A DNA stretch of 64,000 nt from Candidatus Parepulonipiscium sp. PG-Nuni2H_MBin01 (GTDB lineage Bacteria > Bacillota > Clostridia > Lachnospirales > Cellulosilyticaceae). Positions 1 through 64,000 of this stretch are shown piece after piece. The notes beneath the pieces are model-generated. The model did no database searches and was not told where the DNA came from. It saw only the letters and a list, made by a program, of their open reading frames with translations. The stretch spans positions 1 to 64,000 of the forward strand of contig MDJM01000003.1 in NCBI GenBank assembly GCA_001994995.1. The letters are read 5' to 3'. Each line of letters starts with the position of its first letter. The stretch's first letter is position 1. Made by a program: the position numbers and the translations under genes.

Positions 1-1
1 G

Positions 2-31
2 AAAAAACACCTTTTGACAAGGTATTTTTTC
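2..31. terminator. Intrinsic terminator at left edge
   Basis: A stem of 12 pairs with one mismatch (2-13 with 19-30) is flanked by six A and six T. It can therefore end transcription in either direction. It probably closes a gene that lies to the left of the window. Confidence 0.75.
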
Positions 32-42
32 TAAAATTTATG

Positions 43-84
43 AGGTTACTTACTCACGACTGAAGTCACGAGTTTGCGTAACCT
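43..84 (+). promoter_or_regulatory. Extended leader hairpin before the EutN operon
   Basis: Outer stem AGGTTAC/GTAACCT (43-49 with 78-84), inner stem ACTC/GAGT (52-55 with 70-73), a 2x2 internal loop, then GAC/GTC closing a TGAA loop. The motif GACTGAAGTC followed by GTTCAATC also resembles right-end hairpins of IS200/IS605 elements as I remember them. Either reading, a regulatory RNA or a transposon-end relic, is possible. Confidence 0.45.
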
Positions 85-85
85 G

Positions 86-117
86 TTCAATCAAAGGGCG
101 ATTGAGCCCTTTTTATT
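86..117 (+). terminator. Terminator with a competing stem, possible attenuator
   Basis: AAAGGGC (93-99) pairs with GCCCTTT (106-112) and is followed by a T-rich run, a standard terminator. TCAATC (87-92) can instead pair with GATTGA (100-105), and the two stems exclude each other. Only about 20 bases separate the terminator from the next start codon, so transcription of the EutN operon probably has to pass through it. Confidence 0.55.
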
Positions 118-138
118 ATTATAGTTAGGGTGATTATG

Positions 139-375
139 ATGATATTAGGAGAAGTAGTTGGAAGAGTTGTTGCAACTAAAAAAGATGATAATTTGGTAGG
201 GTATAAATTGTTAATGATACAGACTGTAGGTGAAAATAATGTGATTGTAGCAGGAGATAAGTTAGGTGCTGGAGTGGGTGAATATGTAATTGTAGCTTTA
301 CAATATGCAGATTTAATGGATGCGGTTGTAGTTGGAATTGTAGATGAAAAGCCGATGTTTAAGGAGATGAAATAG
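139..375 (+). CDS. EutN/CcmL-family microcompartment vertex protein
   Basis: A 78-residue protein of the pentameric family that caps the vertices of bacterial microcompartments. It opens MILGEVVGRVVAT, has KLLMIQ (23-28), the family glycine turn GAGVGE (43-48) and the closing strand DAVVVGIVD (61-69), and its length is normal. In-frame GTG 130 and ATG 136 precede the chosen ATG 139, which sits 6 bases after AGGGTG. It is the first gene of an operon and abuts the flavoprotein gene with no gap. No hexameric shell protein (Pfam BMC domain) is in the window. Either the shell genes lie to the left or this is an isolated family member with another job. Recognition is by motif and length. Confidence 0.85.
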   Translation: MILGEVVGRVVATKKDDNLVGYKLLMIQTVGENNVIVAGDKLGAGVGEYVIVALQYADLMDAVVVGIVDEKPMFKEMK

Positions 376-1707
376 GTGAAAGTGATAATTGTTGGTGGAG
401 TAGCTGCTGGTATGTCGGCTGCGGCTAAAATTAAAAGGTTGGATAAAACTGCTGAAGTAATAGTTTATGAACAGGGTGAGCATATATCTTATGGAGCATG
501 TGGATTACCTTATTTTGTAGGTGGATTTAATGATGATTGCACTAAACTAATAGCGCGAAGTAAAAATGAATTTGAGAAGATGGGAATTATAGTTAAATTG
601 CAGCATGAAGTACTTAGCATAAAAGTTGAAGATAAAAAGGTGTTGGTACATAACCATAAGAGCAGTGAAACAATAATAGAAAGTTATGATAAATTAATGG
701 TAGCTACAGGTGCACATGTGGTGAAGCCAGATATTAAAGGAATAAATAGAGATGAAATTTGTTATTTAAAAACGTTAGAAGACGGCGTTAAACTAGAAGA
801 AGTTGCTAAGCAAACTGATATTCAAAATGTAGTTGTTGTTGGTGGAGGTTATATAGGAATAGAAGTAGTAGATGCTTTGCTACATCTGGGCAAACATGTT
901 ACTTGTGTAGAGTTTTCCGCTAATATATTAACATCTTTTGATATAGAAATAAGTGAATTTGCTAAAGAGGCATTAATAGCAGCAGGTGTTAAGTTGCATT
1001 TAACTGAAAGAGTAGAGGAATTTCGGGATGCGCCAAAAGGTTGTATGGTAGTTACAGATAAAGGGAGTTATCAAGCTGATTTGGTGATTATGGCCGTAGG
1101 GATAAAACCAAATACGCAGTTTTTAGAAAATACAGGTATGCTAATGGCTGAAAATGGTGCAATAGTAGTTGATAGGCAAATGCGTACTTCTATACCTAAT
1201 ATATATTCGGCTGGAGATTGTGCGCAGGTGTATCATAGAGGAATGAAGGAAAATGTATATTTACCGTTAGGTACAGTAGCTAATAAATGTGGACGTATTG
1301 CAGGTGAAAATATATTGGGTGCTCATAAAAGTTTTGTAGGTGCATTAGGCTCTGCTGGAATTAAGGTATGTAATTTAGAATTTGGAAGAACTGGCCTTGG
1401 TGAAGCTGATGCTAAAAAGTTAGGATTAAATTATAAAACTGTAATTGTAGAAAGTTATGACCATCCGAAATATTATCCAAATGCAACAGTGATTAAAATA
1501 AAATTAGTGTATGAGACAGGTACTAAAAAGCTTTTAGGAGCACAAGCAGCAGGAGAAAAAGGAGCTGTTTTGCGCGTTGATATGTTTGCAATTGCTATTC
1601 ATAATGGTATGACAACTGATGAACTCGGCATGACGGATTTAATATATGCACCACCTTTTGCAGGAGTTTGGGATGCTGTACACATTGCATGCAATTTAGC
1701 AAAGTAA
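376..1707 (+). CDS. CoA-disulfide reductase / NADH oxidase-family flavoprotein
   Basis: A 443-residue FAD- and NAD(P)H-dependent pyridine nucleotide-disulfide oxidoreductase. The FAD dinucleotide fold is at 4-17 (IVGGVAAGMSAAAK), the single redox Cys42 is in YGACGLPYFVGG, the NAD fold is at 152-164 (VVVVGGGYIG), the second FAD motif is at 277-283 (YSAGDCA), and a C-terminal dimerisation domain follows. One active-site Cys in CGLPY is typical of CoA-disulfide reductases and related NADH oxidases, so the substrate could be CoA disulfide, CoA persulfide or oxygen. The start is GTG directly after the stop of the EutN-like gene. Its place between a microcompartment vertex gene and CoA-transferase genes suggests a role in CoA redox or CoA-thiol recycling, which is inference. 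Confidence 0.85.
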   Translation: MKVIIVGGVAAGMSAAAKIKRLDKTAEVIVYEQGEHISYGACGLPYFVGGFNDDCTKLIARSKNEFEKMGIIVKLQHEVLSIKVEDKKVLVHNHKSSETIIESYDKLMVATGAHVVKPDIKGINRDEICYLKTLEDGVKLEEVAKQTDIQNVVVVGGGYIGIEVVDALLHLGKHVTCVEFSANILTSFDIEISEFAKEALIAAGVKLHLTERVEEFRDAPKGCMVVTDKGSYQADLVIMAVGIKPNTQFLENTGMLMAENGAIVVDRQMRTSIPNIYSAGDCAQVYHRGMKENVYLPLGTVANKCGRIAGENILGAHKSFVGALGSAGIKVCNLEFGRTGLGEADAKKLGLNYKTVIVESYDHPKYYPNATVIKIKLVYETGTKKLLGAQAAGEKGAVLRVDMFAIAIHNGMTTDELGMTDLIYAPPFAGVWDAVHIACNLAK

Positions 1708-1729
1708 GGTAAAAAAGGAGGTTGCAAGT

Positions 1730-1759
1730 ATGTTCTTGCGGGATTTGTATGAAAAATAA
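1730..1759 (+). other. Nine-codon ORF with an ideal ribosome binding site
   Basis: AAGGAGG at 1715-1721 is spaced 8 bases from ATG 1730, which opens a reading frame of only nine codons ending in TAA at 1757-1759. This short frame overlaps the likely start (ATG 1749) of the CoA-transferase alpha gene in another frame. It may be a leader peptide that couples translation to the next gene. Confidence 0.35.
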
Positions 1760-2555
1760 ATTGATGGATATTAGTAGCGCTGTAGAAATGATTAATGATG
1801 GTGACACTATAGGTATAGGTGGAAATGTTTTACATCGTGCTCCGATGGCATTAGTAAGAGAAATTGCAAGAGCTAGGAAAAAAGGATTACATGTTATAAA
1901 AACAGCAGGAGCTATGGATGTAGATTTACTTTGTGCTGCTAATAGTGTTAGTAGTGTATCAGCAGGATTTGTTAGTTATGAAAGTGAAATTGGTTTTTGT
2001 AACTTTTTTAGACAAGCGGTCCAAAATGGAACTGTTAAAGGTCATGAACATGCATGCTACACTATAATTTCAGCACTAAGAGCATCTGCATATGGAATAC
2101 CATTTATGCCTGTTAAGGGATTGCAAGTAAGTGACTTAGTAGATGTTAATGATTACTTTACAAAAATTAAAGACCCTTTTTCAGATGAACAGATTAGCGT
2201 AGTTAAAGCAATTAGACCAGATGTAACTATAATTCATGTGCAAGAAGCGGATGTATATGGCAATGTAAAGTTTTATGGACCAATTTATGATGACTATACA
2301 TTGGTTGCCGCTTCTAAAAAAGTTGTTATTTCAGCGGAAAAAATAGTAACATTTAATATAGAAAGTAAAGTTGACATCCCACATTTGATGGTAGATGCTG
2401 TGGTAGAAGTACAAAATGGTGCAGCTCCATGCTCATGTGCAACGTTATATGATATTGATATAAGTAGTATTAAAGCATTTAGGAGTGCTAACTTAGAAGA
2501 TTACTTAAATAAGTATGAAAAATTAGATAGAAGGACGGTGGATAATGAGCAATAG
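1749..2555 (+). CDS. CoA-transferase-fold protein, alpha subunit (GctA/IpdA-like)
   Basis: A 268-residue alpha subunit of the heterodimeric CoA-transferase superfamily (COG1788 type). It starts with the usual strand DGDTIGIGGN (17-26), followed by RAPMALVREIARA and later RPDVTIIHVQEADVYGN and HLMVDAVVEVQNGA. The frame stays open upstream to TTG 1722, but that codon touches the AAGGAGG at 1715-1721. ATG 1749 or ATG 1764 is more likely, possibly coupled to the nine-codon ORF at 1730. The gene overlaps its beta partner by 11 bases. The pair could be a true CoA transferase or, as in IpdAB, a hydrolase or lyase acting on acyl-CoA. The substrate cannot be read from the sequence. Confidence 0.8.
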   Translation: MKNKLMDISSAVEMINDGDTIGIGGNVLHRAPMALVREIARARKKGLHVIKTAGAMDVDLLCAANSVSSVSAGFVSYESEIGFCNFFRQAVQNGTVKGHEHACYTIISALRASAYGIPFMPVKGLQVSDLVDVNDYFTKIKDPFSDEQISVVKAIRPDVTIIHVQEADVYGNVKFYGPIYDDYTLVAASKKVVISAEKIVTFNIESKVDIPHLMVDAVVEVQNGAAPCSCATLYDIDISSIKAFRSANLEDYLNKYEKLDRRTVDNEQ

Positions 2556-3264
2556 GATAAGTGACATTATGGTGTGTGCAATGGCTAGATTAATTAAAAA
2601 TGAAAATACAGTATTTCATGGAGTTTCTTCACATATGCCAATGATTGCTACAATGTTAGCAAAAGCAACCCATGCGCCGGATGCAGTACATCTTAATATA
2701 CCTGGAGGAGTAGACCCACAAACACCTAATTTGCGTCATTACACAAGCGCAGGTAGCGAACTAACTGACAGCAGTATAGCTTCTATGCCTCTATCACAAA
2801 TATTTGATTTATCTATGCGTGGAGGGCTAGATGTAGCATTTTTAAGTGGTGTACAGTTTGATAATAGAGGTAATGTAAACGCTTCAGTCATAGGAGATTA
2901 TAATAAACCAAAAGTAAAAATGCCAGGTGGAGCTGGTAGTGCTGTATTAATTCCCACTGTAAAAACAGCTATAATTTGGAGAACAAAACATGATATACGG
3001 ACTTTTGTAAAAAAGGTAGATTTTGTTACTACTAAAGGAAATGTAAAATATATAATAACTCCACTGTGCATATTTAAAATGTATGAAGGCGAACTAATAC
3101 TAGATTTTATTCACCCTACATCTAATATTGATGAAATAGCTGCTAATACTGAATTTGATATACGCTATATTGATATAAAATATACTCCATTGCCTACATT
3201 AGCAGAAATGAATATACTAAATCAAATTGACCCTAATGATTACCGAAATATTGAATTCAAATAA
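2545..3264 (+). CDS. CoA-transferase-fold protein, beta subunit, catalytic Glu apparently absent
   Basis: A 239-residue beta subunit (COG2057 type), recognisable by LDVAFLSGVQFDNRGNVN, VIGDYNKPKVKMPGGAGS and KKVDFVTTKG, all close to glutaconate CoA-transferase GctB as I recall it. At the position where GctB carries its acyl-accepting Glu (VESG), this protein reads NIPGG (51-55), which places Ile52 where Glu is expected. The related IpdAB enzyme of actinobacteria also lacks that Glu and hydrolyses a ring in a CoA thioester. A non-transferase reaction is therefore plausible here. It is translationally coupled to the alpha gene and closed by a strong terminator. Confidence 0.8.
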   Translation: MSNRISDIMVCAMARLIKNENTVFHGVSSHMPMIATMLAKATHAPDAVHLNIPGGVDPQTPNLRHYTSAGSELTDSSIASMPLSQIFDLSMRGGLDVAFLSGVQFDNRGNVNASVIGDYNKPKVKMPGGAGSAVLIPTVKTAIIWRTKHDIRTFVKKVDFVTTKGNVKYIITPLCIFKMYEGELILDFIHPTSNIDEIAANTEFDIRYIDIKYTPLPTLAEMNILNQIDPNDYRNIEFK

Positions 3265-3292
3265 CCTTCTAAATTTAGAAGGTTATTTTTTA
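3263..3292 (+). terminator. Terminator of the EutN/CoA operon
   Basis: A perfect 11-pair inverted repeat AACCTTCTAAA/TTTAGAAGGTT (3263-3284) overlaps the stop codon of the beta-subunit gene and is followed by a T-run. Confidence 0.9.
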
Positions 3293-3350
3293 TTATTTAT
3301 ATTAAATTAGGACATACTAAACCTATATTAATTTGATGGAAGGTGAGCAT

Positions 3351-4979
3351 GTGAGAATTATAGTAATAGGAGCAGTTGCAGCAGGTACATCTGCGGCAGC
3401 TAAAGCGAGGCGTAACAATGATGCCGCTGAAATTGTTATATATGAAAAAGATTTATTCATTTCTTATGCAATATGTGGTATGCCATATTTTATCGGAGGA
3501 GAAGTTGAGGATATAGACGAACTTACACCAAGGGATGTGGAGTTTTTTAAGAAAAAACATAATATTGATGTATTTATTGGTCATGAAGTTATAGATGTAG
3601 ATGTTGACCTTAAGACTGTAACTGTAAAAAATCTAACTACCCAAACTATTATAGTAGATAAATATGATAAGCTTGTATTTTCAACTGGAGCAACTGTGGC
3701 TAAACCAAATATAGAAGGATTAGATAAGCCCAATGTATTTTTCCTTAGAACTATTGCGAATGCTCAAGATATAAAACATTATATTAAGGTAAATAATCCA
3801 AAAAATGCAATTGTAGTAGGGTCTGGATTTGTTGGGTTTGAGATTATGGAGAACCTTATGCATTTAGGGGTAGATGTGACATTGCTGGATGCTGCAGATA
3901 AGCTTACTAAAAACTTGGATGCAGATATGGCAAAATATTTGGAGAAGATTTTACTTGGTAAAAATGTTAAAGTTCTTACTAGTCAACATATTACGCAAAT
4001 TACTGACGAAGGAATTAAATTAGCCAATAATACTACTTTAGCAACTGACATGATTATTATGGCAACAGGAGTTCGTCCTAATGTGGATTTGGCTAAAAGT
4101 GTTGGTATAGTTATAGGAGAAATGGGCGGCATTAAAGTTGATAGGCATATGAAGACTAATATTGACGATGTATATGCATGTGGGGATTGTATTGAGACGT
4201 TTTCAAGAGTTACTGGGGGTGTTGTATATCAGGCTATGGCTACTGTGGCTAATAAAACTGGCCGTATAGCAGGAGATAATTTAACTGGTGGAACATCATT
4301 TTATGCTGGTGGTCTTGGTACTGGCATTTTTAAGTTATTTAACTACACTATTGCAAGTACTGGTATTAATGAGGCAGAAGCGATTTCACTGGGGTATGAT
4401 ATTCAAGTGTGCCATAATATAAAACCAAATAAACCTTTATATATGGATGGTAAGGAGATGGTTATTAAGGCTATTGCGGATAAAAAATTTGGTAGACTGC
4501 TAGGTGTGCAAATTATTGGACAAGATGGTGTAGATAAACGAATAGATGTATTTGCTACGCTAATTACGTATGAAGCTAAAGTTCAGGAAATCTTTGATAT
4601 TGATTTAGCTTATGCGCCTCCTTTTTCAACTACAAAAGACCCTGTAATTTATACTGGAATGATTTTAGACAATGCCTTGAATAATGAATGCCCTTTAATA
4701 CGTGCTGATGATATTCATAAACTCGGTGCAGAAGTTCAGATTGTGGATGTAAGAAGTAATAGCGATTACATTAATAAGGGACATGTGGAAGGTGCGATTA
4801 ATATTCCTCATGCCAAGCTGAGGGATAATTTAGATAAACTTAATAAAGACAAGCCTGTTGTTGTGTATTGTAATAAAGGGGTAACAGGCAATGCAGCGCA
4901 AAATATATTAATCAATAACGGATTTAAATATGTATACAATTTATCAGGGGGACAAAAATTTTATAAAGGGACTAGATAG
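3351..4979 (+). CDS. CoA-disulfide reductase-like flavoprotein fused to rhodanese
   Basis: A 542-residue fusion. Residues 1 to about 445 are a second pyridine nucleotide-disulfide oxidoreductase with FAD motif VIGAVAAGTSAAAK, redox Cys42 in YAICGMPYFIGG, NAD motif IVVGSGFVGFE and FAD motif YACGDC. Residues from about 450 form a rhodanese domain with VDVRSNSDY and active Cys507 in VVYCNKGV. CoADR-rhodanese fusions elsewhere reduce polysulfide or CoA persulfide with NADH. GTG 3351 is preferred to upstream TTG 3333 and ATG 3336, because GGAAGG (3338-3343) is spaced 7 bases from it. It is a separate transcript from the neighbouring CoA operon but has the same chemistry, so the two may cooperate. 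Confidence 0.88.
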   Translation: MRIIVIGAVAAGTSAAAKARRNNDAAEIVIYEKDLFISYAICGMPYFIGGEVEDIDELTPRDVEFFKKKHNIDVFIGHEVIDVDVDLKTVTVKNLTTQTIIVDKYDKLVFSTGATVAKPNIEGLDKPNVFFLRTIANAQDIKHYIKVNNPKNAIVVGSGFVGFEIMENLMHLGVDVTLLDAADKLTKNLDADMAKYLEKILLGKNVKVLTSQHITQITDEGIKLANNTTLATDMIIMATGVRPNVDLAKSVGIVIGEMGGIKVDRHMKTNIDDVYACGDCIETFSRVTGGVVYQAMATVANKTGRIAGDNLTGGTSFYAGGLGTGIFKLFNYTIASTGINEAEAISLGYDIQVCHNIKPNKPLYMDGKEMVIKAIADKKFGRLLGVQIIGQDGVDKRIDVFATLITYEAKVQEIFDIDLAYAPPFSTTKDPVIYTGMILDNALNNECPLIRADDIHKLGAEVQIVDVRSNSDYINKGHVEGAINIPHAKLRDNLDKLNKDKPVVVYCNKGVTGNAAQNILINNGFKYVYNLSGGQKFYKGTR

Positions 4980-5049
4980 AATAGTCTAATTATATAGTTT
5001 ATTTAATTAAATTTATTATTTATATAACATAATACAAAACAAAGTACAA

Positions 5050-5082
5050 GATATACAGTTGTTAAAATTGTATGTCTTTTTT
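5050..5082 (+). terminator. Terminator after the rhodanese fusion gene
   Basis: GATATACA (5050-5057) pairs with TGTATGTC (5069-5076) with one G-T wobble, followed by six T. Confidence 0.8.
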
Positions 5083-5148
5083 AGTTTTATTTGCATAGAC
5101 TATTACATGGGTACGCTGTAATTAAATGAGTAATGGGGAGGGATGTAT

Positions 5149-6822
5149 ATGGATAGAGTGAGAAATATGTCAGTTTGGAAGAAATGGTTAATCTCGAACG
5201 GTATGGTTGGTGTGGCCTCGGCAATAATTATTTGGGCAGTAATTATCGGGCTAAATACTACTAAAAATAAATTTGAAGATTTTATAGACAATTCCTACAG
5301 GCTAGAAAATAGTATTCAGGACAACACTTCATTAGTATTATCTATTGCTAAAGATATTAGAGATTTACAAATTAATCCCATTAATGTTACTGCAAGAATT
5401 GAAGAATTAACAGATACAATAAATAAGTTAAATACAGATGTACATATATTAACTGCTGAATTAGCTGATTTTGGAATAAGCATAAGCGATTACCAGCAAA
5501 AGGTTGAAGAGTGGTTAGTTGTAGGGGAAATAATTTTATATGATATTGCTATAGGAGATGTGGAAGATGCTCAGTATAGAATAATAAATGAGTGTACTCC
5601 TGCTGTTGAGGAAGTTATAGATGAGGCTAATAAAATAACAACTATCTTAAGTACAACTGCCCAAGAAGATATTGATACTAATGTTAGAATTAGCGAAATT
5701 ATAATTTACGTATCAATCGTTGCGGTGATAATTGTAAATATATTATCTATTATTGTTATAATTGTAATGGGGAAATCTATAATTGGTCCGTTACATCAAA
5801 TTAGAGATGTTATTGAGGAGCTAGAGCAAGGCAATTATGATGTATGGATTAAGTATACATCTAAAGATGAGTTGGGTGTTGTAGCTGAAAAATTAAGAGA
5901 TATGATACGAAGTACAGGGGAATTATTAAAAGATGTTTCTAACAATTTAGAGGGTATTGCGCAAGGAGATTTAACATTGAAACCATCCGTGCAATATAGA
6001 GGTATATTTAAAGTGATGGAAACTTCTATTAATAAGATTAATATACAAATAGGTGAGGTTATTAATCAGATAAAAGAAAGTTCTAGGCAAATCACTACTG
6101 GTGCTGAAGATATTGCAAAAGATTCTTGCGCTATCTCTTTTAAAGTTGAGGAACAAGAATTAATTATTGGAAGCTTTATTGATGCAACTGATAGAATTTC
6201 TGATAACACAAATGCTACTATAAGGCATATGGCAGTTACATTAGATGCATCTAATACTACAAAAACTAAGGTAGAATATAGTAGTGATATGATGTCAAAA
6301 ATGTTACAGTCTATGAGCGAAATAAGTGCATCTAGCAAAAGTGTATCTAATATTACAAAGATAATTCAAGGAATTGCTTCTCAAACGAATTTATTAGCAC
6401 TAAATGCGGCTATTGAGGCGGCTAGAGCGGGGGATTCGGGTAAAGGATTTTCTGTAGTGGCAAATGAAATCAGAGACCTTGCCAATAAAAGCTCTGAGAC
6501 TGTAAAAGAGATAGATAAAGTAATTCAGCAAAGTTTAATTAGCGTGGAAAATGGTGAAACGCAAGTTCAAGAAACTGCTAAAATATTAGAAGAGATAGCA
6601 ATTAGTATGGATGATTCGGCAAAATTAATGGCTGAGCAGGAATTAACAACAGAAACTCAGAAACATTTATTAGTTGAATTAATTGAAAAAAGTAGTGAGC
6701 TAAATAAAGCTATAGAAGAAAATGCAGCGATATTTAGAAATACAGCGGTAGTGGGGCAAGAGTTAGCAGTACAATCTGAACTACTAGCAACACAAGTAGA
6801 AAAGTTTAAGGCACATATCTAA
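5149..6822 (+). CDS. Methyl-accepting chemotaxis protein
   Basis: A 557-residue chemoreceptor. Transmembrane segments lie near 14-35 and 184-210 and bracket a roughly 150-residue helical extracellular sensor (four-helix-bundle type by its heptad look). A HAMP domain (about 212-265) and the cytoplasmic signalling hairpin follow. The invariant tip is clear ([20 protein letters not shown], then [12 protein letters not shown]). ATG 5149 is chosen over ATG 5143 because GGAGG is only one base from the latter. It is a single-gene unit with no che genes nearby, and the ligand is unknown. Confidence 0.92.
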
Positions 6823-6827
6823 AAAAC

Positions 6828-6858
6828 CATATCGGCTATATAGTCGATATGATTTTTT
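6828..6858 (+). terminator. Terminator of the chemoreceptor gene
   Basis: CATATCGGC (6828-6836) pairs with GTCGATATG (6843-6851, one G-T pair), followed by a T-run. Confidence 0.85.
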
Positions 6859-6912
6859 TAAGATGATTTACATATACTAGTAGTAGTCCAAAATTATTTA
6901 AGGAGGGCTCTT

Positions 6913-7698
6913 ATGGATTTATTTAAAGGAATGGGTAAATTTGGTTTAGAACATTTAGAAGGAATATCGGCTAAAGCAGAGCCAGAAAAAAAGATAGAAA
7001 AAAAAGTGAAAGTAGAAGTAACTCTGCAAGAAAAAATAGATGATGCATTGTATAATAAAAAAGTTACATGTCCAATATGTGACACTAATTTTATAACGGT
7101 AAGTATTAAGTCTAACAAAAATAGGTTTATTAGAACAGATGATGATTTAAAACCTTATTATACTTTGGTAGACCCAATTTTATATGATGTAATTCATTGT
7201 GCATGTGGGTATACTGCACTTAGTAGTACTTTTATGCACACTTTGCCTACTCAAAGAAAGATGATACGCGAGCAAATTTGTGCTAGTTTTCAACCAATGT
7301 ATTTAAACTATGAGCGCACTGTGGAAGAAAGTATTGAACTTTATAGATTGGCTTTACTAGTTTGTGTTATAAAAAAGGGTAAAGATTTAGAAAAGGCTAT
7401 TTTATGTTTACGTTTAGCTTGGTTATGCAGAGATGTAAATGATAAGGAAAATGAAAACATGTATTTAGAAAATGCCTTGTCTTTTTTTGAAACTTCTATA
7501 GAGAAAGATACGTATCCTGCGTTAGGGGTAGATTTTCATAAAGCTAGTTATCTAATTGCGGTTCTTGCTTATGAATGTGGGCAATATGAGAAAAGTTTAA
7601 GAACTCTTGGACGTGTTATAGCAGAGCGTAATGTAAACGCTAAAATTAAAGATAGATTACTAGATTTTAAACCAAAAGTATTAGCAAAATTAAAATAA
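6913..7698 (+). CDS. DUF2225 zinc-binding protein
   Basis: A 261-residue protein of the DUF2225 family. A charged N-terminal stretch is followed by CPIC (about 54-57) and CACG, which form the family's presumed zinc site, with the typical NPILYDV-like segment (here DPILYDVIHCACGYTA). The C-terminal half is helical with TPR-like pairs (AILCLRLAWLCRD, ALSFFETSI, KASYLIAVLAYECGQYEKSLRTLGRVI). The function of the family is unknown. The start has AAGGAGGG 5 bases upstream. It is a monocistronic unit between two terminators. Confidence 0.82.
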   Translation: MDLFKGMGKFGLEHLEGISAKAEPEKKIEKKVKVEVTLQEKIDDALYNKKVTCPICDTNFITVSIKSNKNRFIRTDDDLKPYYTLVDPILYDVIHCACGYTALSSTFMHTLPTQRKMIREQICASFQPMYLNYERTVEESIELYRLALLVCVIKKGKDLEKAILCLRLAWLCRDVNDKENENMYLENALSFFETSIEKDTYPALGVDFHKASYLIAVLAYECGQYEKSLRTLGRVIAERNVNAKIKDRLLDFKPKVLAKLK

Positions 7699-7702
7699 AA
7701 AT

Positions 7703-7732
7703 ATGGAGCCGATAATATAAGGCTCCATTTTT
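7703..7732 (+). terminator. Terminator after the DUF2225 gene
   Basis: A perfect 8-pair stem ATGGAGCC/GGCTCCAT (7703-7710 with 7721-7728) followed by T-rich sequence. Confidence 0.88.
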
Positions 7733-7800
7733 CTGTTGAAATATCTTCAAACATGCGATAAAATTTAGGTAAATATAAAACTAGAAAGGATTATTTATAA

Positions 7801-8055
7801 ATGGAAGAACTTTTTAAAGCTATAGAAGACAAAATTTATCAGGCAGGTTATACACAAAAGGTAAGTGCGGAGGAAATTTATGACTTTATTAATAACGAAA
7901 TTGAGGACAAGTTGTCAGGCAGTTATATTCTTATGTCAAAACCAGCAGATGATACTGTGTTTGAATATAAAATAGAAATTTTTGAGGATGATTTTAATCT
8001 ATCGTATATTAAAATTATTAAAGCTGGGCAAGAATTTTTTGTAGATTTAGACTAA
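7801..8055 (+). CDS. Small acidic protein upstream of polC, unknown
   Basis: An 84-residue soluble acidic protein that I do not recognise. It looks like a small alpha/beta fold, with an N-terminal helix pair (MEELFKAIEDKIYQAGYT, SAEEIYDFINNEIEDKL) and then strands with a YKIEIFEDDFNLSYIKII pattern. It lies 21 bases upstream of polC and probably shares its transcript. No catalytic motif is visible. A role linked to replication is suggested only by position. Confidence 0.65.
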   Translation: MEELFKAIEDKIYQAGYTQKVSAEEIYDFINNEIEDKLSGSYILMSKPADDTVFEYKIEIFEDDFNLSYIKIIKAGQEFFVDLD

Positions 8056-8076
8056 ACACGGAAAGGAAGGAATAAT

Positions 8077-11000
8077 TTGAGTGCGAAACCATTTTTTGAG
8101 GTATTGCCAGAGTTGGTAGTAGAAAAAAACTTACATGTGTTATTTGAACGCTCTAGTATTAACAATGTGGAATTTAACAAATCCAATAATCATTTAATCT
8201 TTTATGTAGTGAGTTCTAGACTAGTGTCTTATTGTAATGAAATGAAGATGACACAGCAGATTAAAGATAAGCTTTTTCCTACTTCAGATATTAATATAGA
8301 AATTAATTTATCATATGATTTACCAGAAGACTACTGCTTAGAACGTATTACTACAGAGTATAAAGATAGTATTATTGATAGTTTACGCGATAATAAACTT
8401 ATCTTTTATTTATTTCTTAAAAATACTGAATGGGAAATTAGTAAAAAAACAATCATTATAAAAAGTCCGCCAAATAGATTACCGCAGGCAGTATTTAATG
8501 AATTAAAATCGTATTTGAGTAATGTATACAAAACAAGATTTAACGAAGAAATTACTTGTGAGCTTAATTTTATTGAGGTGGATGAAACTGATATAGAACA
8601 TAATGAATTAAAACTTTCTCAGGAAATACAGGCAATAATGGATGCTAATAGAGAGTGTGCTAGAACTCGTGTTAAACCTATGGACCAATTAGAATCTTCA
8701 AGAACCTCGGAGTCAACATATAAACCACGACAAAAAATAAATACTGAAGGGCTTATTTATGGTAGAGAGTGTGAAGGAGAGCCTATTGCTATAGAACATA
8801 TAGTAGATGAAATTGGTGAGGTTGTTGTTAAAGGTAAAATAATTGATATGGAAATGAGAGAAATACGTGGTGAAAAGACGATTATAATTTGTGATATAAC
8901 TGACTTTACTGATACAATCACATTTAAAATCTTTGTTGATAATACTAATTTAGCACAATTATTAGCGGAGCTGGAAAAAGGCAAATTTTATAAAGTTAAA
9001 GCTATGGCTATGCTTGATAAGTATGATAAAGAAATTTCTCTTAGCTCAGTAAAAGGTATAAAAAAGATGGAAGATTTTACTACTGCTAGAGTTGATAACG
9101 CAAAAGAAAAACGCGTTGAACTTCATCTGCATACTAAGATGAGTGATATGGATGCTGTAGTTGATATAAAAGCTTTAATTAATCGCGCTAAACAATGGGG
9201 AATGCCAGCATTAGCAATAACTGACCATGGTTGTCTACAAGCGTTTCCTATTGCAAATCATTGTATTTCTAAAGATGATCCATTTAAGATTATATACGGT
9301 ATAGAAGCGTATTTTATAGAACATGATGATAGTGAAGTTAAACAACAGACTTATCATGGGATTATATTAGTAAAAAATGAAATTGGACGTGTAAATTTAA
9401 ATCGATTAGTATCTATTTCGCACTTAAATTATTTTAAACGTAGGCCTAGAATGCCTAAAAGTCTTATTAATCAGTATAGAGAAGGATTGATTATAGGTTC
9501 GGCTTGTGAAGCTGGTGAAATATTTCAAGCTTTAATAGCACAAAAGGATGAGGCAGAATTAGAAAAATTAGTTGAGTTTTATGATTATCTAGAAATTCAG
9601 CCGGAACTAAACAATGAGTTTATGATAAGAAGTGAAAAATTCAGTGCTCAATCTACTGAAGACTTAAGAAACTATAATAGAAAGATTGTGGCTTTAGGGG
9701 AGAAATACAATAAAATGGTAGTAGCTACTTGTGATGTTCACTTCTTAGATCCTCAAGATGAGGTGTATAGACGTATTATTATGTCTAATAAGGGTTTTAA
9801 AGATGCTGATTTTCAACCACCATTATATTTTAGAACTACAGATGAAATGCTTGCTGAATTTGCATACCTTGGAGAAGATAAAGCTTATGAAGTAGTTGTT
9901 ACAAATACCAGGCTAGTCGCAGATAAAATAGAAAAAATATCGCCTGTTTTACCTGATAAATGTCCTCCTGAAATCCCTAATTCAGATAAGGAGCTAACAG
10001 AAATTTGTTATAATAAAGCTCATGAAATATATGGGCCTGACTTGCATCCTATAGTAGTTGAAAGATTAGAAAGGGAATTAAACTCTATAATTAGTAATGG
10101 CTTTGCTGTAATGTATATTATTTCACAAAAAATAGTATGGGACTCAAATGACCATGGGTATTTAGTAGGTTCCCGAGGCTCTGTTGGGTCATCTTTTGCA
10201 GCTACTATGTCGGGAATTACAGAAGTTAATCCTCTAGCACCGCATTATATTTGTCCTAATTGTTACTTTACTGATTTTGAATCAGATATAGTTAAATCAT
10301 TTGCAGGAAGTTCAGGTTGTGATATGCCAGATGCAAACTGTCCAAAGTGTAATACACTTATGCTTAAAGAAGGCCATGATATACCATTTGAAACATTCTT
10401 AGGTTTTAAGGGAGATAAAGAACCAGACATTGACCTTAATTTTTCAGGAGAATATCAAGCGGCTGCGCATAAGTATGTGGAAGTATTATTTGGTGAGGGT
10501 AAAGCTTACAGGGCAGGAACTATAGGAACTATGGCAGATAAAACTGCTTTAGCATATGTATACAAATACTTTGAGGAGAGAGGGACAACAAAGCGTAAAG
10601 CGGAAATGCGTAGATTGGCCAGCGGTTGTACTGGTGTAAAGCGAACTACTGGACAGCACCCCGGAGGTATAATTGTAGTGCCACATGATAGAGAAATTTA
10701 TGAATTTTGTGCAATACAGCGTCCCGCAAATGATGTAAATACCCCAATTATTACTACCCATTATGAGTATCATTCAATAGACCATAACTTACTAAAACTT
10801 GATATACTAGGGCATGATGACCCTACTATAATTAGACGATTAGAGGATTTAACTGGAATATCATCTTCTACAATTAAACTAGATGATAAAAACGTAATGG
10901 CGCTTTTTCATGGAACGGAAATTTTAAAAATTAAACCAGAAGATATTGGGGGTATAAAATTAGGTTCCCTTGGTGTACCAGAGTTTGGAACGGATTTTGT

Positions 11001-11862
11001 TATACAAATGTTAGTTGATGCAAAACCTCAAAATTTTTCTGATTTAGTTCGTATATCAGGATTGTCTCATGGTACAGACGTATGGCTTGGTAATGCACAA
11101 ACTTTAATTGAAGAAGGCAAAGCCACTATTTCTACTGTTATTTGTACTCGTGATGATATTATGACTTATTTAATTAACCAAGGATTAGAAAAAGGACTTG
11201 CTTTTACAATAATGGAAAGTGTGCGTAAAGGCAAAGGATTAAAGGCTGAGTGGGAAGAAGAAATGATAGCACATGACGTTCCTGATTGGTACATTTGGTC
11301 GTGTAAAAAAATTAAATATATGTTCCCTAAAGCACATGCTGCTGCCTATGTTATGATGGCTTGGCGGATTGCATGGTATAAAGTATTTGAACCATTAGCA
11401 TATTACACAGCGTTTTTTAGCATTCGTGCTTCATCTTTTTCTTATGAAACTATGTGTTTTGGAAAAGCTGCTTTAGAAAATCATATGAAAGAGTTAATTA
11501 GTAAAGGTAAAGATGGGCAAACTGCAAAAGAGCAAGATACAATAAAAGATATGAGAATAGTTCAAGAAATGTATGCCAGAGGATTTGAGTTTGTTCCTAT
11601 AGACCTTATGACAGTCCATTCTAATAACTTTCAAATTATTGATGGTAAAATAATGCCTTCGCTAGCTACAATAGATGGGCTAGGTGATAAGGCGGCTGAA
11701 GCTGTGGAAAATGCAGCTAAATGTGGAGAATTTTTATCCAAAGACGATTTTAAAACCCGTACTAAAGTTAGCCAGACTTTAACAGATAAAATGTATGCGC
11801 TTGGAGTTTTAGGTAATGTGCCTGAATCTAATCAAATTAGCTTTATGGATATTATGAAGTAG
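8077..11862 (+). CDS. polC: PolC-type DNA polymerase III alpha subunit lacking the exonuclease domain
   Basis: The replicative polymerase of low-GC Firmicutes, 1261 residues instead of about 1430-1450. Domains in order: N-terminal domain (1 to about 215), OB fold (about 225-335), PHP domain (LHLHT 349-353, TDHG 382-385), then polymerase with zinc knuckle C726/C729/C755/C758, catalytic D784 and D786 in PDIDLNFSGEYQ and D909 in KLDILGHDDP. In ordinary PolC a DEDDh proofreading exonuclease of about 170-190 residues is inserted in the PHP domain after the GxEA strand. Here GIEAYF (408-413) runs after only a dozen residues into THATLL-like TYHGIILVKN (425-434). The reading frame is intact and both flanks are conserved, so this is a clean domain loss and not a frameshift. 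The start is TTG after GGAAAGGAAGG. Confidence 0.95.
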   Translation: MSAKPFFEVLPELVVEKNLHVLFERSSINNVEFNKSNNHLIFYVVSSRLVSYCNEMKMTQQIKDKLFPTSDINIEINLSYDLPEDYCLERITTEYKDSIIDSLRDNKLIFYLFLKNTEWEISKKTIIIKSPPNRLPQAVFNELKSYLSNVYKTRFNEEITCELNFIEVDETDIEHNELKLSQEIQAIMDANRECARTRVKPMDQLESSRTSESTYKPRQKINTEGLIYGRECEGEPIAIEHIVDEIGEVVVKGKIIDMEMREIRGEKTIIICDITDFTDTITFKIFVDNTNLAQLLAELEKGKFYKVKAMAMLDKYDKEISLSSVKGIKKMEDFTTARVDNAKEKRVELHLHTKMSDMDAVVDIKALINRAKQWGMPALAITDHGCLQAFPIANHCISKDDPFKIIYGIEAYFIEHDDSEVKQQTYHGIILVKNEIGRVNLNRLVSISHLNYFKRRPRMPKSLINQYREGLIIGSACEAGEIFQALIAQKDEAELEKLVEFYDYLEIQPELNNEFMIRSEKFSAQSTEDLRNYNRKIVALGEKYNKMVVATCDVHFLDPQDEVYRRIIMSNKGFKDADFQPPLYFRTTDEMLAEFAYLGEDKAYEVVVTNTRLVADKIEKISPVLPDKCPPEIPNSDKELTEICYNKAHEIYGPDLHPIVVERLERELNSIISNGFAVMYIISQKIVWDSNDHGYLVGSRGSVGSSFAATMSGITEVNPLAPHYICPNCYFTDFESDIVKSFAGSSGCDMPDANCPKCNTLMLKEGHDIPFETFLGFKGDKEPDIDLNFSGEYQAAAHKYVEVLFGEGKAYRAGTIGTMADKTALAYVYKYFEERGTTKRKAEMRRLASGCTGVKRTTGQHPGGIIVVPHDREIYEFCAIQRPANDVNTPIITTHYEYHSIDHNLLKLDILGHDDPTIIRRLEDLTGISSSTIKLDDKNVMALFHGTEILKIKPEDIGGIKLGSLGVPEFGTDFVIQMLVDAKPQNFSDLVRISGLSHGTDVWLGNAQTLIEEGKATISTVICTRDDIMTYLINQGLEKGLAFTIMESVRKGKGLKAEWEEEMIAHDVPDWYIWSCKKIKYMFPKAHAAAYVMMAWRIAWYKVFEPLAYYTAFFSIRASSFSYETMCFGKAALENHMKELISKGKDGQTAKEQDTIKDMRIVQEMYARGFEFVPIDLMTVHSNNFQIIDGKIMPSLATIDGLGDKAAEAVENAAKCGEFLSKDDFKTRTKVSQTLTDKMYALGVLGNVPESNQISFMDIMK

Positions 11863-11874
11863 AAAGGATTGAGT

Positions 11875-12249
11875 ATGCAACGATTTACAAGAGAAGAAAT
11901 ATTTGAAGATTTTCGTAAAAATCAACCTTATGAGTACAGAAGATTAATAGCGACTGAAGTGGAACCAAAGTGGAAATTTTTTTGTATTATTTATGACTCA
12001 TATTTTGTACAAAATGAAATGCAAAACGATTTAGAAGGCTATATTTATTTTAAACCATTATTTACGATATATGGTGATTTATATTTATTTAAAGAACATA
12101 AATCCGGTAAAACTAGACTATACCATCCAAAATCAATCACTAGATATTCAGGACGAGCAGTCGCAGAAATGTCTATTGCTCGGATATTTTTAACAGAAGT
12201 ATTTATAATTTTAATAGTATTAGTACTAATTATAATTCTTATAATGTAA
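11875..12249 (+). CDS. C-terminally membrane-anchored unknown protein
   Basis: A 124-residue protein I do not recognise. The soluble N-terminal part is rich in aromatic residues (FFCIIYDSYF, YIYFKPLFTIYGDLYLF). A single very hydrophobic C-terminal segment (about 104-124, VFIILIVLVLIIILIM) makes it a tail-anchored protein. ATG 11875 is 6 bases after AAAGGA, and an in-frame TTG at 11869 overlaps that site. It follows polC by 12 bases and is probably cotranscribed. Confidence 0.6.
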   Translation: MQRFTREEIFEDFRKNQPYEYRRLIATEVEPKWKFFCIIYDSYFVQNEMQNDLEGYIYFKPLFTIYGDLYLFKEHKSGKTRLYHPKSITRYSGRAVAEMSIARIFLTEVFIILIVLVLIIILIM

Positions 12250-12361
12250 CAACTCTTATTTTAATAGTAGCTGTATAAAGCTAAAAAATACTGTCAATAA
12301 TCTAGTTGGGTAAGTATAAATAGGTTTAAGCTTTAGCACAGTATTACTAGGAGGTAAATAA

Positions 12362-12592
12362 ATGAATAAATCAGGTAATTTACAAGATGTGGTTTTAAAC
12401 CAATTACGTAAAGAAAAGATTTTTACAACAGTATTTTTAACAAACGGCTTTCAAATCAAGGGGGTTGTAAAGGGATTTGATAATTTTGTAGTGTTATTAG
12501 AAAGTGAAGGTAAACAACAAATGTTGTATAAGCATGCGATTTCTACAGTATGCCCATCGAAATCAGTAACAATTAATGCACAAGCCGAATAA
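12362..12592 (+). CDS. hfq: RNA chaperone Hfq
   Basis: A 76-residue Sm-like hexameric RNA chaperone that pairs small RNAs with mRNAs. It shows the Sm1 segment [21 protein letters not shown] and the Sm2 end LLYKHAIST-type sequence ([16 protein letters not shown]) with the conserved KH. The length is normal. Its own AGGAGG lies 7 bases upstream. In many clostridia hfq follows miaA and mutL. Here it follows polC and a small membrane protein. Confidence 0.95.
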
Positions 12593-12620
12593 AAAAAGGG
12601 GGGAGATACGATATCTCCCT
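12589..12620 (-). terminator. Terminator of yebC
   Basis: GGGAGATA/TATCTCCC (12601-12608 with 12612-12619), with an A-run on its left that reads as a T-run on the minus strand. It overlaps the last codons of hfq. Confidence 0.8.
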
Positions 12621-12626
12621 ATCCCC

Positions 12627-13364
12627 TTAGCACTCATCATAATTACTACAGTTATGGTACACTTCCTGTACATCATCATCATTTTCTAATAAATCCATCA
12701 TCTTATTAAATGCTTTAACATTATCTTCTGAAATAACCGCAAATGTCTGTGGTATCATACTTATTTCAGCTTGAGCCATCACTAACTTGGCTTCTTCTAA
12801 CGTTGAGTATACATCAGCAAATGTTTCTGGGGATGTTGTAATAAAATAAGCCTCTTCTTCAACCATAAAATCATCCGCACCAGCTTCAATGGTTAACATC
12901 ATTAAATCGTCTTCATCCATATCAATATCATTTTTATCGAGTATGATTTCACCTTTTTTATCAAACATAAATGATACGCAACCTGTCGTTCCTAAATTTC
13001 CATTACCTTTAGAAAAAGCAGCTCTAACATTAGCAGCAGTTCTATTTTTATTATCTGTAAGAGCCTCCACTATAACCGCAATTCCATTAGGACCATAACC
13101 TTCATAAGTTATATACTCATAATTTATACCATCGCCTTCACCAGCAGCTTTCTTTATACTACGTGAAATAGTATCATTAGGCATATTATTAGATTTAGCC
13201 TTAGCAATTATATCTTTTAATTTATTATTTAGATTAGGATCAGGTCCCCCATTTTTTACTGCTACTGCAATTTCACGCCCAATTTTAGTAAACGCTTTTC
13301 CTTTGTGGGCATCATTTTTAGCCTTCTTATGTTTTATATTAGCAAACTTTGAATGTCCTGACAT
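12627..13364 (-). CDS. yebC: YebC/PmpR-family protein
   Basis: A 245-residue member of the YebC/TACO1 family, opening [19 protein letters not shown] and containing [19 protein letters not shown] and [13 protein letters not shown]. Members act as DNA-binding regulators and, from more recent work, as ribosome-associated factors that ease translation of proline stretches. Three domains and the usual length are present. AAGGAG precedes the ATG. Convergent with hfq. Confidence 0.95.
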
Positions 13365-13455
13365 ATTACCACTCCTTAAAATTCATCTTAATAATTGTAT
13401 CATCTAACTTATAAATAATCAAGTGGACCTTTAGTTTTAAAAAATTTAGAAGTAG

Positions 13456-14091
13456 TTATAATTTTGTTGGGGTAAATGGAACATCAATAGTTTCAACTTG
13501 TTGTTCATACAATGATACTTCTGCATTAGTCTTATCAATAATCCATTTTTTAAACTTATCTGTCTCCTCTACTAACACCTCAACTGTAACGGAAACCATA
13601 TTAGTATAATCTACATGCCTAATATTATAATGTTCGCTTTTAAGTAAATATTCTACTTTACCGAATAAAGTATATTCACATTCTAATTGATACACCTGCA
13701 CAAGAACTTTCTTTATTAGTATAGCCTGTCTAACTCCCTCTTTAGCCGCACGGCCATATGCACGGACTAAACCGCCTGTACCAAGTAACGTTCCCCCAAA
13801 ATATCGAGTAATAATAATAAGAGTATTACTAAGCGGAATACCTTTTAGCACTTCAAGAATTGGTTTACCAGCAGTACCTTGTGGTTCGCCATCATCACTA
13901 AAGCGTTGTATTTCATCACGTTGACCAATTTGATACGCATAACAATTGTGAGATGCATTGTAATGTTGTTTTCTAATTTGTGCTAAAAAGTTTTCAGCTT
14001 GCTCTGGCGATTCAATATAGAATAAATATGCAATAAATCTTGACTTTTTTTCGATAATTTCAGCTGTACAATGTTCTTTTATAGTAATCAT
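13456..14091 (-). CDS. YigZ/IMPACT-family protein
   Basis: A 211-residue YigZ-family protein. The N-terminal UPF0029 domain carries KKSRFIAYL, HNCYAYQIG, RFSDDGEPQGTAGKPIL and RYFGGTLLGTGGLVRAYG. A DUF1949 C-terminal domain follows. The eukaryotic homologue IMPACT controls the kinase GCN2, and the bacterial role is unsettled. ATG 14091 is 8 bases after GGAGG. The longer in-frame TTG at 14106 overlaps that site and is unlikely. Confidence 0.92.
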   Translation of the reverse strand: MITIKEHCTAEIIEKKSRFIAYLFYIESPEQAENFLAQIRKQHYNASHNCYAYQIGQRDEIQRFSDDGEPQGTAGKPILEVLKGIPLSNTLIIITRYFGGTLLGTGGLVRAYGRAAKEGVRQAILIKKVLVQVYQLECEYTLFGKVEYLLKSEHYNIRHVDYTNMVSVTVEVLVEETDKFKKWIIDKTNAEVSLYEQQVETIDVPFTPTKL

Positions 14092-14542
14092 AAACTTGTC
14101 CTCCAATATCTATATATTAAACTGCTTAGTAGTCTATATACAAGGCCATAGTATGTATTGTATAAATATAAAAGACGATTACTTATAAATCGTTATAAAT
14201 TTACTAACTGCTTAATATATATCATCTAATTTGTCTAGAGATAGCAAAAACTATAAAAAATTTTTAAACAATTTTTTTACAAAAAAAAGATGTATATTAT
14301 TAAATGAGTATGATATAATTAAATTAATAAAATATTTAGATAAATGATTTTACATAAATTTGACAAGTCTTTTTATAAGTAACATTTTTTTGTATGCGGA
14401 ATAAAATATAGGTAATAAGAATATAATTACTAAACGATTGAATTATTATTATTTTTAAAATTCAAATTGATTGGATGTATTATGTATACAAAATTTATCT
14501 AATGTATAATTACACCAATTAAAATCAGAAAGGAGAATTTTT
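14092..14542. other. 451-base intergenic region before the dicarboxylate transporter
   Basis: Very AT-rich and without a credible ORF. It holds a 6-pair hairpin ACGATT/AATCGT (14175-14180 with 14188-14193), a TTGACA at about 14361 without a matching -10, and TGTATAAT at 14503-14510 about 33 bases before the transporter start. The last is the best -10 candidate. No riboswitch motif was recognised. Confidence 0.5.
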
Positions 14543-15814
14543 ATGAAAAAGTTAGGTTTAACCACACAAATTTTTATAGCAATGTTATTAGGTGCTATTA
14601 CAGGAGGTATCTTATATTATTTTGTACCAGATAGTACATTTAAAACGGATATTTTAACCAATGGAGTATTTTACTTAGTTGGAAATGGATTTTTAAGATG
14701 TATGCAAATGTTAGTTGTGCCTCTAGTGTTTTTCTCATTAATATGCGGGGCTATGTCAATTGGTGACACAAAGAAATTAGGTTCAGTAGGAATAAAAACT
14801 ATTGGATTTTATCTTGTAACTACAGCAGTAGCAATTACTATAGCTCTTGGTGTAGCGTCAATAATTAATCCAGGTATAGGACTTGACCTATCAACTGTAG
14901 AAATTGCATCTACAACTGTGGCAGCTTCACAAAGTACATGGGATACACTTTTAAATATCATTCCAACAAATCCTGTAGCATCATTATCAAACGGGACTAT
15001 GCTACAAATCATATTCTTTGCGCTTATGTTTGGAACAGTACTTGCTACTCTTGGTGAAAAAGTAGAAATGATTGCAAAATTTTGTGAGCAGTTTAATGCT
15101 ATTATGATGCAAATGACTGTTTTCGTTATGAAAATCGCTCCAATTGGGGTGTTTTGCCTTATTGCTAAAACATTTGTAGAGCTTGGATTTGAAGCATTTA
15201 TCCCAATGCTTAAATATATGGGAAGTGTAATTTTAGTTTTAGCTATTCAATGTTTTATAGTATATATGATTTTATTAAAAGTTTTTGCAAAACAAAATCC
15301 TCTTACTTTTTTACGCAAATTTTCTCCTGTAATGGGCTTTGCATTTTCAACTTCAACATCAAATGCTACTATCCCAATGTCTATTGAAACACTTAGCACA
15401 AAATTAGGAGTATCAAAACGTATATCATCATTTACTATACCTCTTGGTGCGACTATAAATATGGATGGTACGGCTATTATGCAAGGTGTAGCTGTTATAT
15501 TCACCGCTCAAGCATTTGGTATCGAACTTGGAATGGCAGAATTATTAACTGTAATCTTTACCGCTACTATGGCATCAATCGGGACAGCTGGCGTGCCTGG
15601 CGTAGGTCTTATAACTCTTTCTATGGTATTTGCATCAGTAGGATTACCATTAGAAGGAATTGGTATTATAATGGGTATCGATAGAATTCTAGATATGACT
15701 CGTACAGCGGTAAATATTACTGGTGATGCAGTTTGTACAATGATTATTGCACAGCAAGAAGGTGCAATTACAGAATTAGAAGAGATAGAGGAATTAGATG
15801 CTATAACAGCATAA
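14543..15814 (+). CDS. Dicarboxylate/amino acid:cation symporter
   Basis: A 423-residue member of the DAACS (GltP/DctA) family. It has multiple membrane helices, the first re-entrant loop FSTSTSNATIPMSIE (a serine-rich hairpin) and the substrate-binding helix segment GATINMDGTAIMQGVAVIF. It imports glutamate, aspartate or C4-dicarboxylates with sodium or protons. The motif SNATIP and NMDGT are diagnostic, but the exact substrate is not. It has AAAGGAGAA upstream, a long AT-rich leader and a strong terminator, and is monocistronic. Confidence 0.93.
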   Translation: MKKLGLTTQIFIAMLLGAITGGILYYFVPDSTFKTDILTNGVFYLVGNGFLRCMQMLVVPLVFFSLICGAMSIGDTKKLGSVGIKTIGFYLVTTAVAITIALGVASIINPGIGLDLSTVEIASTTVAASQSTWDTLLNIIPTNPVASLSNGTMLQIIFFALMFGTVLATLGEKVEMIAKFCEQFNAIMMQMTVFVMKIAPIGVFCLIAKTFVELGFEAFIPMLKYMGSVILVLAIQCFIVYMILLKVFAKQNPLTFLRKFSPVMGFAFSTSTSNATIPMSIETLSTKLGVSKRISSFTIPLGATINMDGTAIMQGVAVIFTAQAFGIELGMAELLTVIFTATMASIGTAGVPGVGLITLSMVFASVGLPLEGIGIIMGIDRILDMTRTAVNITGDAVCTMIIAQQEGAITELEEIEELDAITA

Positions 15815-15820
15815 TAAAGA

Positions 15821-15856
15821 TAGACTGTAGACTACTTAGTTTGCAGTCTATTTTAT
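15821..15856 (+). terminator. Terminator of the symporter gene
   Basis: TAGACTG/CAGTCTA (15821-15827 with 15844-15850) followed by TTTTATT. Confidence 0.8.
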
Positions 15857-15860
15857 TGCA

Positions 15861-15889
15861 AAAAAAAAGAGGCCATTTAACCTCTTTTG
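15861..15889 (-). terminator. Terminator of the lipase operon
   Basis: AAAAGAGG/CCTCTTTT (15865-15872 with 15881-15888). The A-run at 15861 reads as T on the minus strand. It lies directly after the stop of the hydrolase gene. Confidence 0.85.
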
Positions 15890-16735
15890 TTACTTAATAA
15901 CATCCTTAACTTCTTTTTGTATCCAATCTAATACAGCAGCTATTACTTGCTCAACATTTTTACTATCGTCATGCAACAAATCATGCATACAATTAGGATA
16001 AACTTTAATTGTCTTATTAAATGATGGTATATTTGCTATAACAGCATTACTAGCTTGTAAAGGAATAACATAATCTTTCTCTGCCATTAAAAATAAACAT
16101 GCTGTTTCATAATTAGGTGCATTATTTTTAGCATAAAGCATACCTTTTCTTAAAAACTGATCAAAAAACCTTGCAGTTGCGTATTTGTTCACCAACTTAT
16201 CTTCCCTAAACATCCTCTTATAATCTCGCCCTTTAACTGCCACGTTAACGCCACCACGTTTTATTCTAAAAGTAGGGAAGTTTTCACCTAATAGTTGTGA
16301 AAAACCTGCTGGGAAATAATTATATACCCTAGGAGGTGCTAATGCTGGTGAAGAGTAAATTTGCCCGCATAAATCTGTAGGGTATTTAAGACCGTATAAA
16401 AAAGTAATTAAGCCTCCCATTGAATGTCCATAAGTAAAAATAGGAGTTTTATACTTAGTAAGTTGAGTTACTAAATATTTCATATCTTTTACATAATCAA
16501 AGAAATCATCAATATCACCTTTAATACCAGCAGAGCGACCATTGCCTCTATGGTCCATTAAGCACACTCCATACCCGTTAGCAACTAATTGTTGCGCAAA
16601 TTCAATATATCTACCTGAATGCTCCATAAACCCATGAGATATTATAATAATTGCTTTAGCAGTTTGAGGTATATCTCTTAAATAAAATATCGATAGTTCA
16701 TTTGCACCTTCAAAATATCCTTCTTTTAAATTCAA
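15890..16735 (-). CDS. Alpha/beta hydrolase, monoacylglycerol lipase-like
   Basis: A 281-residue serine hydrolase of the lysophospholipase/monoacylglycerol lipase family (Hydrolase_4). Oxyanion region SHGFMEHSGRY (33-43), DHRGNGRS (61-68), nucleophile Ser105 in YGHSMGG, acid Asp in AEKDYVIPL and His in CMHDLLHD near the end. TTG 16735 is favoured, with GGAAGGTGA 7 bases upstream. ATG 16750 has no ribosome site but would add five residues. It is the last gene of a DMT-transporter/exonuclease/hydrolase operon. Confidence 0.88.
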   Translation of the reverse strand: MNLKEGYFEGANELSIFYLRDIPQTAKAIIIISHGFMEHSGRYIEFAQQLVANGYGVCLMDHRGNGRSAGIKGDIDDFFDYVKDMKYLVTQLTKYKTPIFTYGHSMGGLITFLYGLKYPTDLCGQIYSSPALAPPRVYNYFPAGFSQLLGENFPTFRIKRGGVNVAVKGRDYKRMFREDKLVNKYATARFFDQFLRKGMLYAKNNAPNYETACLFLMAEKDYVIPLQASNAVIANIPSFNKTIKVYPNCMHDLLHDDSKNVEQVIAAVLDWIQKEVKDVIK

Positions 16736-16739
16736 GTTA

Positions 16740-17444
16740 TCACCTTCCATATTGGCTTATTATTTTATCAATGTTTCTACTACCTTCGGATTTTGACATA
16801 GTAGCAATATCCTTTTCAGGGAGTATATTATATTTTTTACATAAACTTTCTAAATATGCAACTTGTTTTAATGTAATAGGCTCTATTTTAGGTGGCTTAA
16901 ACTCTATTTTTTGGGGGATAAATAGCTCAGGATTTGTTGCACCAAATTCTTGCTTTAACTTAACAAACAACTCATAGGTAGCATAAGCATCATCATAAGC
17001 TCTATGTGCATTTACCAGTCTAATTTTATAAAATTCACATAAATCTCCTAACTTACGACTAGGTAACATATCCAGCACCTTTCTTGATATTACTAACGTG
17101 TCCACTAACTCATGATTAAATGCTAATTTTAATCTGTTGGCATGAATTTTAAGTAGTCTATAATCAAAAATATTAATATTATGTCCAACTAACGGACAAT
17201 TTCTTGTAAACTCAATAAATTTAGGTAAAACTATATCTATTGAATAAGAATACCTCACCATTTCATTAGTAATGCCAGTTATATTAGTAATATTCTGAGA
17301 AATAGGAGTAGTGGGTTTAATTAACATATTGAATTTATCTTTAAGCACACCTTCTTCTATATAGACGGCTCCAATTTCAATAATTTCATCTTCACTCAAT
17401 TTAACCCCTGTTGATTCTATATCTACTACGATATATTTATCCAT
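16740..17444 (-). CDS. Stand-alone DEDDh 3'-5' exonuclease with C-terminal helper domain
   Basis: A 234-residue DnaQ/epsilon-like exonuclease. ExoI VVDIESTG (D8, E10), ExoII HNINIFDYRLL (D94) and ExoIII HRAYDDAYATYEL (H147, D152) are all intact. After about residue 185 a short domain ITLKQVAYLESLCKKYNI...SKSEGSRNIDKII follows. It resembles the small helical KQ-x-x-x-LxxLCKK-type domain seen at the ends of several DNA-processing proteins. Because PolC in this window has lost its own exonuclease, this is the obvious local candidate for proofreading in trans. That is inference, since similar exonucleases also serve repair. It sits between a DMT transporter and a lipase gene. Confidence 0.88.
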   Translation of the reverse strand: MDKYIVVDIESTGVKLSEDEIIEIGAVYIEEGVLKDKFNMLIKPTTPISQNITNITGITNEMVRYSYSIDIVLPKFIEFTRNCPLVGHNINIFDYRLLKIHANRLKLAFNHELVDTLVISRKVLDMLPSRKLGDLCEFYKIRLVNAHRAYDDAYATYELFVKLKQEFGATNPELFIPQKIEFKPPKIEPITLKQVAYLESLCKKYNILPEKDIATMSKSEGSRNIDKIISQYGR

Positions 17445-17456
17445 ATATACACCTCT

Positions 17457-17888
17457 TTACTCATGTTGAAATACTACTATTCCTACTAGCATAATCCCTA
17501 TACCTAATAAACTTGACCACTTAAAATCAGTTTTCTCCATTCCAAATAAGCCAAATATTTGTATTATATAGGATGCTATAATTTGTGTGAATAGTATTAT
17601 CATAGTTGCCTTTGCAGGACCCATTTTTGTTATTGCTACTATTACAGTATACACTATTCCAACGCCTAACACCCCACCTAATAAATATAACTTATTTATA
17701 GACTTTAGTCCTGCCACATTCGTATCTCTAACACAAAATAATATTATAGTAGATACTAAAAAACCAACTCCATGAGTTAACGTATTTGTACACCATGCTC
17801 CGGCTGCTTCTTTTAGATTAGTATTAAATACACTCTGTAGACTTATCATCAATCCTGATAACATTGCAATTATGCCAGCTCCAGCCAT
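17457..17888 (-). CDS. DMT-superfamily transporter (YdcZ/DUF606)
   Basis: A 143-residue membrane protein with about five hydrophobic helices, of the DUF606/YdcZ branch of the drug/metabolite transporter superfamily. Features are GLMISLQSVFNTNL in the first helix, GGVLGVGIVYTVIVAI in the middle and a Lys- and Trp-bearing loop before the last helix. Members are half-size and probably act as dimers. The substrate is unknown. TAGGAGG lies 6 bases before the ATG. First gene of the operon with the exonuclease and the lipase. Confidence 0.85.
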   Translation of the reverse strand: MAGAGIIAMLSGLMISLQSVFNTNLKEAAGAWCTNTLTHGVGFLVSTIILFCVRDTNVAGLKSINKLYLLGGVLGVGIVYTVIVAITKMGPAKATMIILFTQIIASYIIQIFGLFGMEKTDFKWSSLLGIGIMLVGIVVFQHE

Positions 17889-17991
17889 ATTAATCCTCCT
17901 AGTTAATCATATTAAGTTTAGTGTGAACGCGTTTTTAAATTTTTATACAAAAAAGTGATTATACATATACATAAGATAGATTTTGACAAAT

Positions 17992-18024
17992 AAAAAAAGC
18001 GAAAGTATATGCTTCCGCTTTTTT
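17992..18024 (-). terminator. Terminator of spo0A
   Basis: AAAGCGAAAG/CTTCCGCTTT hairpin (about 17996-18005 with 18012-18021, one mismatch), with A and T runs on both sides, so it can act on both strands. Confidence 0.75.
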
Positions 18025-18032
18025 ACTAAGAC

Positions 18033-18848
18033 TTATGATACTTGCATCTCAAGTCTTAATCTATCTGCAATTAACGCAATAAATTCTGAATTAGTAGGTT
18101 TACCCTTACCGTTGTTAACTGTATATCCGAATAATTTATCTATAGTATCCATCTTACCGCGACTCCACGCTACTTCGATTGCATGACGAATTGCACGCTC
18201 AACACGACTAGGCGTGGTATTATATCTTTTTGCAATAGATGGATATAATTGTTTAGTAATTGAATTTAAAATGTCCATGTCATTAATGGCCATAATAATT
18301 GCATCACGTAAATACTGATACCCTTTAATATGTGCTGGTATACCAATTTCATGAATTACACTAGTTACTTCTGTTTCTAAAGTATGTTTGGTAACTACTG
18401 GTTTTGGTTGTGTAGGAACAGCTTCCTTATGCATAATATTTTGTGTAGCTGGCATTTTAAATGTATCTTGAGTATTAATTAATTGTCTAATACGTACGCT
18501 TAATGCATCCATATCAAATGGCTTAATAATATAATACTCTGCACCTAAAGCTAGTGCTCTACCAGTAATTTTATCTTGACCAACTGCTGATAGCATAATA
18601 ATTACTGGCTTTTTGCTCATAGGAGCTTCTCTAAGTTTTTCCAGCACACTAATCCCATCTAAGTTAGGCATAATAACATCTAAGATTAGCACATCAGGTT
18701 CTACATCAATGACTACTGAACATGCTTCATTACCATCATTAGCCACGCCTACAACTTCCATATCCACTTGTTTATTAAGGAATTCCCTTAATATTTCTAC
18801 CATATCTCTACTGTCATCTGCTATAACTACTCTAATTTTGTGATTCAA
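18033..18848 (-). CDS. spo0A: Sporulation master regulator Spo0A
   Basis: A 271-residue response regulator that switches on sporulation when phosphorylated. Receiver domain with D11, D12, phosphoacceptor D57 (LILDVIMP), Ser87 and K109 (YIIKPF). The effector domain (about 150-271) has [20 protein letters not shown] and the DNA-recognition helix region [18 protein letters not shown]. Start TTG 18848 lies after AGGGGG, and no ATG is near. In many clostridia spoIVB lies just upstream. Here the upstream gene is ung, so the neighbourhood is rearranged. Confidence 0.97.
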
Positions 18849-18998
18849 TTTAATTTCCCCCTAACAATTTTTGCTCTTTTTTACATTTATCTATTCTTAT
18901 TATACTTTATTAACCAAAATAAATCAATCCATTTTTTGTAATTTTTTTGCAAATATATAACTATTTCTATATTTGTTCTTAAAAAGCGTTTTATTATT

Positions 18999-19661
18999 CT
19001 ATATAACGCTCCAATCAATCGGGGTTTGACCTGTATCTACTAATATTTTATTAGCAGCTTCAAAATGCCCACACCCTAAAAAACCTTTATTTGCTGATAA
19101 CGGACTTGGATGAGTCGTCTTTAAAATATAATGAATTGGGTTTGTAATTAAATTTGCTTTTGATATAGCAAATTTACCCCACAACATAAATACAACAGGT
19201 GTAGTTTTTTGATTAACAGCACGTATTAATTCATCAGTGAAAATTTCCCAACCTTTTTTTTGATGCGAAGCAGCTGTGTTAGCTCTTACTGTTAAAACTG
19301 CATTTAACAATAATACTCCTTGTGTAGCCCAACATTCTAAATTGCCATGGCTTGGTATCGACTGTTTATACGTACGATTTATTTCCTTATAAATATTTTT
19401 TAAAGACGGGGGTACAGGTACTCCTCTTTGTACAGAAAACGCTAATCCATGTGCCTGATTTACACCATGATAAGGGTCTTGACCTAAGATAACGATTTTT
19501 ACATTATCTAAAGGTGTAAGCTCTAGGGCAGTTAAAAGCTTGTCCTTAGGTGGATAAACTTGTGCAGTTGCATACTCATGATTTACAAATTCCCATAAGT
19601 CATGATAGTACTGCTTTGTTTTTTCTTTTTCTATAATTTCAATCCATTTATTATCCAACAT
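18999..19661 (-). CDS. ung: Uracil-DNA glycosylase, family 1
   Basis: A 220-residue glycosylase that removes uracil from DNA. It has the water-activating motif GQDPYHG (60-66, D62), PPSLKNIYKE, LLLNAVLTV and the intercalation loop HPSPLSANKGF. The length is typical. ATG 19661 is preceded by AAGGAGAG. No partner genes; it lies downstream of yitT in the same direction, separated by 221 AT-rich bases. Confidence 0.96.
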   Translation of the reverse strand: MLDNKWIEIIEKEKTKQYYHDLWEFVNHEYATAQVYPPKDKLLTALELTPLDNVKIVILGQDPYHGVNQAHGLAFSVQRGVPVPPSLKNIYKEINRTYKQSIPSHGNLECWATQGVLLLNAVLTVRANTAASHQKKGWEIFTDELIRAVNQKTTPVVFMLWGKFAISKANLITNPIHYILKTTHPSPLSANKGFLGCGHFEAANKILVDTGQTPIDWSVI

Positions 19662-19882
19662 AACTCTCCTTAATTATTATACCATTAATTGAATTATTAT
19701 TCTACTACAAGAAAATATTAACAAGTACAAGTATCATCTAACCCCTTGAACCGTTAAAGTATCTAAGGTTGAGACTATACTATAAACTTTAAAATAATCA
19801 TAATAGTAAAAATTACCAAGGAAAAAAATACCAATATAACCCCTATTATATGTCATTATGCCAAAGCATATGCCAAAATTTT

Positions 19883-20737
19883 TTATATTTTAAACGAAAA
19901 ACCTTCACCCATAACTTCATGTAAATCTTGCACGCTTACAAATGCAATTTCATCTATTTCTTTTATATATGTTCTAATTTTTAAAAACTCTCGTCTATCT
20001 AGCGCAGTAGTAATTACTGTTTTTGGATTTAAACTATACGCGCCTTTTGCTTCATATAATGTAGCTCCTCGACTTAACGTATGAAGAATAAAGTTCTGTA
20101 TTTTTTCACACTTCTCTTCAGTGGACGGAATTATCATGACATACTTTTCTACAGTAATACCAGAAATAAAATAATCAATTAAAACGCTTGTTAAAAGAAC
20201 TCCAAGAGCGGCATACAATCCTTTTTCTACTCCGAATACACTAAGCGCCATTAATACCACAGTCATATCTGCTAAAATTAAACTTACTCCAATTTTTAAA
20301 TTCGTAAATTTAGATATAATTTTTGCAATAATATCTGTACCACCCGAGGACCCTTCTTGTATAAATATTGTTGCTTGTCCACAAGACATAATTAAACAAC
20401 CGAAAATTAATAAAATTAACGGATCATCGCTTAACACAGGTGCCACTGGAGTTATAAACTCACAAATACTCATTATAATAACAATTGACAAACTAGAGGT
20501 AATACTTTTCATACCAAAACTTCTACCTAATGTTAAAAATCCTATTAAAAACATTATCATATCTAATACAAAAACTATAACACTAATTGGTACCATAGGT
20601 ATTAACTCTTTTACCACTATAGATAAACCACTAACTCCTCCACCAGCAAGCTGAGCTGGTGCCCAAAAATAATACAATCCTACTGCAATTAATGCTGAAC
20701 CAAATAATATCTTTAAATATCCTTTTGCCTTATCCAT
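19883..20737 (-). CDS. YitT family membrane protein (DUF161/DUF2179)
   Basis: A 284-residue protein with five or six membrane helices (DUF161 repeats: YYFWAPAQLAGGGVSGLSIV and EGSSGGTDIIAKIIS, both Gly-rich). A soluble DUF2179 domain follows from about 205 (VMIIPSTEEKCEKIQNFIL, GATLYEAKGAYS). The family is abundant in spore-formers, where its transport role is uncertain. AAAGGAAAG lies before the ATG. Divergent from the P-loop-like gene at 20814. Confidence 0.9.
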   Translation of the reverse strand: MDKAKGYLKILFGSALIAVGLYYFWAPAQLAGGGVSGLSIVVKELIPMVPISVIVFVLDMIMFLIGFLTLGRSFGMKSITSSLSIVIIMSICEFITPVAPVLSDDPLILLIFGCLIMSCGQATIFIQEGSSGGTDIIAKIISKFTNLKIGVSLILADMTVVLMALSVFGVEKGLYAALGVLLTSVLIDYFISGITVEKYVMIIPSTEEKCEKIQNFILHTLSRGATLYEAKGAYSLNPKTVITTALDRREFLKIRTYIKEIDEIAFVSVQDLHEVMGEGFSFKI

Positions 20738-20813
20738 TTTACTTTCCTTTCTGAGTCATATTTTAGTTTTTGTCACATAAGCTTAATAGTAATTAAATTC
20801 ATAGGGGGAAATT

Positions 20814-21902
20814 ATGAATAATATTGGTAGTGTTAAACATGTTTTTGCTAGTAGCAACACATGTAACGGTTTTATTTCTTTAGGTGACTTATTTATTACT
20901 CAAGATAATACTAGAAAAATTTACCTCCTTAAAGGTGTATCGGATACCGCTAAATCTAATCTAATGAAGCGAATTGGTCAGAGCCTTATTGATGATGGTA
21001 TTGATGTCGAATATCACCATTGTTGCTTGGAGCCAAGTATAATTAAGTGTTTATACATACCATGTATCGAAATGCTGATTATCAATACAACTTTGCCAGA
21101 CCCCATACTTCCTACAGTTATTAACTTAGATGAGTATTTAGATCATGACAAACTTATTTCTAATAAAGAAGCTATTATTGCTTGTAACGATATTGTAACT
21201 CGCTGTTTCCAAAAATCTCAGTTTTATTTACAAGGAGCAGGGGCATTATATAAAACATATGTCTATACGACTGAACCAAGTATTAATGAAGTTGCCAAAC
21301 TGCAATATGAAAACTTCATTATAAGAAATATTTCTCAAATAGTAGCTGATAACAAAACGATAGGTAAGACGCGTACTTTATTTAGTTACGCCATTACAAG
21401 TGAAGGTATAATTGATAATGTTCATACGATTATTGGAAAAACTAAGAACATATATTTAATTAAAGAAAATTTAACTTGTAATTCTAAACAACTGATGAAT
21501 AGACTTAAAAATCTATTTATAGAACGTGGTCATACTATTGAATGTTATATGTCGCCAATTGATACAACTAAGATTGAAGACATTATCGTTCCTACTCTTA
21601 GTCTAGCCTTTACTGCAAGTAATCCATTTAGAAAACCTAAAATATTTCCAACTGATATATATGATTTTACTAATTGTATAAATCATGAGATATTAGAAAC
21701 TGTGGAGCTTGGGGCCGAGAAGGATTTTAAACTAATGCAAATTTTACTGGATAAATCATATTCAGCTCTTTCTAACACAAAGCGTCATAAAGAAACTTTA
21801 GATAGTTATTATACTAATGCGATAGATTTTTCTAAAGTGGACGAAGTGTATGAGAACATTTATAACAAAATAAAAATGCTTTGTAATGCTGCCATCAGAT
21901 GA
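20814..21902 (+). CDS. PRK06851-type tandem P-loop protein with degenerate Walker motifs
   Basis: A 362-residue homologue of the PRK06851 ATPase group, which consists of two tandem RecA-like halves. Half one has IYLLKGVSDTAKSNLMKRIG (36-55), where an intact family member reads GxPGTGKS. The last Gly has become Ala, while Lys47 and Ser48 remain. Half two has IYLIKENLTCNSKQLMNRL (213-231), which has lost the Gly-Lys altogether. The following family signatures VEYHHCCLEP and IECYMSPIDTTKIEDIIVP are kept. Nucleotide hydrolysis is therefore doubtful. The function of the family is unknown. AGGGGG lies before the ATG. A terminator overlaps the last codons. Confidence 0.72.
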   Translation: MNNIGSVKHVFASSNTCNGFISLGDLFITQDNTRKIYLLKGVSDTAKSNLMKRIGQSLIDDGIDVEYHHCCLEPSIIKCLYIPCIEMLIINTTLPDPILPTVINLDEYLDHDKLISNKEAIIACNDIVTRCFQKSQFYLQGAGALYKTYVYTTEPSINEVAKLQYENFIIRNISQIVADNKTIGKTRTLFSYAITSEGIIDNVHTIIGKTKNIYLIKENLTCNSKQLMNRLKNLFIERGHTIECYMSPIDTTKIEDIIVPTLSLAFTASNPFRKPKIFPTDIYDFTNCINHEILETVELGAEKDFKLMQILLDKSYSALSNTKRHKETLDSYYTNAIDFSKVDEVYENIYNKIKMLCNAAIR

Positions 21903-21917
21903 AGGTAGCATTTTTTC
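21883..21917 (+). terminator. Terminator overlapping the end of the P-loop-like gene
   Basis: AATGCTGCC pairs with GGTAGCATT across the stop codon (one G-T pair), followed by TTTTTT. Confidence 0.82.
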
Positions 21918-22017
21918 CTTATTATAGTGTTACATTTTATAGGAGTTTTATACAAGCTGACTAAAAAATAATATATTATTGTTATAGATTACACTTGAAA
22001 AATAATAAAAAATATGA

Positions 22018-22039
22018 TTAAATAATAATTATTAGTTAA
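22018..22039 (+). promoter_or_regulatory. Candidate PerR/Fur operator
   Basis: A 22-base palindrome with a single mismatched pair and perfect core TAATAATTATTA (22023-22034), like PerR boxes of the TTATAATNATTATAA type. It ends 20 bases before the start codon of a PerR-like gene, which fits autoregulation. In an AT-rich genome chance matches occur. Confidence 0.45.
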
Positions 22040-22058
22040 TAAGGGAGGAAGGGTTAAT

Positions 22059-22490
22059 ATGTTAGCAACTGCAGAAATTCTTAAAGAAAAAAAACTAAAA
22101 GTTACTCCACAACGGCTTGCTATCTTTTATCATTTATGTAATACTAAAGCTCATCCGAGTGCTGAAACAATCTACCTAAACATGCTAGAACTCCATCCTA
22201 CTATGAGTTTAGCGACTGTTTACAAGACTCTAGATGCTTTAGTAAAAGCAAAACTTATACAGCAGATTAATGTTGGAGAAGATGTTTATAGATATGATGC
22301 AAATACTGATACACACCCTCATATTATTTGTATTGATTGTTGCGTAGTGAAAGATTTAGAATTATCTTTAATCCCGTCTGATACTCGTGATAAAGTAGAA
22401 GAAGCGACGGGTTTCCAAATCATTTCCGAGCAATTATTTTTATATGGATTATGCCCAGATTGTCAAGCTAAATCAGTAGTCAATAATTAA
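22059..22490 (+). CDS. Fur-family repressor, PerR-like
   Basis: A 143-residue Fur-family metalloregulator. Winged helix with TPQRLAIFYHL and SLATVYKTLDALVKAKLI, then the metal-binding half with HPHIICIDC and CPDC supplying two CxxC zinc ligands. The short hinge and the D-x-HPH pattern (DANTDTHPH) are typical of peroxide sensor PerR, but Fur or Zur cannot be excluded. A palindrome just upstream suggests self-repression. A second Fur-family gene is at 37961. Confidence 0.9.
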   Translation: MLATAEILKEKKLKVTPQRLAIFYHLCNTKAHPSAETIYLNMLELHPTMSLATVYKTLDALVKAKLIQQINVGEDVYRYDANTDTHPHIICIDCCVVKDLELSLIPSDTRDKVEEATGFQIISEQLFLYGLCPDCQAKSVVNN

Positions 22491-22495
22491 TTGTA

Positions 22496-22534
22496 GTAGC
22501 TAACAGTTAACTTTCCCTGTTAGCTACTTTTTTT
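22496..22534 (+). terminator. Terminator of the PerR-like gene
   Basis: Perfect 11-pair stem GTAGCTAACAG/CTGTTAGCTAC (22496-22506 with 22517-22527), then seven T. Confidence 0.93.
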
Positions 22535-22549
22535 ATAAAGCCTGATTTC

Positions 22550-23338
22550 TTATCTTTCTTTATTAATAATCGGACTATCTAATATATTTGCTATCCCACT
22601 ACGAGCTAAATCCATTTTTAGTTCATTAATGTTACTAATAATAGTCTCGTATATTTGTGGCTCTGGAATGTATTGAACATTTTGCTCCAATACATTCAAA
22701 GAATTCTTAATATAGTTTTCTACATCCTCTAAAGTTCTAAGACTAACTAGTTCTTCAGAGTGAAGTAAATCTTGAGTTTTTAAATGCTCATTATGAGCTA
22801 GTTCTAAACAATTTTTTATAATTAGCTCATAATCAGTATTCTTATATACTCTAGTACTTAAAATTTGTAAAAACCATTCTGTTTTTTCTTCAGATGCAAC
22901 AATCCGTTCGAGAAAGGCTACTAAACCAGTACCAGCACGAGGAATATTTTCACATATGCCATTCCAAGATTGATTTAATATTTCTTGTGAAGTAGATTTA
23001 TCTAATATATGATTTACAAGGTATTTCACCATTGGAGGCAAAAGTTGTTTATGTAAATATGTATCATAAATAAATCGCTCTTCTAATTGGTTATCTAGTA
23101 ACTTATCTAAATAAAATGTTAATTGCTCCTGGTCTAGATTATCTAATTCTAGTAGGCCTAACGTAATAGCTTCATACATTTTAAACTTATAATAAGTATC
23201 CAATTTGTCATCTACTAATGGCTTTTTTCTAAATGCCCAATTTTCTAATTCTCCAATGTTACCATTTATTTTTTTTAGCTCTTGTGCAAATTGGTCTAAT
23301 GATTTTTCAAAATTTTCTATGTTTTCTATATTTTCCAT
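22550..23338 (-). CDS. Helical protein of unknown function
   Basis: A 262-residue, almost entirely helical acidic protein without a signal peptide or membrane segment. I do not recognise it. The N-terminus carries a short ENIENIENFE repeat. Later parts look like consecutive helix pairs (LDQEQLTFYLDKLLDNQLEER, TDYELIIKNCLELAHN, LVSLRTLEDVENYIKNSLN), which may be a repeat scaffold. It lies 70 bases upstream (on the minus strand, downstream) of the aminotransferase and could share its transcript. A conserved but uncharacterised clostridial protein is the safest description. Confidence 0.6.
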   Translation of the reverse strand: MENIENIENFEKSLDQFAQELKKINGNIGELENWAFRKKPLVDDKLDTYYKFKMYEAITLGLLELDNLDQEQLTFYLDKLLDNQLEERFIYDTYLHKQLLPPMVKYLVNHILDKSTSQEILNQSWNGICENIPRAGTGLVAFLERIVASEEKTEWFLQILSTRVYKNTDYELIIKNCLELAHNEHLKTQDLLHSEELVSLRTLEDVENYIKNSLNVLEQNVQYIPEPQIYETIISNINELKMDLARSGIANILDSPIINKER

Positions 23339-23408
23339 GATAGATGCACCCTTTCAGTTTATTTAGCTAGGAAGGAGTAAATCTCCCTCCATTATCAGTA
23401 CTAAAAAT

Positions 23409-24578
23409 TTACTTTAATTTTTTTGATACAAATCTTTCAATTCTAGTCAAAGCCTCTTTTAATTCTTCTATTGAATATGCATAAGAACATCTAATATATC
23501 CTTCTCCAGACCTTCCAAAAGCATTACCTGGAATTACTGCCACTTTTTCTTCATTAAGCAGCTCTTCACAAAACTGTTCACTAGTCATATTAGTTTCTTT
23601 TATGGAAGGAAAAACATAAAAGGCTCCATGTGGTTCAAAACAAGAAAGTCCCATTTTTCTAAAACCATTTATCATAAGCTTTCGTCGTGCATCGTAAGAT
23701 TTACGCATTTCTTCTACATCATAGTCACCATTTTTCATAGCTGAAATAGCGCCGTATTGGCTTGTAGTTGGAGCACACATTAGAGCATATTGATGCATTT
23801 TAGTCATAGCTGCAATTAATTCAATGGGTCCAAGGGCATAACCCAATCTCCAACCTGTCATAGCGTAAGCTTTTGAAAAACCACTAAGAATTATTGTACG
23901 TTCATACATTCCTTCTATAGAGGCAATTGACACATGTTCTGTACCATATGTTAATTCAGCATAAATCTCATCTGATAATACAAGTAAATCATGTTTTATT
24001 ATTATTTTGGCTATTTCCTCAAGTTCTGACTTTTCCATTATAGCACCAGTTGGATTGTTTGGATAAGGAAGTATAAGTAATTTTGACTTTGGCGTAATTA
24101 CTTCTTCTAATTGCTTAGCAGTTAATTTAAAGTTATTCTCTGCAAAAGTTTCAATAGGGACTGGCACACCACCTGCAAATACTGTACAAGGCATATATGC
24201 TACAAAGGATGGCTCTGGAATTAGAACTTCTTCACCACCATCTAGTAGCACTCTTAAGGATATATCTATACCTTCACTACCCCCTACTGTTACTAAGGCT
24301 TGGTTAGTTGGGTCATATGTTAAGTTAAATCTTCTTTGCATATAGTTACAAATCTCTTGGCGTAAAGCTAATAGACCAGCATTTGCAGTATATATTGTTT
24401 TACCTTGTTCCAATGAATAAATAGCTTCCTCTCTTATATGCCAAGGTGTATCAAAATCCGGTTCGCCAACGCCTAGCGAAATTACGTCTTCCATTTCATT
24501 TACTATATCAAAAAATCTCCTTATTCCTGACGGAGGCATATCACTAACTTTCTTTGCTATTTTATGTGCCATACTCAT
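23409..24578 (-). CDS. Pyridoxal-phosphate aminotransferase, class I
   Basis: A 389-residue aspartate/aromatic aminotransferase-type enzyme. SLGVGEPDFDTP (34-45) is the fold-type I opening, NNPTG (174-178) and DEIYAE (203-208) hold the cofactor, Lys236 in SGFSKAYAMTGWRLGY forms the Schiff base, and the C-terminal RCSYAYS supplies the substrate-carboxylate Arg. It is cotranscribed with an Lrp-type regulator 26 bases upstream, an arrangement widespread in Firmicutes. It probably transaminates aspartate, aromatic or branched amino acids. Confidence 0.93.
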   Translation of the reverse strand: MSMAHKIAKKVSDMPPSGIRRFFDIVNEMEDVISLGVGEPDFDTPWHIREEAIYSLEQGKTIYTANAGLLALRQEICNYMQRRFNLTYDPTNQALVTVGGSEGIDISLRVLLDGGEEVLIPEPSFVAYMPCTVFAGGVPVPIETFAENNFKLTAKQLEEVITPKSKLLILPYPNNPTGAIMEKSELEEIAKIIIKHDLLVLSDEIYAELTYGTEHVSIASIEGMYERTIILSGFSKAYAMTGWRLGYALGPIELIAAMTKMHQYALMCAPTTSQYGAISAMKNGDYDVEEMRKSYDARRKLMINGFRKMGLSCFEPHGAFYVFPSIKETNMTSEQFCEELLNEEKVAVIPGNAFGRSGEGYIRCSYAYSIEELKEALTRIERFVSKKLK

Positions 24579-24603
24579 AAATTAATTACCATCCTTTCTA
24601 ATA

Positions 24604-25086
24604 CTATGGGCAAACTACTATACGTTCATCTTTTCTAGCTTCCTCAAATATAACCCCATGGTCTTTATATTTTTTTAGCACAAAGTGAGTACCTGTGCTA
24701 AGCACTGTATCGAGCGTGGCAAGCCTCTGCCCTACAAACATGGCCACTTCTTTCATGGAGTTTCCCTCCACTATAACCGTTAAATCAAATCCACCTGACA
24801 TTAGATATACCGCTTTAACTTCCTTAAACATATATATGCGTTTAGCCACTTTATCGAAACCTTCCCCACGCTGAGGTGTTACTTTAACTTCAATTAAAGC
24901 TGTCACTAACTCCTGTTCAACTTTATCCCAGTTAATTAATGTTTTATACCCACAAATTATTTGGCTTTCCTCCAACTCATGAATTATTTCTTTTACTTCT
25001 TCTTCAGATATATCAGTCATAATAGAAATATCCTGGATAGTATAACGGCTATTTTCTTCTAACAACTCCAAAATACGGTTTTTCAT
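24604..25086 (-). CDS. Lrp/AsnC-family transcriptional regulator
   Basis: A 160-residue feast/famine regulator. N-terminal winged helix (ILELLEENSRYTIQDISIMTDISEEEVKEIIHELEE) and C-terminal ligand-binding RAM-like domain (VTALIEVKVTP, VYLMSGGFDLTVIVEG). ATG 25086 is 8 bases after AAGGAG, while the longer GTG at 25095 lies too close. It probably controls the adjacent aminotransferase in response to an amino acid. Confidence 0.92.
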   Translation of the reverse strand: MKNRILELLEENSRYTIQDISIMTDISEEEVKEIIHELEESQIICGYKTLINWDKVEQELVTALIEVKVTPQRGEGFDKVAKRIYMFKEVKAVYLMSGGFDLTVIVEGNSMKEVAMFVGQRLATLDTVLSTGTHFVLKKYKDHGVIFEEARKDERIVVCP

Positions 25087-25152
25087 AATATACACTCCTT
25101 AATATAATTTAACTGCTATATAATTATGCCACAAACAATTGAATTAGGCAAT

Positions 25153-25180
25153 AAAAAAGTATCATGTCGCCATGATACTT
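25153..25180 (-). terminator. Terminator of the spoVA operon
   Basis: Perfect 10-pair stem AAGTATCATG/CATGATACTT (25157-25166 with 25171-25180) followed on the minus strand by a T-run. It overlaps the spoVAE stop. Confidence 0.9.
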
Positions 25181-25547
25181 AACCTTTGCTTTTTGGATTA
25201 GACAATAAAGCTGCTAAGTAGCCGAAACATATTGCTGCTGCTATACCTCCTGCTGTTGCTTTAAGACCACCTGTCATTATCCCAAATAGGCCTTCGCTTC
25301 CAACTTCTTGAATTACTCCCTGTGCTAAACAGTGCCCAAATCCCACAATTGGCACAGTTGCCCCAGCTCCTGCAAATTCTACAATTGGCTCATATAGTCC
25401 TACTGCACTTAATACCATACCAGATAGTAAAAATATTACCATAATTCTACCAGTGGTGAGTTTGGTTCTATCTAGTAAAATTTGTCCTAAAACACATATC
25501 CCACCACCAACAACAAATGCTTTTGCATAATCAAGAAAATCTATCAT
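25179..25547 (-). CDS. spoVAE: Stage V sporulation protein AE
   Basis: A 122-residue inner-membrane protein of the dipicolinic acid channel used in spore formation and germination. Hydrophobic helices with FVVGGGICVLGQILLD, FAGAGATVPIVGFGHCLAQG and GIMTGGLKATAGGIAAAI match SpoVAE(b). It is homologous to SpoVAC. GGAAGGGAG precedes the ATG. Last gene of the operon. Confidence 0.94.
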   Translation of the reverse strand: MIDFLDYAKAFVVGGGICVLGQILLDRTKLTTGRIMVIFLLSGMVLSAVGLYEPIVEFAGAGATVPIVGFGHCLAQGVIQEVGSEGLFGIMTGGLKATAGGIAAAICFGYLAALLSNPKSKG

Positions 25548-25576
25548 ATATTCTCCCTTCCGGAAATCTAAAATTT

Positions 25577-26632
25577 TTATGGAGCCAAGTGAAACCTTTG
25601 TATTTTATCACTTATTACTTGTTCAGGTGCACTTATACTAACTGCATGGGCAATACCAGGAATATTTTCACTTTGCTGAGTGGAAACTAAATTCATTAAA
25701 GCTCCTGTAGGAACTAGTAACATTTTTTTATATTTACGTTTTAATAACTGTAAGTACCAGTAGCTGCTGAACATTGAAGCACTACAACCACATCCGCTAC
25801 CACCTGAGTGCGTATCTTGTCTTTCTTGTGCATACATCATAGCACCGCAATCATGCATAACAGGGGATAAATCAACCCCTAATCTATCTGCCATATCAAT
25901 AGCTATTTCTATACCACAATTACCTAAATCCCCTGTAACAATAGCATCATAATCAGTTGGTTTTTGATTAGTATCTTGTAAATGAGTAAGTATAGTATCA
26001 ACTGCAGCTGGTGCCATAACTGCACCCATATTCATAACATCCTTAATATCAAAATCTACAATTTTACCTGTAGTAATACTATTAATTGTAGGCCCGGTTC
26101 CTTCCTGTTCAATCATAACATAGCCGCAACCAGTTACAGTCCACTGCTGAGTCTGAGTTCTTTGCCCGCCATATTCTAAAGGGAATCTAAACTGCCTCTC
26201 AGCGGTACAATAATGGCTACTAGCTCCAGAAATAACCTTTTTAGCAAGGCCGGTACCAACTAATATAGCTCCAAGCCCCATAGCCTCACCCATAGTAGAA
26301 CAAGCCCCATAAAGCCCGAATAAAGGAATATGAAAATCTTTAACTCCAAGATGAGTTGCATTAATTTGATTTTGTAAATCTCCTGATAATAGATAATCTA
26401 TCTCAGTAGGTTGAGTATGAGACAACCTTAATAATTGCTTAATAGTATGTTTAATAATAGAACACTCTGCTTTTTCCCAAGATTTCTCCTCATTTATTTC
26501 ATCGGCAAATCTAGTGTGGAAATATTCACCCATAGGTCCATCAGCTTCTTTTGGGCCTACTGAAGAATGAGTATGAGTGATAATAGGGGGTTTGGAAAAT
26601 ATAACAGTTTGTTTCCCTATATGCTGTGCCAT
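25577..26632 (-). CDS. spoVAD: Stage V sporulation protein AD
   Basis: A 351-residue thiolase-fold protein that binds dipicolinic acid on the outside of the spore inner membrane. GKQTVIFSKPPIITHTHSSVGPKEADGPMG, FGLYGACSTMGEAMGLGA and CGAMMYAQERQDTHSGGSGCGCSA are characteristic. The start ATG follows CGGAGG. It sits between spoVAC and spoVAE with gaps of 12 and 29 bases. Confidence 0.97.
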   Translation of the reverse strand: MAQHIGKQTVIFSKPPIITHTHSSVGPKEADGPMGEYFHTRFADEINEEKSWEKAECSIIKHTIKQLLRLSHTQPTEIDYLLSGDLQNQINATHLGVKDFHIPLFGLYGACSTMGEAMGLGAILVGTGLAKKVISGASSHYCTAERQFRFPLEYGGQRTQTQQWTVTGCGYVMIEQEGTGPTINSITTGKIVDFDIKDVMNMGAVMAPAAVDTILTHLQDTNQKPTDYDAIVTGDLGNCGIEIAIDMADRLGVDLSPVMHDCGAMMYAQERQDTHSGGSGCGCSASMFSSYWYLQLLKRKYKKMLLVPTGALMNLVSTQQSENIPGIAHAVSISAPEQVISDKIQRFHLAP

Positions 26633-26644
26633 CTTGCACCTCCG

Positions 26645-27088
26645 TTAAAAAATATAATAAAGCACTCCAACTATTACACTTCCTATAGTTCCAAATACAA
26701 TTACAGGGCCTGCAATACTGAACAATTTTGCACCCATACCATATACGAAACCTTCCTTTTTATATTCCATAGCAGCACTAACCATTGAGTTAGCAAAACC
26801 GGTAATAGGAATTATGCTACCTGCTCCTGCGTAGTTACCTATTTTATCATAAATGTTAAGCGCTGTAAGAACAGATGCTATAAAAATTAATGTGATAGTG
26901 GTAGCACTAGATGCTTGAGTTTGATTAAGTCCAAGATAGTAGTAATAATTACTAAACGCCTGTCCTATGCAACAAATTGTTCCACCTACCCAAAAAGCTC
27001 TAAAAATATTTTTAAATACAAAATTCTTTGGAGAATGTTTTTTTACAATATCATCGTATTGGTCTTTTAATATATTTACGTTTTGCAT
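26645..27088 (-). CDS. spoVAC: Stage V sporulation protein AC
   Basis: A 147-residue membrane protein, the mechanosensitive-channel-like part of the SpoVA complex. It has FWVGGTICCIGQAF, YAGAGSIIPITGFANSMVSAAMEYKKEGFVYGMGAKLF and four hydrophobic helices. The frame is open further upstream, but ATG 27088 has AGGAGG seven bases before it and gives the family N-terminus. The longer reading would overlap spoVAB. Confidence 0.95.
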   Translation of the reverse strand: MQNVNILKDQYDDIVKKHSPKNFVFKNIFRAFWVGGTICCIGQAFSNYYYYLGLNQTQASSATTITLIFIASVLTALNIYDKIGNYAGAGSIIPITGFANSMVSAAMEYKKEGFVYGMGAKLFSIAGPVIVFGTIGSVIVGVLYYIF

Positions 27089-27104
27089 GTTTTTTCCTCC
27101 TAAC

Positions 27105-27530
27105 TTATATATTAATAAATCCAGGATATAACCAATAATATAACGCTCCAACAAGTTTACCCATAGCAAATGAAAATATAAATAATCGCATTCCCAAGTA
27201 AATATGAAGTCGTCGTCCCATGACAGGAAATACATTTACTATTTCAGTTACAGCAGCAGCCAAACACCCGGTAAATATTCCTATACATAATCCAAATATA
27301 CCTATTACAAACGATGGCAAAGGTATATAAGGATGAAATAGTACAATTATATTTCCAAATATTGTACCCAATATAGCTGCGTTTGTTGCTGCTACACAAT
27401 GCGTTTCTATATTACTTTTTGTTAATAATCTTGGAATAATACCCATAGCAGTTATAAATGAGGCCATACCTGTTGAAATAACCATACCACTGCTAAGTCC
27501 CCAAGTTATACATAATAATCTTGACCACAT
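27105..27530 (-). CDS. spoVAB: Stage V sporulation protein AB
   Basis: A 141-residue integral membrane protein with four or five helices (LSSGMVISTGMASFITAMGIIPRL, NAAILGTIFGNIIVLF, FVIGIFGLCIGIFTGCLAAAVTEIVNVFPVMGRRL). The last segment is the SpoVAB signature. Many clostridia keep only AC-AD-AE. The presence of AA and AB marks a lineage with the full operon. A gap of 15 bases separates it from spoVAA. Confidence 0.93.
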   Translation of the reverse strand: MWSRLLCITWGLSSGMVISTGMASFITAMGIIPRLLTKSNIETHCVAATNAAILGTIFGNIIVLFHPYIPLPSFVIGIFGLCIGIFTGCLAAAVTEIVNVFPVMGRRLHIYLGMRLFIFSFAMGKLVGALYYWLYPGFINI

Positions 27531-27545
27531 TATTTTTCACCTTAC

Positions 27546-28178
27546 CTAATCTGTACTCTCTCCTGAATCTCTTCTAATATTAGTTAAAGCGTCTATAAGA
27601 GAGTTTTCAATAGAATCTTTATACTTGTCAATTTCAATTTCAATAGGAGTTGGGTCTTCAGTAATTTTTTTGTTACCCAAATGATTAAAGAATACAATAA
27701 CCCCAATGGGCATACCTATCGCATAAGGAATTGTTATCCATAGTGGATTAGTATCTACTTGCCCTGTAAAAACTTTATTTAGGGCAGTTAATGTTTTAGT
27801 AAATGAAGTATCGATTTGGTAAGCCATAATAGCTATTGTTGAACCTGCAAATATTATTGCTGCTACTACACCTACTTTTATCAATTCAACAAACTTATTT
27901 TTTTTCATGGGAGTAGGAGAATATTGAATTAGAGCATCAGCTTCTCCAATCGGAGTAATTTGTGCATCTGGAAAGGCCTCTTGCACAACTCGTAAAATAT
28001 CCGTAATACTTACTAAGTAATTTCCAGGTTTTTTTTCTTCAAACTTAAGTACAACTAATTCTTGGACTTTTTTTGCCATTTCATCATCTAGGGTGATTAT
28101 TTCTGCTAAATCTTTAATTGTCACAACATCTTTTTGAACTATGCTTGATTTTTTAAATACTTTAATATATATCGCCAT
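27546..28178 (-). CDS. spoVAA: Stage V sporulation protein AA
   Basis: A 210-residue protein with a soluble N-terminal domain (about 1-90, VTIKDLAEIITLDDEMAKKV) and two hydrophobic segments near 102-122 and 146-166 (PLWITIPYAIGMPIGVIVFF). This is the layout of SpoVAA. It is the first gene of the spoVA operon. TAAGGAGG precedes the ATG and a sigma-G-like promoter lies 28 bases further upstream. Confidence 0.93.
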   Translation of the reverse strand: MAIYIKVFKKSSIVQKDVVTIKDLAEIITLDDEMAKKVQELVVLKFEEKKPGNYLVSITDILRVVQEAFPDAQITPIGEADALIQYSPTPMKKNKFVELIKVGVVAAIIFAGSTIAIMAYQIDTSFTKTLTALNKVFTGQVDTNPLWITIPYAIGMPIGVIVFFNHLGNKKITEDPTPIEIEIDKYKDSIENSLIDALTNIRRDSGESTD

Positions 28179-28205
28179 GGTACCTCCTTAAACAAGTATA
28201 TTTGT

Positions 28206-28236
28206 TAGTATTTCATTATTTGTTTAATCTATGCAT
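28206..28236 (-). promoter_or_regulatory. Sigma-G-like promoter of the spoVA operon
   Basis: On the minus strand TGCATA (28235-28230), a 17-base spacer and AATACTA (28212-28206) resemble the forespore sigma-G/sigma-F consensus (GCATA-type -35, CATnnTA-type -10). The -10 lies 28 bases before the spoVAA start. In Bacillus subtilis spoVA is sigma-G-dependent. Confidence 0.6.
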
Positions 28237-28299
28237 AAAGAAAAGATACTTTTTTAATATAATTTCCAATTTAATATTTATTTTCTGAATTATATAAGT

Positions 28300-28305
28300 T
28301 ATAAT
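28300..28305 (+). promoter_or_regulatory. Candidate -10 element for fba
   Basis: A consensus TATAAT 57 bases before the aldolase start. The -35 region is poor, so the assignment is weak. Confidence 0.35.
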
Positions 28306-28361
28306 ATTAACAGATAGGGACATACTATCTATTATAAAAAACTTTTTTGGAGGTAATGCAA

Positions 28362-29225
28362 ATGTTAGTTTCAGCAACAGAGATGTTAAAAAAGGCTAAA
28401 GCAGGTAAGTATGCAGTAGGGCAATTCAATATTAATAATTTAGAGTGGGCTAAAGCAGTTCTGCTTACAGCACAAGAAAATAATTCTCCTGTAATCTTAG
28501 GCGTATCAGAAGGTGCGGGAAAATATATGGGTGGTTTTAATACAGTTATGGGTATGGTAAACGGTTTAATTAAAGACCAAAATATCACTGTGCCAGTAGC
28601 AGTTCATTTGGACCATGGGAGTTATGATGGTGCAAAAAATGCCCTTGCAGCTGGGTTTTCTTCAGTTATGTTTGATGGTTCTCACTATCCAATTGATGAA
28701 AATATAGCAAAAACTAAAGAACTTGTAGAGTTGGCTCACTCACAAGGCAAATCTATCGAGGCAGAAGTTGGTTCAATCGGTGGAGAAGAAGATGGCGTTG
28801 TAGGTAAAGGTGAAGTTGCAGATCCACAAGAATGTAAATTAATTGCAGATTTAGGCGTGGATATGTTAGCGGCTGGTATTGGGAATATTCATGGTTCATA
28901 TCCAGAGAATTGGCCTGGTCTAGAATTTGGTGCATTAGATGATATTCAAAAATTAACTGGTGACATGCCTCTTGTTCTTCATGGTGGAACAGGTATCCCA
29001 GAAGATATGATTCAAAAAGCTATTTCATTAGGCGTTTCTAAAATCAATGTAAATACAGAGTGTCAACTTACTTTTGCAGCTGCTACTCGTAAATATATTG
29101 AAGAAGGAAAAGATCAACAAGGTAAAGGTTTTGACCCTCGTAAATTATTAGCACCAGGGTTCCAAGCTATTAAGGATACTGTTAAAGAAAAAATGGAACT
29201 ATTTGGTTCAGTAGGCAAAGCTTAA
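28362..29225 (+). CDS. fba: Fructose-bisphosphate aldolase, class II
   Basis: A 287-residue zinc-dependent aldolase of glycolysis and gluconeogenesis. VPVAVHLDHGSYDGA contains the catalytic Asp and a zinc His, EAEVGSIGGEEDG is the conserved phosphate/potassium loop, and LHGGTGIP and INVNTE close the site. ATG 28362 is 7 bases after GGAGG. The longer TTG 28347 lies before that site. Monocistronic. Confidence 0.97.
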   Translation: MLVSATEMLKKAKAGKYAVGQFNINNLEWAKAVLLTAQENNSPVILGVSEGAGKYMGGFNTVMGMVNGLIKDQNITVPVAVHLDHGSYDGAKNALAAGFSSVMFDGSHYPIDENIAKTKELVELAHSQGKSIEAEVGSIGGEEDGVVGKGEVADPQECKLIADLGVDMLAAGIGNIHGSYPENWPGLEFGALDDIQKLTGDMPLVLHGGTGIPEDMIQKAISLGVSKINVNTECQLTFAAATRKYIEEGKDQQGKGFDPRKLLAPGFQAIKDTVKEKMELFGSVGKA

Positions 29226-29232
29226 TATGAAA

Positions 29233-29275
29233 AGGGGCTAACTTCTTATGTATTATAAGATGTTAGCCCTTTGTT
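29233..29275. terminator. Bidirectional terminator between fba and the minus-strand operon
   Basis: GGGCTAAC/GTTAGCCC (29235-29242 with 29262-29269), flanked by A on the left and T on the right. The loop can itself pair (TTAT with ATAA). Confidence 0.82.
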
Positions 29276-29276
29276 G

Positions 29277-30140
29277 TTAATTATCATATGGTTTTATTGT
29301 GGCTAAAACGTCCTCTTTATTAGCCCATACATCCCCTATCACTGCCCTAGGAATAAAATTTATTATACCATCACTTTCACTAATTTTTGGAATAGTACTT
29401 AATTGTTTTTTTCCAAACCATTTAGTAACTTCATGAGTATATTCAAATAGTACATCTCCTTTTTTTACACAAGTACCATCTTTAACTAAACTATTATGAA
29501 CTAATACATCATTAACGTCAAGAAATTTAGAAGCATCTTGAGGTTGTACTCGAATAGTAGCAGGTGATAATACATAGCAAACATCAAAAACACCTATAGT
29601 TCCGTTTGTATTAGTAGATAAAATTGTACGTAAATGTTCTTTAGTTTCGTCATTAAACGGCGCTTCATCTAATTTTTCTGACTCCTCGAGCAGCATCTTA
29701 GCACAATCTTTAACTGAAATAGTAGTATATTCCATGTCCTCTTCTTCTTCAATTTCGATTAAAGTCATATCTTCTAATAAATAAAAAGCCCCTTCTATAC
29801 CTATAATAGTGCCATTTGGTATTTCTTTATTATAAGCATACCATAATAACACCGGTATTAATGGCCCTAAAGTCAGTCCTTGCGCCTGATTAAAGCGGTG
29901 CTGTACTTTATATAAATATTCATATATAATAGGCATGTCATAAATGATTTTTAGTTGACTACCCTTAAAATTATTATAGTGTAATGGATAGTTAAGATAA
30001 TCTATTAGCTCATTTACATCATGATGACAATAAATTTCATAAAAGTCCTTCTTATTAAAACTAAGCGACTTCCATTCTCCGTTATAATAATCATTTATAT
30101 AAACATTATGCTGACTCACAATCCAAATAATTGTATCCAT
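29277..30140 (-). CDS. Unknown protein with a C-terminal barrel-sandwich (lipoyl-like) domain
   Basis: A 287-residue protein I cannot assign. The N-terminal 190 residues contain acidic and aromatic patches, with no membrane segment and no known motif. The C-terminal 80 residues read VNDVLVHNSLVKDGTCVKKG, DVLFEYT, then SDGIINFIPRAVIGDVW and EDVLATIKPYDN. That paired V-x-x-G-x-x-V-KKGDVL / DGII-x-GD-x-V pattern is the shape of a barrel-sandwich hybrid, as in biotinyl/lipoyl domains and efflux adaptors, but it has no modifiable Lys in the usual turn. ATG 30140 follows GGAGGATT. Last gene of a three-gene operon with a PanE-like reductase. Confidence 0.6.
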   Translation of the reverse strand: MDTIIWIVSQHNVYINDYYNGEWKSLSFNKKDFYEIYCHHDVNELIDYLNYPLHYNNFKGSQLKIIYDMPIIYEYLYKVQHRFNQAQGLTLGPLIPVLLWYAYNKEIPNGTIIGIEGAFYLLEDMTLIEIEEEEDMEYTTISVKDCAKMLLEESEKLDEAPFNDETKEHLRTILSTNTNGTIGVFDVCYVLSPATIRVQPQDASKFLDVNDVLVHNSLVKDGTCVKKGDVLFEYTHEVTKWFGKKQLSTIPKISESDGIINFIPRAVIGDVWANKEDVLATIKPYDN

Positions 30141-30173
30141 TATAAAATCCTCCATTGTAAGAAATTCCACGTA

Positions 30174-31082
30174 CTACAATTTATAATTTCCTCTATTTTC
30201 CATAGAACGAACTAAATTTACAATTAATTCATGTGTAGGTACTGCTATATTATATCGTTTAGCCGCATTAATTACGGAGCCACTAATTGTATTCACTTCA
30301 GTTTTAGCGCATTTGCTTAAATCAACACAGATTGAAGGAATGCCTTCAGGAGTCCCTAGCGCAGTTGCTCTAATCTTTTCATACACTGCTTGTTCGTCAA
30401 ACTCTAGACCCATTGCCGTTCCTACCTTAATAGTTTCCTTACAAAGCTGTTCTACAATAGTCCAAGCATAAGGGTCGGTAGCAATATGTCCCATTTTAAC
30501 TTGAAGCAAACCAGTTAATATACTAAGGGAACTATTAATAATTAACTTATTCCAAATTAGTTGTTGGATATTATCATAAATTTTAACGTCAAAACCGACT
30601 TGATTAAAGCAATCCTGAATACGTATTAAAATATCATCCTTAATCCCATCAAGCATTCCTATATTGGTAACACCAGCACCTCCATGCCTTACTACGCCTG
30701 GCTTAATTACGGTGCCACTATCTTCAGTTGTCCCAATAATAATTTTATTATTCTCTACAAACTTTGATAATACTTCCTCATGCCCAGAGCCATTTTGTAA
30801 AGTCATTACATACGTATTAGGGCCTATTAGCGACTTGTTATTTTCTAGAGCAACTTCTGTAGACAATGCCTTTACAAATATAATTACTAATTCTGCCACT
30901 CCAAATGTAGAACTGTCTGTAGTGATAACAGGTGTAAACGTTTCATCTATACCATTTTTTGTTAAGGTAATTGTATTTATACTAGGTTCAGCTCTACTTA
31001 TTAGACGAACCTCATTACATGTGCTAAGGCGTGCTCCATAAATACTTCCCATTGCCCCTGCACCTAAAATTGCAATTTTCAT
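30174..31082 (-). CDS. Ketopantoate reductase-family NADPH enzyme
   Basis: A 302-residue ApbA/PanE-type reductase. Rossmann motif ILGAGAMGSIYGARL (4-18), VKALSTE, LQNGSG, then the catalytic-Lys helix NKLIINSSLSILTGLL and C-terminal TEVNTISGSVINAAKRYNIAVPTHELIVNLV. It is the pantothenate-pathway fold, but paralogues reduce other 2-oxo acids, and its operon partners are unknown proteins, not panB or panC. The gap to the 115-residue gene upstream is 12 bases. Confidence 0.88.
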   Translation of the reverse strand: MKIAILGAGAMGSIYGARLSTCNEVRLISRAEPSINTITLTKNGIDETFTPVITTDSSTFGVAELVIIFVKALSTEVALENNKSLIGPNTYVMTLQNGSGHEEVLSKFVENNKIIIGTTEDSGTVIKPGVVRHGGAGVTNIGMLDGIKDDILIRIQDCFNQVGFDVKIYDNIQQLIWNKLIINSSLSILTGLLQVKMGHIATDPYAWTIVEQLCKETIKVGTAMGLEFDEQAVYEKIRATALGTPEGIPSICVDLSKCAKTEVNTISGSVINAAKRYNIAVPTHELIVNLVRSMENRGNYKL

Positions 31083-31094
31083 AATATTACTCCT

Positions 31095-31442
31095 CTAATG
31101 TCCAAATATTATTAACTCATCGCCAGCTTGTATAGCATCTTTAAATTCCTGTAAACTCTCAGCAGTAATATCAACAGGGTTATGAAGTACATCTATATCT
31201 ACAACTACCATAGTGTGTATTGAACTTCGACTACCTCCATCCAATTGGCATGATACAGCAGTAGGCTCATAATACACACTAAATCTTCCAATAGTTGTTT
31301 CAATTAGTTCAACTTCTCCTGGATTTTCGTCTGCTGAAATACCGAATAAAGACAATAAACTAGACATGGTTAAATCCTCTACTTCATGTATAAACCATAT
31401 AACTTGATTTTCACTTGTAATTGTTACTACTCCAACTTGCAT
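31095..31442 (-). CDS. Small protein of unknown function in the PanE-like operon
   Basis: A 115-residue soluble protein I do not recognise, with an alternation of strands and short helices (VGVVTITSENQVIWFIHEV, FSVYYEPTAVSCQL, HTMVVVDIDVL, QEFKDAIQAGDELIIFG). The first gene of a three-gene minus-strand operon. GGAGATG precedes the ATG. No catalytic motif is visible. Confidence 0.6.
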   Translation of the reverse strand: MQVGVVTITSENQVIWFIHEVEDLTMSSLLSLFGISADENPGEVELIETTIGRFSVYYEPTAVSCQLDGGSRSSIHTMVVVDIDVLHNPVDITAESLQEFKDAIQAGDELIIFGH

Positions 31443-31576
31443 ACTGTCATCTCCTCAAAAACATTTATAGTATGCGGCAACTAATAGAAATATTACTTTT
31501 AATAATCCATAAAATTACTTTGCCACTTTACATATATATGAGCATAATCCCAAATATATATGTCCAAGATTTATAA

Positions 31577-31607
31577 TTGTAAAGTATATCCAAGTTTAGA
31601 ATATAAT
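31577..31607 (+). promoter_or_regulatory. Candidate promoter of asnB
   Basis: TTGTAA (31577-31582) and TATAAT (31602-31607) with a 19-base spacer, 33 bases before the start codon. The spacing is long, so this is tentative. Confidence 0.35.
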
Positions 31608-31639
31608 ATGTAATAAGACTTTTATTATGGAGGTTAGAT

Positions 31640-33463
31640 ATGTGTTCAATATGTGGTATTCTTGATTTTAAAACGCCTGCAGCAATAGATAGGACTGTAA
31701 TAGAAAATATGGGTAAAACGATGGTTCATAGAGGACCGGACCAAGATGGACTATTTATTAATGATGTTGTTGCACTTCAACATAACCGTTTATCTATTAT
31801 GGACCCTAAGAATGGCTTACAACCTATGACTAGAACTTATGAAGGCAAAAGCTACACTATTATTTATAATGGGGAAATTTACAATACACCAGAGCTTAGA
31901 CTTGATATTTTAAGTAAAGGTATTGTTTTAGAAACAACTTGTGATACTGAAGTTGTGTTATATATGTATATCCTTTATAAAGAAGAGTGTGCATCTAAAC
32001 TAAATGGAATTTTCGCATTTGCAGTTTATGACACTGATAAAGTATATTTATGCCGCGATAGATTTGGGGTAAAACCATTTTTCTATTCTTTAAAAGATGA
32101 TAGCTTTATATTTGGCTCAGAAATTAAAGCTTTACTTGCTCACCCAAATGTAGAGCCAGTAATAGATAAAAAAGGCTTATGGCAACTTTTATTCTTATCA
32201 CCAATGAAACTTTGTGGTACTGGGATTTTCAAAGATGTTCAAGAAATTCCTCCAGCCACTCATGGTTATTTTAATAAAGACGGACTAACATTAGAAAAAT
32301 ATTGGACTCTTAAAGCTAAACCATTTACTGGTACTGCTGAAGATGCCATAGAAGAAACAAAGATTATTCTAACAGATGCCATTAAAACTCAACTAGTATC
32401 TGACGTTCCTTTATGTACGTTTTTATCAGGCGGTATCGACAGCTCTATTATAAGCTCCGTAGCATCGCGTGAATACAAACAAAAAGGTGAAATATTATCA
32501 ACTTTTTCGTTTGAGTATCTAGGTAATAAAGAAAACTTTAAAGATACGTTATTCCAACCAGAAGCGGATGACTTATATGCTCGTTATTTAGCAGATTACC
32601 TTGGTACTAACCATACAGTACTAACTGCTACAACGCCAAAAATAATTGAGTATTTAACAGAAGCGACTCGTTCAAGAGATTTGCCTGGTATGGCTGATAT
32701 AGATAGTTCACTTTTATTCTACTGTAGAGAAGTTAAGAAAACTCACACAGTTGCATTATCTGGTGAATGTGCAGATGAAATATTTGGTGGATATCCTTGG
32801 TTCTATCGCCCAGAAATGTTACACAGTGAATTTTATCCTTGGATTTATGACCCATTTAAACGTGTATCATTATTTAAAGAGGGCTTAATAAATTCTAAAG
32901 AAGCATATGAATATTTAAGTGCTGAATATCTAAAAGATTTAAGTACATTTGATAGGCTTGATGATGATAGTGAAATAATGCTACAAAGTAGAAAAGCAAC
33001 TTATCTTTCAACTAGATATTTTATGACATCTCTATTAGAAAGAAAAGATAGAATGAGTATGGCTAGCGGAGTTGAAGTTAGGGTACCATTTTCAGATCAT
33101 AGAGTGTTAGAATATGTTTACAATGTGCCATGGGAAATTAAATTTGCTGGCGACGTTGAGAAATCCTTACTACGTCAAGCTATGCATGAATACTTACCAG
33201 ATAAAATCCTTAATCGTAAGAAAAGTCCATATCCAAAAACTCATGACCCAGTTTATGAGCAAAAAGTAATAGCGATATTAAAAGATAGATTAAATGATAA
33301 ATCAAGTATATTAAGCGAAATTTTAAACATGACTCAGTTTGAAGATTTTCTTGCTTCATCAAATCAAACTTGGTTCGGACAATTAATGTCCCGTCCTCAA
33401 TTAGTATCATGGTTAATCCAGCTTGATTATTGGTTTACTGAGTTAAATGTAACAATAGAGTAG
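31640..33463 (+). CDS. asnB: Asparagine synthase, glutamine-hydrolysing
   Basis: A 607-residue enzyme making asparagine from aspartate, glutamine and ATP. The start MCSICGI exposes Cys2, the glutaminase nucleophile. HRGPDQDG and NGEIYN complete the amidotransferase domain. The synthetase domain has the pyrophosphate loop LSGGIDSS (262-269) and SGECADEIFGGYPW. ATG follows GGAGG. Monocistronic with its own terminator. Confidence 0.97.
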   Translation: MCSICGILDFKTPAAIDRTVIENMGKTMVHRGPDQDGLFINDVVALQHNRLSIMDPKNGLQPMTRTYEGKSYTIIYNGEIYNTPELRLDILSKGIVLETTCDTEVVLYMYILYKEECASKLNGIFAFAVYDTDKVYLCRDRFGVKPFFYSLKDDSFIFGSEIKALLAHPNVEPVIDKKGLWQLLFLSPMKLCGTGIFKDVQEIPPATHGYFNKDGLTLEKYWTLKAKPFTGTAEDAIEETKIILTDAIKTQLVSDVPLCTFLSGGIDSSIISSVASREYKQKGEILSTFSFEYLGNKENFKDTLFQPEADDLYARYLADYLGTNHTVLTATTPKIIEYLTEATRSRDLPGMADIDSSLLFYCREVKKTHTVALSGECADEIFGGYPWFYRPEMLHSEFYPWIYDPFKRVSLFKEGLINSKEAYEYLSAEYLKDLSTFDRLDDDSEIMLQSRKATYLSTRYFMTSLLERKDRMSMASGVEVRVPFSDHRVLEYVYNVPWEIKFAGDVEKSLLRQAMHEYLPDKILNRKKSPYPKTHDPVYEQKVIAILKDRLNDKSSILSEILNMTQFEDFLASSNQTWFGQLMSRPQLVSWLIQLDYWFTELNVTIE

Positions 33464-33827
33464 TTATTTATAGAAGAGAGGGCTATTAATACCCTCTTTT
33501 TTTATTGGAAAAATATTACTATACTTATATAAAAACATAATAAATGAATAAAAGTGTTTGTATAAAATGTATAAAATTTAAAAATCTATATATTAATTTT
33601 TCGTATATACAGGGAAATATTACTAAATTTAAATAAAACTTTAAAAAATTAGTAAAGTAGTGCAATAAAACGCCTTTTATAAATCGGCTTATTATACATA
33701 TACACAATAGACAATTTATTAAAATAATTATATAATTGATATGATAAGGTTTATAAAGAACTTATTTTGTAAGAGAAAATTATTTTCTAGTTCTCTAAAA
33801 GCATAAAACATGAAGGGGGAATTATTC
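33464..33827. other. 364-base AT-rich region between asnB and the HD-GYP-like gene
   Basis: Contains the asnB terminator at its left end and, near the right end, a stem AGAGAA/TTCTCT (33772-33777 with 33791-33796) just before the ribosome site of the next gene. No credible ORF, riboswitch or RNA gene was seen in the remainder. Confidence 0.5.
33476..33504 (+). terminator. Terminator of asnB
   Basis: AGAGGG/CCCTCT (33477-33482 with 33492-33497) followed by seven T. Confidence 0.87.
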
Positions 33828-34856
33828 ATGAGGTTGATACCAGTAACTGCATTAAAAGAAGACACTAAAATCGCATTAGATATTCTAGATGAAAATGCTA
33901 AAATATTACTACAGAAGGGAACGGTCGTAAATAAAGATGACATTAAGAATTTAAAAAACAATAAAATAGCATCGGTATATGCTGTTGATGACTATTGTTT
34001 CAATGATAGGTTTACTTATACCTCTCAACCATCCAATATATTACGTAAAGTTGTAGTATTAAAGAAAGTAGCTAAAATGGCTGCGCAAGGAACTGCCACA
34101 AAAGAGATTTTACTTGAGGCAATTGAAACGGTAAATACTATTGTAACTGTGTTACAAGATCAAAAGGTAAACTGGAAAATTGTATACGAACCACGTAAAA
34201 TCCTTTCAAATGATTTTGAAGAAAAAACTATTTATATTGCTATGATGAGTGCTTTATTTGCTCTTAAGCTTGGATTTAGTAAAAGAGAGGCTTCGGCTAT
34301 TTGTTTAGGCGCTTTACTTAAAGATATAGCCCTTGTCAACGCTACTACTGGATGGGCTGATGATAAAAATAATACTCAGCATCCACTTAAAGGATATAAT
34401 TACTTAAAAGACCAATACCATTTACCAGAAGATATTTTAAATATTGTACTTCACCATGAAGAGTATTATGATGGTACAGGTTATCCTAACAATTTAAAAG
34501 GCGAGGCAATTTGTGCTGGTGCTAGAATTATTTCTATAGTTGATATGTATTATCGCATTAAAACCACTACTAATAATTATTGCTCCACTTTAGAAATTGA
34601 CTTTATTAAGCGTATGTCACAACTAGACCCTAACTATTTAGACATATTCTTAAGCAGTGTCGACATTTATGACCCAGATACATTAGTCGAGCTGACTAAT
34701 GGCGGTATTGCGGTTGTAAATAATACTCCACCATTAAACCCGTTCCAACCAGAAGTTACGGTTATTAAGAGCGAGACTCATTTTACTGGAGAAGTATTAA
34801 ACTTAGCTAAAATCTTTGATTTAAACATTAAGAGAATAGTTTATTATGTAGAATAA
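33828..34856 (+). CDS. HD-GYP-like protein with missing metal ligands
   Basis: A 342-residue protein. Residues 1-60 form a small N-terminal domain (VTALKEDTKIALDILDENAKILL) common in HD-GYP c-di-GMP phosphodiesterases. The HD-GYP half keeps QHPLKGYNYL (184-193), ILNIVLHHEEYYDGTGYP (203-220) and ARIISIVDMYY. The family's HDIGK is LLKDIAL (163-169), which replaces the metal His by Lys165. The first His of the domain, usually at the HSxxVA position, is also gone (TIYIAMM). Two of the metal ligands are therefore lost while the GYP motif survives. It may bind c-di-GMP without cleaving it. ATG 33828 is 8 bases after GGGGGA. Confidence 0.78.
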   Translation: MRLIPVTALKEDTKIALDILDENAKILLQKGTVVNKDDIKNLKNNKIASVYAVDDYCFNDRFTYTSQPSNILRKVVVLKKVAKMAAQGTATKEILLEAIETVNTIVTVLQDQKVNWKIVYEPRKILSNDFEEKTIYIAMMSALFALKLGFSKREASAICLGALLKDIALVNATTGWADDKNNTQHPLKGYNYLKDQYHLPEDILNIVLHHEEYYDGTGYPNNLKGEAICAGARIISIVDMYYRIKTTTNNYCSTLEIDFIKRMSQLDPNYLDIFLSSVDIYDPDTLVELTNGGIAVVNNTPPLNPFQPEVTVIKSETHFTGEVLNLAKIFDLNIKRIVYYVE

Positions 34857-34857
34857 A

Positions 34858-34889
34858 AAGAGAGCCCTTAATGGGGCTTCTTTTTTTTA
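34858..34889. terminator. Bidirectional terminator
   Basis: AGAGCCC pairs with GGGCTTCT-type sequence (34861-34867 with 34874-34880), with an A-run before and eight T after. It serves both the HD-GYP-like gene and the convergent lyase gene. Confidence 0.78.
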
Positions 34890-36143
34890 TAGCAAAGATA
34901 CTAACTGCTTATCTTTCATACTTTGTAGTGCAAACATTACGCCTAGCCTAGCATGGTAGTGTGTTAAACCACCTTGAAAAAATACTGTATAAGGTGGTTT
35001 TATAGGAGCATCAGCACTCAATTCTATAGAAGAACCTTGTATAAATGTTCCTGCCGCCATTATAACATCAGCATCATAACCTGGCATATTCCAAGGCTTG
35101 GGTATAACAAAACTATCTACAGGTGCAGCTTTTTGGATACCCTCACAAAATGCAATTACGTTTTCAGCAGTTTTCATATCTATAGCTTGAATTATATCAT
35201 GTCTTGACTGTGTTGATTGAGGTTGCACATCAAAGCCCAAGTTTTCAAATACTGCAGAAGCAAGTATAGCTCCTTTAAGGGCATTTGCAACAGTTTCAGG
35301 TGCCATAAATAAACCTTGTATAACAGCCTGATTAAGCCCTAATGTAGCCCCCACTTCTTTCCCCAAACCAGGGGCAGTAAGTCTCATTGCACATTTTTCC
35401 ACCAACTCATGTTTCCCTGCTATATATCCTCCTGTTGGAGCAAGCCCTCCACCTGGATTTTTTATAAGTGAACCTACAACTAAATCTGCACCCACCTCAC
35501 AAGGTTCAGTAGTTTCTACAAATTCGCCGTAGCAATTATCTACCATACAAATAATATTTGGATTAACATTTTTAATACAATCTATAAGCTCTTTAATTTG
35601 CGATATTGATAAACTTGGGCGGTAACTATATCCTTTAGACCGCTGAATAAGCACTACTTTAGTTCTTTCGTTTATAGAATTTATAATACCCTCATAATCA
35701 AATGAAAAGTCTGGCAATAAATCTACCTGATTATATGTGATTCCAAACTCTTGTAGACTGCCACAAGCTGGCACAATTCCTATCACTGAATCTAAAGTAT
35801 CATATGGTTTACCTACTACAGATAGTAACTCATCATTAGGGCGCAGTAAGCCGAATAATGCTACAGTAAGCGCATGAGTCCCTGACATTAATTGCGGTCT
35901 AACTAGTGCATCTTCTGTCCTAAACACATCAGCATAAATCTTTTCAACCACTTCCCTCCCTAAATCATTATAACCATAACCGCTAGTAGCTGCAAAATGT
36001 ATATCACTGAGTTGATTTTTTTGCATAGCTGCTAGGACTTTAGCACCATTAATTTGACTAATTTTATCTATATTATCGTAACTCTCTTCTTTTAATGTAT
36101 TTTCAATTTCTTCACAAAATTGTTTAACTTGTTCGTCTATCAT
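34887..36143 (-). CDS. Methionine gamma-lyase-family / aluminium-resistance-type PLP enzyme
   Basis: A 418-residue PLP enzyme of the COG4100 group (B. subtilis YnbB-like, often called aluminium resistance protein). The markers are HFAATSGYGYNDLGREVVEKIYADVF, RPQLMSGTHALTVALFGLLRPNDELL, MVDNCYGEFVE and the Schiff-base segment GSLIKNPGGGLAPTGGYIAG. The substrate is uncertain, with a C-S lyase on cysteine-type thioethers being most likely. AAGGAG precedes the ATG. Lies just downstream of rnjA on the same strand. Confidence 0.9.
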   Translation of the reverse strand: MIDEQVKQFCEEIENTLKEESYDNIDKISQINGAKVLAAMQKNQLSDIHFAATSGYGYNDLGREVVEKIYADVFRTEDALVRPQLMSGTHALTVALFGLLRPNDELLSVVGKPYDTLDSVIGIVPACGSLQEFGITYNQVDLLPDFSFDYEGIINSINERTKVVLIQRSKGYSYRPSLSISQIKELIDCIKNVNPNIICMVDNCYGEFVETTEPCEVGADLVVGSLIKNPGGGLAPTGGYIAGKHELVEKCAMRLTAPGLGKEVGATLGLNQAVIQGLFMAPETVANALKGAILASAVFENLGFDVQPQSTQSRHDIIQAIDMKTAENVIAFCEGIQKAAPVDSFVIPKPWNMPGYDADVIMAAGTFIQGSSIELSADAPIKPPYTVFFQGGLTHYHARLGVMFALQSMKDKQLVSLL

Positions 36144-36155
36144 TTAATTTTCTCC

Positions 36156-36184
36156 TTAAAAAAGCTGCACCATAAGGTGCAGCT
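36156..36184 (-). terminator. Terminator of rnjA
   Basis: AGCTGCACC/GGTGCAGCT perfect 9-pair stem (about 36162-36183), overlapping the rnjA stop codon and followed on the minus strand by TTTTTT. Confidence 0.9.
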
Positions 36185-37850
36185 AAATTTCCATAATAAT
36201 AGGAAGTACCATAGGACTACGCTTTGTTTTCTGCCATACAAAATCTCTAAGGTCATCTTTTACAATAGTTTTAATCTGCATCCAATCAGTGATACTTTCA
36301 CGTTCACACCTATCCAATGCTTTTCTAACTATACTTCTAGCCTGGTCCATAAGGTCTTCCGCTTCTCTTACATATACAAATCCTCTTGAAATAATATCAG
36401 GTCCAGCAACCGCTTGCCCTGCACCATCTAATGTCATAACCGCAATTAATAAACCATCTTGAGATAGATGTTTACGGTCACGAAGTACAATGTTTCCAAC
36501 ATCTCCAACACCTAATCCATCTACTAACACCTGTCCTGATGGTACTGTACCTACTATTTTACAAGCATTACGCCCTAACTCTAACACATCACCTATAGAC
36601 ATAATCGTAATATTTTCTTTAGGCATACCCATGCTAACTGCAAGTTCGGCATGTTTTTGTAAATGTCTATACTCTCCATGAACAGGTATAAAGTATTTAG
36701 GTTTTATTAAAGTATGAATTAGTTTTAATTCTTCTTGAGCCGCATGTCCGGATACATGAGTATCATCCTTAATCACAACAGCTCCTTTTTGTGCTAAATC
36801 ATTAATAACAGTCGAAACTGTTTTTTCATTACCAGGGATAGGGGTTGCACTAAGAATTACAACATCACCTGGCTTAATTTCAACTTGTTTATGCTCCGAT
36901 TTAGACATTCTAGATAATGCTGCCATAGGTTCACCTTGGCTACCTGTCATAATAATCACTACTTGTTCATCAGTATAACGTTTTAGTTCATTAACATCAA
37001 TCAAGGTATTTTTAGGAATATCCAAATATCCAAGCTCACTAGCAATTTTAACTACACTTACCATACTACGTCCCATAACAGAGACCTTTCTATTGGCCTC
37101 AGCTGCTGCATTTATAATTTGTTGAACTCTATCTACATTAGAAGCAAAAGTTGCAACCATTATACGTTTGTCCTTATAGGTAGTGAAAATTGACGTTAAC
37201 GTGGAGCCAACCATACGTTCAGATTGCGTATAGCCCGGTCTTTCAGAATTAGTGCTATCTGCCATTAAAGCTAGCACACCTTTTTTGCCAAGTTCCGCTA
37301 ATCTGTGTAAATCAACAGGTGCTCCCTGAATAGGCGTATAGTCGATTTTAAAGTCCCCCGTATGCACAATCGTTCCAACAGGCGTCCATATTGATAACAT
37401 AACCGAATCAGCAATACTATGATTAGAAGTAATAAATTCTACCTTAAAGCTATTACCCAGTTTAATCGTATCTCCTTGACTTACAGGATGTCTAGTTGTT
37501 GTATTCATAAGATTGTGTTCACGAAGTTTATTCTCAACAAGCCCCATAGTAAGACGAGTGCCATATACCGGAACATTAATATCTCTTAGTATATACGGTA
37601 ATCCTCCTATATGGTCTTCATGACCATGCGTAATTACAATGCCTTTAATTTTTTCAAGGTTTTTCATAAGATAAGTTACATCTGGAATAACTAAGTCAAT
37701 TCCTAACATTTCATCACCTGGAAATGCTAAACCACAGTCGATAATAACAATATCCTCATCGTACTCGAAAACAGTCATGTTTTTTCCAATTTCGCCAAGT
37801 CCTCCGAGTGGTATAACTCTTAATTTGCTTTTTGTTTGTCTAGGTTTCAA
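36183..37850 (-). CDS. rnjA: Ribonuclease J
   Basis: A 555-residue metallo-beta-lactamase/beta-CASP nuclease with 5'-3' exonuclease and endonuclease activity in mRNA decay and rRNA processing. Zinc motif HGHEDH (75-80), GLGEIGKN at the start, HTGDFK, ADSTNSERPG and the beta-CASP VHVSGHAAQEE-like motif THVSGHAAQEELK. Start TTG 37850 after AAAGGAGG. Only one RNase J gene is in the window. Confidence 0.96.
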   Translation of the reverse strand: MKPRQTKSKLRVIPLGGLGEIGKNMTVFEYDEDIVIIDCGLAFPGDEMLGIDLVIPDVTYLMKNLEKIKGIVITHGHEDHIGGLPYILRDINVPVYGTRLTMGLVENKLREHNLMNTTTRHPVSQGDTIKLGNSFKVEFITSNHSIADSVMLSIWTPVGTIVHTGDFKIDYTPIQGAPVDLHRLAELGKKGVLALMADSTNSERPGYTQSERMVGSTLTSIFTTYKDKRIMVATFASNVDRVQQIINAAAEANRKVSVMGRSMVSVVKIASELGYLDIPKNTLIDVNELKRYTDEQVVIIMTGSQGEPMAALSRMSKSEHKQVEIKPGDVVILSATPIPGNEKTVSTVINDLAQKGAVVIKDDTHVSGHAAQEELKLIHTLIKPKYFIPVHGEYRHLQKHAELAVSMGMPKENITIMSIGDVLELGRNACKIVGTVPSGQVLVDGLGVGDVGNIVLRDRKHLSQDGLLIAVMTLDGAGQAVAGPDIISRGFVYVREAEDLMDQARSIVRKALDRCERESITDWMQIKTIVKDDLRDFVWQKTKRSPMVLPIIMEI

Positions 37851-37960
37851 GCGTCTATTACCTCCTTTATATATTATAGGTACTTGTGGAAATTTTAATT
37901 TTCCATGTACCCAACTTACTACCTTAATATTTCTTAATCTATATTTTAAAGTTATATTTA

Positions 37961-38395
37961 CTAAATATTTCTACATTTTTCACATTGGCCATAAAAAGTA
38001 AGATTATGATCTAAAACGCGAAAATTATATTTATTCTCAATTTCCCTCTCAACATCTAAAAGCATATCATATTCTACCTCAAATACCTGATTACACTTTT
38101 GACATACTAAATGATGGTGGTGGTGAAGTTCATCTGGTGAACTAAGTTCAAATCTACTTACTCCATCATCAAAGTTTAGCTTATCTACTAGCCCCATATT
38201 TTCAAATAAAAGCATAGTTCTATAGACTGTAGCTAATCCAATTTCAGGATAAGTTGCCTTTACTAAATTATAAATTTCTTCTGTAGATAAATGTTTACCC
38301 TTTTGTTCAAGTAAAATATCAAGCACTGCTCTACGTTGAGTGGTTAGCTTACATCCTTTTTCTTTGAGCTTTTCCTTAAAGGCTACTGCGTTCAT
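37961..38395 (-). CDS. fur: Fur-family ferric uptake regulator
   Basis: A 144-residue metalloregulator. CKLTTQRRAVLDILLEQKGKHLS and GLATVYRTMLLFENMGLV form the winged helix. The HHHHHLVCQKC segment with CEKC near the C-terminus supplies regulatory and structural metal sites. The histidine run before CQKC is typical of Fur more than PerR. AAAAAGGGGCGG lies upstream, and a candidate Fur operator is 55 bases from the start. Confidence 0.9.
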   Translation of the reverse strand: MNAVAFKEKLKEKGCKLTTQRRAVLDILLEQKGKHLSTEEIYNLVKATYPEIGLATVYRTMLLFENMGLVDKLNFDDGVSRFELSSPDELHHHHHLVCQKCNQVFEVEYDMLLDVEREIENKYNFRVLDHNLTFYGQCEKCRNI

Positions 38396-38449
38396 ATATA
38401 CCGCCCCTTTTTGATATTAATTATACCCCATATTTAAATGTAAGTCAAT

Positions 38450-38464
38450 TGATAACAATTATTA
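38450..38464 (-). promoter_or_regulatory. Candidate Fur operator
   Basis: TGATAACAATTATTA is a 7-1-7 imperfect inverted repeat (5 of 7 positions matched) of Fur-box type between the DUF1292 stop and the fur start. Autoregulation is plausible but unproven. Confidence 0.35.
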
Positions 38465-38707
38465 GTTTATTTCTAACTCATAATCATCATTTTCCATTAA
38501 ATGTAGTGCAACTTTTTGAAATTCTACATCATCTTCTACTATAGCATAAGTTAAATTCTCTTCTGTATCCATTATCTCTTTTAGAATAACTGCTTCCTCG
38601 TCCTCATTTGCTACTAATATATATTTATTGGAATCTATTATAGCGCTATCTATTATTTCAAATAATACTTCTTCGCCATCTTCGCTATAAAAAGTTATCT
38701 TCTCCAT
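38462..38707 (-). CDS. DUF1292 family protein
   Basis: An 81-residue acidic protein of the DUF1292 (YrzB) family: MEKITFYSEDGEEVLFEIID, KYILVANEDEEAVILKEI, VEFQKVALHL. In Firmicutes it regularly forms the ireB-ruvX-yrzB neighbourhood, as here. The function is unknown. ATG 38707 follows GAAAGGTA. An upstream in-frame start is less well placed. Confidence 0.88.
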   Translation of the reverse strand: MEKITFYSEDGEEVLFEIIDSAIIDSNKYILVANEDEEAVILKEIMDTEENLTYAIVEDDVEFQKVALHLMENDDYELEIN

Positions 38708-38738
38708 ACTTATACCTTTCTTTCTATTATACATAGTT

Positions 38739-39164
38739 CTATCTTACACAATTAGAATCTAAATAATTTTGTAAGATAATAACTGCTGCAACTTTATCTA
38801 TAACCTGTTTACGTTTAGCGCGGCTTACATTAGCATCAATTAACATATGTTCAGCTGCAACTGTAGTAAGTCTTTCATCCCACATATCTACAGGTATTTT
38901 TAGTTTATTTTCTAATTTAGTTTTAAATTTTAGTGTTACTTGAGCACGCTCACCTATAGTATCATTCATATTTTTAGGCAAACCTAGTACTATTTTATCT
39001 ACTTTATATTGATCACAAATTTCTGCTATTCTATTAACAGTGGGTTTAATATTTAGCGGGTCCACTCGCCTTATTATTTCAAGACCTTGAGCAGTTAGGC
39101 CTAACGGGTCACTAAGCGCAACACCTGTTGTGTTTGTTCCATAATCCAATCCTAATATACGCAT
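38739..39164 (-). CDS. ruvX: Holliday junction resolvase-like / rRNA-processing nuclease RuvX (YqgF)
   Basis: A 141-residue RNase H-fold protein. MRILGLDYGTNTTGVALSDP holds the first catalytic Asp, VDKIVLGLPKNMNDT the second strand and MWDERLTTVAAEHML the Glu/Thr region. Members process 16S rRNA ends and were proposed as junction resolvases. Neighbours ireB and DUF1292 are conserved in Firmicutes. Confidence 0.94.
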   Translation of the reverse strand: MRILGLDYGTNTTGVALSDPLGLTAQGLEIIRRVDPLNIKPTVNRIAEICDQYKVDKIVLGLPKNMNDTIGERAQVTLKFKTKLENKLKIPVDMWDERLTTVAAEHMLIDANVSRAKRKQVIDKVAAVIILQNYLDSNCVR

Positions 39165-39180
39165 ATTTAGTCCTCTATCT

Positions 39181-39211
39181 AAAAAAGCTGTAGAACTTAT
39201 ATCTACAGCAA
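39181..39211 (-). terminator. Terminator after ireB
   Basis: Perfect 8-pair stem GCTGTAGA/TCTACAGC (39187-39194 with 39202-39209) with six A on the left (T on the minus strand). It splits ireB from ruvX. Confidence 0.85.
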
Positions 39212-39215
39212 AATC

Positions 39216-39470
39216 TTAAGTTTCTTTGATATAAAATGCAACTAATTCTTCTAATATTTCATCTCTTTCAAGCTTTCTGATTTTTGTTCGAGCACCATTA
39301 TAGCTTGTAATATATGTGGGATCTCCCGACATAATATACCCAACTATTTGATTAATGGGATTATATCCTTTATCTTTAAGTGCGGTATAAACATCTATCA
39401 AAATCTCTCGAGTAGATACCTGTTCAGGGATATCAAAGTGAAATTGCATAGTGTTGTGTAAGTTATTCAT
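39216..39470 (-). CDS. ireB: IreB-family regulatory phosphoprotein
   Basis: An 84-residue protein of the former DUF965 family. IreB is a substrate of the Ser/Thr kinase IreK and tunes cephalosporin resistance in enterococci. Diagnostic segments are [35 protein letters not shown] and [14 protein letters not shown]. The leader is unusual: the nearest good Shine-Dalgarno is more than 30 bases upstream, behind a hairpin. alaS, its usual upstream neighbour, is not in the window. Confidence 0.92.
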
Positions 39471-39479
39471 CTGAAATTA

Positions 39480-39511
39480 GCAAGGAGTGAAAATTCCTTG
39501 CAACCTCCTTT
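39480..39511 (-). promoter_or_regulatory. Hairpin between ribosome binding site and ireB start
   Basis: On the minus strand AAAGGAGG (39511-39504) is followed by a 22-base hairpin with perfect 7-pair stem GCAAGGA/TCCTTGC (39501-39480) and then 9 bases before ATG 39470. If the hairpin folds, the site is brought to about 11 bases from the start. If it does not, translation should be poor. No T-run follows, so it is not a terminator. Confidence 0.5.
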
Positions 39512-39607
39512 CTATATAATAAACTGTCTTAGATATATAATAATATAATATAATTTATCTTGCAATACAAAAAGTATGTTTAACTCTTTTAATATTTATA
39601 AAAATTA

Positions 39608-40978
39608 TTATTTTATAAGTGTCGCTGATAATACATCTCCGACTCTTTTGTCTATGCTTACTTTATTAATCTTATTAGTCAATATTTCATCTGTTGCTAC
39701 CTCAACCTTTAAATAATTACTTGTATAGCCCGTACTTATTCCATTTTGCGATGTTTCAAATAACACCTCTACTATTTTACCACATTCTCTGTCCAAAAAT
39801 GCATATCTAAGTTTAGCTTCAATTTGTGCTAGTCTTTTTACTCTCTCATCTTTTATCTGCGATGATATTTGTTCACTCATTTTACTAGCAATAGTACCCT
39901 CACGATTAGAATAAGGGAATATATGGATTTGGGAAAAGCCCACCTTTTGTACAAATTCTAACGTTTCTAAAAATTCTTGTTCAGTTTCACCTGGAAATCC
40001 TACTATAATATCTGTAGTAATAGCTATATCAGGCCATAAATTTCTAAGTATCATCACGCTATCGAAATACTGCTGGGTAGTATATCTTCGCTTCATTCTA
40101 TTTAATACGCTATTAGAACCACTTTGCAATGATAAATGAAAATGCTGACACATCTTTTTTGTAGTGACAAGCATATTTACAAACTCATTTGTTACAACTA
40201 TAGGTTCAATAGAACTCATTCTTATACGCTCAATTCCGTCAACATTATTTAACTTTGGTAATAATGTATTTAAAGAGACATTACTTAAATCTTTTCCATA
40301 AGAGGCAACATGTATACCTGTTAAAACAATTTCTTTAAAATTATTTATTGCCAGTCTACTTGCTTCCTTAATCACGTTGTCTTCTTTTCTACTTCTTATT
40401 TTACCCCGAACATAAGGAATAATACAATAAGTACAATAATTATTACAACCTTCTTGGATTTTTAAATAAACTCTAGTATGCTCGCTCATCTGTGAAATGG
40501 TAAGTTCTTCAAATTCAGCTATTTCCATTATATTGTCCACATAGTTAGTAATTAATTCGTTATTTGTTCCATGATTAGAAATACTAAAATTTTCCACTAT
40601 ATCAATTAGTTCCTTACGCCTATTAGTTCCTATTACAATATCCACTTCAGTAACTTCATCTTGAATTTTATCAGAAACCGCTTGCGCATAACATCCCATT
40701 GCTACTAAAATACTAAACGGATTAATTTTTTTAGTTTTACGTAAAATTTGTCTGCACTTTCTATCACTAAGATGAGTTACTGTACAGGTATTTACAATAT
40801 AAATATCAGCAATCTCTTTAAATGGCACTACCTCATAACCTCGTTCTTTAAACTGCTCAGCTACAGCTTCTGTATCATATTGGTTTACTTTACATCCAAG
40901 CGTATATATACTAACATACTTCGCTCTCCCATATCTATTAAAAAAATCTTCTTTATTTAATGCTAAATTTACGTTCAT
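39608..40978 (-). CDS. mtaB: tRNA threonylcarbamoyladenosine methylthiotransferase MtaB
   Basis: A 456-residue radical SAM enzyme that adds a methylthio group to t6A37 of tRNA. UPF0004 cluster ligands C29, C65 and C96, radical SAM cluster C178-x3-C182-x2-C185 (GCNNYCTYC), and a C-terminal TRAM domain (VEVLFETSQNGISTGYTSNYL). TLGCKVNQYDTEAV identifies the MtaB branch over MiaB and RimO. AAGGAAAG precedes the ATG. Confidence 0.94.
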   Translation of the reverse strand: MNVNLALNKEDFFNRYGRAKYVSIYTLGCKVNQYDTEAVAEQFKERGYEVVPFKEIADIYIVNTCTVTHLSDRKCRQILRKTKKINPFSILVAMGCYAQAVSDKIQDEVTEVDIVIGTNRRKELIDIVENFSISNHGTNNELITNYVDNIMEIAEFEELTISQMSEHTRVYLKIQEGCNNYCTYCIIPYVRGKIRSRKEDNVIKEASRLAINNFKEIVLTGIHVASYGKDLSNVSLNTLLPKLNNVDGIERIRMSSIEPIVVTNEFVNMLVTTKKMCQHFHLSLQSGSNSVLNRMKRRYTTQQYFDSVMILRNLWPDIAITTDIIVGFPGETEQEFLETLEFVQKVGFSQIHIFPYSNREGTIASKMSEQISSQIKDERVKRLAQIEAKLRYAFLDRECGKIVEVLFETSQNGISTGYTSNYLKVEVATDEILTNKINKVSIDKRVGDVLSATLIK

Positions 40979-41169
40979 ACATCTTTCCTTTTCTTAAAAT
41001 CAAAAACACCATATTTTTATATATAGTATACCCAACTTTTAGCTAAATTATTTCTAACTAAAAAATATTATATTAATCTAGTTTTTTATCTATTTAATTA
41101 AAGAAGTGGAGGCTTTACTTAATTGTTAAAAAGTGGTATGGTAATGATAAATTAAGGAGGTGCAGTAAA

Positions 41170-42201
41170 TTGAATATTGATTTTTTAGATAGAAAATCCA
41201 ATGTATCTTTAAACCTTGAAGATTTGTATAGTCGTTTTGGATATTGGAAATATACTATGAATAGATTTGAGTCATATGCGTTTTATATGGAAAATGAAAA
41301 TTTCTTAAACGATAACCGAGTTATTACACTGCAGGGTTCTAGTGGTAAATTATTAGCTTTAAAACCAGATGTAACGATGAGTATTGTCAAAAACTATAAA
41401 ATGTTAGGTAAGAGTAAAATATATTATAATGAACCTGTATTCAAGGTACCTCAAGGCGAATCAGAGTTTAAGGAAATTCATCAGGCTGGCATAGAGTATA
41501 TTGGCAATGTTGATGTATATCAGACTGCTGAAGTTTTAAATTTAGCAATTAAAAGTCTACAAACAATTGGAGAGGACTATCGCCTATGCATTTCTCATGT
41601 AGGTATAGTTAATGAAGTGTTAGAGTCACTTAAATTTAGTGTTAGTGAGAAATATCAGGTAATTACGTATTTGCAACAAAAAAATTCACATGACTTAACT
41701 AAGTATTTAATGGAATTAGGCCGAGTGGAAGATATAAAAATTTTTGAAATATTATCTAAAGTTGATGGTGACCTAAATGAAGGAATTAATTTCTTAATTG
41801 AACAGAATATGTTTAAAGGGTTAGAGTTTTTACGTGAAATTGCAACTATATTATCTGAAATAACTGATTGTAGTAAAATTTCATTGGACTTTTCTCATTT
41901 ATCTACTACTGAATATTATAATGATTTAGTATTTACTGGATATGTAAAAGGGCTTGCTAATAGTGTGCTATCTGGTGGGAGATATGATAATTTATTAAGC
42001 AAAATGGGTGTTAGGGACAAGTCAGCGTTAGGATTTGCCGTTAATCTTAGTGAGGTTAGTAAATTACCTGCTAAAAAAGTTAGCAAGAGGAAAATTGTTC
42101 GTTATAATGATACAAAAAAGCCATTGGATATGTTAAAAGAAGCAAATATATGGTTTGAAGAAGGCGAAAGTTTTTGTATTTTACAAGGAGGTTCACAGTG
42201 A
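41170..42201 (+). CDS. hisZ: ATP phosphoribosyltransferase regulatory subunit HisZ
   Basis: A 343-residue HisRS-like protein that completes the short form of HisG and mediates histidine feedback. LKPDVTMSIVKNYK, YYNEPVFKVPQGESEFKEIHQAGIEYIG and GGRYDNLLSKMG show the class II synthetase fold without the aminoacylation signature. Start TTG 41170 after AAGGAGG. First gene of a nine-gene his operon. It overlaps hisG by four bases (GTGA). No T-box was seen upstream. Confidence 0.93.
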   Translation: MNIDFLDRKSNVSLNLEDLYSRFGYWKYTMNRFESYAFYMENENFLNDNRVITLQGSSGKLLALKPDVTMSIVKNYKMLGKSKIYYNEPVFKVPQGESEFKEIHQAGIEYIGNVDVYQTAEVLNLAIKSLQTIGEDYRLCISHVGIVNEVLESLKFSVSEKYQVITYLQQKNSHDLTKYLMELGRVEDIKIFEILSKVDGDLNEGINFLIEQNMFKGLEFLREIATILSEITDCSKISLDFSHLSTTEYYNDLVFTGYVKGLANSVLSGGRYDNLLSKMGVRDKSALGFAVNLSEVSKLPAKKVSKRKIVRYNDTKKPLDMLKEANIWFEEGESFCILQGGSQ

Positions 42202-42812
42202 TAGATATAGCACTGCCTAAAGGTCGTTTAGGAGAGAAGGTTTATGAGTTATTTGAAAATATGGGGTACTCAGTAAATGAGTCGCTTAAGACTACCCGAA
42301 AACTTGTATTAGAAGATAGTAATAAAGAAGTGAGATTTTTTCTTATAAAACCATCCGATGTAGCTGTTTATGTGGAAAGAGGAGTTGCAGATATAGGTAT
42401 AGTGGGCAAAGATTCTCTTATCGAATCTGGTGTAGATGTATATGAACTTTTAGACCTTGGAATGGGTAAATGTTCTATGTGCGTATGTTCGCCAATTAAC
42501 TACGTGGATGATGGCAGAAAAACCCTTAATATAGCTACTAAATACCCAAATATAACAAGAGACTATTATATAAACCGTGATATTGATATTATAAAACTAA
42601 ATGGTTCCATTGAACTTGCGCCTTTACTAGGCCTATCCCATGTAATTGTGGATATAGTGGAAACAGGAGGAACACTTAGAGAAAATAATCTTAAAGTAGA
42701 TGCTAAAATTATGGAGCTTAGTGCACGTGTAATTGCTTCAAAAAGTAGATATAATTTTAATAAAGCAGCTATAGATAATTTAATTAATTTGATGGACACG
42801 CGCACTATTTAA
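42198..42812 (+). CDS. hisG: ATP phosphoribosyltransferase, short form
   Basis: The first step of histidine synthesis, ATP plus PRPP, 204 residues. IALPKGRLGEKVYELFE at the start, GVADIGIVGKDSL, and the PRPP site IVDIVETGGTLREN. It lacks the C-terminal regulatory domain, so it needs HisZ, encoded just upstream. GTG 42198 lies after AAGGAGG inside the end of hisZ. An earlier in-frame ATG at 42174 is behind that ribosome site. Confidence 0.95.
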   Translation: MIDIALPKGRLGEKVYELFENMGYSVNESLKTTRKLVLEDSNKEVRFFLIKPSDVAVYVERGVADIGIVGKDSLIESGVDVYELLDLGMGKCSMCVCSPINYVDDGRKTLNIATKYPNITRDYYINRDIDIIKLNGSIELAPLLGLSHVIVDIVETGGTLRENNLKVDAKIMELSARVIASKSRYNFNKAAIDNLINLMDTRTI

Positions 42813-42825
42813 GGGAGTATTTAAT

Positions 42826-44088
42826 ATGATAAAAATAATAACTCAACATGTAGCAATACCAAAAATAGAAAATGATATTTCGGACGAAATTGAACAGGCT
42901 GTAAAAGAGATTATAAAGGATGTTAGAAATAGAGGTGATGAAGCACTTATTGAATATGCCAAACGTTTTGATGGAGCGACACTAAGCAAACTTAAAGTTT
43001 CAGAAGATGAGATAAAAGAAGCCTATGATCGTATGGATAAAGAATATTTAGAGGTAGTTAAAAGGGCCACTAATAACATAATGGAATTTCATATGCATCA
43101 GCGTGATAAAGGCTTTATTACACTTCAACATGGTGCTTTGCTAGGCCAAAAGGTTACGCCAATTGAACGTGTAGGTATATATGTACCTGGAGGGAAAGCT
43201 GTTTATCCATCCACTGTGCTTATGAATGTAATACCAGCTAAAATCGCTGAGTGCCCTTATATTAGTGTTGTAACTCCGCCTAGAGCTGATGGGACTATTG
43301 CAGATGAAATATTAGCTTGCTGTTATCTATTAGGTGTAAGTGCTGTTTATAAAATAGGTGGTGCTGGGGCAATTGCTGCATTAGCTTATGGTACGCAATC
43401 TGTAGAGCCTGTATATAAAATAACTGGACCTGGAAATGCTTATGTAGCTGCAGCCAAAAAACAAGTTTTTGGTACTGTTGGTATAGATATGATAGCAGGA
43501 CCTTCAGAAATATTAATTATCGCTGATAACTATGCTAATCCAGCAGTTGTAGCTGCAGATTTATTATCTCAAGCCGAACATGATGCTATGGCTAGATGTA
43601 TTTTAGCAACAACCAGCGAAAAGTTAGCTAATGCAGTAAAAGAAGAGATTGAAGTCCAAATTAGAGAGTTACCAAAACACGATATTTGTAGAGCATCGAT
43701 AGATAATAATGGCCTTATTGTAATATGTGATAAGATAGAAGATTGTTTTGATATTTCTAATGAATTAGCACCAGAACATTTAGAAATTATGTTACCTGAC
43801 CCAGTATCATTTTTACCTAAAGTAAAAAGTGCGGGAAGTATATTTTTAGGAGAGTATACACCAGAAGCAATTGGAGATTATTATGCTGGAGTTAATCATA
43901 CTTTACCTACTAATGCAACATCAAAATTTTCTTCTGCTTTATCTGTAGAAACTTTTCTTAAAAAATCTACTTTCGTTTGCTATAATGAAGATGCGTTAAA
44001 AGCATCTAAAGATGATGTAGTTCTTTTTGCTACTCACGAAGGACTTGTAGCTCATGCAAAGAGTGTGTTAAGTAGAATAGAGGAATAG
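42826..44088 (+). CDS. hisD: Histidinol dehydrogenase
   Basis: A 420-residue zinc enzyme that oxidises histidinol to histidine in two NAD steps. YVPGGKAVYPSTVLMN, TGPGNAYVAAAKKQVFG, DMIAGPSEILI, LLSQAEHDAMAR and NELAPEHLEIM are all present, including the catalytic Glu-His pair. 13 bases after hisG. Confidence 0.97.
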   Translation: MIKIITQHVAIPKIENDISDEIEQAVKEIIKDVRNRGDEALIEYAKRFDGATLSKLKVSEDEIKEAYDRMDKEYLEVVKRATNNIMEFHMHQRDKGFITLQHGALLGQKVTPIERVGIYVPGGKAVYPSTVLMNVIPAKIAECPYISVVTPPRADGTIADEILACCYLLGVSAVYKIGGAGAIAALAYGTQSVEPVYKITGPGNAYVAAAKKQVFGTVGIDMIAGPSEILIIADNYANPAVVAADLLSQAEHDAMARCILATTSEKLANAVKEEIEVQIRELPKHDICRASIDNNGLIVICDKIEDCFDISNELAPEHLEIMLPDPVSFLPKVKSAGSIFLGEYTPEAIGDYYAGVNHTLPTNATSKFSSALSVETFLKKSTFVCYNEDALKASKDDVVLFATHEGLVAHAKSVLSRIEE

Positions 44089-44090
44089 AT

Positions 44091-45140
44091 ATGAGTAAAT
44101 ATTTAGCGTCGCGATTATCAAATTTAGTAGCATATACTCCAGGCGAACAACCTGATAAAGATAAATATATTAAATTAAATACAAATGAAAATCCTTATCC
44201 CCCAGCTAAGGAAGTCACTGATGTGTTAACTGAGGTAGCACCTAATTTGCATTTATATTGTGACCCTGCTTGTAAAGCTCTTACGGAAGCATTCTGTAAT
44301 TATTACTCTATTAATAAGGAAGAAACTCTATTTGCAAATGGTTCAGATGAGATACTAGCACTGTGTTATATGACATTTTGCGAGCAGAGTGTTGCATTTC
44401 CAAGTATTTCTTATGGATTTTATGAAGTATATAGTGATTTATTTTGTCTAGACGCATATAAAATTCCCCTTACTGCAGATTTTAGAGTGGATAAGAACGA
44501 CTATTTCAATTTAGATAAAACCATTATAATTGCAAATCCAAATGCACCAACTGGATTAACTATAAGTTTATCTGATATAGAAGACATTCTTAATACTAAT
44601 AAAGATAATGTAGTAATAATTGATGAGGCCTATGCTGACTTTTGTGACGTAAGTTGTAAAGAACTAGTTAAAGCTTATGATAATTTAGTTGTAGTAGGGA
44701 CTTTTTCTAAATCAAGAAATCTAGCAGGCGCACGCTTAGGTTATGCAATAGCTTGCGAAGCTCTAATTGAAGATTTAAAACGAGTTAAAAATTCATTTAA
44801 TCCTTACAATGTAAATATGTTAACTCAAGCTTTAGGAACTGCTTCTATTAAACAAGATGAGTATTTTAAAAACTGTATATCTAAAGTTATAACAGAACGG
44901 AATAACTTTATTAGACAACTAGATAAATTAGGTTTTAGTACATTAACATCTGGAGCAAACTTTGTATTTACTACACATTGTAAGTTTAGTGGAGAGGAAT
45001 TATATAATAAATTAAGAGATAGAAAAATTTTAGTTAGGCATTTTAATAAGGAGTCAATAAATAATTTCGTACGAATTACAATTGGTACGCCTGAACAAAT
45101 GAAACAGGTAAGTAAAGCTTTAGAGGAAATTATATTATGA
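44091..45140 (+). CDS. hisC: Histidinol-phosphate aminotransferase
   Basis: A 349-residue PLP aminotransferase, fold type I. LNTNENPYPP near the start, NPNAPTG, IDEAYADF and the Schiff-base Lys in VGTFSKSRNLAGARLGYA. Overlaps hisB by four bases and follows hisD by two, so it is tightly coupled. Confidence 0.95.
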   Translation: MSKYLASRLSNLVAYTPGEQPDKDKYIKLNTNENPYPPAKEVTDVLTEVAPNLHLYCDPACKALTEAFCNYYSINKEETLFANGSDEILALCYMTFCEQSVAFPSISYGFYEVYSDLFCLDAYKIPLTADFRVDKNDYFNLDKTIIIANPNAPTGLTISLSDIEDILNTNKDNVVIIDEAYADFCDVSCKELVKAYDNLVVVGTFSKSRNLAGARLGYAIACEALIEDLKRVKNSFNPYNVNMLTQALGTASIKQDEYFKNCISKVITERNNFIRQLDKLGFSTLTSGANFVFTTHCKFSGEELYNKLRDRKILVRHFNKESINNFVRITIGTPEQMKQVSKALEEIIL

Positions 45141-45724
45141 GAATAGCAAAGTTAAATAGAAAAACTAATGAAACGGATATATCACTAACTTTAAACTTAG
45201 ATGGGACAGGCAGCAGTAGTATTAACACTGATTGTGGATTTTTAAACCATATGCTGATATTACTAGCAGCTCACTCTAAAATGGATTTGGAAATAACTTG
45301 TGTAGGTGATAGCGATGTGGATTATCATCATACAGTAGAGGATATTGGAATTAGCTTGGGTATAGCTTTAAATCAAGCTTTAGGAGACAAGCGAGGAATT
45401 AATAGATATGGAAGTTGTATATTGCCTATGGATGAAGCTTTAATAAATGTAGCACTTGATTTTAGTGGTAGGGCTATGCTTTGTGAAGATATTAATTTAC
45501 AGACGAATAAAGTAGGCAGTTTTGACACAGAATTATGTAAAGAGTTTATGGTAGCATTTAGTAGAGAGGCTAAACTTACACTTCATATAATGCAACTTAG
45601 AGGTGAAAACTCTCATCATATTATAGAAGGAATTTTTAAAGCATTAGCTCGGGCAATTCGTGTAGCTATTACAATTGATAAAGGGTTTGAGGAGCAAATT
45701 CCATCTACAAAAGGAGTGATATAA
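45137..45724 (+). CDS. hisB: Imidazoleglycerol-phosphate dehydratase
   Basis: A 195-residue single-domain dehydratase. The manganese-binding motifs DYHHTVEDIGI and SHHIIEGIFKALARAI are intact. No histidinol-phosphatase domain is fused, unlike the bifunctional enterobacterial HisB. Its stop and the hisH start overlap by one base. Confidence 0.96.
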   Translation: MRIAKLNRKTNETDISLTLNLDGTGSSSINTDCGFLNHMLILLAAHSKMDLEITCVGDSDVDYHHTVEDIGISLGIALNQALGDKRGINRYGSCILPMDEALINVALDFSGRAMLCEDINLQTNKVGSFDTELCKEFMVAFSREAKLTLHIMQLRGENSHHIIEGIFKALARAIRVAITIDKGFEEQIPSTKGVI

Positions 45725-46317
45725 TGGTTGCAATTATAGATTACGGTGTAGGGAACTTATTTTCTCTTAATGCCTCCCTTAATAAAATAGGGCAACAAGC
45801 ATGTATAACGAATGATATAAATGTAATAAATCAGGCTAGTCATATTATATTACCTGGTGTAGGTGCATTTAGCGATGCAGCTAAATTGCTTAGTGCCTCG
45901 AATATGGATAAAGTATTAATGAATAACAAAAAGCCTATACTTGGCATTTGCCTTGGTATGCAGTTATTATTTGAGAAAAGCTATGAATTTGGTATAACAG
46001 ACGGTTTAGGGTTAATACCTGGGGAAATAGTACCTCTTAAAGGTAAGATTCATCAAAAAATACCTCATATGGGTTGGAATAAACTTGATATAACAAATCC
46101 GTCACCTATTTTAAACGGGATGCAAGACCAATTTGTATATTTTGTGCATTCCTTTTATGCTAACACAAATAATAAATATATAACTAGTGTAGTTGAGTAT
46201 GATATTGCAGTAACTGCAACTGTACAGAAAGATAATATATTTGGCTGCCAATTTCATCCAGAGAAATCAGGTGAGGTAGGGCTTAGGCTATTAAAATATT
46301 TTTGTGAATATAAGTAA
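45724..46317 (+). CDS. hisH: Imidazole glycerol-phosphate synthase, glutaminase subunit
   Basis: A 197-residue class I glutamine amidotransferase that feeds ammonia to HisF. IIDYGVGNLFSL, LPGVGAF, the nucleophile in LGICLGMQLLFE, and the His-Glu pair in FGCQFHPEKS. Complete and of normal length. Confidence 0.96.
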   Translation: MVAIIDYGVGNLFSLNASLNKIGQQACITNDINVINQASHIILPGVGAFSDAAKLLSASNMDKVLMNNKKPILGICLGMQLLFEKSYEFGITDGLGLIPGEIVPLKGKIHQKIPHMGWNKLDITNPSPILNGMQDQFVYFVHSFYANTNNKYITSVVEYDIAVTATVQKDNIFGCQFHPEKSGEVGLRLLKYFCEYK

Positions 46318-46329
46318 TGGAGGCTTCAT

Positions 46330-47040
46330 ATGATAGTTTTTCCGGCAATAGATATAAAAGATAATAAAATTGTTAGATTATCGCAAGGTGATTATAGTAA
46401 TATTACCATATATGGCGAAAATATTGAAGAAACTTTGCAACGATTTTCTGCCGCAGGAGCAAATGGATTGCATATAGTTGATTTAGATGGTGCTAAAGAT
46501 GGTAAACTTGCAAATCAAGAGGCTATATCCACAATTTTAAAAGCAAATAAATTATTTTCTCAAATAGGTGGGGGTATACGCGATGAGCAAAGAATTAACC
46601 ACTATTTAGAAATGGGTGTAAACCGTGTAATATTAGGGACTATAGCAGTTCAAAATCCTAAGTTTGTAGAAGAAATGGTTCATAAATATGCTGATAAGAT
46701 AGTAGTTGGCGTAGATGCTAAAGATAAAATGGTAGCAACACATGGATGGATAGAAAAGTCAACTTTAGAGGCACATGAATTTTGTAGGATGTTAGTAAAT
46801 ATGGGTGTGCAGACTATTATTTACACTGATATATCAAAAGATGGAATGTTAAGTGGCTGTGATATGCGCTCTTATGAAAAGTTAGTACAATATAAAAATC
46901 TTAATGTAGTAGCCAGCGGAGGGATTACTTCATTAGAAGAGCTAAAAACATTAAAATCTATAGGATGTAGCGGCGCGATTGTAGGTAAAGCCATTTATGA
47001 GGGAAAATTTTCTTTAAAGGATGCGGTTGAGATATGTTAA
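46330..47040 (+). CDS. hisA: ProFAR isomerase
   Basis: A 236-residue TIM barrel. FPAIDIKDNKIVRLSQGDY carries the first Asp, GLHIVDLDGAKDG and QIGGGIRDEQRI the phosphate sites, and YTDISKDGML the second Asp. GGAGG precedes the ATG. It overlaps hisF by seven bases. Confidence 0.96.
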   Translation: MIVFPAIDIKDNKIVRLSQGDYSNITIYGENIEETLQRFSAAGANGLHIVDLDGAKDGKLANQEAISTILKANKLFSQIGGGIRDEQRINHYLEMGVNRVILGTIAVQNPKFVEEMVHKYADKIVVGVDAKDKMVATHGWIEKSTLEAHEFCRMLVNMGVQTIIYTDISKDGMLSGCDMRSYEKLVQYKNLNVVASGGITSLEELKTLKSIGCSGAIVGKAIYEGKFSLKDAVEIC

Positions 47041-47792
47041 GCAAAAGAATAATACCATGCCTGGACATACGCAATGGCAGAGTAGTAAAAGGCACAAACT
47101 TTGAAGGAGTGCGAGATGTTGACGACCCAGTGGAACTTGCTAGATATTATAATAATGCAGGTGCTGATGAACTTGTATTTTACGATATTACTGCAAGTGT
47201 TGAACAACGGGGGTTATTTACAAACATACTAACCAAAGTTGCTAGTGAAATATTTATTCCACTTACAGTGGGTGGCGGGATAAATGAAGTAGAGGATTTT
47301 GAACGTGTTTTAAGATGTGGCGCGGATAAGGTATCTGTTAATTCAGGAGCAATTAAAAATAAATATTTAATTAGTAATGCAGCAAAAAAATATGGTAGCC
47401 AGTGTATAGTTTTATCCATAGATGCAAAGCGTGTAGATGGTAAATTTAAAGTATGTACAATGGGTGGCCGCACTATAACAGATATTGATTTAATAGAGTG
47501 GGCAAAAGAAGGAGAAACTTTAGGAGCTGGTGAAATAGTACTAAATAGCATTGATACAGATGGGGTTAAAAATGGATTTGACTTACCTATGTTGGAGCAG
47601 TTATGTAATGCAGTTAAAATTCCTGTAATCGCAAGTGGTGGAGCGGGTACGGAGCAGGATTTTAAAATATTATTTGAAAAAGTACAAGGTGTAGATGCAG
47701 GACTTGCCGCTTCTATTTTTCACTATAAACAAGTTTCTATCCCTAATTTAAAGAATTATTTATCTGAGAATGGTATATCAGTTAGATTATAA
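47034..47792 (+). CDS. hisF: Imidazole glycerol-phosphate synthase, cyclase subunit
   Basis: A 252-residue TIM barrel paralogous to HisA. RIIPCLDIRNGRVVKGTNFEG has the catalytic Asp11-type residue, LTVGGGINEVEDFERVLRCGADKVSVNSGA the phosphate site, and NSIDTDGVKNGFD the second Asp. It works with HisH encoded two genes upstream. Confidence 0.97.
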   Translation: MLSKRIIPCLDIRNGRVVKGTNFEGVRDVDDPVELARYYNNAGADELVFYDITASVEQRGLFTNILTKVASEIFIPLTVGGGINEVEDFERVLRCGADKVSVNSGAIKNKYLISNAAKKYGSQCIVLSIDAKRVDGKFKVCTMGGRTITDIDLIEWAKEGETLGAGEIVLNSIDTDGVKNGFDLPMLEQLCNAVKIPVIASGGAGTEQDFKILFEKVQGVDAGLAASIFHYKQVSIPNLKNYLSENGISVRL

Positions 47793-47808
47793 AAGGAGTA
47801 TTGATAGT

Positions 47809-48420
47809 ATGAAGTTTGATATAAATGGCCTAGTGCCAGCAATTGTGCAAGATTTTTATACAAAAGAAGTGTTAATGCTTGCTTATATGAATGAAGAAAG
47901 TATAGCAATTACAAAACAAGAAGGATACACGTGTTTTTACTCAAGAAGTAGAGGGGGGCTTTGGAGAAAAGGTGAAACTAGCGGACATAAGCAACAAGTT
48001 ATTAGAATGTCAGGTGACTGCGATGAGGATTCTATTTTAATTGAAGTAATTCAAACTGGTGTAGCATGTCATACTGGTGTTAAATCTTGCTTTTACAATA
48101 CGATGTTAGAAGAGCAAGCCCCTTTTTCTATTGATATATTATCACAGATGATAAAAGAGCGCAAAAATACTAAAATTGAAAATTCGTATACTAATTATCT
48201 ATTTGATAAGGGAATAGAAAAAATCTTAAAAAAAATCGGTGAAGAGTCTTCAGAGGTAATAATTGGTGCAATGAAAGATGATTGCTATGAAACTGTTTAT
48301 GAAATTTCAGATTTAACTTATCATATACTTGTACTGATGGCAGAGATGGGCATAGAAGTTAATGATATTCGCGACGAATTAGCAAATCGCCATATAATTG
48401 AGCATAAAGTTAAACAGTAA
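47809..48420 (+). CDS. hisIE: Bifunctional phosphoribosyl-AMP cyclohydrolase / phosphoribosyl-ATP pyrophosphatase
   Basis: A 203-residue fusion. HisI half: AIVQDFYTKEVLMLAYMNEES, SRGGLWRKGETSGH, DCDEDSI and CHTGVKSCFY zinc site. HisE half: KGIEKILKKIGEESSEVIIGAM. ATG 47809 is 10 bases after AAAGGAG. An in-frame ATG 47770 lies inside hisF. Last gene of the operon. No histidinol phosphatase is in the window. Confidence 0.95.
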   Translation: MKFDINGLVPAIVQDFYTKEVLMLAYMNEESIAITKQEGYTCFYSRSRGGLWRKGETSGHKQQVIRMSGDCDEDSILIEVIQTGVACHTGVKSCFYNTMLEEQAPFSIDILSQMIKERKNTKIENSYTNYLFDKGIEKILKKIGEESSEVIIGAMKDDCYETVYEISDLTYHILVLMAEMGIEVNDIRDELANRHIIEHKVKQ

Positions 48421-48425
48421 CAAAA

Positions 48426-48453
48426 AAAAGAGACTATTGCGTCTCTTTTTACA
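48426..48453. terminator. Terminator of the his operon
   Basis: AAAAGAGAC/GTCTCTTTT (48426-48434 with 48441-48449), A-run before and T-run after, so it is usable on both strands. Confidence 0.88.
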
Positions 48454-48592
48454 TAAAAGCCATGATGCTTCCTATTAAACTTACTATCATTGATAAAACT
48501 ACAGTTAAACTGATAAATGTTAGAACTTTTTTTCTATGCTTATTCATATATTCATGCATATTATAATTAGGTTGTTTTTTATTGTTTGCCAT
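48449..48592 (-). CDS. Small single-pass membrane protein, 47 residues
   Basis: Not previously called because of its length. ATG 48592 is 8 bases after GGAGG and starts a 47-codon frame ending at TAA 48451-48449. The N-terminus is basic and polar (MANNKKQPNYNMHEYMNKHR, then a KK pair) and is followed by one hydrophobic helix (VLTFISLTVVLSMIVSLIGS). Inside-positive charge predicts a cytoplasmic N-terminus. The gene starts three bases after the pcrA stop, so it is probably translated from the pcrA mRNA. The function is unknown. Confidence 0.65.
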   Translation of the reverse strand: MANNKKQPNYNMHEYMNKHRKKVLTFISLTVVLSMIVSLIGSIMAFM

Positions 48593-48595
48593 AGG

Positions 48596-50554
48596 TTAGT
48601 CCTCCAACTCTATTATTCTATTTTTTAAACATAATTTGTAATCAACGGTTTTAGTGAAAAGTTTAAATTTAATGCCAGCTTGGTTTTCTTTTATATTTAC
48701 AATTAAACCACTTCCATAAACTCTATGCTTAACCTTATCGCCAACTTTTAACTCTTCTAATAACATATCGTCAAGAAATGGCGAAGGCTTAACCTTTTTA
48801 TTATACCTTATTTTGGGAATAAATATAAATAAATGTTTACAAGCTCTTGTGAGCCCCACATAAAATAACCTTCGTTCTTCCTCTAAATTAATAACTGTTA
48901 AGTCATCTTTATAATGAGGAATAATTGTATCGATTACATCAATTATAAATACAATATCATATTCTAGTCCTTTAGCACTATGCATAGTAGTTAATGTTAT
49001 TGCATCTTTTACATCTTTGCCATTATGCATACTTTCAGCTACTTTCTTTAAATGCAATTCCCATTCAAGATAATTATCAAATGATTTAGCAGAATCCATA
49101 ATTTCATCAAATAATTCATATAAATTATCCACTGATATATTTTTAAATCCTGCATAAGACGCTAAATACTTTTTATACCCTATAATATTTTTAATATAAA
49201 TAAGACCTGCTTCAAGGGACTGTGTTTTCAAATATTTTAATTGGATGATTAACTGTTCCAATGATTCTTGTTGTCTTTTATTTAAATCTTTATGAGTACT
49301 AAGCTGGAGCAGATTAGTTTGACGATTAATTAATTCATTAGCAATAAAACGAGTAGGTTTATTTATAATTCTCTTAAGATAATAACTATTGGTTAAATCT
49401 TCGGTTAGCTTAAAATAGGCTAATAAATCCTTTACAAGCCAATGAGTATATAAACTTGATACCTCATCTTTAATTTGAAAATTTATATTTTTAGCTAATA
49501 GTTTATCTATAATTGGTCTAGATTGCATATTGGTTCTATATATAATGGCCATATTATCAAAAGAATAACCATTCTGTTTAAATTCCATCATTTTATTAAG
49601 AATTTGCTCAATTTGATTAGCCACATCTTTGCAGTTTATAATAATTGGACGCTCAAGTCCTGTTTTATGTGCTGTCATTACTTTATCATATCTATTTTTA
49701 TTACATAAAATCAATCTATTACTATAATTAATTATAGCAGGCACGGAACGATAATTTATATCTAGTGTAATTTGCTCAACATTATTAAAATACGTATCAA
49801 ATTGCAATAAAAATTCTGGCCTAGAGCCTCTAAAAGAATATATACTTTGGTCAGTATCTCCTACTATAAATATATTGTTGTTATTTTGTCTAAGCAATCT
49901 AATAGTTTCAAACTGTACTGCATTAATATCTTGAAATTCATCTATTAAAATATATTTATATTTTTGCTGGAAATGTTTTAAAATTTCGGAATTCTGTTGC
50001 AATAAATAATAACATTCTAGTAGCATATCATCAAAATCGAATTTATTATGTTCTTTTTTATGACGGTCATACTCCTTATATACTATTTCAAATACTTCCT
50101 TTGGTATTTCCGTTGGCGTGAAATCTACTTCTACTTGACTTTTTAATTTAGTAAGATTTTTATTAAATTTATCTATAAAATTATCAATTTCATCCTCAAG
50201 ATTTAAACGCTTATAACTATGAATAACTATACTATTGCGTTGCTCTGAAGTTAATAAATTAGTTGCGTTATAACGTACTGGGTCAATATATTGTAATATT
50301 CTATAGAAAGTAGAATGAAACGTTCCAAATACGACTGGTTCATCCCCATATTTGGTAATATATCTAAATTTCATTTCCTCAGCAGCAGCCTTAGTAAATG
50401 TAATTACTAAAATCTCATTAGGAGAACAGTTTAAATGGTTAATCATATAGTTAATGCGTTCTACTATTACAAATGTTTTACCTGAACCAGGTCCTGCTAC
50501 TACCATAGTTGCTCCTAGTGGAGCAGTTACTGCTTTTTGTTGATTTATATTCAT
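48596..50554 (-). CDS. pcrA: UvrD/PcrA-type DNA helicase
   Basis: A 652-residue superfamily 1A helicase. Walker A AGPGSGKTFVIVERI, motif Ia TFTKAAAEEM, DEXX box LIDEFQDINAVQ, motif III GDTDQSIYSFRG, motif V TMHSAKGLEYD and motif VI RRLFYVGLTRA. A C-terminal Tudor-like patch (VGDKVKHRVYGSGLIVNI) follows. ATG 50554 lies 7 bases after AAAGGA, and the longer frame would invade nth. Slightly shorter than B. subtilis PcrA. Cotranscribed with nth upstream. Confidence 0.93.
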   Translation of the reverse strand: MNINQQKAVTAPLGATMVVAGPGSGKTFVIVERINYMINHLNCSPNEILVITFTKAAAEEMKFRYITKYGDEPVVFGTFHSTFYRILQYIDPVRYNATNLLTSEQRNSIVIHSYKRLNLEDEIDNFIDKFNKNLTKLKSQVEVDFTPTEIPKEVFEIVYKEYDRHKKEHNKFDFDDMLLECYYLLQQNSEILKHFQQKYKYILIDEFQDINAVQFETIRLLRQNNNNIFIVGDTDQSIYSFRGSRPEFLLQFDTYFNNVEQITLDINYRSVPAIINYSNRLILCNKNRYDKVMTAHKTGLERPIIINCKDVANQIEQILNKMMEFKQNGYSFDNMAIIYRTNMQSRPIIDKLLAKNINFQIKDEVSSLYTHWLVKDLLAYFKLTEDLTNSYYLKRIINKPTRFIANELINRQTNLLQLSTHKDLNKRQQESLEQLIIQLKYLKTQSLEAGLIYIKNIIGYKKYLASYAGFKNISVDNLYELFDEIMDSAKSFDNYLEWELHLKKVAESMHNGKDVKDAITLTTMHSAKGLEYDIVFIIDVIDTIIPHYKDDLTVINLEEERRLFYVGLTRACKHLFIFIPKIRYNKKVKPSPFLDDMLLEELKVGDKVKHRVYGSGLIVNIKENQAGIKFKLFTKTVDYKLCLKNRIIELED

Positions 50555-50567
50555 CGCAAAATCCTTT

Positions 50568-51260
50568 CTAATACATATGCCCTTTATCAATACAAGCTTT
50601 TACCATATCTGGCATGTTGTCTATAAGTTTTAAGAGGCCAAATGGGCAATTTGTAATAAACATACATTTACCGCATTTTGGTGAACGTGCAGTACATATT
50701 TCTCGACCATGAGTAATTACTTGCGTATTATATCTAATCCAATGTTGCTCAGGAAGAATTTTCATTAAGTCATGTTCTATAATAACAGGGTCAGTACTAG
50801 AAGTAAGTCCCCATCTAATACTAATCCTTTTAACATGTGTATCTACAACAATACTAGGAATTCCATATATGTTTCCCCGTATTACATTTGCAGTTTTTCT
50901 ACCTACTCCTGCTAAAGATGTTAAGCTTTCTATATCAGCAGGTACTTCCCCTTTAAATTTTTCAATAATCATTTTAGAACTAGTCAATATATTTTTTGCC
51001 TTGTTTTTATAAAAGCCAGTGCTTTTTATTTGATATTCTAATTCCTCTAAATTGGCTTTAGCCATAGATTCCACATCAGGATACTTTTCAAATAAATCAG
51101 GTGTAACAAGATTAACTCTATCATCGGTACATTGTGCACTTAATATTGTTGCAACTAGCAATTGGAATGGAGTTGTGTGATTTAAAAAGCATGGGACTTC
51201 TTTTTCATAATTTTCATCTAACGTATTTAAAATGATTTTAATATGCTCTTTATAATCCAC
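50568..51260 (-). CDS. nth: Endonuclease III
   Basis: A 230-residue DNA glycosylase/AP lyase for oxidised pyrimidines. Helix-hairpin-helix with catalytic Lys in LAGVGRKTANVI, catalytic Asp in VVDTHVKRIS, and a 4Fe-4S cluster C-x6-C-x2-C-x5-C (CTARSPKCGKCMFITNC). Directly downstream of the radical SAM gene with the stop and start overlapping by one base. Confidence 0.96.
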   Translation of the reverse strand: MDYKEHIKIILNTLDENYEKEVPCFLNHTTPFQLLVATILSAQCTDDRVNLVTPDLFEKYPDVESMAKANLEELEYQIKSTGFYKNKAKNILTSSKMIIEKFKGEVPADIESLTSLAGVGRKTANVIRGNIYGIPSIVVDTHVKRISIRWGLTSSTDPVIIEHDLMKILPEQHWIRYNTQVITHGREICTARSPKCGKCMFITNCPFGLLKLIDNMPDMVKACIDKGHMY

Positions 51261-52966
51261 TAAAATTCCTCCATAAGAATAGTAACATCTGCCTGGTTTG
51301 CTCCATACTTATAATGAAACAATGTTGCCCTAGGTTTATCTAGTAAATTAAACTTTTTTACATTATATTTAAAATATTCAATACGAATGTTTCTCAAGCG
51401 CTGCTTAGGTTCATAAGTTATATATTGCTTATCAATACACGCTAACCAATTATCATCTTTAATCTTATCATGTATATCTTGCTTAAATATCTCTTGGTCT
51501 ATAGTAATTAAATTAGTATTAACTTCTTTTAAATTTTCATGGCATAACCAATCCCATCTAATTAACTCCTTAAGTAATTCTATATTACAATTTTGCACTG
51601 TTTGCCCAAACTCTAGCAATAATAAATAATATGCACTTTTTTTATGTGCTACCTTATCATATTGTTTTAAGCTCCAATACTTGGCTAAACTTTCAAATAA
51701 ATCAAATTCACTGTTATATAACGAAAATAAATATTCTAAACTAGTGGTAAATCTATTGCTATTATAATACCTCTCTAACATTTCTTCCACTTGGTGCAAT
51801 AATACTATTTCATCATAAGTGATATAATTAGTGTATAAGACTTCATAAGGTGGTAAATCTTTGTATACAATACCAAACTCAGAAGCTTTATGATATAGCC
51901 CTGAACCCTTTAATACTTTTAAAAATCCCAACTGCAATTGTTCTGGTCTAATGGAAATTACTTCATTAAATGAATTTCTAAAAGAAAGGTAATTCTCAAA
52001 TGGCAACCCAACTATTAAGTCTAAATGCTGATGAATTGTACCAAGTTTAGAAATGCTTAATGATACCTTTTTTATTTCTTCAAATGGCATAGGTCTCATA
52101 ATAGATTTTAAAGTTTTAGGATTTGTTGATTGAACTCCTATTTCAAATTGTATTAGTCCATCCCTTGCCCCACTTAATATTTCTAACATATCATTATTAA
52201 TTAGTTCAGCAGCAATTTCAAAATGGAAGTTAGTAATACCATTATCATTATTAATTATATATTTCCAAATATTTAAAGCAAAAGCTTTATTAGCATTAAA
52301 AGTTCTATCTACGAATTTCACCTGAGGCACATTTTTACTTAAAAAGTAATCTAAATCTTTATATACCCTTTCAATTGGCATAAATCTAACACCTGCTTCA
52401 ACTGATGAAAGGCAGTATTGGCAACTAAATGGACACCCTCTAGATGCTTCATAATAAATTATCTTATGCTTTAAATCTGTTATATCTTTATATACAAATG
52501 GTAATTCAGACATATCCATAGGCTTTCTAGGTGGATTAACAATTATTTGCGAATTATATTTATATATTAAGCCATCTATATCACACAGTTTCTTTTCTTG
52601 CTGCAAATACTCCTTCCATGTCTTTTCACCTTCACCTTCCATTAAAATATCAATAGGCAGTTCATTAAGTAACTCTCTTGAATTATATGAAACCTCTGGT
52701 CCTCCTAATATTAATTTAGTATTAGGAAGTAACTTCCGTATAGTCGGTATAATTGATTTAATATATGTTATATTCCAAATATAACATGAAAAGCCTATTA
52801 CATCAGGCTTACATTCATAAATAGATTTAATAATTTGATTTTCATCATGATTTATAGTAAGCTCTAATATATCTATATCAAATTCACTACAAAATTCTTT
52901 AATATAACGTAATGCTAATGAAGAATGTATATATTTAGCATTAAAAGAGACAAGTAAACATTTCAT
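51260..52966 (-). CDS. B12-binding radical SAM protein with DUF4080-like tail
   Basis: A 568-residue enzyme. An N-terminal cobalamin-binding-like Rossmann domain (about 1-125, with GGPEVSY and GEGEKT but no obvious DxHxxG) is followed by a radical SAM domain with C178-x3-C182-x2-C185 in RGCPFSCQYC. A long C-terminal region, DUF4080 type, has no catalytic motif that I can name. Substrate unknown. Family members methylate or rearrange RNA, lipid or antibiotic precursors. First gene of an operon with nth and pcrA. Confidence 0.88.
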   Translation of the reverse strand: MKCLLVSFNAKYIHSSLALRYIKEFCSEFDIDILELTINHDENQIIKSIYECKPDVIGFSCYIWNITYIKSIIPTIRKLLPNTKLILGGPEVSYNSRELLNELPIDILMEGEGEKTWKEYLQQEKKLCDIDGLIYKYNSQIIVNPPRKPMDMSELPFVYKDITDLKHKIIYYEASRGCPFSCQYCLSSVEAGVRFMPIERVYKDLDYFLSKNVPQVKFVDRTFNANKAFALNIWKYIINNDNGITNFHFEIAAELINNDMLEILSGARDGLIQFEIGVQSTNPKTLKSIMRPMPFEEIKKVSLSISKLGTIHQHLDLIVGLPFENYLSFRNSFNEVISIRPEQLQLGFLKVLKGSGLYHKASEFGIVYKDLPPYEVLYTNYITYDEIVLLHQVEEMLERYYNSNRFTTSLEYLFSLYNSEFDLFESLAKYWSLKQYDKVAHKKSAYYLLLLEFGQTVQNCNIELLKELIRWDWLCHENLKEVNTNLITIDQEIFKQDIHDKIKDDNWLACIDKQYITYEPKQRLRNIRIEYFKYNVKKFNLLDKPRATLFHYKYGANQADVTILMEEF

Positions 52967-53003
52967 AAATTTTCCTCCAATGGTTTTTTATAGTATTACC
53001 AAA

Positions 53004-53040
53004 TTACCAAAAAAATACACCTAGGATTACTAGGTGTAAA
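53004..53040 (-). terminator. Terminator after queG
   Basis: Perfect 9-pair stem TACACCTAG/CTAGGTGTA (53016-53024 with 53030-53038) with a minus-strand T-run. Confidence 0.88.
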
Positions 53041-53053
53041 GATTATTTATTAT

Positions 53054-53938
53054 TTAGTTACGCTCAAAGGCAATTGTGGCATTACGCTTAATAACATTTT
53101 TTCCTCTCCATCCGCATGAAGTATGCTTAACATTATTTTTAAAAAAAGCGTTATCCATATTCATATATACATCAGCCGACTGCTGCATAAATTCAAGAGA
53201 TTTAAATTCCTTTAAATTAGTAAAATTAATGTTTATATTGTAAGGACAAGGCTTTTGGCAAAAATCACAACCAAATATATTTCCCTTCAATAAATCAATT
53301 TCTTCTAACTTTAAATCTTTCTTCTGAGTTAAGTACGACAAACATACGTTACAATCATTTAATGCACCAGTAGGACAAACCTTCACACAATTATGGCATA
53401 ATCCACACTGCACAAATTTAGGAATGTTTTTGTAATTATTAACTTCGTTACAATCAATTTTTATATCAATAAGGATTTCTGCCAAAAAAACATATGAGCC
53501 ATATTTCTTAGTAATGAGCATATTATTTCTGCCAATAAAGCCAATACCTGATAAATAAGCAAGGTATCTCTCGTTTAAACAATTGTTATCTACAAACCCT
53601 ACCCCTTGCGCACCTAGAGAATTAATAAATTCACATATTTTATCTAAATAACTTCTAACTACTTTATGATAATCAAGTCTCTGAGTATAAATTGAAAATC
53701 CATTATTCACACTCTTTCCATCATTATACGGAAAAGCTATACATAATATAGTTTGTACATTTGGCATTAGATAACTAGGATCTACTCTTTTAGATATGTC
53801 TTTCTCTTCAAATTCATTTTGAGAAGGTCTAGATTTTAAATAAGCTTCTAGTTCATCATACCTTCTATAAGGAATAAAACCAAATGTGTCCAATCCTAAA
53901 TTATAACAAAACTGCTCTATTCTTGCTCTGTAGGACAT
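53054..53938 (-). CDS. queG: Epoxyqueuosine reductase
   Basis: A 294-residue cobalamin- and iron-sulfur-dependent enzyme making queuosine in tRNA. GFIGRNNMLI is the QueG cobalamin-pocket segment, and two 4Fe-4S clusters are formed by CGLCHNCVKVCPTGAL with CNVC and CDFCQKPCPYN. It lacks a long C-terminal HEAT repeat, like the shorter QueG forms. Its start lies inside the end of the DUF896 gene, with a weak ribosome site, so it is probably translationally coupled. Confidence 0.92.
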   Translation of the reverse strand: MSYRARIEQFCYNLGLDTFGFIPYRRYDELEAYLKSRPSQNEFEEKDISKRVDPSYLMPNVQTILCIAFPYNDGKSVNNGFSIYTQRLDYHKVVRSYLDKICEFINSLGAQGVGFVDNNCLNERYLAYLSGIGFIGRNNMLITKKYGSYVFLAEILIDIKIDCNEVNNYKNIPKFVQCGLCHNCVKVCPTGALNDCNVCLSYLTQKKDLKLEEIDLLKGNIFGCDFCQKPCPYNININFTNLKEFKSLEFMQQSADVYMNMDNAFFKNNVKHTSCGWRGKNVIKRNATIAFERN

Positions 53939-54165
53939 TGTGGTGGAGCATATTGAAGTGGATGAAGTTTCCCGTCAGGCGTTTGAATTTTTGTATTTTC
54001 TAATTGACTTCTAAAATTTCCTCTAAATATTGTTAAATATTGTTGACGTAAATTATGCTGTTCTTGAGTTTCAGCTTCATTTAAACCTTCAGTTTTCTTT
54101 TTAGCTGCTAATTCATTAATTCTAGCCAGTAATTCTTCCATGTTAATATCTTTTAAGTTTTCCAT
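53917..54165 (-). CDS. DUF896 (YnzC-like) protein
   Basis: An 82-residue helical protein of DUF896: MEELLARINELAAKKKTEGLNEAETQEQHNLRQQYL followed by FRGNFRSQLENTKI. The N-terminal two-helix bundle is the known YnzC fold. Function is unclear, with an SOS-region link in Bacillus. GGAGG is well placed. It overlaps queG by 22 bases. Confidence 0.93.
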   Translation of the reverse strand: MENLKDINMEELLARINELAAKKKTEGLNEAETQEQHNLRQQYLTIFRGNFRSQLENTKIQTPDGKLHPLQYAPPQCPTEQE

Positions 54166-54199
54166 AATTTTACCTCCATTATTAACTAACTATAATTAC

Positions 54200-56332
54200 C
54201 TAACTTATTGGTTGAGTCCCATTACTAGGCAAATTCATAGTTTTAAAATTAATTTCCTGTTTTTTTACTGCATATAATTCAGTCATTTCCGTCTTTTTAG
54301 TAGTATTAACTACTTTATCACCTTGCATATCTCTTTTTTGCTTAATCTCAATCTGGCTTGGCTCAAAATAAACCACACGTCCATCACTTCTTATAGCACA
54401 TGCCACTTCATCCTCTTGTAAAACTACAATCCCAATACAATCAGCTTTAGTGTAATATGCATTTATTAGTTTTTTGCGATTTGTCTTAGTTTTATACAAT
54501 TCTAGCGGAATTTGTGATACACGACCATTTGAAAAACCAACTAATGCCATTTCTTCATAATTGATAGTAGGATAAACATATATAATTTTTTCATCTGTAT
54601 CTAATCCTAATATATTGGGTAAATAAGTTCCAAGTTGGCTAACTTTACAGTCCTCAATTTCATACATTTTAAGTTTATATACTTTAGCTTTATCACTAAA
54701 AAATATAAGCTCTGTTTTATTGCTAGTTTCAAGCTCCTGTACAATAATATCATTGTCTTTTAAACGTTGCTCTCCGCTATTACGCAACGACGATAAAGAG
54801 ACTTTTTTAAAATACTGTTCATTAGTTAAAAAAATCTTCAGCTTATAATCATCTATAAAATGATGCTCAGGTAATGCATGTTGCTCAATTATAGTAATAA
54901 GCTTAGTTTTTCTGCTAATATCTTGAGAATTTTTTACACGTTTTAGTTCATCCCTAATAACTCTTTTTAATTTATTTTCGCTAGCAATAGTATCTTGTAA
55001 CTTAGTAATATCATTGGCTAACTTATCTAACTCTTTTAAAGCATTTTCAATATACTGCTGATTTAGGTGTCTAAGTTTAATTTCAGCTACAAAATCGGCT
55101 TGTAATTCTGTAAGATTAAACTCACTCATTAACCTAGGCACGACTTCCTTCTCTTTTTGGGTGTGACGTATAATGTCTATTGCTTTATCGATATCAAGTA
55201 AAATTAATTTTAGCCCTAAAAGCAGGTGTTGCCGTTTTTGTAATCTATCTATATTGTAGTTATATTTTTTAATAATACAATCTTTTCTAAATTCATACCA
55301 TTCTTTAATGATAGTTTTAACTCCCATAACTTGGGGGCGACCTTTAACTAGAATATTAAAATTACAACTAAAAGAGTCTTCCAGAGAAGTTAATTTAAAT
55401 AGTTTTTGCATTAACAATTCACTATCTACACCACGCTTTAAATCTATAGTAATTTTTAATCCTGATAAATCAGTTTCATCACGCACATCATTAATTTCAC
55501 GAATTTTTCCCGATTTCACCAATTCCTCAATTTTATCAATAATAGCTTCTATCGTAGTAGTGTAAGGAATTTGAGTAATTTCAATACAATTTTCCTTTTT
55601 CATAATAGAATAAGTTGCACGAACCTTAAAGGAACCTTTACCCGTTTCTAAAATTTGTGCCATTTCATTTTGATTATAAATTAGCTCTCCCCCTGTTGGA
55701 AAATCAGGGGCTTTGATATGTTGTGTAATATCAATCTTTTCATTCGTTAAATAAGCTATTGTAGCATCGCAAACCTCACCTAAATTAAATCCACAAATAT
55801 TACTAGCCATCCCTACGGCTATTCCCTGATTAGAGTTAATCAAAATATTAGGAAACATAGACGGTAAAAGCAACGGCTCTTTCATTTTACCATCATAATT
55901 ATCTACAAACTCAACACAATTTTCTTCTATATCCCCAAAAATAGACTCACAAATATCACTAAGTTTTGCTTCTGTATATCTTGATGCAGCATATGCCATA
56001 TCCCTAGAATACACTTTACCAAAATTTCCTTTTGAGTCCACAAATGGAGTATTTAAAGCATTATATCCTTTTGTTAATCTTACCATTGTTTCATAAATTG
56101 CACTATCTCCATGAGGATTAAGTTTCATAGTTTGGCCAACAATATTTGCAGATTTGGTTCGAGTAGATTTTAAAAGCCCCATCTTATACATTGTATATAA
56201 TAACTTCCTATGTGAAGGCTTAAATCCATCAATTTCAGGTAACGCTCTTGATACAATAACACTCATAGCATATGGCATGTAATTTAACTCTAATGTTTCC
56301 GATATATTTTGTTTAATAACATGCTCTTGCAT
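54200..56332 (-). CDS. parC: Topoisomerase IV subunit A (GyrA/ParC family)
   Basis: A 710-residue type IIA topoisomerase breakage-rejoining subunit. The active Tyr119 is in AASRYTEAKL, preceded by NPHGDSAIYETMVRL. The C-terminal beta-pinwheel region is short and has no clear QxRGGKG-type GyrA box, which supports ParC over GyrA. It lies 18 bases after parE and is cotranscribed with it. Confidence 0.92.
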   Translation of the reverse strand: MQEHVIKQNISETLELNYMPYAMSVIVSRALPEIDGFKPSHRKLLYTMYKMGLLKSTRTKSANIVGQTMKLNPHGDSAIYETMVRLTKGYNALNTPFVDSKGNFGKVYSRDMAYAASRYTEAKLSDICESIFGDIEENCVEFVDNYDGKMKEPLLLPSMFPNILINSNQGIAVGMASNICGFNLGEVCDATIAYLTNEKIDITQHIKAPDFPTGGELIYNQNEMAQILETGKGSFKVRATYSIMKKENCIEITQIPYTTTIEAIIDKIEELVKSGKIREINDVRDETDLSGLKITIDLKRGVDSELLMQKLFKLTSLEDSFSCNFNILVKGRPQVMGVKTIIKEWYEFRKDCIIKKYNYNIDRLQKRQHLLLGLKLILLDIDKAIDIIRHTQKEKEVVPRLMSEFNLTELQADFVAEIKLRHLNQQYIENALKELDKLANDITKLQDTIASENKLKRVIRDELKRVKNSQDISRKTKLITIIEQHALPEHHFIDDYKLKIFLTNEQYFKKVSLSSLRNSGEQRLKDNDIIVQELETSNKTELIFFSDKAKVYKLKMYEIEDCKVSQLGTYLPNILGLDTDEKIIYVYPTINYEEMALVGFSNGRVSQIPLELYKTKTNRKKLINAYYTKADCIGIVVLQEDEVACAIRSDGRVVYFEPSQIEIKQKRDMQGDKVVNTTKKTEMTELYAVKKQEINFKTMNLPSNGTQPIS

Positions 56333-56350
56333 ATTATAACCCCCTTCTAT

Positions 56351-58321
56351 TTAACTCATATCAGCCATTTCCAAATATTGATACCCGGACTCAGCTATAA
56401 ATTCTTTTCTTCCTTGTAAATTATCTCCTAATAGTAAGTCAAACGTCTTTTTAGTAAGATGTTCATTTTCTGGCATAACTTGAATTAATCTGCGTGTTTG
56501 CGGGTTCATAGTAGTTTCCCACATCATTAATGGGTCATTTTCTCCTAACCCTTTTGAGCGTTGAAGAGTATATTTACATGTAAGTTTATTAACTATTTTA
56601 TTTTTTTCTTGCTCTGAATACGCAAAGTAAGTCTTCTTCCGTGTATTAATTTCATATAAAGGAGTTTCTGCAATAAAAACTTTTTTTTGAGTAATTAAAG
56701 TTGGTGCTAAAGTATATAACATAGTTAATATCAACGTTCTAATTTGATAGCCATCAACATCAGCATCTGTACAAATAATAATCTTATCCCATCTTAAGTT
56801 ATCTAAATTAAAAGTGTTTAATTCTTTATTACTATGTCTACAATTAATTTCAATGCCACATCCTAATACCTTTAATAAATCTACTATAATTTCGCTTTTA
56901 AATATTTTATCATAGTCCGACTTAAGACAATTTAAAATTTTTCCTCTAACAGGCATAATACCTTGAAACTCAGCATTTCTACCTAACTTACAAGACCCTA
57001 AAGCAGAGTCACCTTCAACGATGTATAACTCACGTATACTTTTATCTTTAGAACGACAGTCAACAAACTTCTTAATGCGATTGCTAATATCAATACTTCC
57101 GCCTAACTGCTTTCTAACATTAATCCTCGTTCGCTCAGCTTTTTCTCTACTACGTTTATTAATTAGAACTTGTTTCACAATTTTTTCAGCGTCATCTTTA
57201 TTTTCTATAAAATATACATGCAAATAATCTTTAATAAAATCCTGCATAGCTTCTTGGATAAATTTATTGGTAATAGATTTTTTAGTTTGGTTTTCATAAC
57301 TTGTTACAGTAGAAAATGAGTTTGTAACTAATATTAAGCTATCTTGTATATCTACAAAAGTTATTTTTTTCTCATCCTTAGTATACAGATTTTCAGCTTT
57401 AATATATTGGTCAATTGTATAAATAAGAGCATTTCTTATTGCTTTATCGGGAGAGCCACCATATTCTAAGTAACTAGAATTGTGGTAATACTCAAGTAAG
57501 GTATTTGTATTACAAAATGTCATGGCAACTTGGAATTTTAACTTATACTCTGGCCTATCAGCAGCATCTTGACCACGTGTTTGAGTTTCTAATAATAAAA
57601 TATTTGTAAATTCTTCACCTGCAGCTATATCTTTAACATATCCTTTTATACCTTCAGGATAAACATAGTTAGTAGTTTCATTTAATACTTCATCAAAAAA
57701 TATAAATTCTACTCCTTGATTAACAATAGCTTGTCTTTTTAGGATATTATGGAAATAGGCGCTTTTTACATCAATATCAGTAAAAACTTTTCTATCTGGC
57801 TTCCAACGGATTTTTGTTCCAGTTTTCTTACTATTAATTTTATATTTTTTTAATCCTCCTATATTTTCGCCTGCCTCAAAATGCAGCTCATAACATTGCC
57901 CATCATTATATACTTGCACATCCATATATTCCGAACTATATTGAGTAGCACAAGCACCTAACCCATTAAGTCCCAAACTAAATTCATAATTTTCACCCTG
58001 ATTAGTATTATATTTTCCGCCTGCATAAAGCTCACAAAAAATAAGGTCCCAATTATACCTTTCTTCTTTCTCATTATAATCCAAGGGCATTCCTCTACCC
58101 GCATCTTCTATAGTCACAGCATTATCGTTATGTAATGTAACTTTAATAACTTGACCGTAACCTTCTTTTGCTTCGTCAATTGCATTAGATAATATCTCAA
58201 ATATTGAATGCTGACATCCTTCTATACCATCAGAACCAAAGATAACCCCAGGGCGCAATCTAACTCTATCAGCACCTTTTAGGGAAGATATACTTTGATT
58301 CCCATACTTACTTTTATCCAT
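56351..58321 (-). CDS. parE: Topoisomerase IV subunit B (GyrB/ParE family)
   Basis: A 656-residue ATPase subunit. GHKL motifs EILSNAIDEAKEG (Asn46) and DAGRGMP, plus LGLNGLGACATQYSS, and a Toprim domain with YIVEGDSALGSC and DADVDGYQIRTL. ATG 58321 follows AGGTGA at good spacing. The longer in-frame start would contain that site. Forms the pair with parC. Confidence 0.93.
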   Translation of the reverse strand: MDKSKYGNQSISSLKGADRVRLRPGVIFGSDGIEGCQHSIFEILSNAIDEAKEGYGQVIKVTLHNDNAVTIEDAGRGMPLDYNEKEERYNWDLIFCELYAGGKYNTNQGENYEFSLGLNGLGACATQYSSEYMDVQVYNDGQCYELHFEAGENIGGLKKYKINSKKTGTKIRWKPDRKVFTDIDVKSAYFHNILKRQAIVNQGVEFIFFDEVLNETTNYVYPEGIKGYVKDIAAGEEFTNILLLETQTRGQDAADRPEYKLKFQVAMTFCNTNTLLEYYHNSSYLEYGGSPDKAIRNALIYTIDQYIKAENLYTKDEKKITFVDIQDSLILVTNSFSTVTSYENQTKKSITNKFIQEAMQDFIKDYLHVYFIENKDDAEKIVKQVLINKRSREKAERTRINVRKQLGGSIDISNRIKKFVDCRSKDKSIRELYIVEGDSALGSCKLGRNAEFQGIMPVRGKILNCLKSDYDKIFKSEIIVDLLKVLGCGIEINCRHSNKELNTFNLDNLRWDKIIICTDADVDGYQIRTLILTMLYTLAPTLITQKKVFIAETPLYEINTRKKTYFAYSEQEKNKIVNKLTCKYTLQRSKGLGENDPLMMWETTMNPQTRRLIQVMPENEHLTKKTFDLLLGDNLQGRKEFIAESGYQYLEMADMS

Positions 58322-58390
58322 TGTTCGCTCACCTACCATTCTCGTGTTGTGGGTTTTGTAAAATACTATTATTTTTAGTTGGCAAAAAGT

Positions 58391-58410
58391 CTCCCGCCTT
58401 TTTCGGCGGA
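58391..58410. repeat. GC-rich hairpin, CTCCCGCC type
   Basis: CCGCC/GGCGG stem (58394-58398 with 58405-58409) in an AT-rich gap. The arrangement CTCCCnCC ... GGnGG is repeated in a second hairpin at 59224. On the minus strand T-rich sequence follows, so it could also terminate the cyclophilin transcript. Confidence 0.4.
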
Positions 58411-58507
58411 AAAATTTCTGCTAAATACTCACAAGTTCAATCTTAAATTTCAGATTAGTTGGTTGCTATGTCTACGCATGTAGCATTTCCCGAATATATA
58501 AAAATTA

Positions 58508-59125
58508 TTAATAGGCGGTAATTACTTCTGGACTTTCTGGTTCATATCCATTTAACTCTACACTAATATCTGTTATAAAAATTGGGTCTTGTGGCATATA
58601 ATCATTGTCTAACTCAACTGTTCCTAATTTATCTATAACCTCCATACCTTCTATAACGCTACCAAATGCACTATATTGACCAGTTAAATGTCTTGCATCT
58701 TCAGTCAAAATAAAAAATTGAGAACCTTCAGTGTCAAAAGCTTCACCTCTTGCCATTGCCACAGTACCTCTTGTTAAACTAATCTTATTATTAATGCCAT
58801 TAAACTTACATTCACTTTCTATATAGTAACCAGGATATCCAAAACCATTACCTATTGGGTCTCCAGCTTGCACAAAATATCCTGGTATTATTTTACTTAC
58901 AAATGTATATTCATAAAATCCTTGATTAGCTAAATCTATAAAATTGTTCACAGTATTTGGAGCTTCGTTTGGATAAAGTTCAATCTTTATTTCTTTATTA
59001 TTATCGAACGTTATTGTTACAATAGGGTAGTTATTACTGTCGTCAGAAGCAAATATTATACCTGAATAATACATAGCCATACCAAAAACTAATATAAATC
59101 CTATGCTCATAATTACTTTTTTCAT
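58508..59125 (-). CDS. Exported cyclophilin-type peptidyl-prolyl isomerase
   Basis: A 205-residue cyclophilin. Residues 4-26 form a hydrophobic export or anchor segment without a clear lipobox. The catalytic core has FVSKIIPGYFVQAGDP, GTVAMARG, EGSQFFILTEDARHLTGQYSAFGSVIEGMEVID. In place of the family's F-H-R the first catalytic Arg position reads Ser-Lys (FVSKIIP), so activity may be altered. It is predicted to fold proteins at the outer membrane surface. Divergent promoter region shows two hairpins. Confidence 0.9.
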   Translation of the reverse strand: MKKVIMSIGFILVFGMAMYYSGIIFASDDSNNYPIVTITFDNNKEIKIELYPNEAPNTVNNFIDLANQGFYEYTFVSKIIPGYFVQAGDPIGNGFGYPGYYIESECKFNGINNKISLTRGTVAMARGEAFDTEGSQFFILTEDARHLTGQYSAFGSVIEGMEVIDKLGTVELDNDYMPQDPIFITDISVELNGYEPESPEVITAY

Positions 59126-59440
59126 ACTACCATCCTTATAAATTTTAATCAGCTGATAGTATTAACTACTTTTTCTAGAATTATACATTTACATTAGCTT
59201 TTTATCTAAATTAGGCAAGAATACTCCCACCTCTTTAGGTGGTGAGATAAATTGCCATTCTTTCTTCTTTAACATCAAAATCAGATAAATACTTCCCTTG
59301 CAAAAAGCACAAGAGAGTGAGTCCACATCTCCAATGTTATAATACTATTTACATCCACACATTATCTTCAGTCATATACATAATAGTATTATTTTGTTAA
59401 GAAATAATTTCCTAACTACCAGATTCCATATAAATATAGA
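59126..59440. other. 315-base gap with palindromic remnants
   Basis: No credible ORF. It contains the hairpin at 59224-59246 and a perfect 11-base inverted repeat ATAATACTATT/AATAGTATTAT (59339-59349 with 59382-59392). AATACTATT also occurs at 58362-58370 on the other side of the cyclophilin gene. The set may be relics of a mobile element or chance in AT-rich DNA. Confidence 0.45.
59224..59246. repeat. Hairpin related to the one at 58391
   Basis: CTC-CCACCT/AGGTGG-T-GAG stem (59224-59232 with 59237-59246, one bulge). Its sequence class matches the 58391 hairpin (CTCCCRCCT), with the same orientation on the + strand. Both resemble subterminal hairpins of IS200/IS605 elements, but no transposase is present. 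Confidence 0.4.
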
Positions 59441-59662
59441 TTATAAATCCATATCATTTAAAATCGTTTTAAGCTGCTTTAAATCTTCCTCAGTAAGAGT
59501 AACACCTTTACCCATCTTAGAGCGTGTTTCATCCCAATCCCTAATATCATACTTAGCTTCTTTATCATTCCAAGAAACCAAATTTAATTCTTTTTTCCAT
59601 CCTTTTGAACTCTCTGATAAAGTCCCAAAATTTTTTACAATATCATATTTTAATTCTGCCAT
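59441..59662 (-). CDS. YdbC-family PC4-like ssDNA-binding protein
   Basis: A 73-residue protein with the PC4/p15 fold. LKYDIVKNFGTLSESSKGWKKELNLVSWNDKEAKYDIRDW is typical of YdbC, whose Lactococcus homologue binds single-stranded DNA. GMGKG-like SKMGKGVTLTEEDLKQL follows. The length is normal. AAAGAGGTG precedes the ATG. Confidence 0.88.
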   Translation of the reverse strand: MAELKYDIVKNFGTLSESSKGWKKELNLVSWNDKEAKYDIRDWDETRSKMGKGVTLTEEDLKQLKTILNDMDL

Positions 59663-59745
59663 AATAGCACCTCTTTCTATTTTTTTATATTATAACCAGA
59701 TTTTTCAACTTTCTAACATACCCATAGAAAAAAATTTAGGCATCT

Positions 59746-59777
59746 TAAAAAAGCTTTGAGAACATATCCCCAAAGCT
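59746..59777 (-). terminator. Terminator of the corC-like gene
   Basis: AGCTTTG/CAAAGCT (59752-59758 with 59771-59777) with a minus-strand T-run. Confidence 0.85.
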
Positions 59778-59784
59778 ATCCCTG

Positions 59785-60609
59785 CTACGTGGTCATCTGG
59801 TAAATGCGTAGTTTGTCAACGCGGTTTCCTTTAACTTTTTCTACTTCAAACACTAAATCTTTGTAATTAACATTAATATCAACTGTTTCTTTTGGAATAG
59901 AACCAATCAAATGAACTACAAATCCACCTATTGTATCAAAATGCTCACATTCAATTTTAAAGTTTAAACGACGGTTAAGTTCGTCTATATGCACTAATCC
60001 ATCAACTAAATATGAATTATCTTCCATACGGATAATGGTGTCATCTTGTTCATTTTCATCTAATAAATACCCTACTATTTCTTCTAAAATATCTTCCATA
60101 GTTACTAATCCGGTAAAATCTCCATACTCATCTAGCAGTATAGCCATATGATTATTACTAGATTGCAGTTCCTTCAATAATTTTCGGATATTTTTAGTTT
60201 CAGGTACGATATAAGGCTCTGATAATAAATCTTTTAGTACTATATCTTCCGCTGAACACTTAAATATATGCCCTAAAAAATCTTTAACGTTTAATATACC
60301 TATGATTTGGTGTAAGTCACCTTCGTAAACAGGTAACCTTGAGAATTTTGTGTCCAAAATAAAGTCTATTATATCTCTAATAGGTTTATCTACATCAATC
60401 GCACTAACTTCTAGACGTGGTGTCATAATCTCACTTGATACTTTGTCACTAAACTCAAATATCCCTTGAATTATTTCTTTAGAAGTGTCGTCTATACTCC
60501 CCTGATGTATAATTTGCAAAATTTCTTCTTCTGATACTACTTTTTTGTCTTTTCTTCCGAATAAATGGTCAAATACTCTAAAGCGCTTGGCCGCCGGTTG
60601 ATCCTCCAC
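59785..60609 (-). CDS. CorC-like CBS-pair protein without membrane domain
   Basis: A 274-residue CBS-domain protein. MTPRLEVSAIDVDKPIRDI and the pair (about 60-180) FSRLPVYEGDLHQIIGILNVKDFL and NHMAILLDEYGDFTGLVTMEDILEEIVG, then a CorC_HlyC domain (about 195-270). The usual DUF21/CNNM membrane domain of Firmicute homologues is absent, and it matches the shorter E. coli CorC form. Metal-transport accessory is the likely role. GTG 60609 after AGGGGGAA. Confidence 0.88.
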   Translation of the reverse strand: MEDQPAAKRFRVFDHLFGRKDKKVVSEEEILQIIHQGSIDDTSKEIIQGIFEFSDKVSSEIMTPRLEVSAIDVDKPIRDIIDFILDTKFSRLPVYEGDLHQIIGILNVKDFLGHIFKCSAEDIVLKDLLSEPYIVPETKNIRKLLKELQSSNNHMAILLDEYGDFTGLVTMEDILEEIVGYLLDENEQDDTIIRMEDNSYLVDGLVHIDELNRRLNFKIECEHFDTIGGFVVHLIGSIPKETVDINVNYKDLVFEVEKVKGNRVDKLRIYQMTT

Positions 60610-60782
60610 TAAACATTCCCCCTTATAATAAACTTATTGTATATATTATACCTTCTTTTATAATATATTACAACTATTTTCATTTGTGATAGTAACAACA
60701 AATTTAGACTTAATGTTTAGAATTAATATAGCTGTCATGCTTAATCACTCATCCTATAAATTAGCCTGTATAGTGACAAACA

Positions 60783-60814
60783 AAAAGGACGGCAATCTTC
60801 ACCGTCCCTTTAAA
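60783..60814 (-). terminator. Terminator of the coiled-coil gene cluster
   Basis: GGACGG/CCGTCC (60787-60792 with 60802-60807) with A and T flanks, 20 bases beyond the last gene of the cluster. Confidence 0.85.
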
Positions 60815-60832
60815 GTACTATATTTTGATATT

Positions 60833-61258
60833 TTATTCTTGTAATGCGCTAACTAACTTTAAATATCTACCATCCTCTATATATGGGGCCAATCTTTCCC
60901 ATCCATTCGCTTCAAGAACAGCTTTTGCCCCCTGTATTTGTGCCTCTTCTTCTAATTCTTGAATTAAAACCAATTTATCTAACTCCACGTTAGCAGTCTT
61001 CAATTTAGGATAAGAAGCTCCCTTTATAAATGATTGATTTGTCAGCGGTATTATTACACTTTTTAACTTTACACGCGCAGTCTTAGATTTTACTAATCTT
61101 CGTACAATATCAGTATTTAGCTGCGCAGATATTTTATTAATTAACTCCACTTCCTCAGCTAAAACTTGTTGCTTATTGTTCCAAGTGTTTTCATTAATTG
61201 TATTTAACGTAGCATACAATCGTTGTTGTTGGGCCTTAATCTCTTCACATACATCCAT
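60833..61258 (-). CDS. Helical protein of unknown function, cluster gene 4
   Basis: A 141-residue soluble, mostly helical protein that I do not recognise. N-terminal coiled-coil-like helices (EEIKAQQQRLYATLNTINEN, QQVLAEEVELINKISAQLN) precede a basic middle (VKSKTARVKLKSVIIPL) and a final globular stretch ending GRYLKLVSALQE. It starts 11 bases after the membrane coiled-coil gene and ends before a terminator, so it is the last gene of this transcript. Confidence 0.6.
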   Translation of the reverse strand: MDVCEEIKAQQQRLYATLNTINENTWNNKQQVLAEEVELINKISAQLNTDIVRRLVKSKTARVKLKSVIIPLTNQSFIKGASYPKLKTANVELDKLVLIQELEEEAQIQGAKAVLEANGWERLAPYIEDGRYLKLVSALQE

Positions 61259-61269
61259 AGGCGCGCCCT

Positions 61270-62460
61270 CTATATAGCTTTTTCCATAATAGTATTAAGT
61301 ACTTTATAGCTATCACGTAACGATTCTTGTGTTAATTTAGCCGTAATTACAAGCTCTTCATTATTTAGTGCCATTTTTTCAATTATATCTTCTACTGTTT
61401 TTACTCCTGTAGGTAACTCAGAGCCAACAGTATTGCTAATAGTCTCTAAATTATTAAGCTGCTTTTTACCAGCTTCTTGTAAATCATTTAATAGAGAGTT
61501 GCTAGTAGTTAATACATCAGCTATCTTAGTGAATTGCTCTGTATGTTGATTTATCATATCATAAGTTGATGTAGTTGAATTAGCAATTGACTCAGTGTTT
61601 GATACCATTTTAAATATTGACTCCTCAATAGCTCCAATTCCATTAGGTATACTATCTTTAATAGTATTGTTAATATTCTCTAATCCTTGCCATTGTTTAT
61701 TGCTTGATGCTTCTAATATAGATTTTTGATTCGTTAATACTTCTAGTATATCTTTTGCAATAACCTCTTTAAGAGCACGAGTAGAGCCTTTTGTTTCTGC
61801 TACATGTAAAGTAGTTTGACCTAAATGTTTATTAGTTAAAGCTAAAGCTTCCTGAATATCAGTTGTAAATTTATTAGTATTTTGTAATTGTTGAGACACT
61901 TCTGTTAAAGCCTCTTTAGTTTCAGCTGCAAATTTCTCTAATATATCTGCTAAATTTTGATTCGATAAAGATTCCTTAGTATCTTTAGCATGTTGATTTG
62001 CTACATCTAAAGCTTTCTTAGTATCTTTAGCAAACTGATTAAGAGCATCTTCAAGTGCTTTAGTTGATAAAGATTTTGTTACAGAATTAAATCCTTTATT
62101 TATAGCGTCTAAAGCAGCTTTAGTATCCGCCGCAGACTGACTTGTTGCATTAGTTGCAGTTTGAATTTTTTCAAGAACTTTATTCATTCCAGAACTAGCA
62201 TCCTTTGAGTCGCTAGTATGTTGGGCCAGTGTTTGTAACTGACGACCTATAGCTTTTATATTATTATTAAGACTCGCTTCTATATCTTTTAGCTTAACTT
62301 CGGAAGCATTTTTAGCGGCCTCTGCACTTTGAGTAGCACTCTCCTGAAGTTGTATCATTTGTTTAAATTGCTCGGCATAGGAATCGGTGATTTGCTTCAT
62401 AAACCACAAAGCTCCACCCCCTACTATTAATAAACCTGCTAATAAAATTTCTGCAATCAT
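61270..62460 (-). CDS. Membrane-anchored coiled-coil repeat protein, cluster gene 3
   Basis: A 396-residue protein. Residues 3-24 are a single membrane segment (EILLAGLLIVGGGALWFM). The rest is Ala-, Gln-, Lys-, Asn-rich helix with apolipoprotein- or chemoreceptor-like periodicity and repeated QFAKDTKKALDVANQHAKDT / KFAAETKEALTEVSQQLQNT. Two stretches near the C-terminus are near-duplicates (KQWQGLENINNTIKDSIPNG and KQLNNLETISNTVGSELPTG, each followed by a similar helix). No HAMP or signalling tip is seen, so it is not a receptor. It could be a cell-envelope stalk, a cytoskeletal linker or a phage tape-measure-like ruler. AAGGAGGAGG precedes the ATG. Confidence 0.7.
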   Translation of the reverse strand: MIAEILLAGLLIVGGGALWFMKQITDSYAEQFKQMIQLQESATQSAEAAKNASEVKLKDIEASLNNNIKAIGRQLQTLAQHTSDSKDASSGMNKVLEKIQTATNATSQSAADTKAALDAINKGFNSVTKSLSTKALEDALNQFAKDTKKALDVANQHAKDTKESLSNQNLADILEKFAAETKEALTEVSQQLQNTNKFTTDIQEALALTNKHLGQTTLHVAETKGSTRALKEVIAKDILEVLTNQKSILEASSNKQWQGLENINNTIKDSIPNGIGAIEESIFKMVSNTESIANSTTSTYDMINQHTEQFTKIADVLTTSNSLLNDLQEAGKKQLNNLETISNTVGSELPTGVKTVEDIIEKMALNNEELVITAKLTQESLRDSYKVLNTIMEKAI

Positions 62461-62473
62461 ATTTGCCTCCTCC

Positions 62474-63436
62474 TTAATTTACATAACTAGTCTTCATGCC
62501 ACTTAAATAATCTATTGCTATTCTATCCACTTCAACCACACTAGTTTTTAATACTGCTGAATAAATATCACTTTGGGTTTTGACATTACTAACGATAGAC
62601 ATTATTTCTTTTGTGTACTTCCCAATTCTAGTAAGTATATCTTTTTCAAACATATCTAAGACAGTTAAATATTGTTCGACAATATAACAATTGCCATAAA
62701 AGTCTGTAGTAACATACTCTTTAATCCAATCTAATCCTATTTCCTCAAACTGCTGTTTTATATATTTCAACAGAATATTATTAATGTCTTTAATATGATT
62801 TTGGCTATAAGGGTCTATTTTATCTATCCCATTAACCTCTCTTATCACATTTGCAATAATCTTCAAAGAAATATTGAGGTTTAAACCAAATTTTAGTACT
62901 TCACCCTTATTTTGTTCTACTTCCTCAATTTTTAAGGGCTGATGATTCATTACCGAATAACTTAGTATATCCTTAAGATGCTCAATATCACTTACTTTCA
63001 CGGTTTTAAACCTATACTTATCCAACTTTTTATTTTCTAAAATTGATAGTTTCCTATTTACTATAATAATTTCAGCCTGCAACAAATCAGTTGGAGTAGC
63101 ATGTTGTTCAATTTTAATAAATAAATTTCCCACAAGATACGGATGATTTACATTGCATGTTATTTCATTATTATCCATTTGCTTTACGCTATAATTATTA
63201 CCTTTAAAAATATTTATAGCTTGACAATCTGGGCTAAATTTAGCCTGCATTAGCTCTGGGAATAACTTAACACTTGTATCATCCAAATTATCAGTCAAAA
63301 TTATGATTCTATCTCCTAGTATTACCTCATCATCTTTTGAACTAATAGTTGTAATATCCTCACCATCATAATGATAACTATCAAAATACTGCTTAAAATA
63401 CTTTTGCTGAAATTTTAAATTTCTTTCTAAATTCAT
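62474..63436 (-). CDS. Unknown protein, cluster gene 2
   Basis: A 320-residue soluble protein I cannot assign. The first half is beta-rich (DEVILGDRIIILTDN, NYSVKQMDNNEITCNVNHPYLVGNLFIKIEQHA). The second half is helical (INNILLKYIKQQFEEIGLDWIKEYV, YIVEQYLTVLDMFEKDILTRIGKY). No catalytic motif is evident. It is 13 bases upstream of the membrane coiled-coil gene, with AGGAGG at its own start, so the three genes 63436-60833 form one transcript. Confidence 0.62.
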   Translation of the reverse strand: MNLERNLKFQQKYFKQYFDSYHYDGEDITTISSKDDEVILGDRIIILTDNLDDTSVKLFPELMQAKFSPDCQAINIFKGNNYSVKQMDNNEITCNVNHPYLVGNLFIKIEQHATPTDLLQAEIIIVNRKLSILENKKLDKYRFKTVKVSDIEHLKDILSYSVMNHQPLKIEEVEQNKGEVLKFGLNLNISLKIIANVIREVNGIDKIDPYSQNHIKDINNILLKYIKQQFEEIGLDWIKEYVTTDFYGNCYIVEQYLTVLDMFEKDILTRIGKYTKEIMSIVSNVKTQSDIYSAVLKTSVVEVDRIAIDYLSGMKTSYVN

Positions 63437-63476
63437 TCCAAGCCTCCTGTCCCTTTTGTAGGCATTGTTCAGTCAA
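63393..63476 (-). other. Short overlapping ORF of 27 codons
   Basis: TTG 63476 lies after GGGGGGAGAAGGGC and opens a frame that overlaps the start of the 320-residue gene in another frame, ending at TAA 63395-63393. It contains the segment QKGQEAWNEFRKKF, which looks like a protein-coding helix. It may be a leader peptide or a relic of a longer N-terminus. Confidence 0.3.
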
Positions 63477-63556
63477 GCCCTTCTCCCCCCTTCAAAAGTT
63501 ATTCACTTAACAACACCCTTTTTTCGTAAGTTTATTATTCCCTATATAAGGTAAAA

Positions 63557-63970
63557 TCAAAGAGCCAAAAGTTTCTCTATTTGCTTATCAATTTTCTCTG
63601 CTTCATGCTGTATTGCTTCATTTAGCAATTTATTTATAATTCTTTTTAGTTCACCATTTTGTCTATAAGACTCTAGTTTAATATCATCAATAAATCTATA
63701 GAGAGTTTTATTTATACGAATGTTAATCTGCATACCCAAATCCTCTCTATCTCTATTTAAATAATACTCCGCATTTTTAAGCCTTGCTAATTGGTGTTCA
63801 TCCATTATGTTTTGTAATTGCTGATTAGTGGACGCTAAATCCTCATTTAAAACTTGAATCTTTCGCTTTGCGTTAACTATATCAGCCAATTGTTCCTCTA
63901 CGGTATCCACAGCTTCATACCACTTATGCAACTGCTCTTCGTATGTTTTATAAAAATTCTCATACTTCAT
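63557..63970 (-). CDS. Coiled-coil protein with C-terminal ribbon-helix-helix domain, cluster gene 1
   Basis: At least 137 residues. Residues 8-70 are a long charged coiled coil (EEQLADIVNAKRKIQVLNED). Residues 81-125 read MQINIRINKTLYRFIDDIKL, then a second helix with LKRIINKLLNEAIQ, which is the strand-helix-helix pattern of Arc/CopG DNA-binding proteins. A coiled coil plus RHH suggests a small DNA-binding or partition-like factor. The frame stays open to the window edge, so the true start may lie beyond it. ATG 63970 has AAGGA 7 bases upstream and is plausible. Confidence 0.6.
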   Translation of the reverse strand: MKYENFYKTYEEQLHKWYEAVDTVEEQLADIVNAKRKIQVLNEDLASTNQQLQNIMDEHQLARLKNAEYYLNRDREDLGMQINIRINKTLYRFIDDIKLESYRQNGELKRIINKLLNEAIQHEAEKIDKQIEKLLAL

Positions 63971-64000
63971 ATCCCAGTCCTTACCTTCAGACTCATCAAT

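Follow-up and report, generated by a model that had tools for sequence, protein, structure and literature searches.

A probable bacterial microcompartment operon around the DHAP shunt in Candidatus Parepulonipiscium and related genomes

INTRODUCTION

In the DHAP shunt a 5-deoxypentose is converted to DHAP and an aldehyde by a kinase, an isomerase and an aldolase, three steps that have been established on 5-deoxyribose and methylthioribose in B. thuringiensis (PMC6079011) and likewise in E. coli (PMC10986504). Redox and ATP constraints prevent E. coli with a free DHAP shunt from fermenting 5-deoxyribose (PMC10986504). The published clusters (DrdK-DrdI-DrdA and MtnK-MtnA-Ald2; PMC6079011, PMC10986504) combine an MTR-kinase-type kinase, an MtnA-type isomerase and a class II aldolase, often with a sugar transporter, and the parts of the texts covered by our search contain no description of their compartmentation.

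Bacterial microcompartments (BMCs) of the PVM, GRM5 and ACI types are described in the main text of the 2021 catalogue with a PF00596 aldolase, an aldehyde dehydrogenase (AldDH), BMC-H and BMC-P, and in PVM and GRM5 the products are DHAP and an aldehyde (PMC8217296). According to the same text, SPU (sugar phosphate utilization) BMCs obtain the aldehyde for their AldDH from a pentose phosphate, by means of a DeoC-type PF01791 aldolase and RpiB (PF02502). Methylthioribose genes go unmentioned in the main text of two microcompartment surveys (PMC4207490, PMC8217296), and an MTR kinase beside pduU/pduV was called 'unrelated to BMC function' (PMC7593272). Within the titles and abstracts of the open-licence literature, we found no paper describing a methylthioribose or 5-deoxyribose microcompartment; the supplements of the 2021 catalogue (PMC8217296) may hold an unnamed MIC or MUF entry for the loci reported here.

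Here we analyse a stretch of 64,000 nucleotides (the window) from Candidatus Parepulonipiscium. We interpret the genes at its left edge, with a probability of roughly 0.78, as the distal half of an operon that encodes a catabolic microcompartment (metabolosome) around the DHAP shunt. Unlike the published DHAP-shunt clusters, loci of this kind add a full BMC shell, an acylating AldDH, PduL, a CoA-disulfide-reductase-like flavoprotein (CoADR) and a CoA-transferase-fold pair (CtfAB), and their aldolase has an encapsulation-peptide-like tail.

RESULTS AND DISCUSSION

Genes at the left edge of the window

The window starts at base 1 of contig C3, and its left edge is not the start of the operon. 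The following features were assigned:

1..95, no strand assigned: one end of an IS605-like repeat (11 genome matches including the window copy)
93..112, plus strand: terminator-like hairpin between repeat and EutN (7-pair stem, T-rich tail; pattern match only)
130..375, plus strand: EutN/CcmL-type vertex protein (BMC-P; PF03319, 57 bits, E 2.5e-15)
376..1707, plus strand: CoADR1, CoA-disulfide-reductase-like flavoprotein (NF007123, invariant Cys42, PDB relatives)
1722..2555, plus strand: CtfA, alpha subunit of a CoA-transferase-fold enzyme (PF01144 CoA_trans; profile alignment, model and fold search)
2545..3264, plus strand: CtfB, beta subunit of a CoA-transferase-fold enzyme (PF01144 CoA_trans; invariant LNIPGG)
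3259..3288, plus strand: terminator-like hairpin directly 3' of CtfB (13 pairs, T-rich tail; operon end)
3333..4979: CoADR-rhodanese fusion ORF (PF07992, Pyr_redox_2, and PF00581)

All five ORFs that a first-pass annotation had listed at 130-4979 are present, with EutN abutting CoADR1 and the two CoA_trans ORFs overlapping. Sequence inspection places the probable true starts of CtfA (ATG 1749) and of the CoADR-rhodanese fusion (GTG 3351) slightly downstream of those listed, and in alignments EutN is about 10 residues shorter than in relatives. The annotation had treated all five genes as one operon; the stretch from EutN to CtfB holds as a unit, but the CoADR-rhodanese gene, 68 bp 3' of CtfB, lies outside it. 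Because of the hairpin at 3259-3288, and because gene-order comparison reveals no CoADR-rhodanese gene after CtfB in related operons, we place the operon end at ~3264, reject the fusion as an operon member and regard it as a separate neighbour.

A profile search of the whole assembly located BMC domains at one place, at the end of contig C46 (11.2 kb), which holds all three PF00936 domains of the genome; its single EutN-family (PF03319) gene is the one on C3. Toward its end, the gene order on C46 is SigK, an Rbs-type sugar ABC transporter (substrate-binding protein, ATPase and permease), MtnK, MtnA, class II aldolase, acylating AldDH and, last, an ORF of 298 aa that contains three BMC domains (BMC-T/BMC-H). 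Bases 1-95 of the window have about ten further copies in the genome, and this repeat has its opposite end in the final 84 bases of C46. In L034 the two ends are separated by 147 bp, with the same order and orientation, and the longer copy in L040 includes a TnpB-like fragment (recognised by eye). Since the ends of C46 and C3 correspond to the two termini of a single repeat, with matching order and orientation, the most probable arrangement is one locus composed of C46 (reversed), one IS605-like element and C3; the window genes would then be the distal (right) half of an operon that the contig end interrupts. The shell genes and the aldehyde dehydrogenase that the annotation had suggested looking for to the left are thus both found, on C46, given this putative join.

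Conservation in related genomes

In two relatives the operon runs unbroken across the gap point (BMC-H, PduL, EutN, CoADR, CtfA, CtfB, iron alcohol dehydrogenase). Scanning species genomes with an aldolase profile yielded 53 loci, and most of those above ~57% identity show the usual order SBP-RbsA-RbsC-MtnK-MtnA-(DeoR, reverse)-aldolase-AldDH-BMCa-BMC-H-BMCb-BMC-H-PduL-EutN-(373-aa protein)-CoADR-CtfA-CtfB-(Fe-ADH), in which the 373-aa protein has a sugar-binding-protein (SBP) fold and no visible signal peptide. Among the carriers are Lacrimispora, Anaerocolumna, Acetanaerobacterium, Proteocatella, Epulopiscium and several Bacilli; in Mesobacillus, Alkalicoccus, Saliterribacillus and Paenibacillus the Fe-ADH is missing. 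A divergent version in another family of the order (~45-54% identity for MtnK, MtnA and aldolase) keeps the same gene set.

This conservation of gene order, for which the annotation had proposed a search, bears on its two suggestions, a metabolosome or a stand-alone module for CoA thioester and CoA persulfide chemistry. The former agrees with the microcompartment locus described here. The latter, a CoA persulfide or CoA disulfide module with an isolated EutN-like protein, we consider very improbable: the short distance between CtfB and the CoADR-rhodanese gene speaks for it, but a terminator-like hairpin separates the two, the rhodanese fusion is missing from related operons, the upstream genes carry a kinase-isomerase-aldolase signature for 5-deoxypentoses, and EutN belongs to a conserved shell operon, so that the gene order already contradicts an isolated protein. 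An EutN-like ORF without shell genes anywhere in the genome, which the annotation had named as its refutation, is ruled out by the BMC domains on C46 together with the unbroken, conserved operons of relatives.

Enzymes of the pathway and encapsulation signals

By profile search the locus enzymes belong to PF01636, PF01008 and PF00596. The kinase scores 427 bits with TIGR01767 (MTR kinase; cut-off 275) and the isomerase 407 bits with TIGR00512 (MTR-1-P isomerase; cut-off 279), while the aldolase is of class II (PF00596) and its best PDB matches include 6btd, the structure of a 5-deoxyribulose-1-P aldolase; all three DHAP-shunt enzymes are hence encoded together. A BMC shell is represented by the PF00936 domains on C46 and the PF03319 gene on C3, which are contiguous in relatives, and the CoA-acylating AldDH expected of a metabolosome is of the BMC type (PRK15398 subfamily, 632 bits, cut-off 403) and has a conserved N-terminal extension.

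The encapsulation peptides for which the annotation had advised a search have plausible counterparts on two of these enzymes. The aldolases of nearly all BMC loci carry a C-terminal linker followed by a short amphipathic helix (NRITRQILDSI in this genome), whereas four of five shell-free homologues end before this tail; the fifth, L070, has the tail and no shell genes in view. The N-terminal extension of AldDH is of the same encapsulation-peptide-like kind. In a shuffle test of amphipathicity the aldolase tail reached 0.006 and the AldDH N-terminus 0.08, the latter only moderately above shuffles. No such signal was detected by the same measure in MtnK, MtnA, CtfA or CtfB, and CoADR1 has no recognisable encapsulation peptide.

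Among the microcompartment types with accessible descriptions, this gene combination fits no named one, as the annotation had supposed. In the main text of the 2021 catalogue (PMC8217296), PVM and GRM5 differ in having fucose or rhamnose enzymes in place of the upstream MtnK and MtnA and in lacking CoADR and CtfAB, and ACI in having a hydroxyacid dehydrogenase and a BMC-P triplet; the PF01791 aldolase and PF02502 RpiB given there for SPU are both absent from the present locus.

Condition of the copy in this genome

PduL (PF06130), the metabolosome phosphotransacylase present in the relatives' loci, was not detected by profile search in the entire assembly; the assembly could have lost a small contig with pduL that lay between copies of the repeat, and a Pta is encoded elsewhere in the genome. 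The 298-aa ORF is an in-frame fusion of the BMC-T and BMC-H genes in which GGAGG and ATG are retained ahead of BMC-H; the fusion may be an assembly error, as one base more or less would undo it. Compartment function may therefore be reduced in this genome, and our argument rests on the relatives.

We consider it possible, but rather doubtful, that the copy is a decaying remnant without a working compartment, in which an IS insertion split the two halves, pduL was lost and vertex and shell genes were damaged. The IS at the break, the terminator-like hairpin upstream of EutN, the missing PduL, the shortened EutN, the fused BMC ORF and the lack of an Fe-ADH beside CtfB would all fit this explanation. 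However, every ORF is open and well conserved (79% for the aldolase and 82% for CtfB compared with the Epulopiscium locus), BMC-H retains its own ribosome-binding site and start codon, a Pta is present elsewhere, and the missing genes could sit in the unassembled gap.

Proposed route and substrate

For the intact operon, we propose that an imported 5-deoxypentose would be phosphorylated by MtnK and isomerised by MtnA, both in the cytosol, and that the ketose 1-phosphate would enter the shell, where the tailed class II aldolase would cleave it to DHAP and methylthioacetaldehyde or acetaldehyde. The aldehyde would be held in the shell, where the acylating AldDH would oxidise it to the CoA ester; in relatives, PduL would convert this to the acyl phosphate, and the iron alcohol dehydrogenase would reduce part of the aldehyde. 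DHAP and acyl phosphate or acyl-CoA would then be exported. With AldDH, PduL and ADH of its own, a compartment might in this way ease the redox and ATP limit on 5-deoxyribose fermentation.

Judged from the enzyme families, the substrate is probably 5-methylthioribose and/or 5-deoxyribose, the sugar waste of S-adenosylmethionine use. With methylthioribose, the acyl-CoA would be methylthioacetyl-CoA. A compartment for 5-deoxyribose only, in which acetaldehyde becomes acetyl-CoA and CoADR1/CtfAB play an accessory part (redox housekeeping of CoA or NAD, or an acetyl-CoA side reaction) without any sulfur chemistry, is a serious alternative, to which we give somewhat less than even odds. B. thuringiensis uses the same enzyme trio on 5-deoxyribose, but its kinase also accepts methylthioribose (PMC6079011). 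Acetaldehyde is a classic BMC aldehyde, and L088 has MtnK and MtnA while CoADR1 and CtfAB are absent. On the other hand, acetaldehyde needs neither CoADR1 nor CtfAB, yet both track MtnK/MtnA: counting only loci with both flanks visible, 23 of the 24 that have MtnK and MtnA contain them, against 1 of the 6 that lack this pair, some of these six having short upstream flanks (0 of 5 if L085 is set aside, whose MtnKA may lie elsewhere). The corresponding Fisher P of about 2e-4 (1/6) or 5e-5 (0/5) overstates the evidence, as the loci are related by descent. No aldolase residues that separate loci with CoADR/Ctf from those without, and could thus hint at the substrate, were found.

CtfAB and CoADR1

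CtfB has AibB and GctB as closest relatives, and CtfA, by sequence and predicted fold, AibA, GctA and IpdA. At the active-site strand CtfB reads LNIPGG in 26/26 sequences, with Ile where AibB has Cys56; we take this position to be that of the catalytic Glu in true transferases, as in GctB. The beta-subunit Glu characteristic of family I CoA-transferases is thus missing from CtfB, and because it is replaced within an invariant motif, CtfAB is probably not a CoA-transferase. What the annotation had described as a two-subunit CoA-transferase-fold enzyme persists as a PF01144 pair devoid of the transferase Glu. An ordinary acetate or 3-oxoacid CoA-transferase was rejected, as family scores are far under the cut-offs and the Glu is lost. 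In CtfA, Cys112 (counted from TTG 1722; Cys103 from ATG 1749) is invariant and aligns with IpdA Glu105, the residue altered in the substrate-complex entry 6coj.

The closest solved relatives in sequence and fold, the AibAB decarboxylase and the IpdAB hydrolase, likewise have a CoA-transferase fold without the transferase Glu, but differ from CtfAB at the positions given above (Ile in CtfB for Cys56 of AibB, Cys in CtfA for Glu105 of IpdA); moreover, a deoxypentose pathway would not be expected to involve a carboxylated or ring substrate. CtfB-like pairs outside BMCs are mostly stand-alone pairs whose context provides no functional clue.

CoADR1 scores 574 bits with NF007123 (cut-off 458) and 480 bits with TIGR03385, under the cut-off of 579. 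Its Cys42 is invariant among 26 sequences, and the CoA-disulfide-reductase residues are kept, so that family profile and single active-site Cys mark it as a putative CoA-disulfide reductase. It matches the B. anthracis enzyme (3cgb) over the full length with active-site Cys and Tyr positions kept, but unlike that type its gene is tied to a microcompartment operon. As far as gene context and active-site residues can tell, CoADR1 and CtfAB probably act on the CoA product of the pathway.

One conceivable, though unlikely, scenario is that they form a new C-S-cleaving system that releases methanethiol from methylthioacetyl-CoA, so that the compartment would ferment methylthioribose to DHAP, acetyl-CoA and methanethiol. 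CtfA Cys112 would attack the thioether sulfur to give acetyl-CoA and a methyl disulfide, which CoADR1 would reduce with NADH to methanethiol. Such reductive removal would use up the NADH of AldDH and leave acetyl-CoA, making the side branch redox-neutral, and would amount to oxygen-independent sulfur salvage in a microcompartment. Whatever its reaction, a Glu-less transferase-fold pair with a flavoprotein partner is a concrete candidate for novel CoA-ester chemistry.

The DHAP-shunt microcompartment proposed here would add methylthioribose/5-deoxyribose to the known microcompartment substrates and would suggest how fermenters gain from these by-products of S-adenosylmethionine use. It is directly testable, as cultivated type strains (Lacrimispora, Anaerocolumna, Proteocatella, Saliterribacillus) carry the operon. 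As a separate observation, the genome also encodes an MTA/SAH nucleosidase.

Gene content of the operon and related loci

Downstream of the terminator-like hairpin that directly follows CtfB lies what is apparently an independent gene:

window 3333-4979, CoA-disulfide-reductase-like flavoprotein (CoADR)-rhodanese fusion

In most loci, the gene order EutN, a conserved protein of ~373 aa, CoADR is found. Copies of this protein lie at:

L027:6336-7454, (-) strand, ~373-aa protein, SBP_bac_1 fold
L089:14808-15926, ~373-aa protein, SBP_bac_1 fold
L079:10805-11959, ~373-aa protein, SBP_bac_1 fold

This protein has a sugar-binding-protein fold with no visible signal peptide and an invariant PSFCDGH motif; it also occurs in one DHAP-shunt cluster lacking shell genes. 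In the window, it was not seen adjoining EutN.

Shell genes that bear on the BMC-T arrangements described below:

L005:85-981, (-) strand
L045:6185-6775
L027:8753-9811

Some loci encode one two-domain BMC-T, in place of which most others carry separate single-domain BMCa and BMCb genes that flank a BMC-H gene. In the source genome, the third domain of the BMC-T ORF is a fused-on BMC-H that retains its own SD and ATG.

Five related microcompartment loci (L060, L061, L065, L066 and L069) possess an aldolase of 67-74% identity and lack both MtnK/MtnA and CoADR/CtfAB. The presence, in some of them, of a neighbouring kinase of the FGGY type and a TIM-barrel protein resembling an epimerase (both identified by eye) suggests that a different ketose route perhaps feeds the same shell chemistry. 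The MtnK-MtnA-aldolase cluster of Ruminiclostridium papyrosolvens (L070), with no shell genes in view around it, is possibly a satellite of another microcompartment; its aldolase bears an encapsulation-peptide-like tail. CtfAB-like pairs are also located outside microcompartment operons (L140, L142, L143), and here too the CtfB active-site position is without Glu (e.g. SITGAVD, SIAGAVN).
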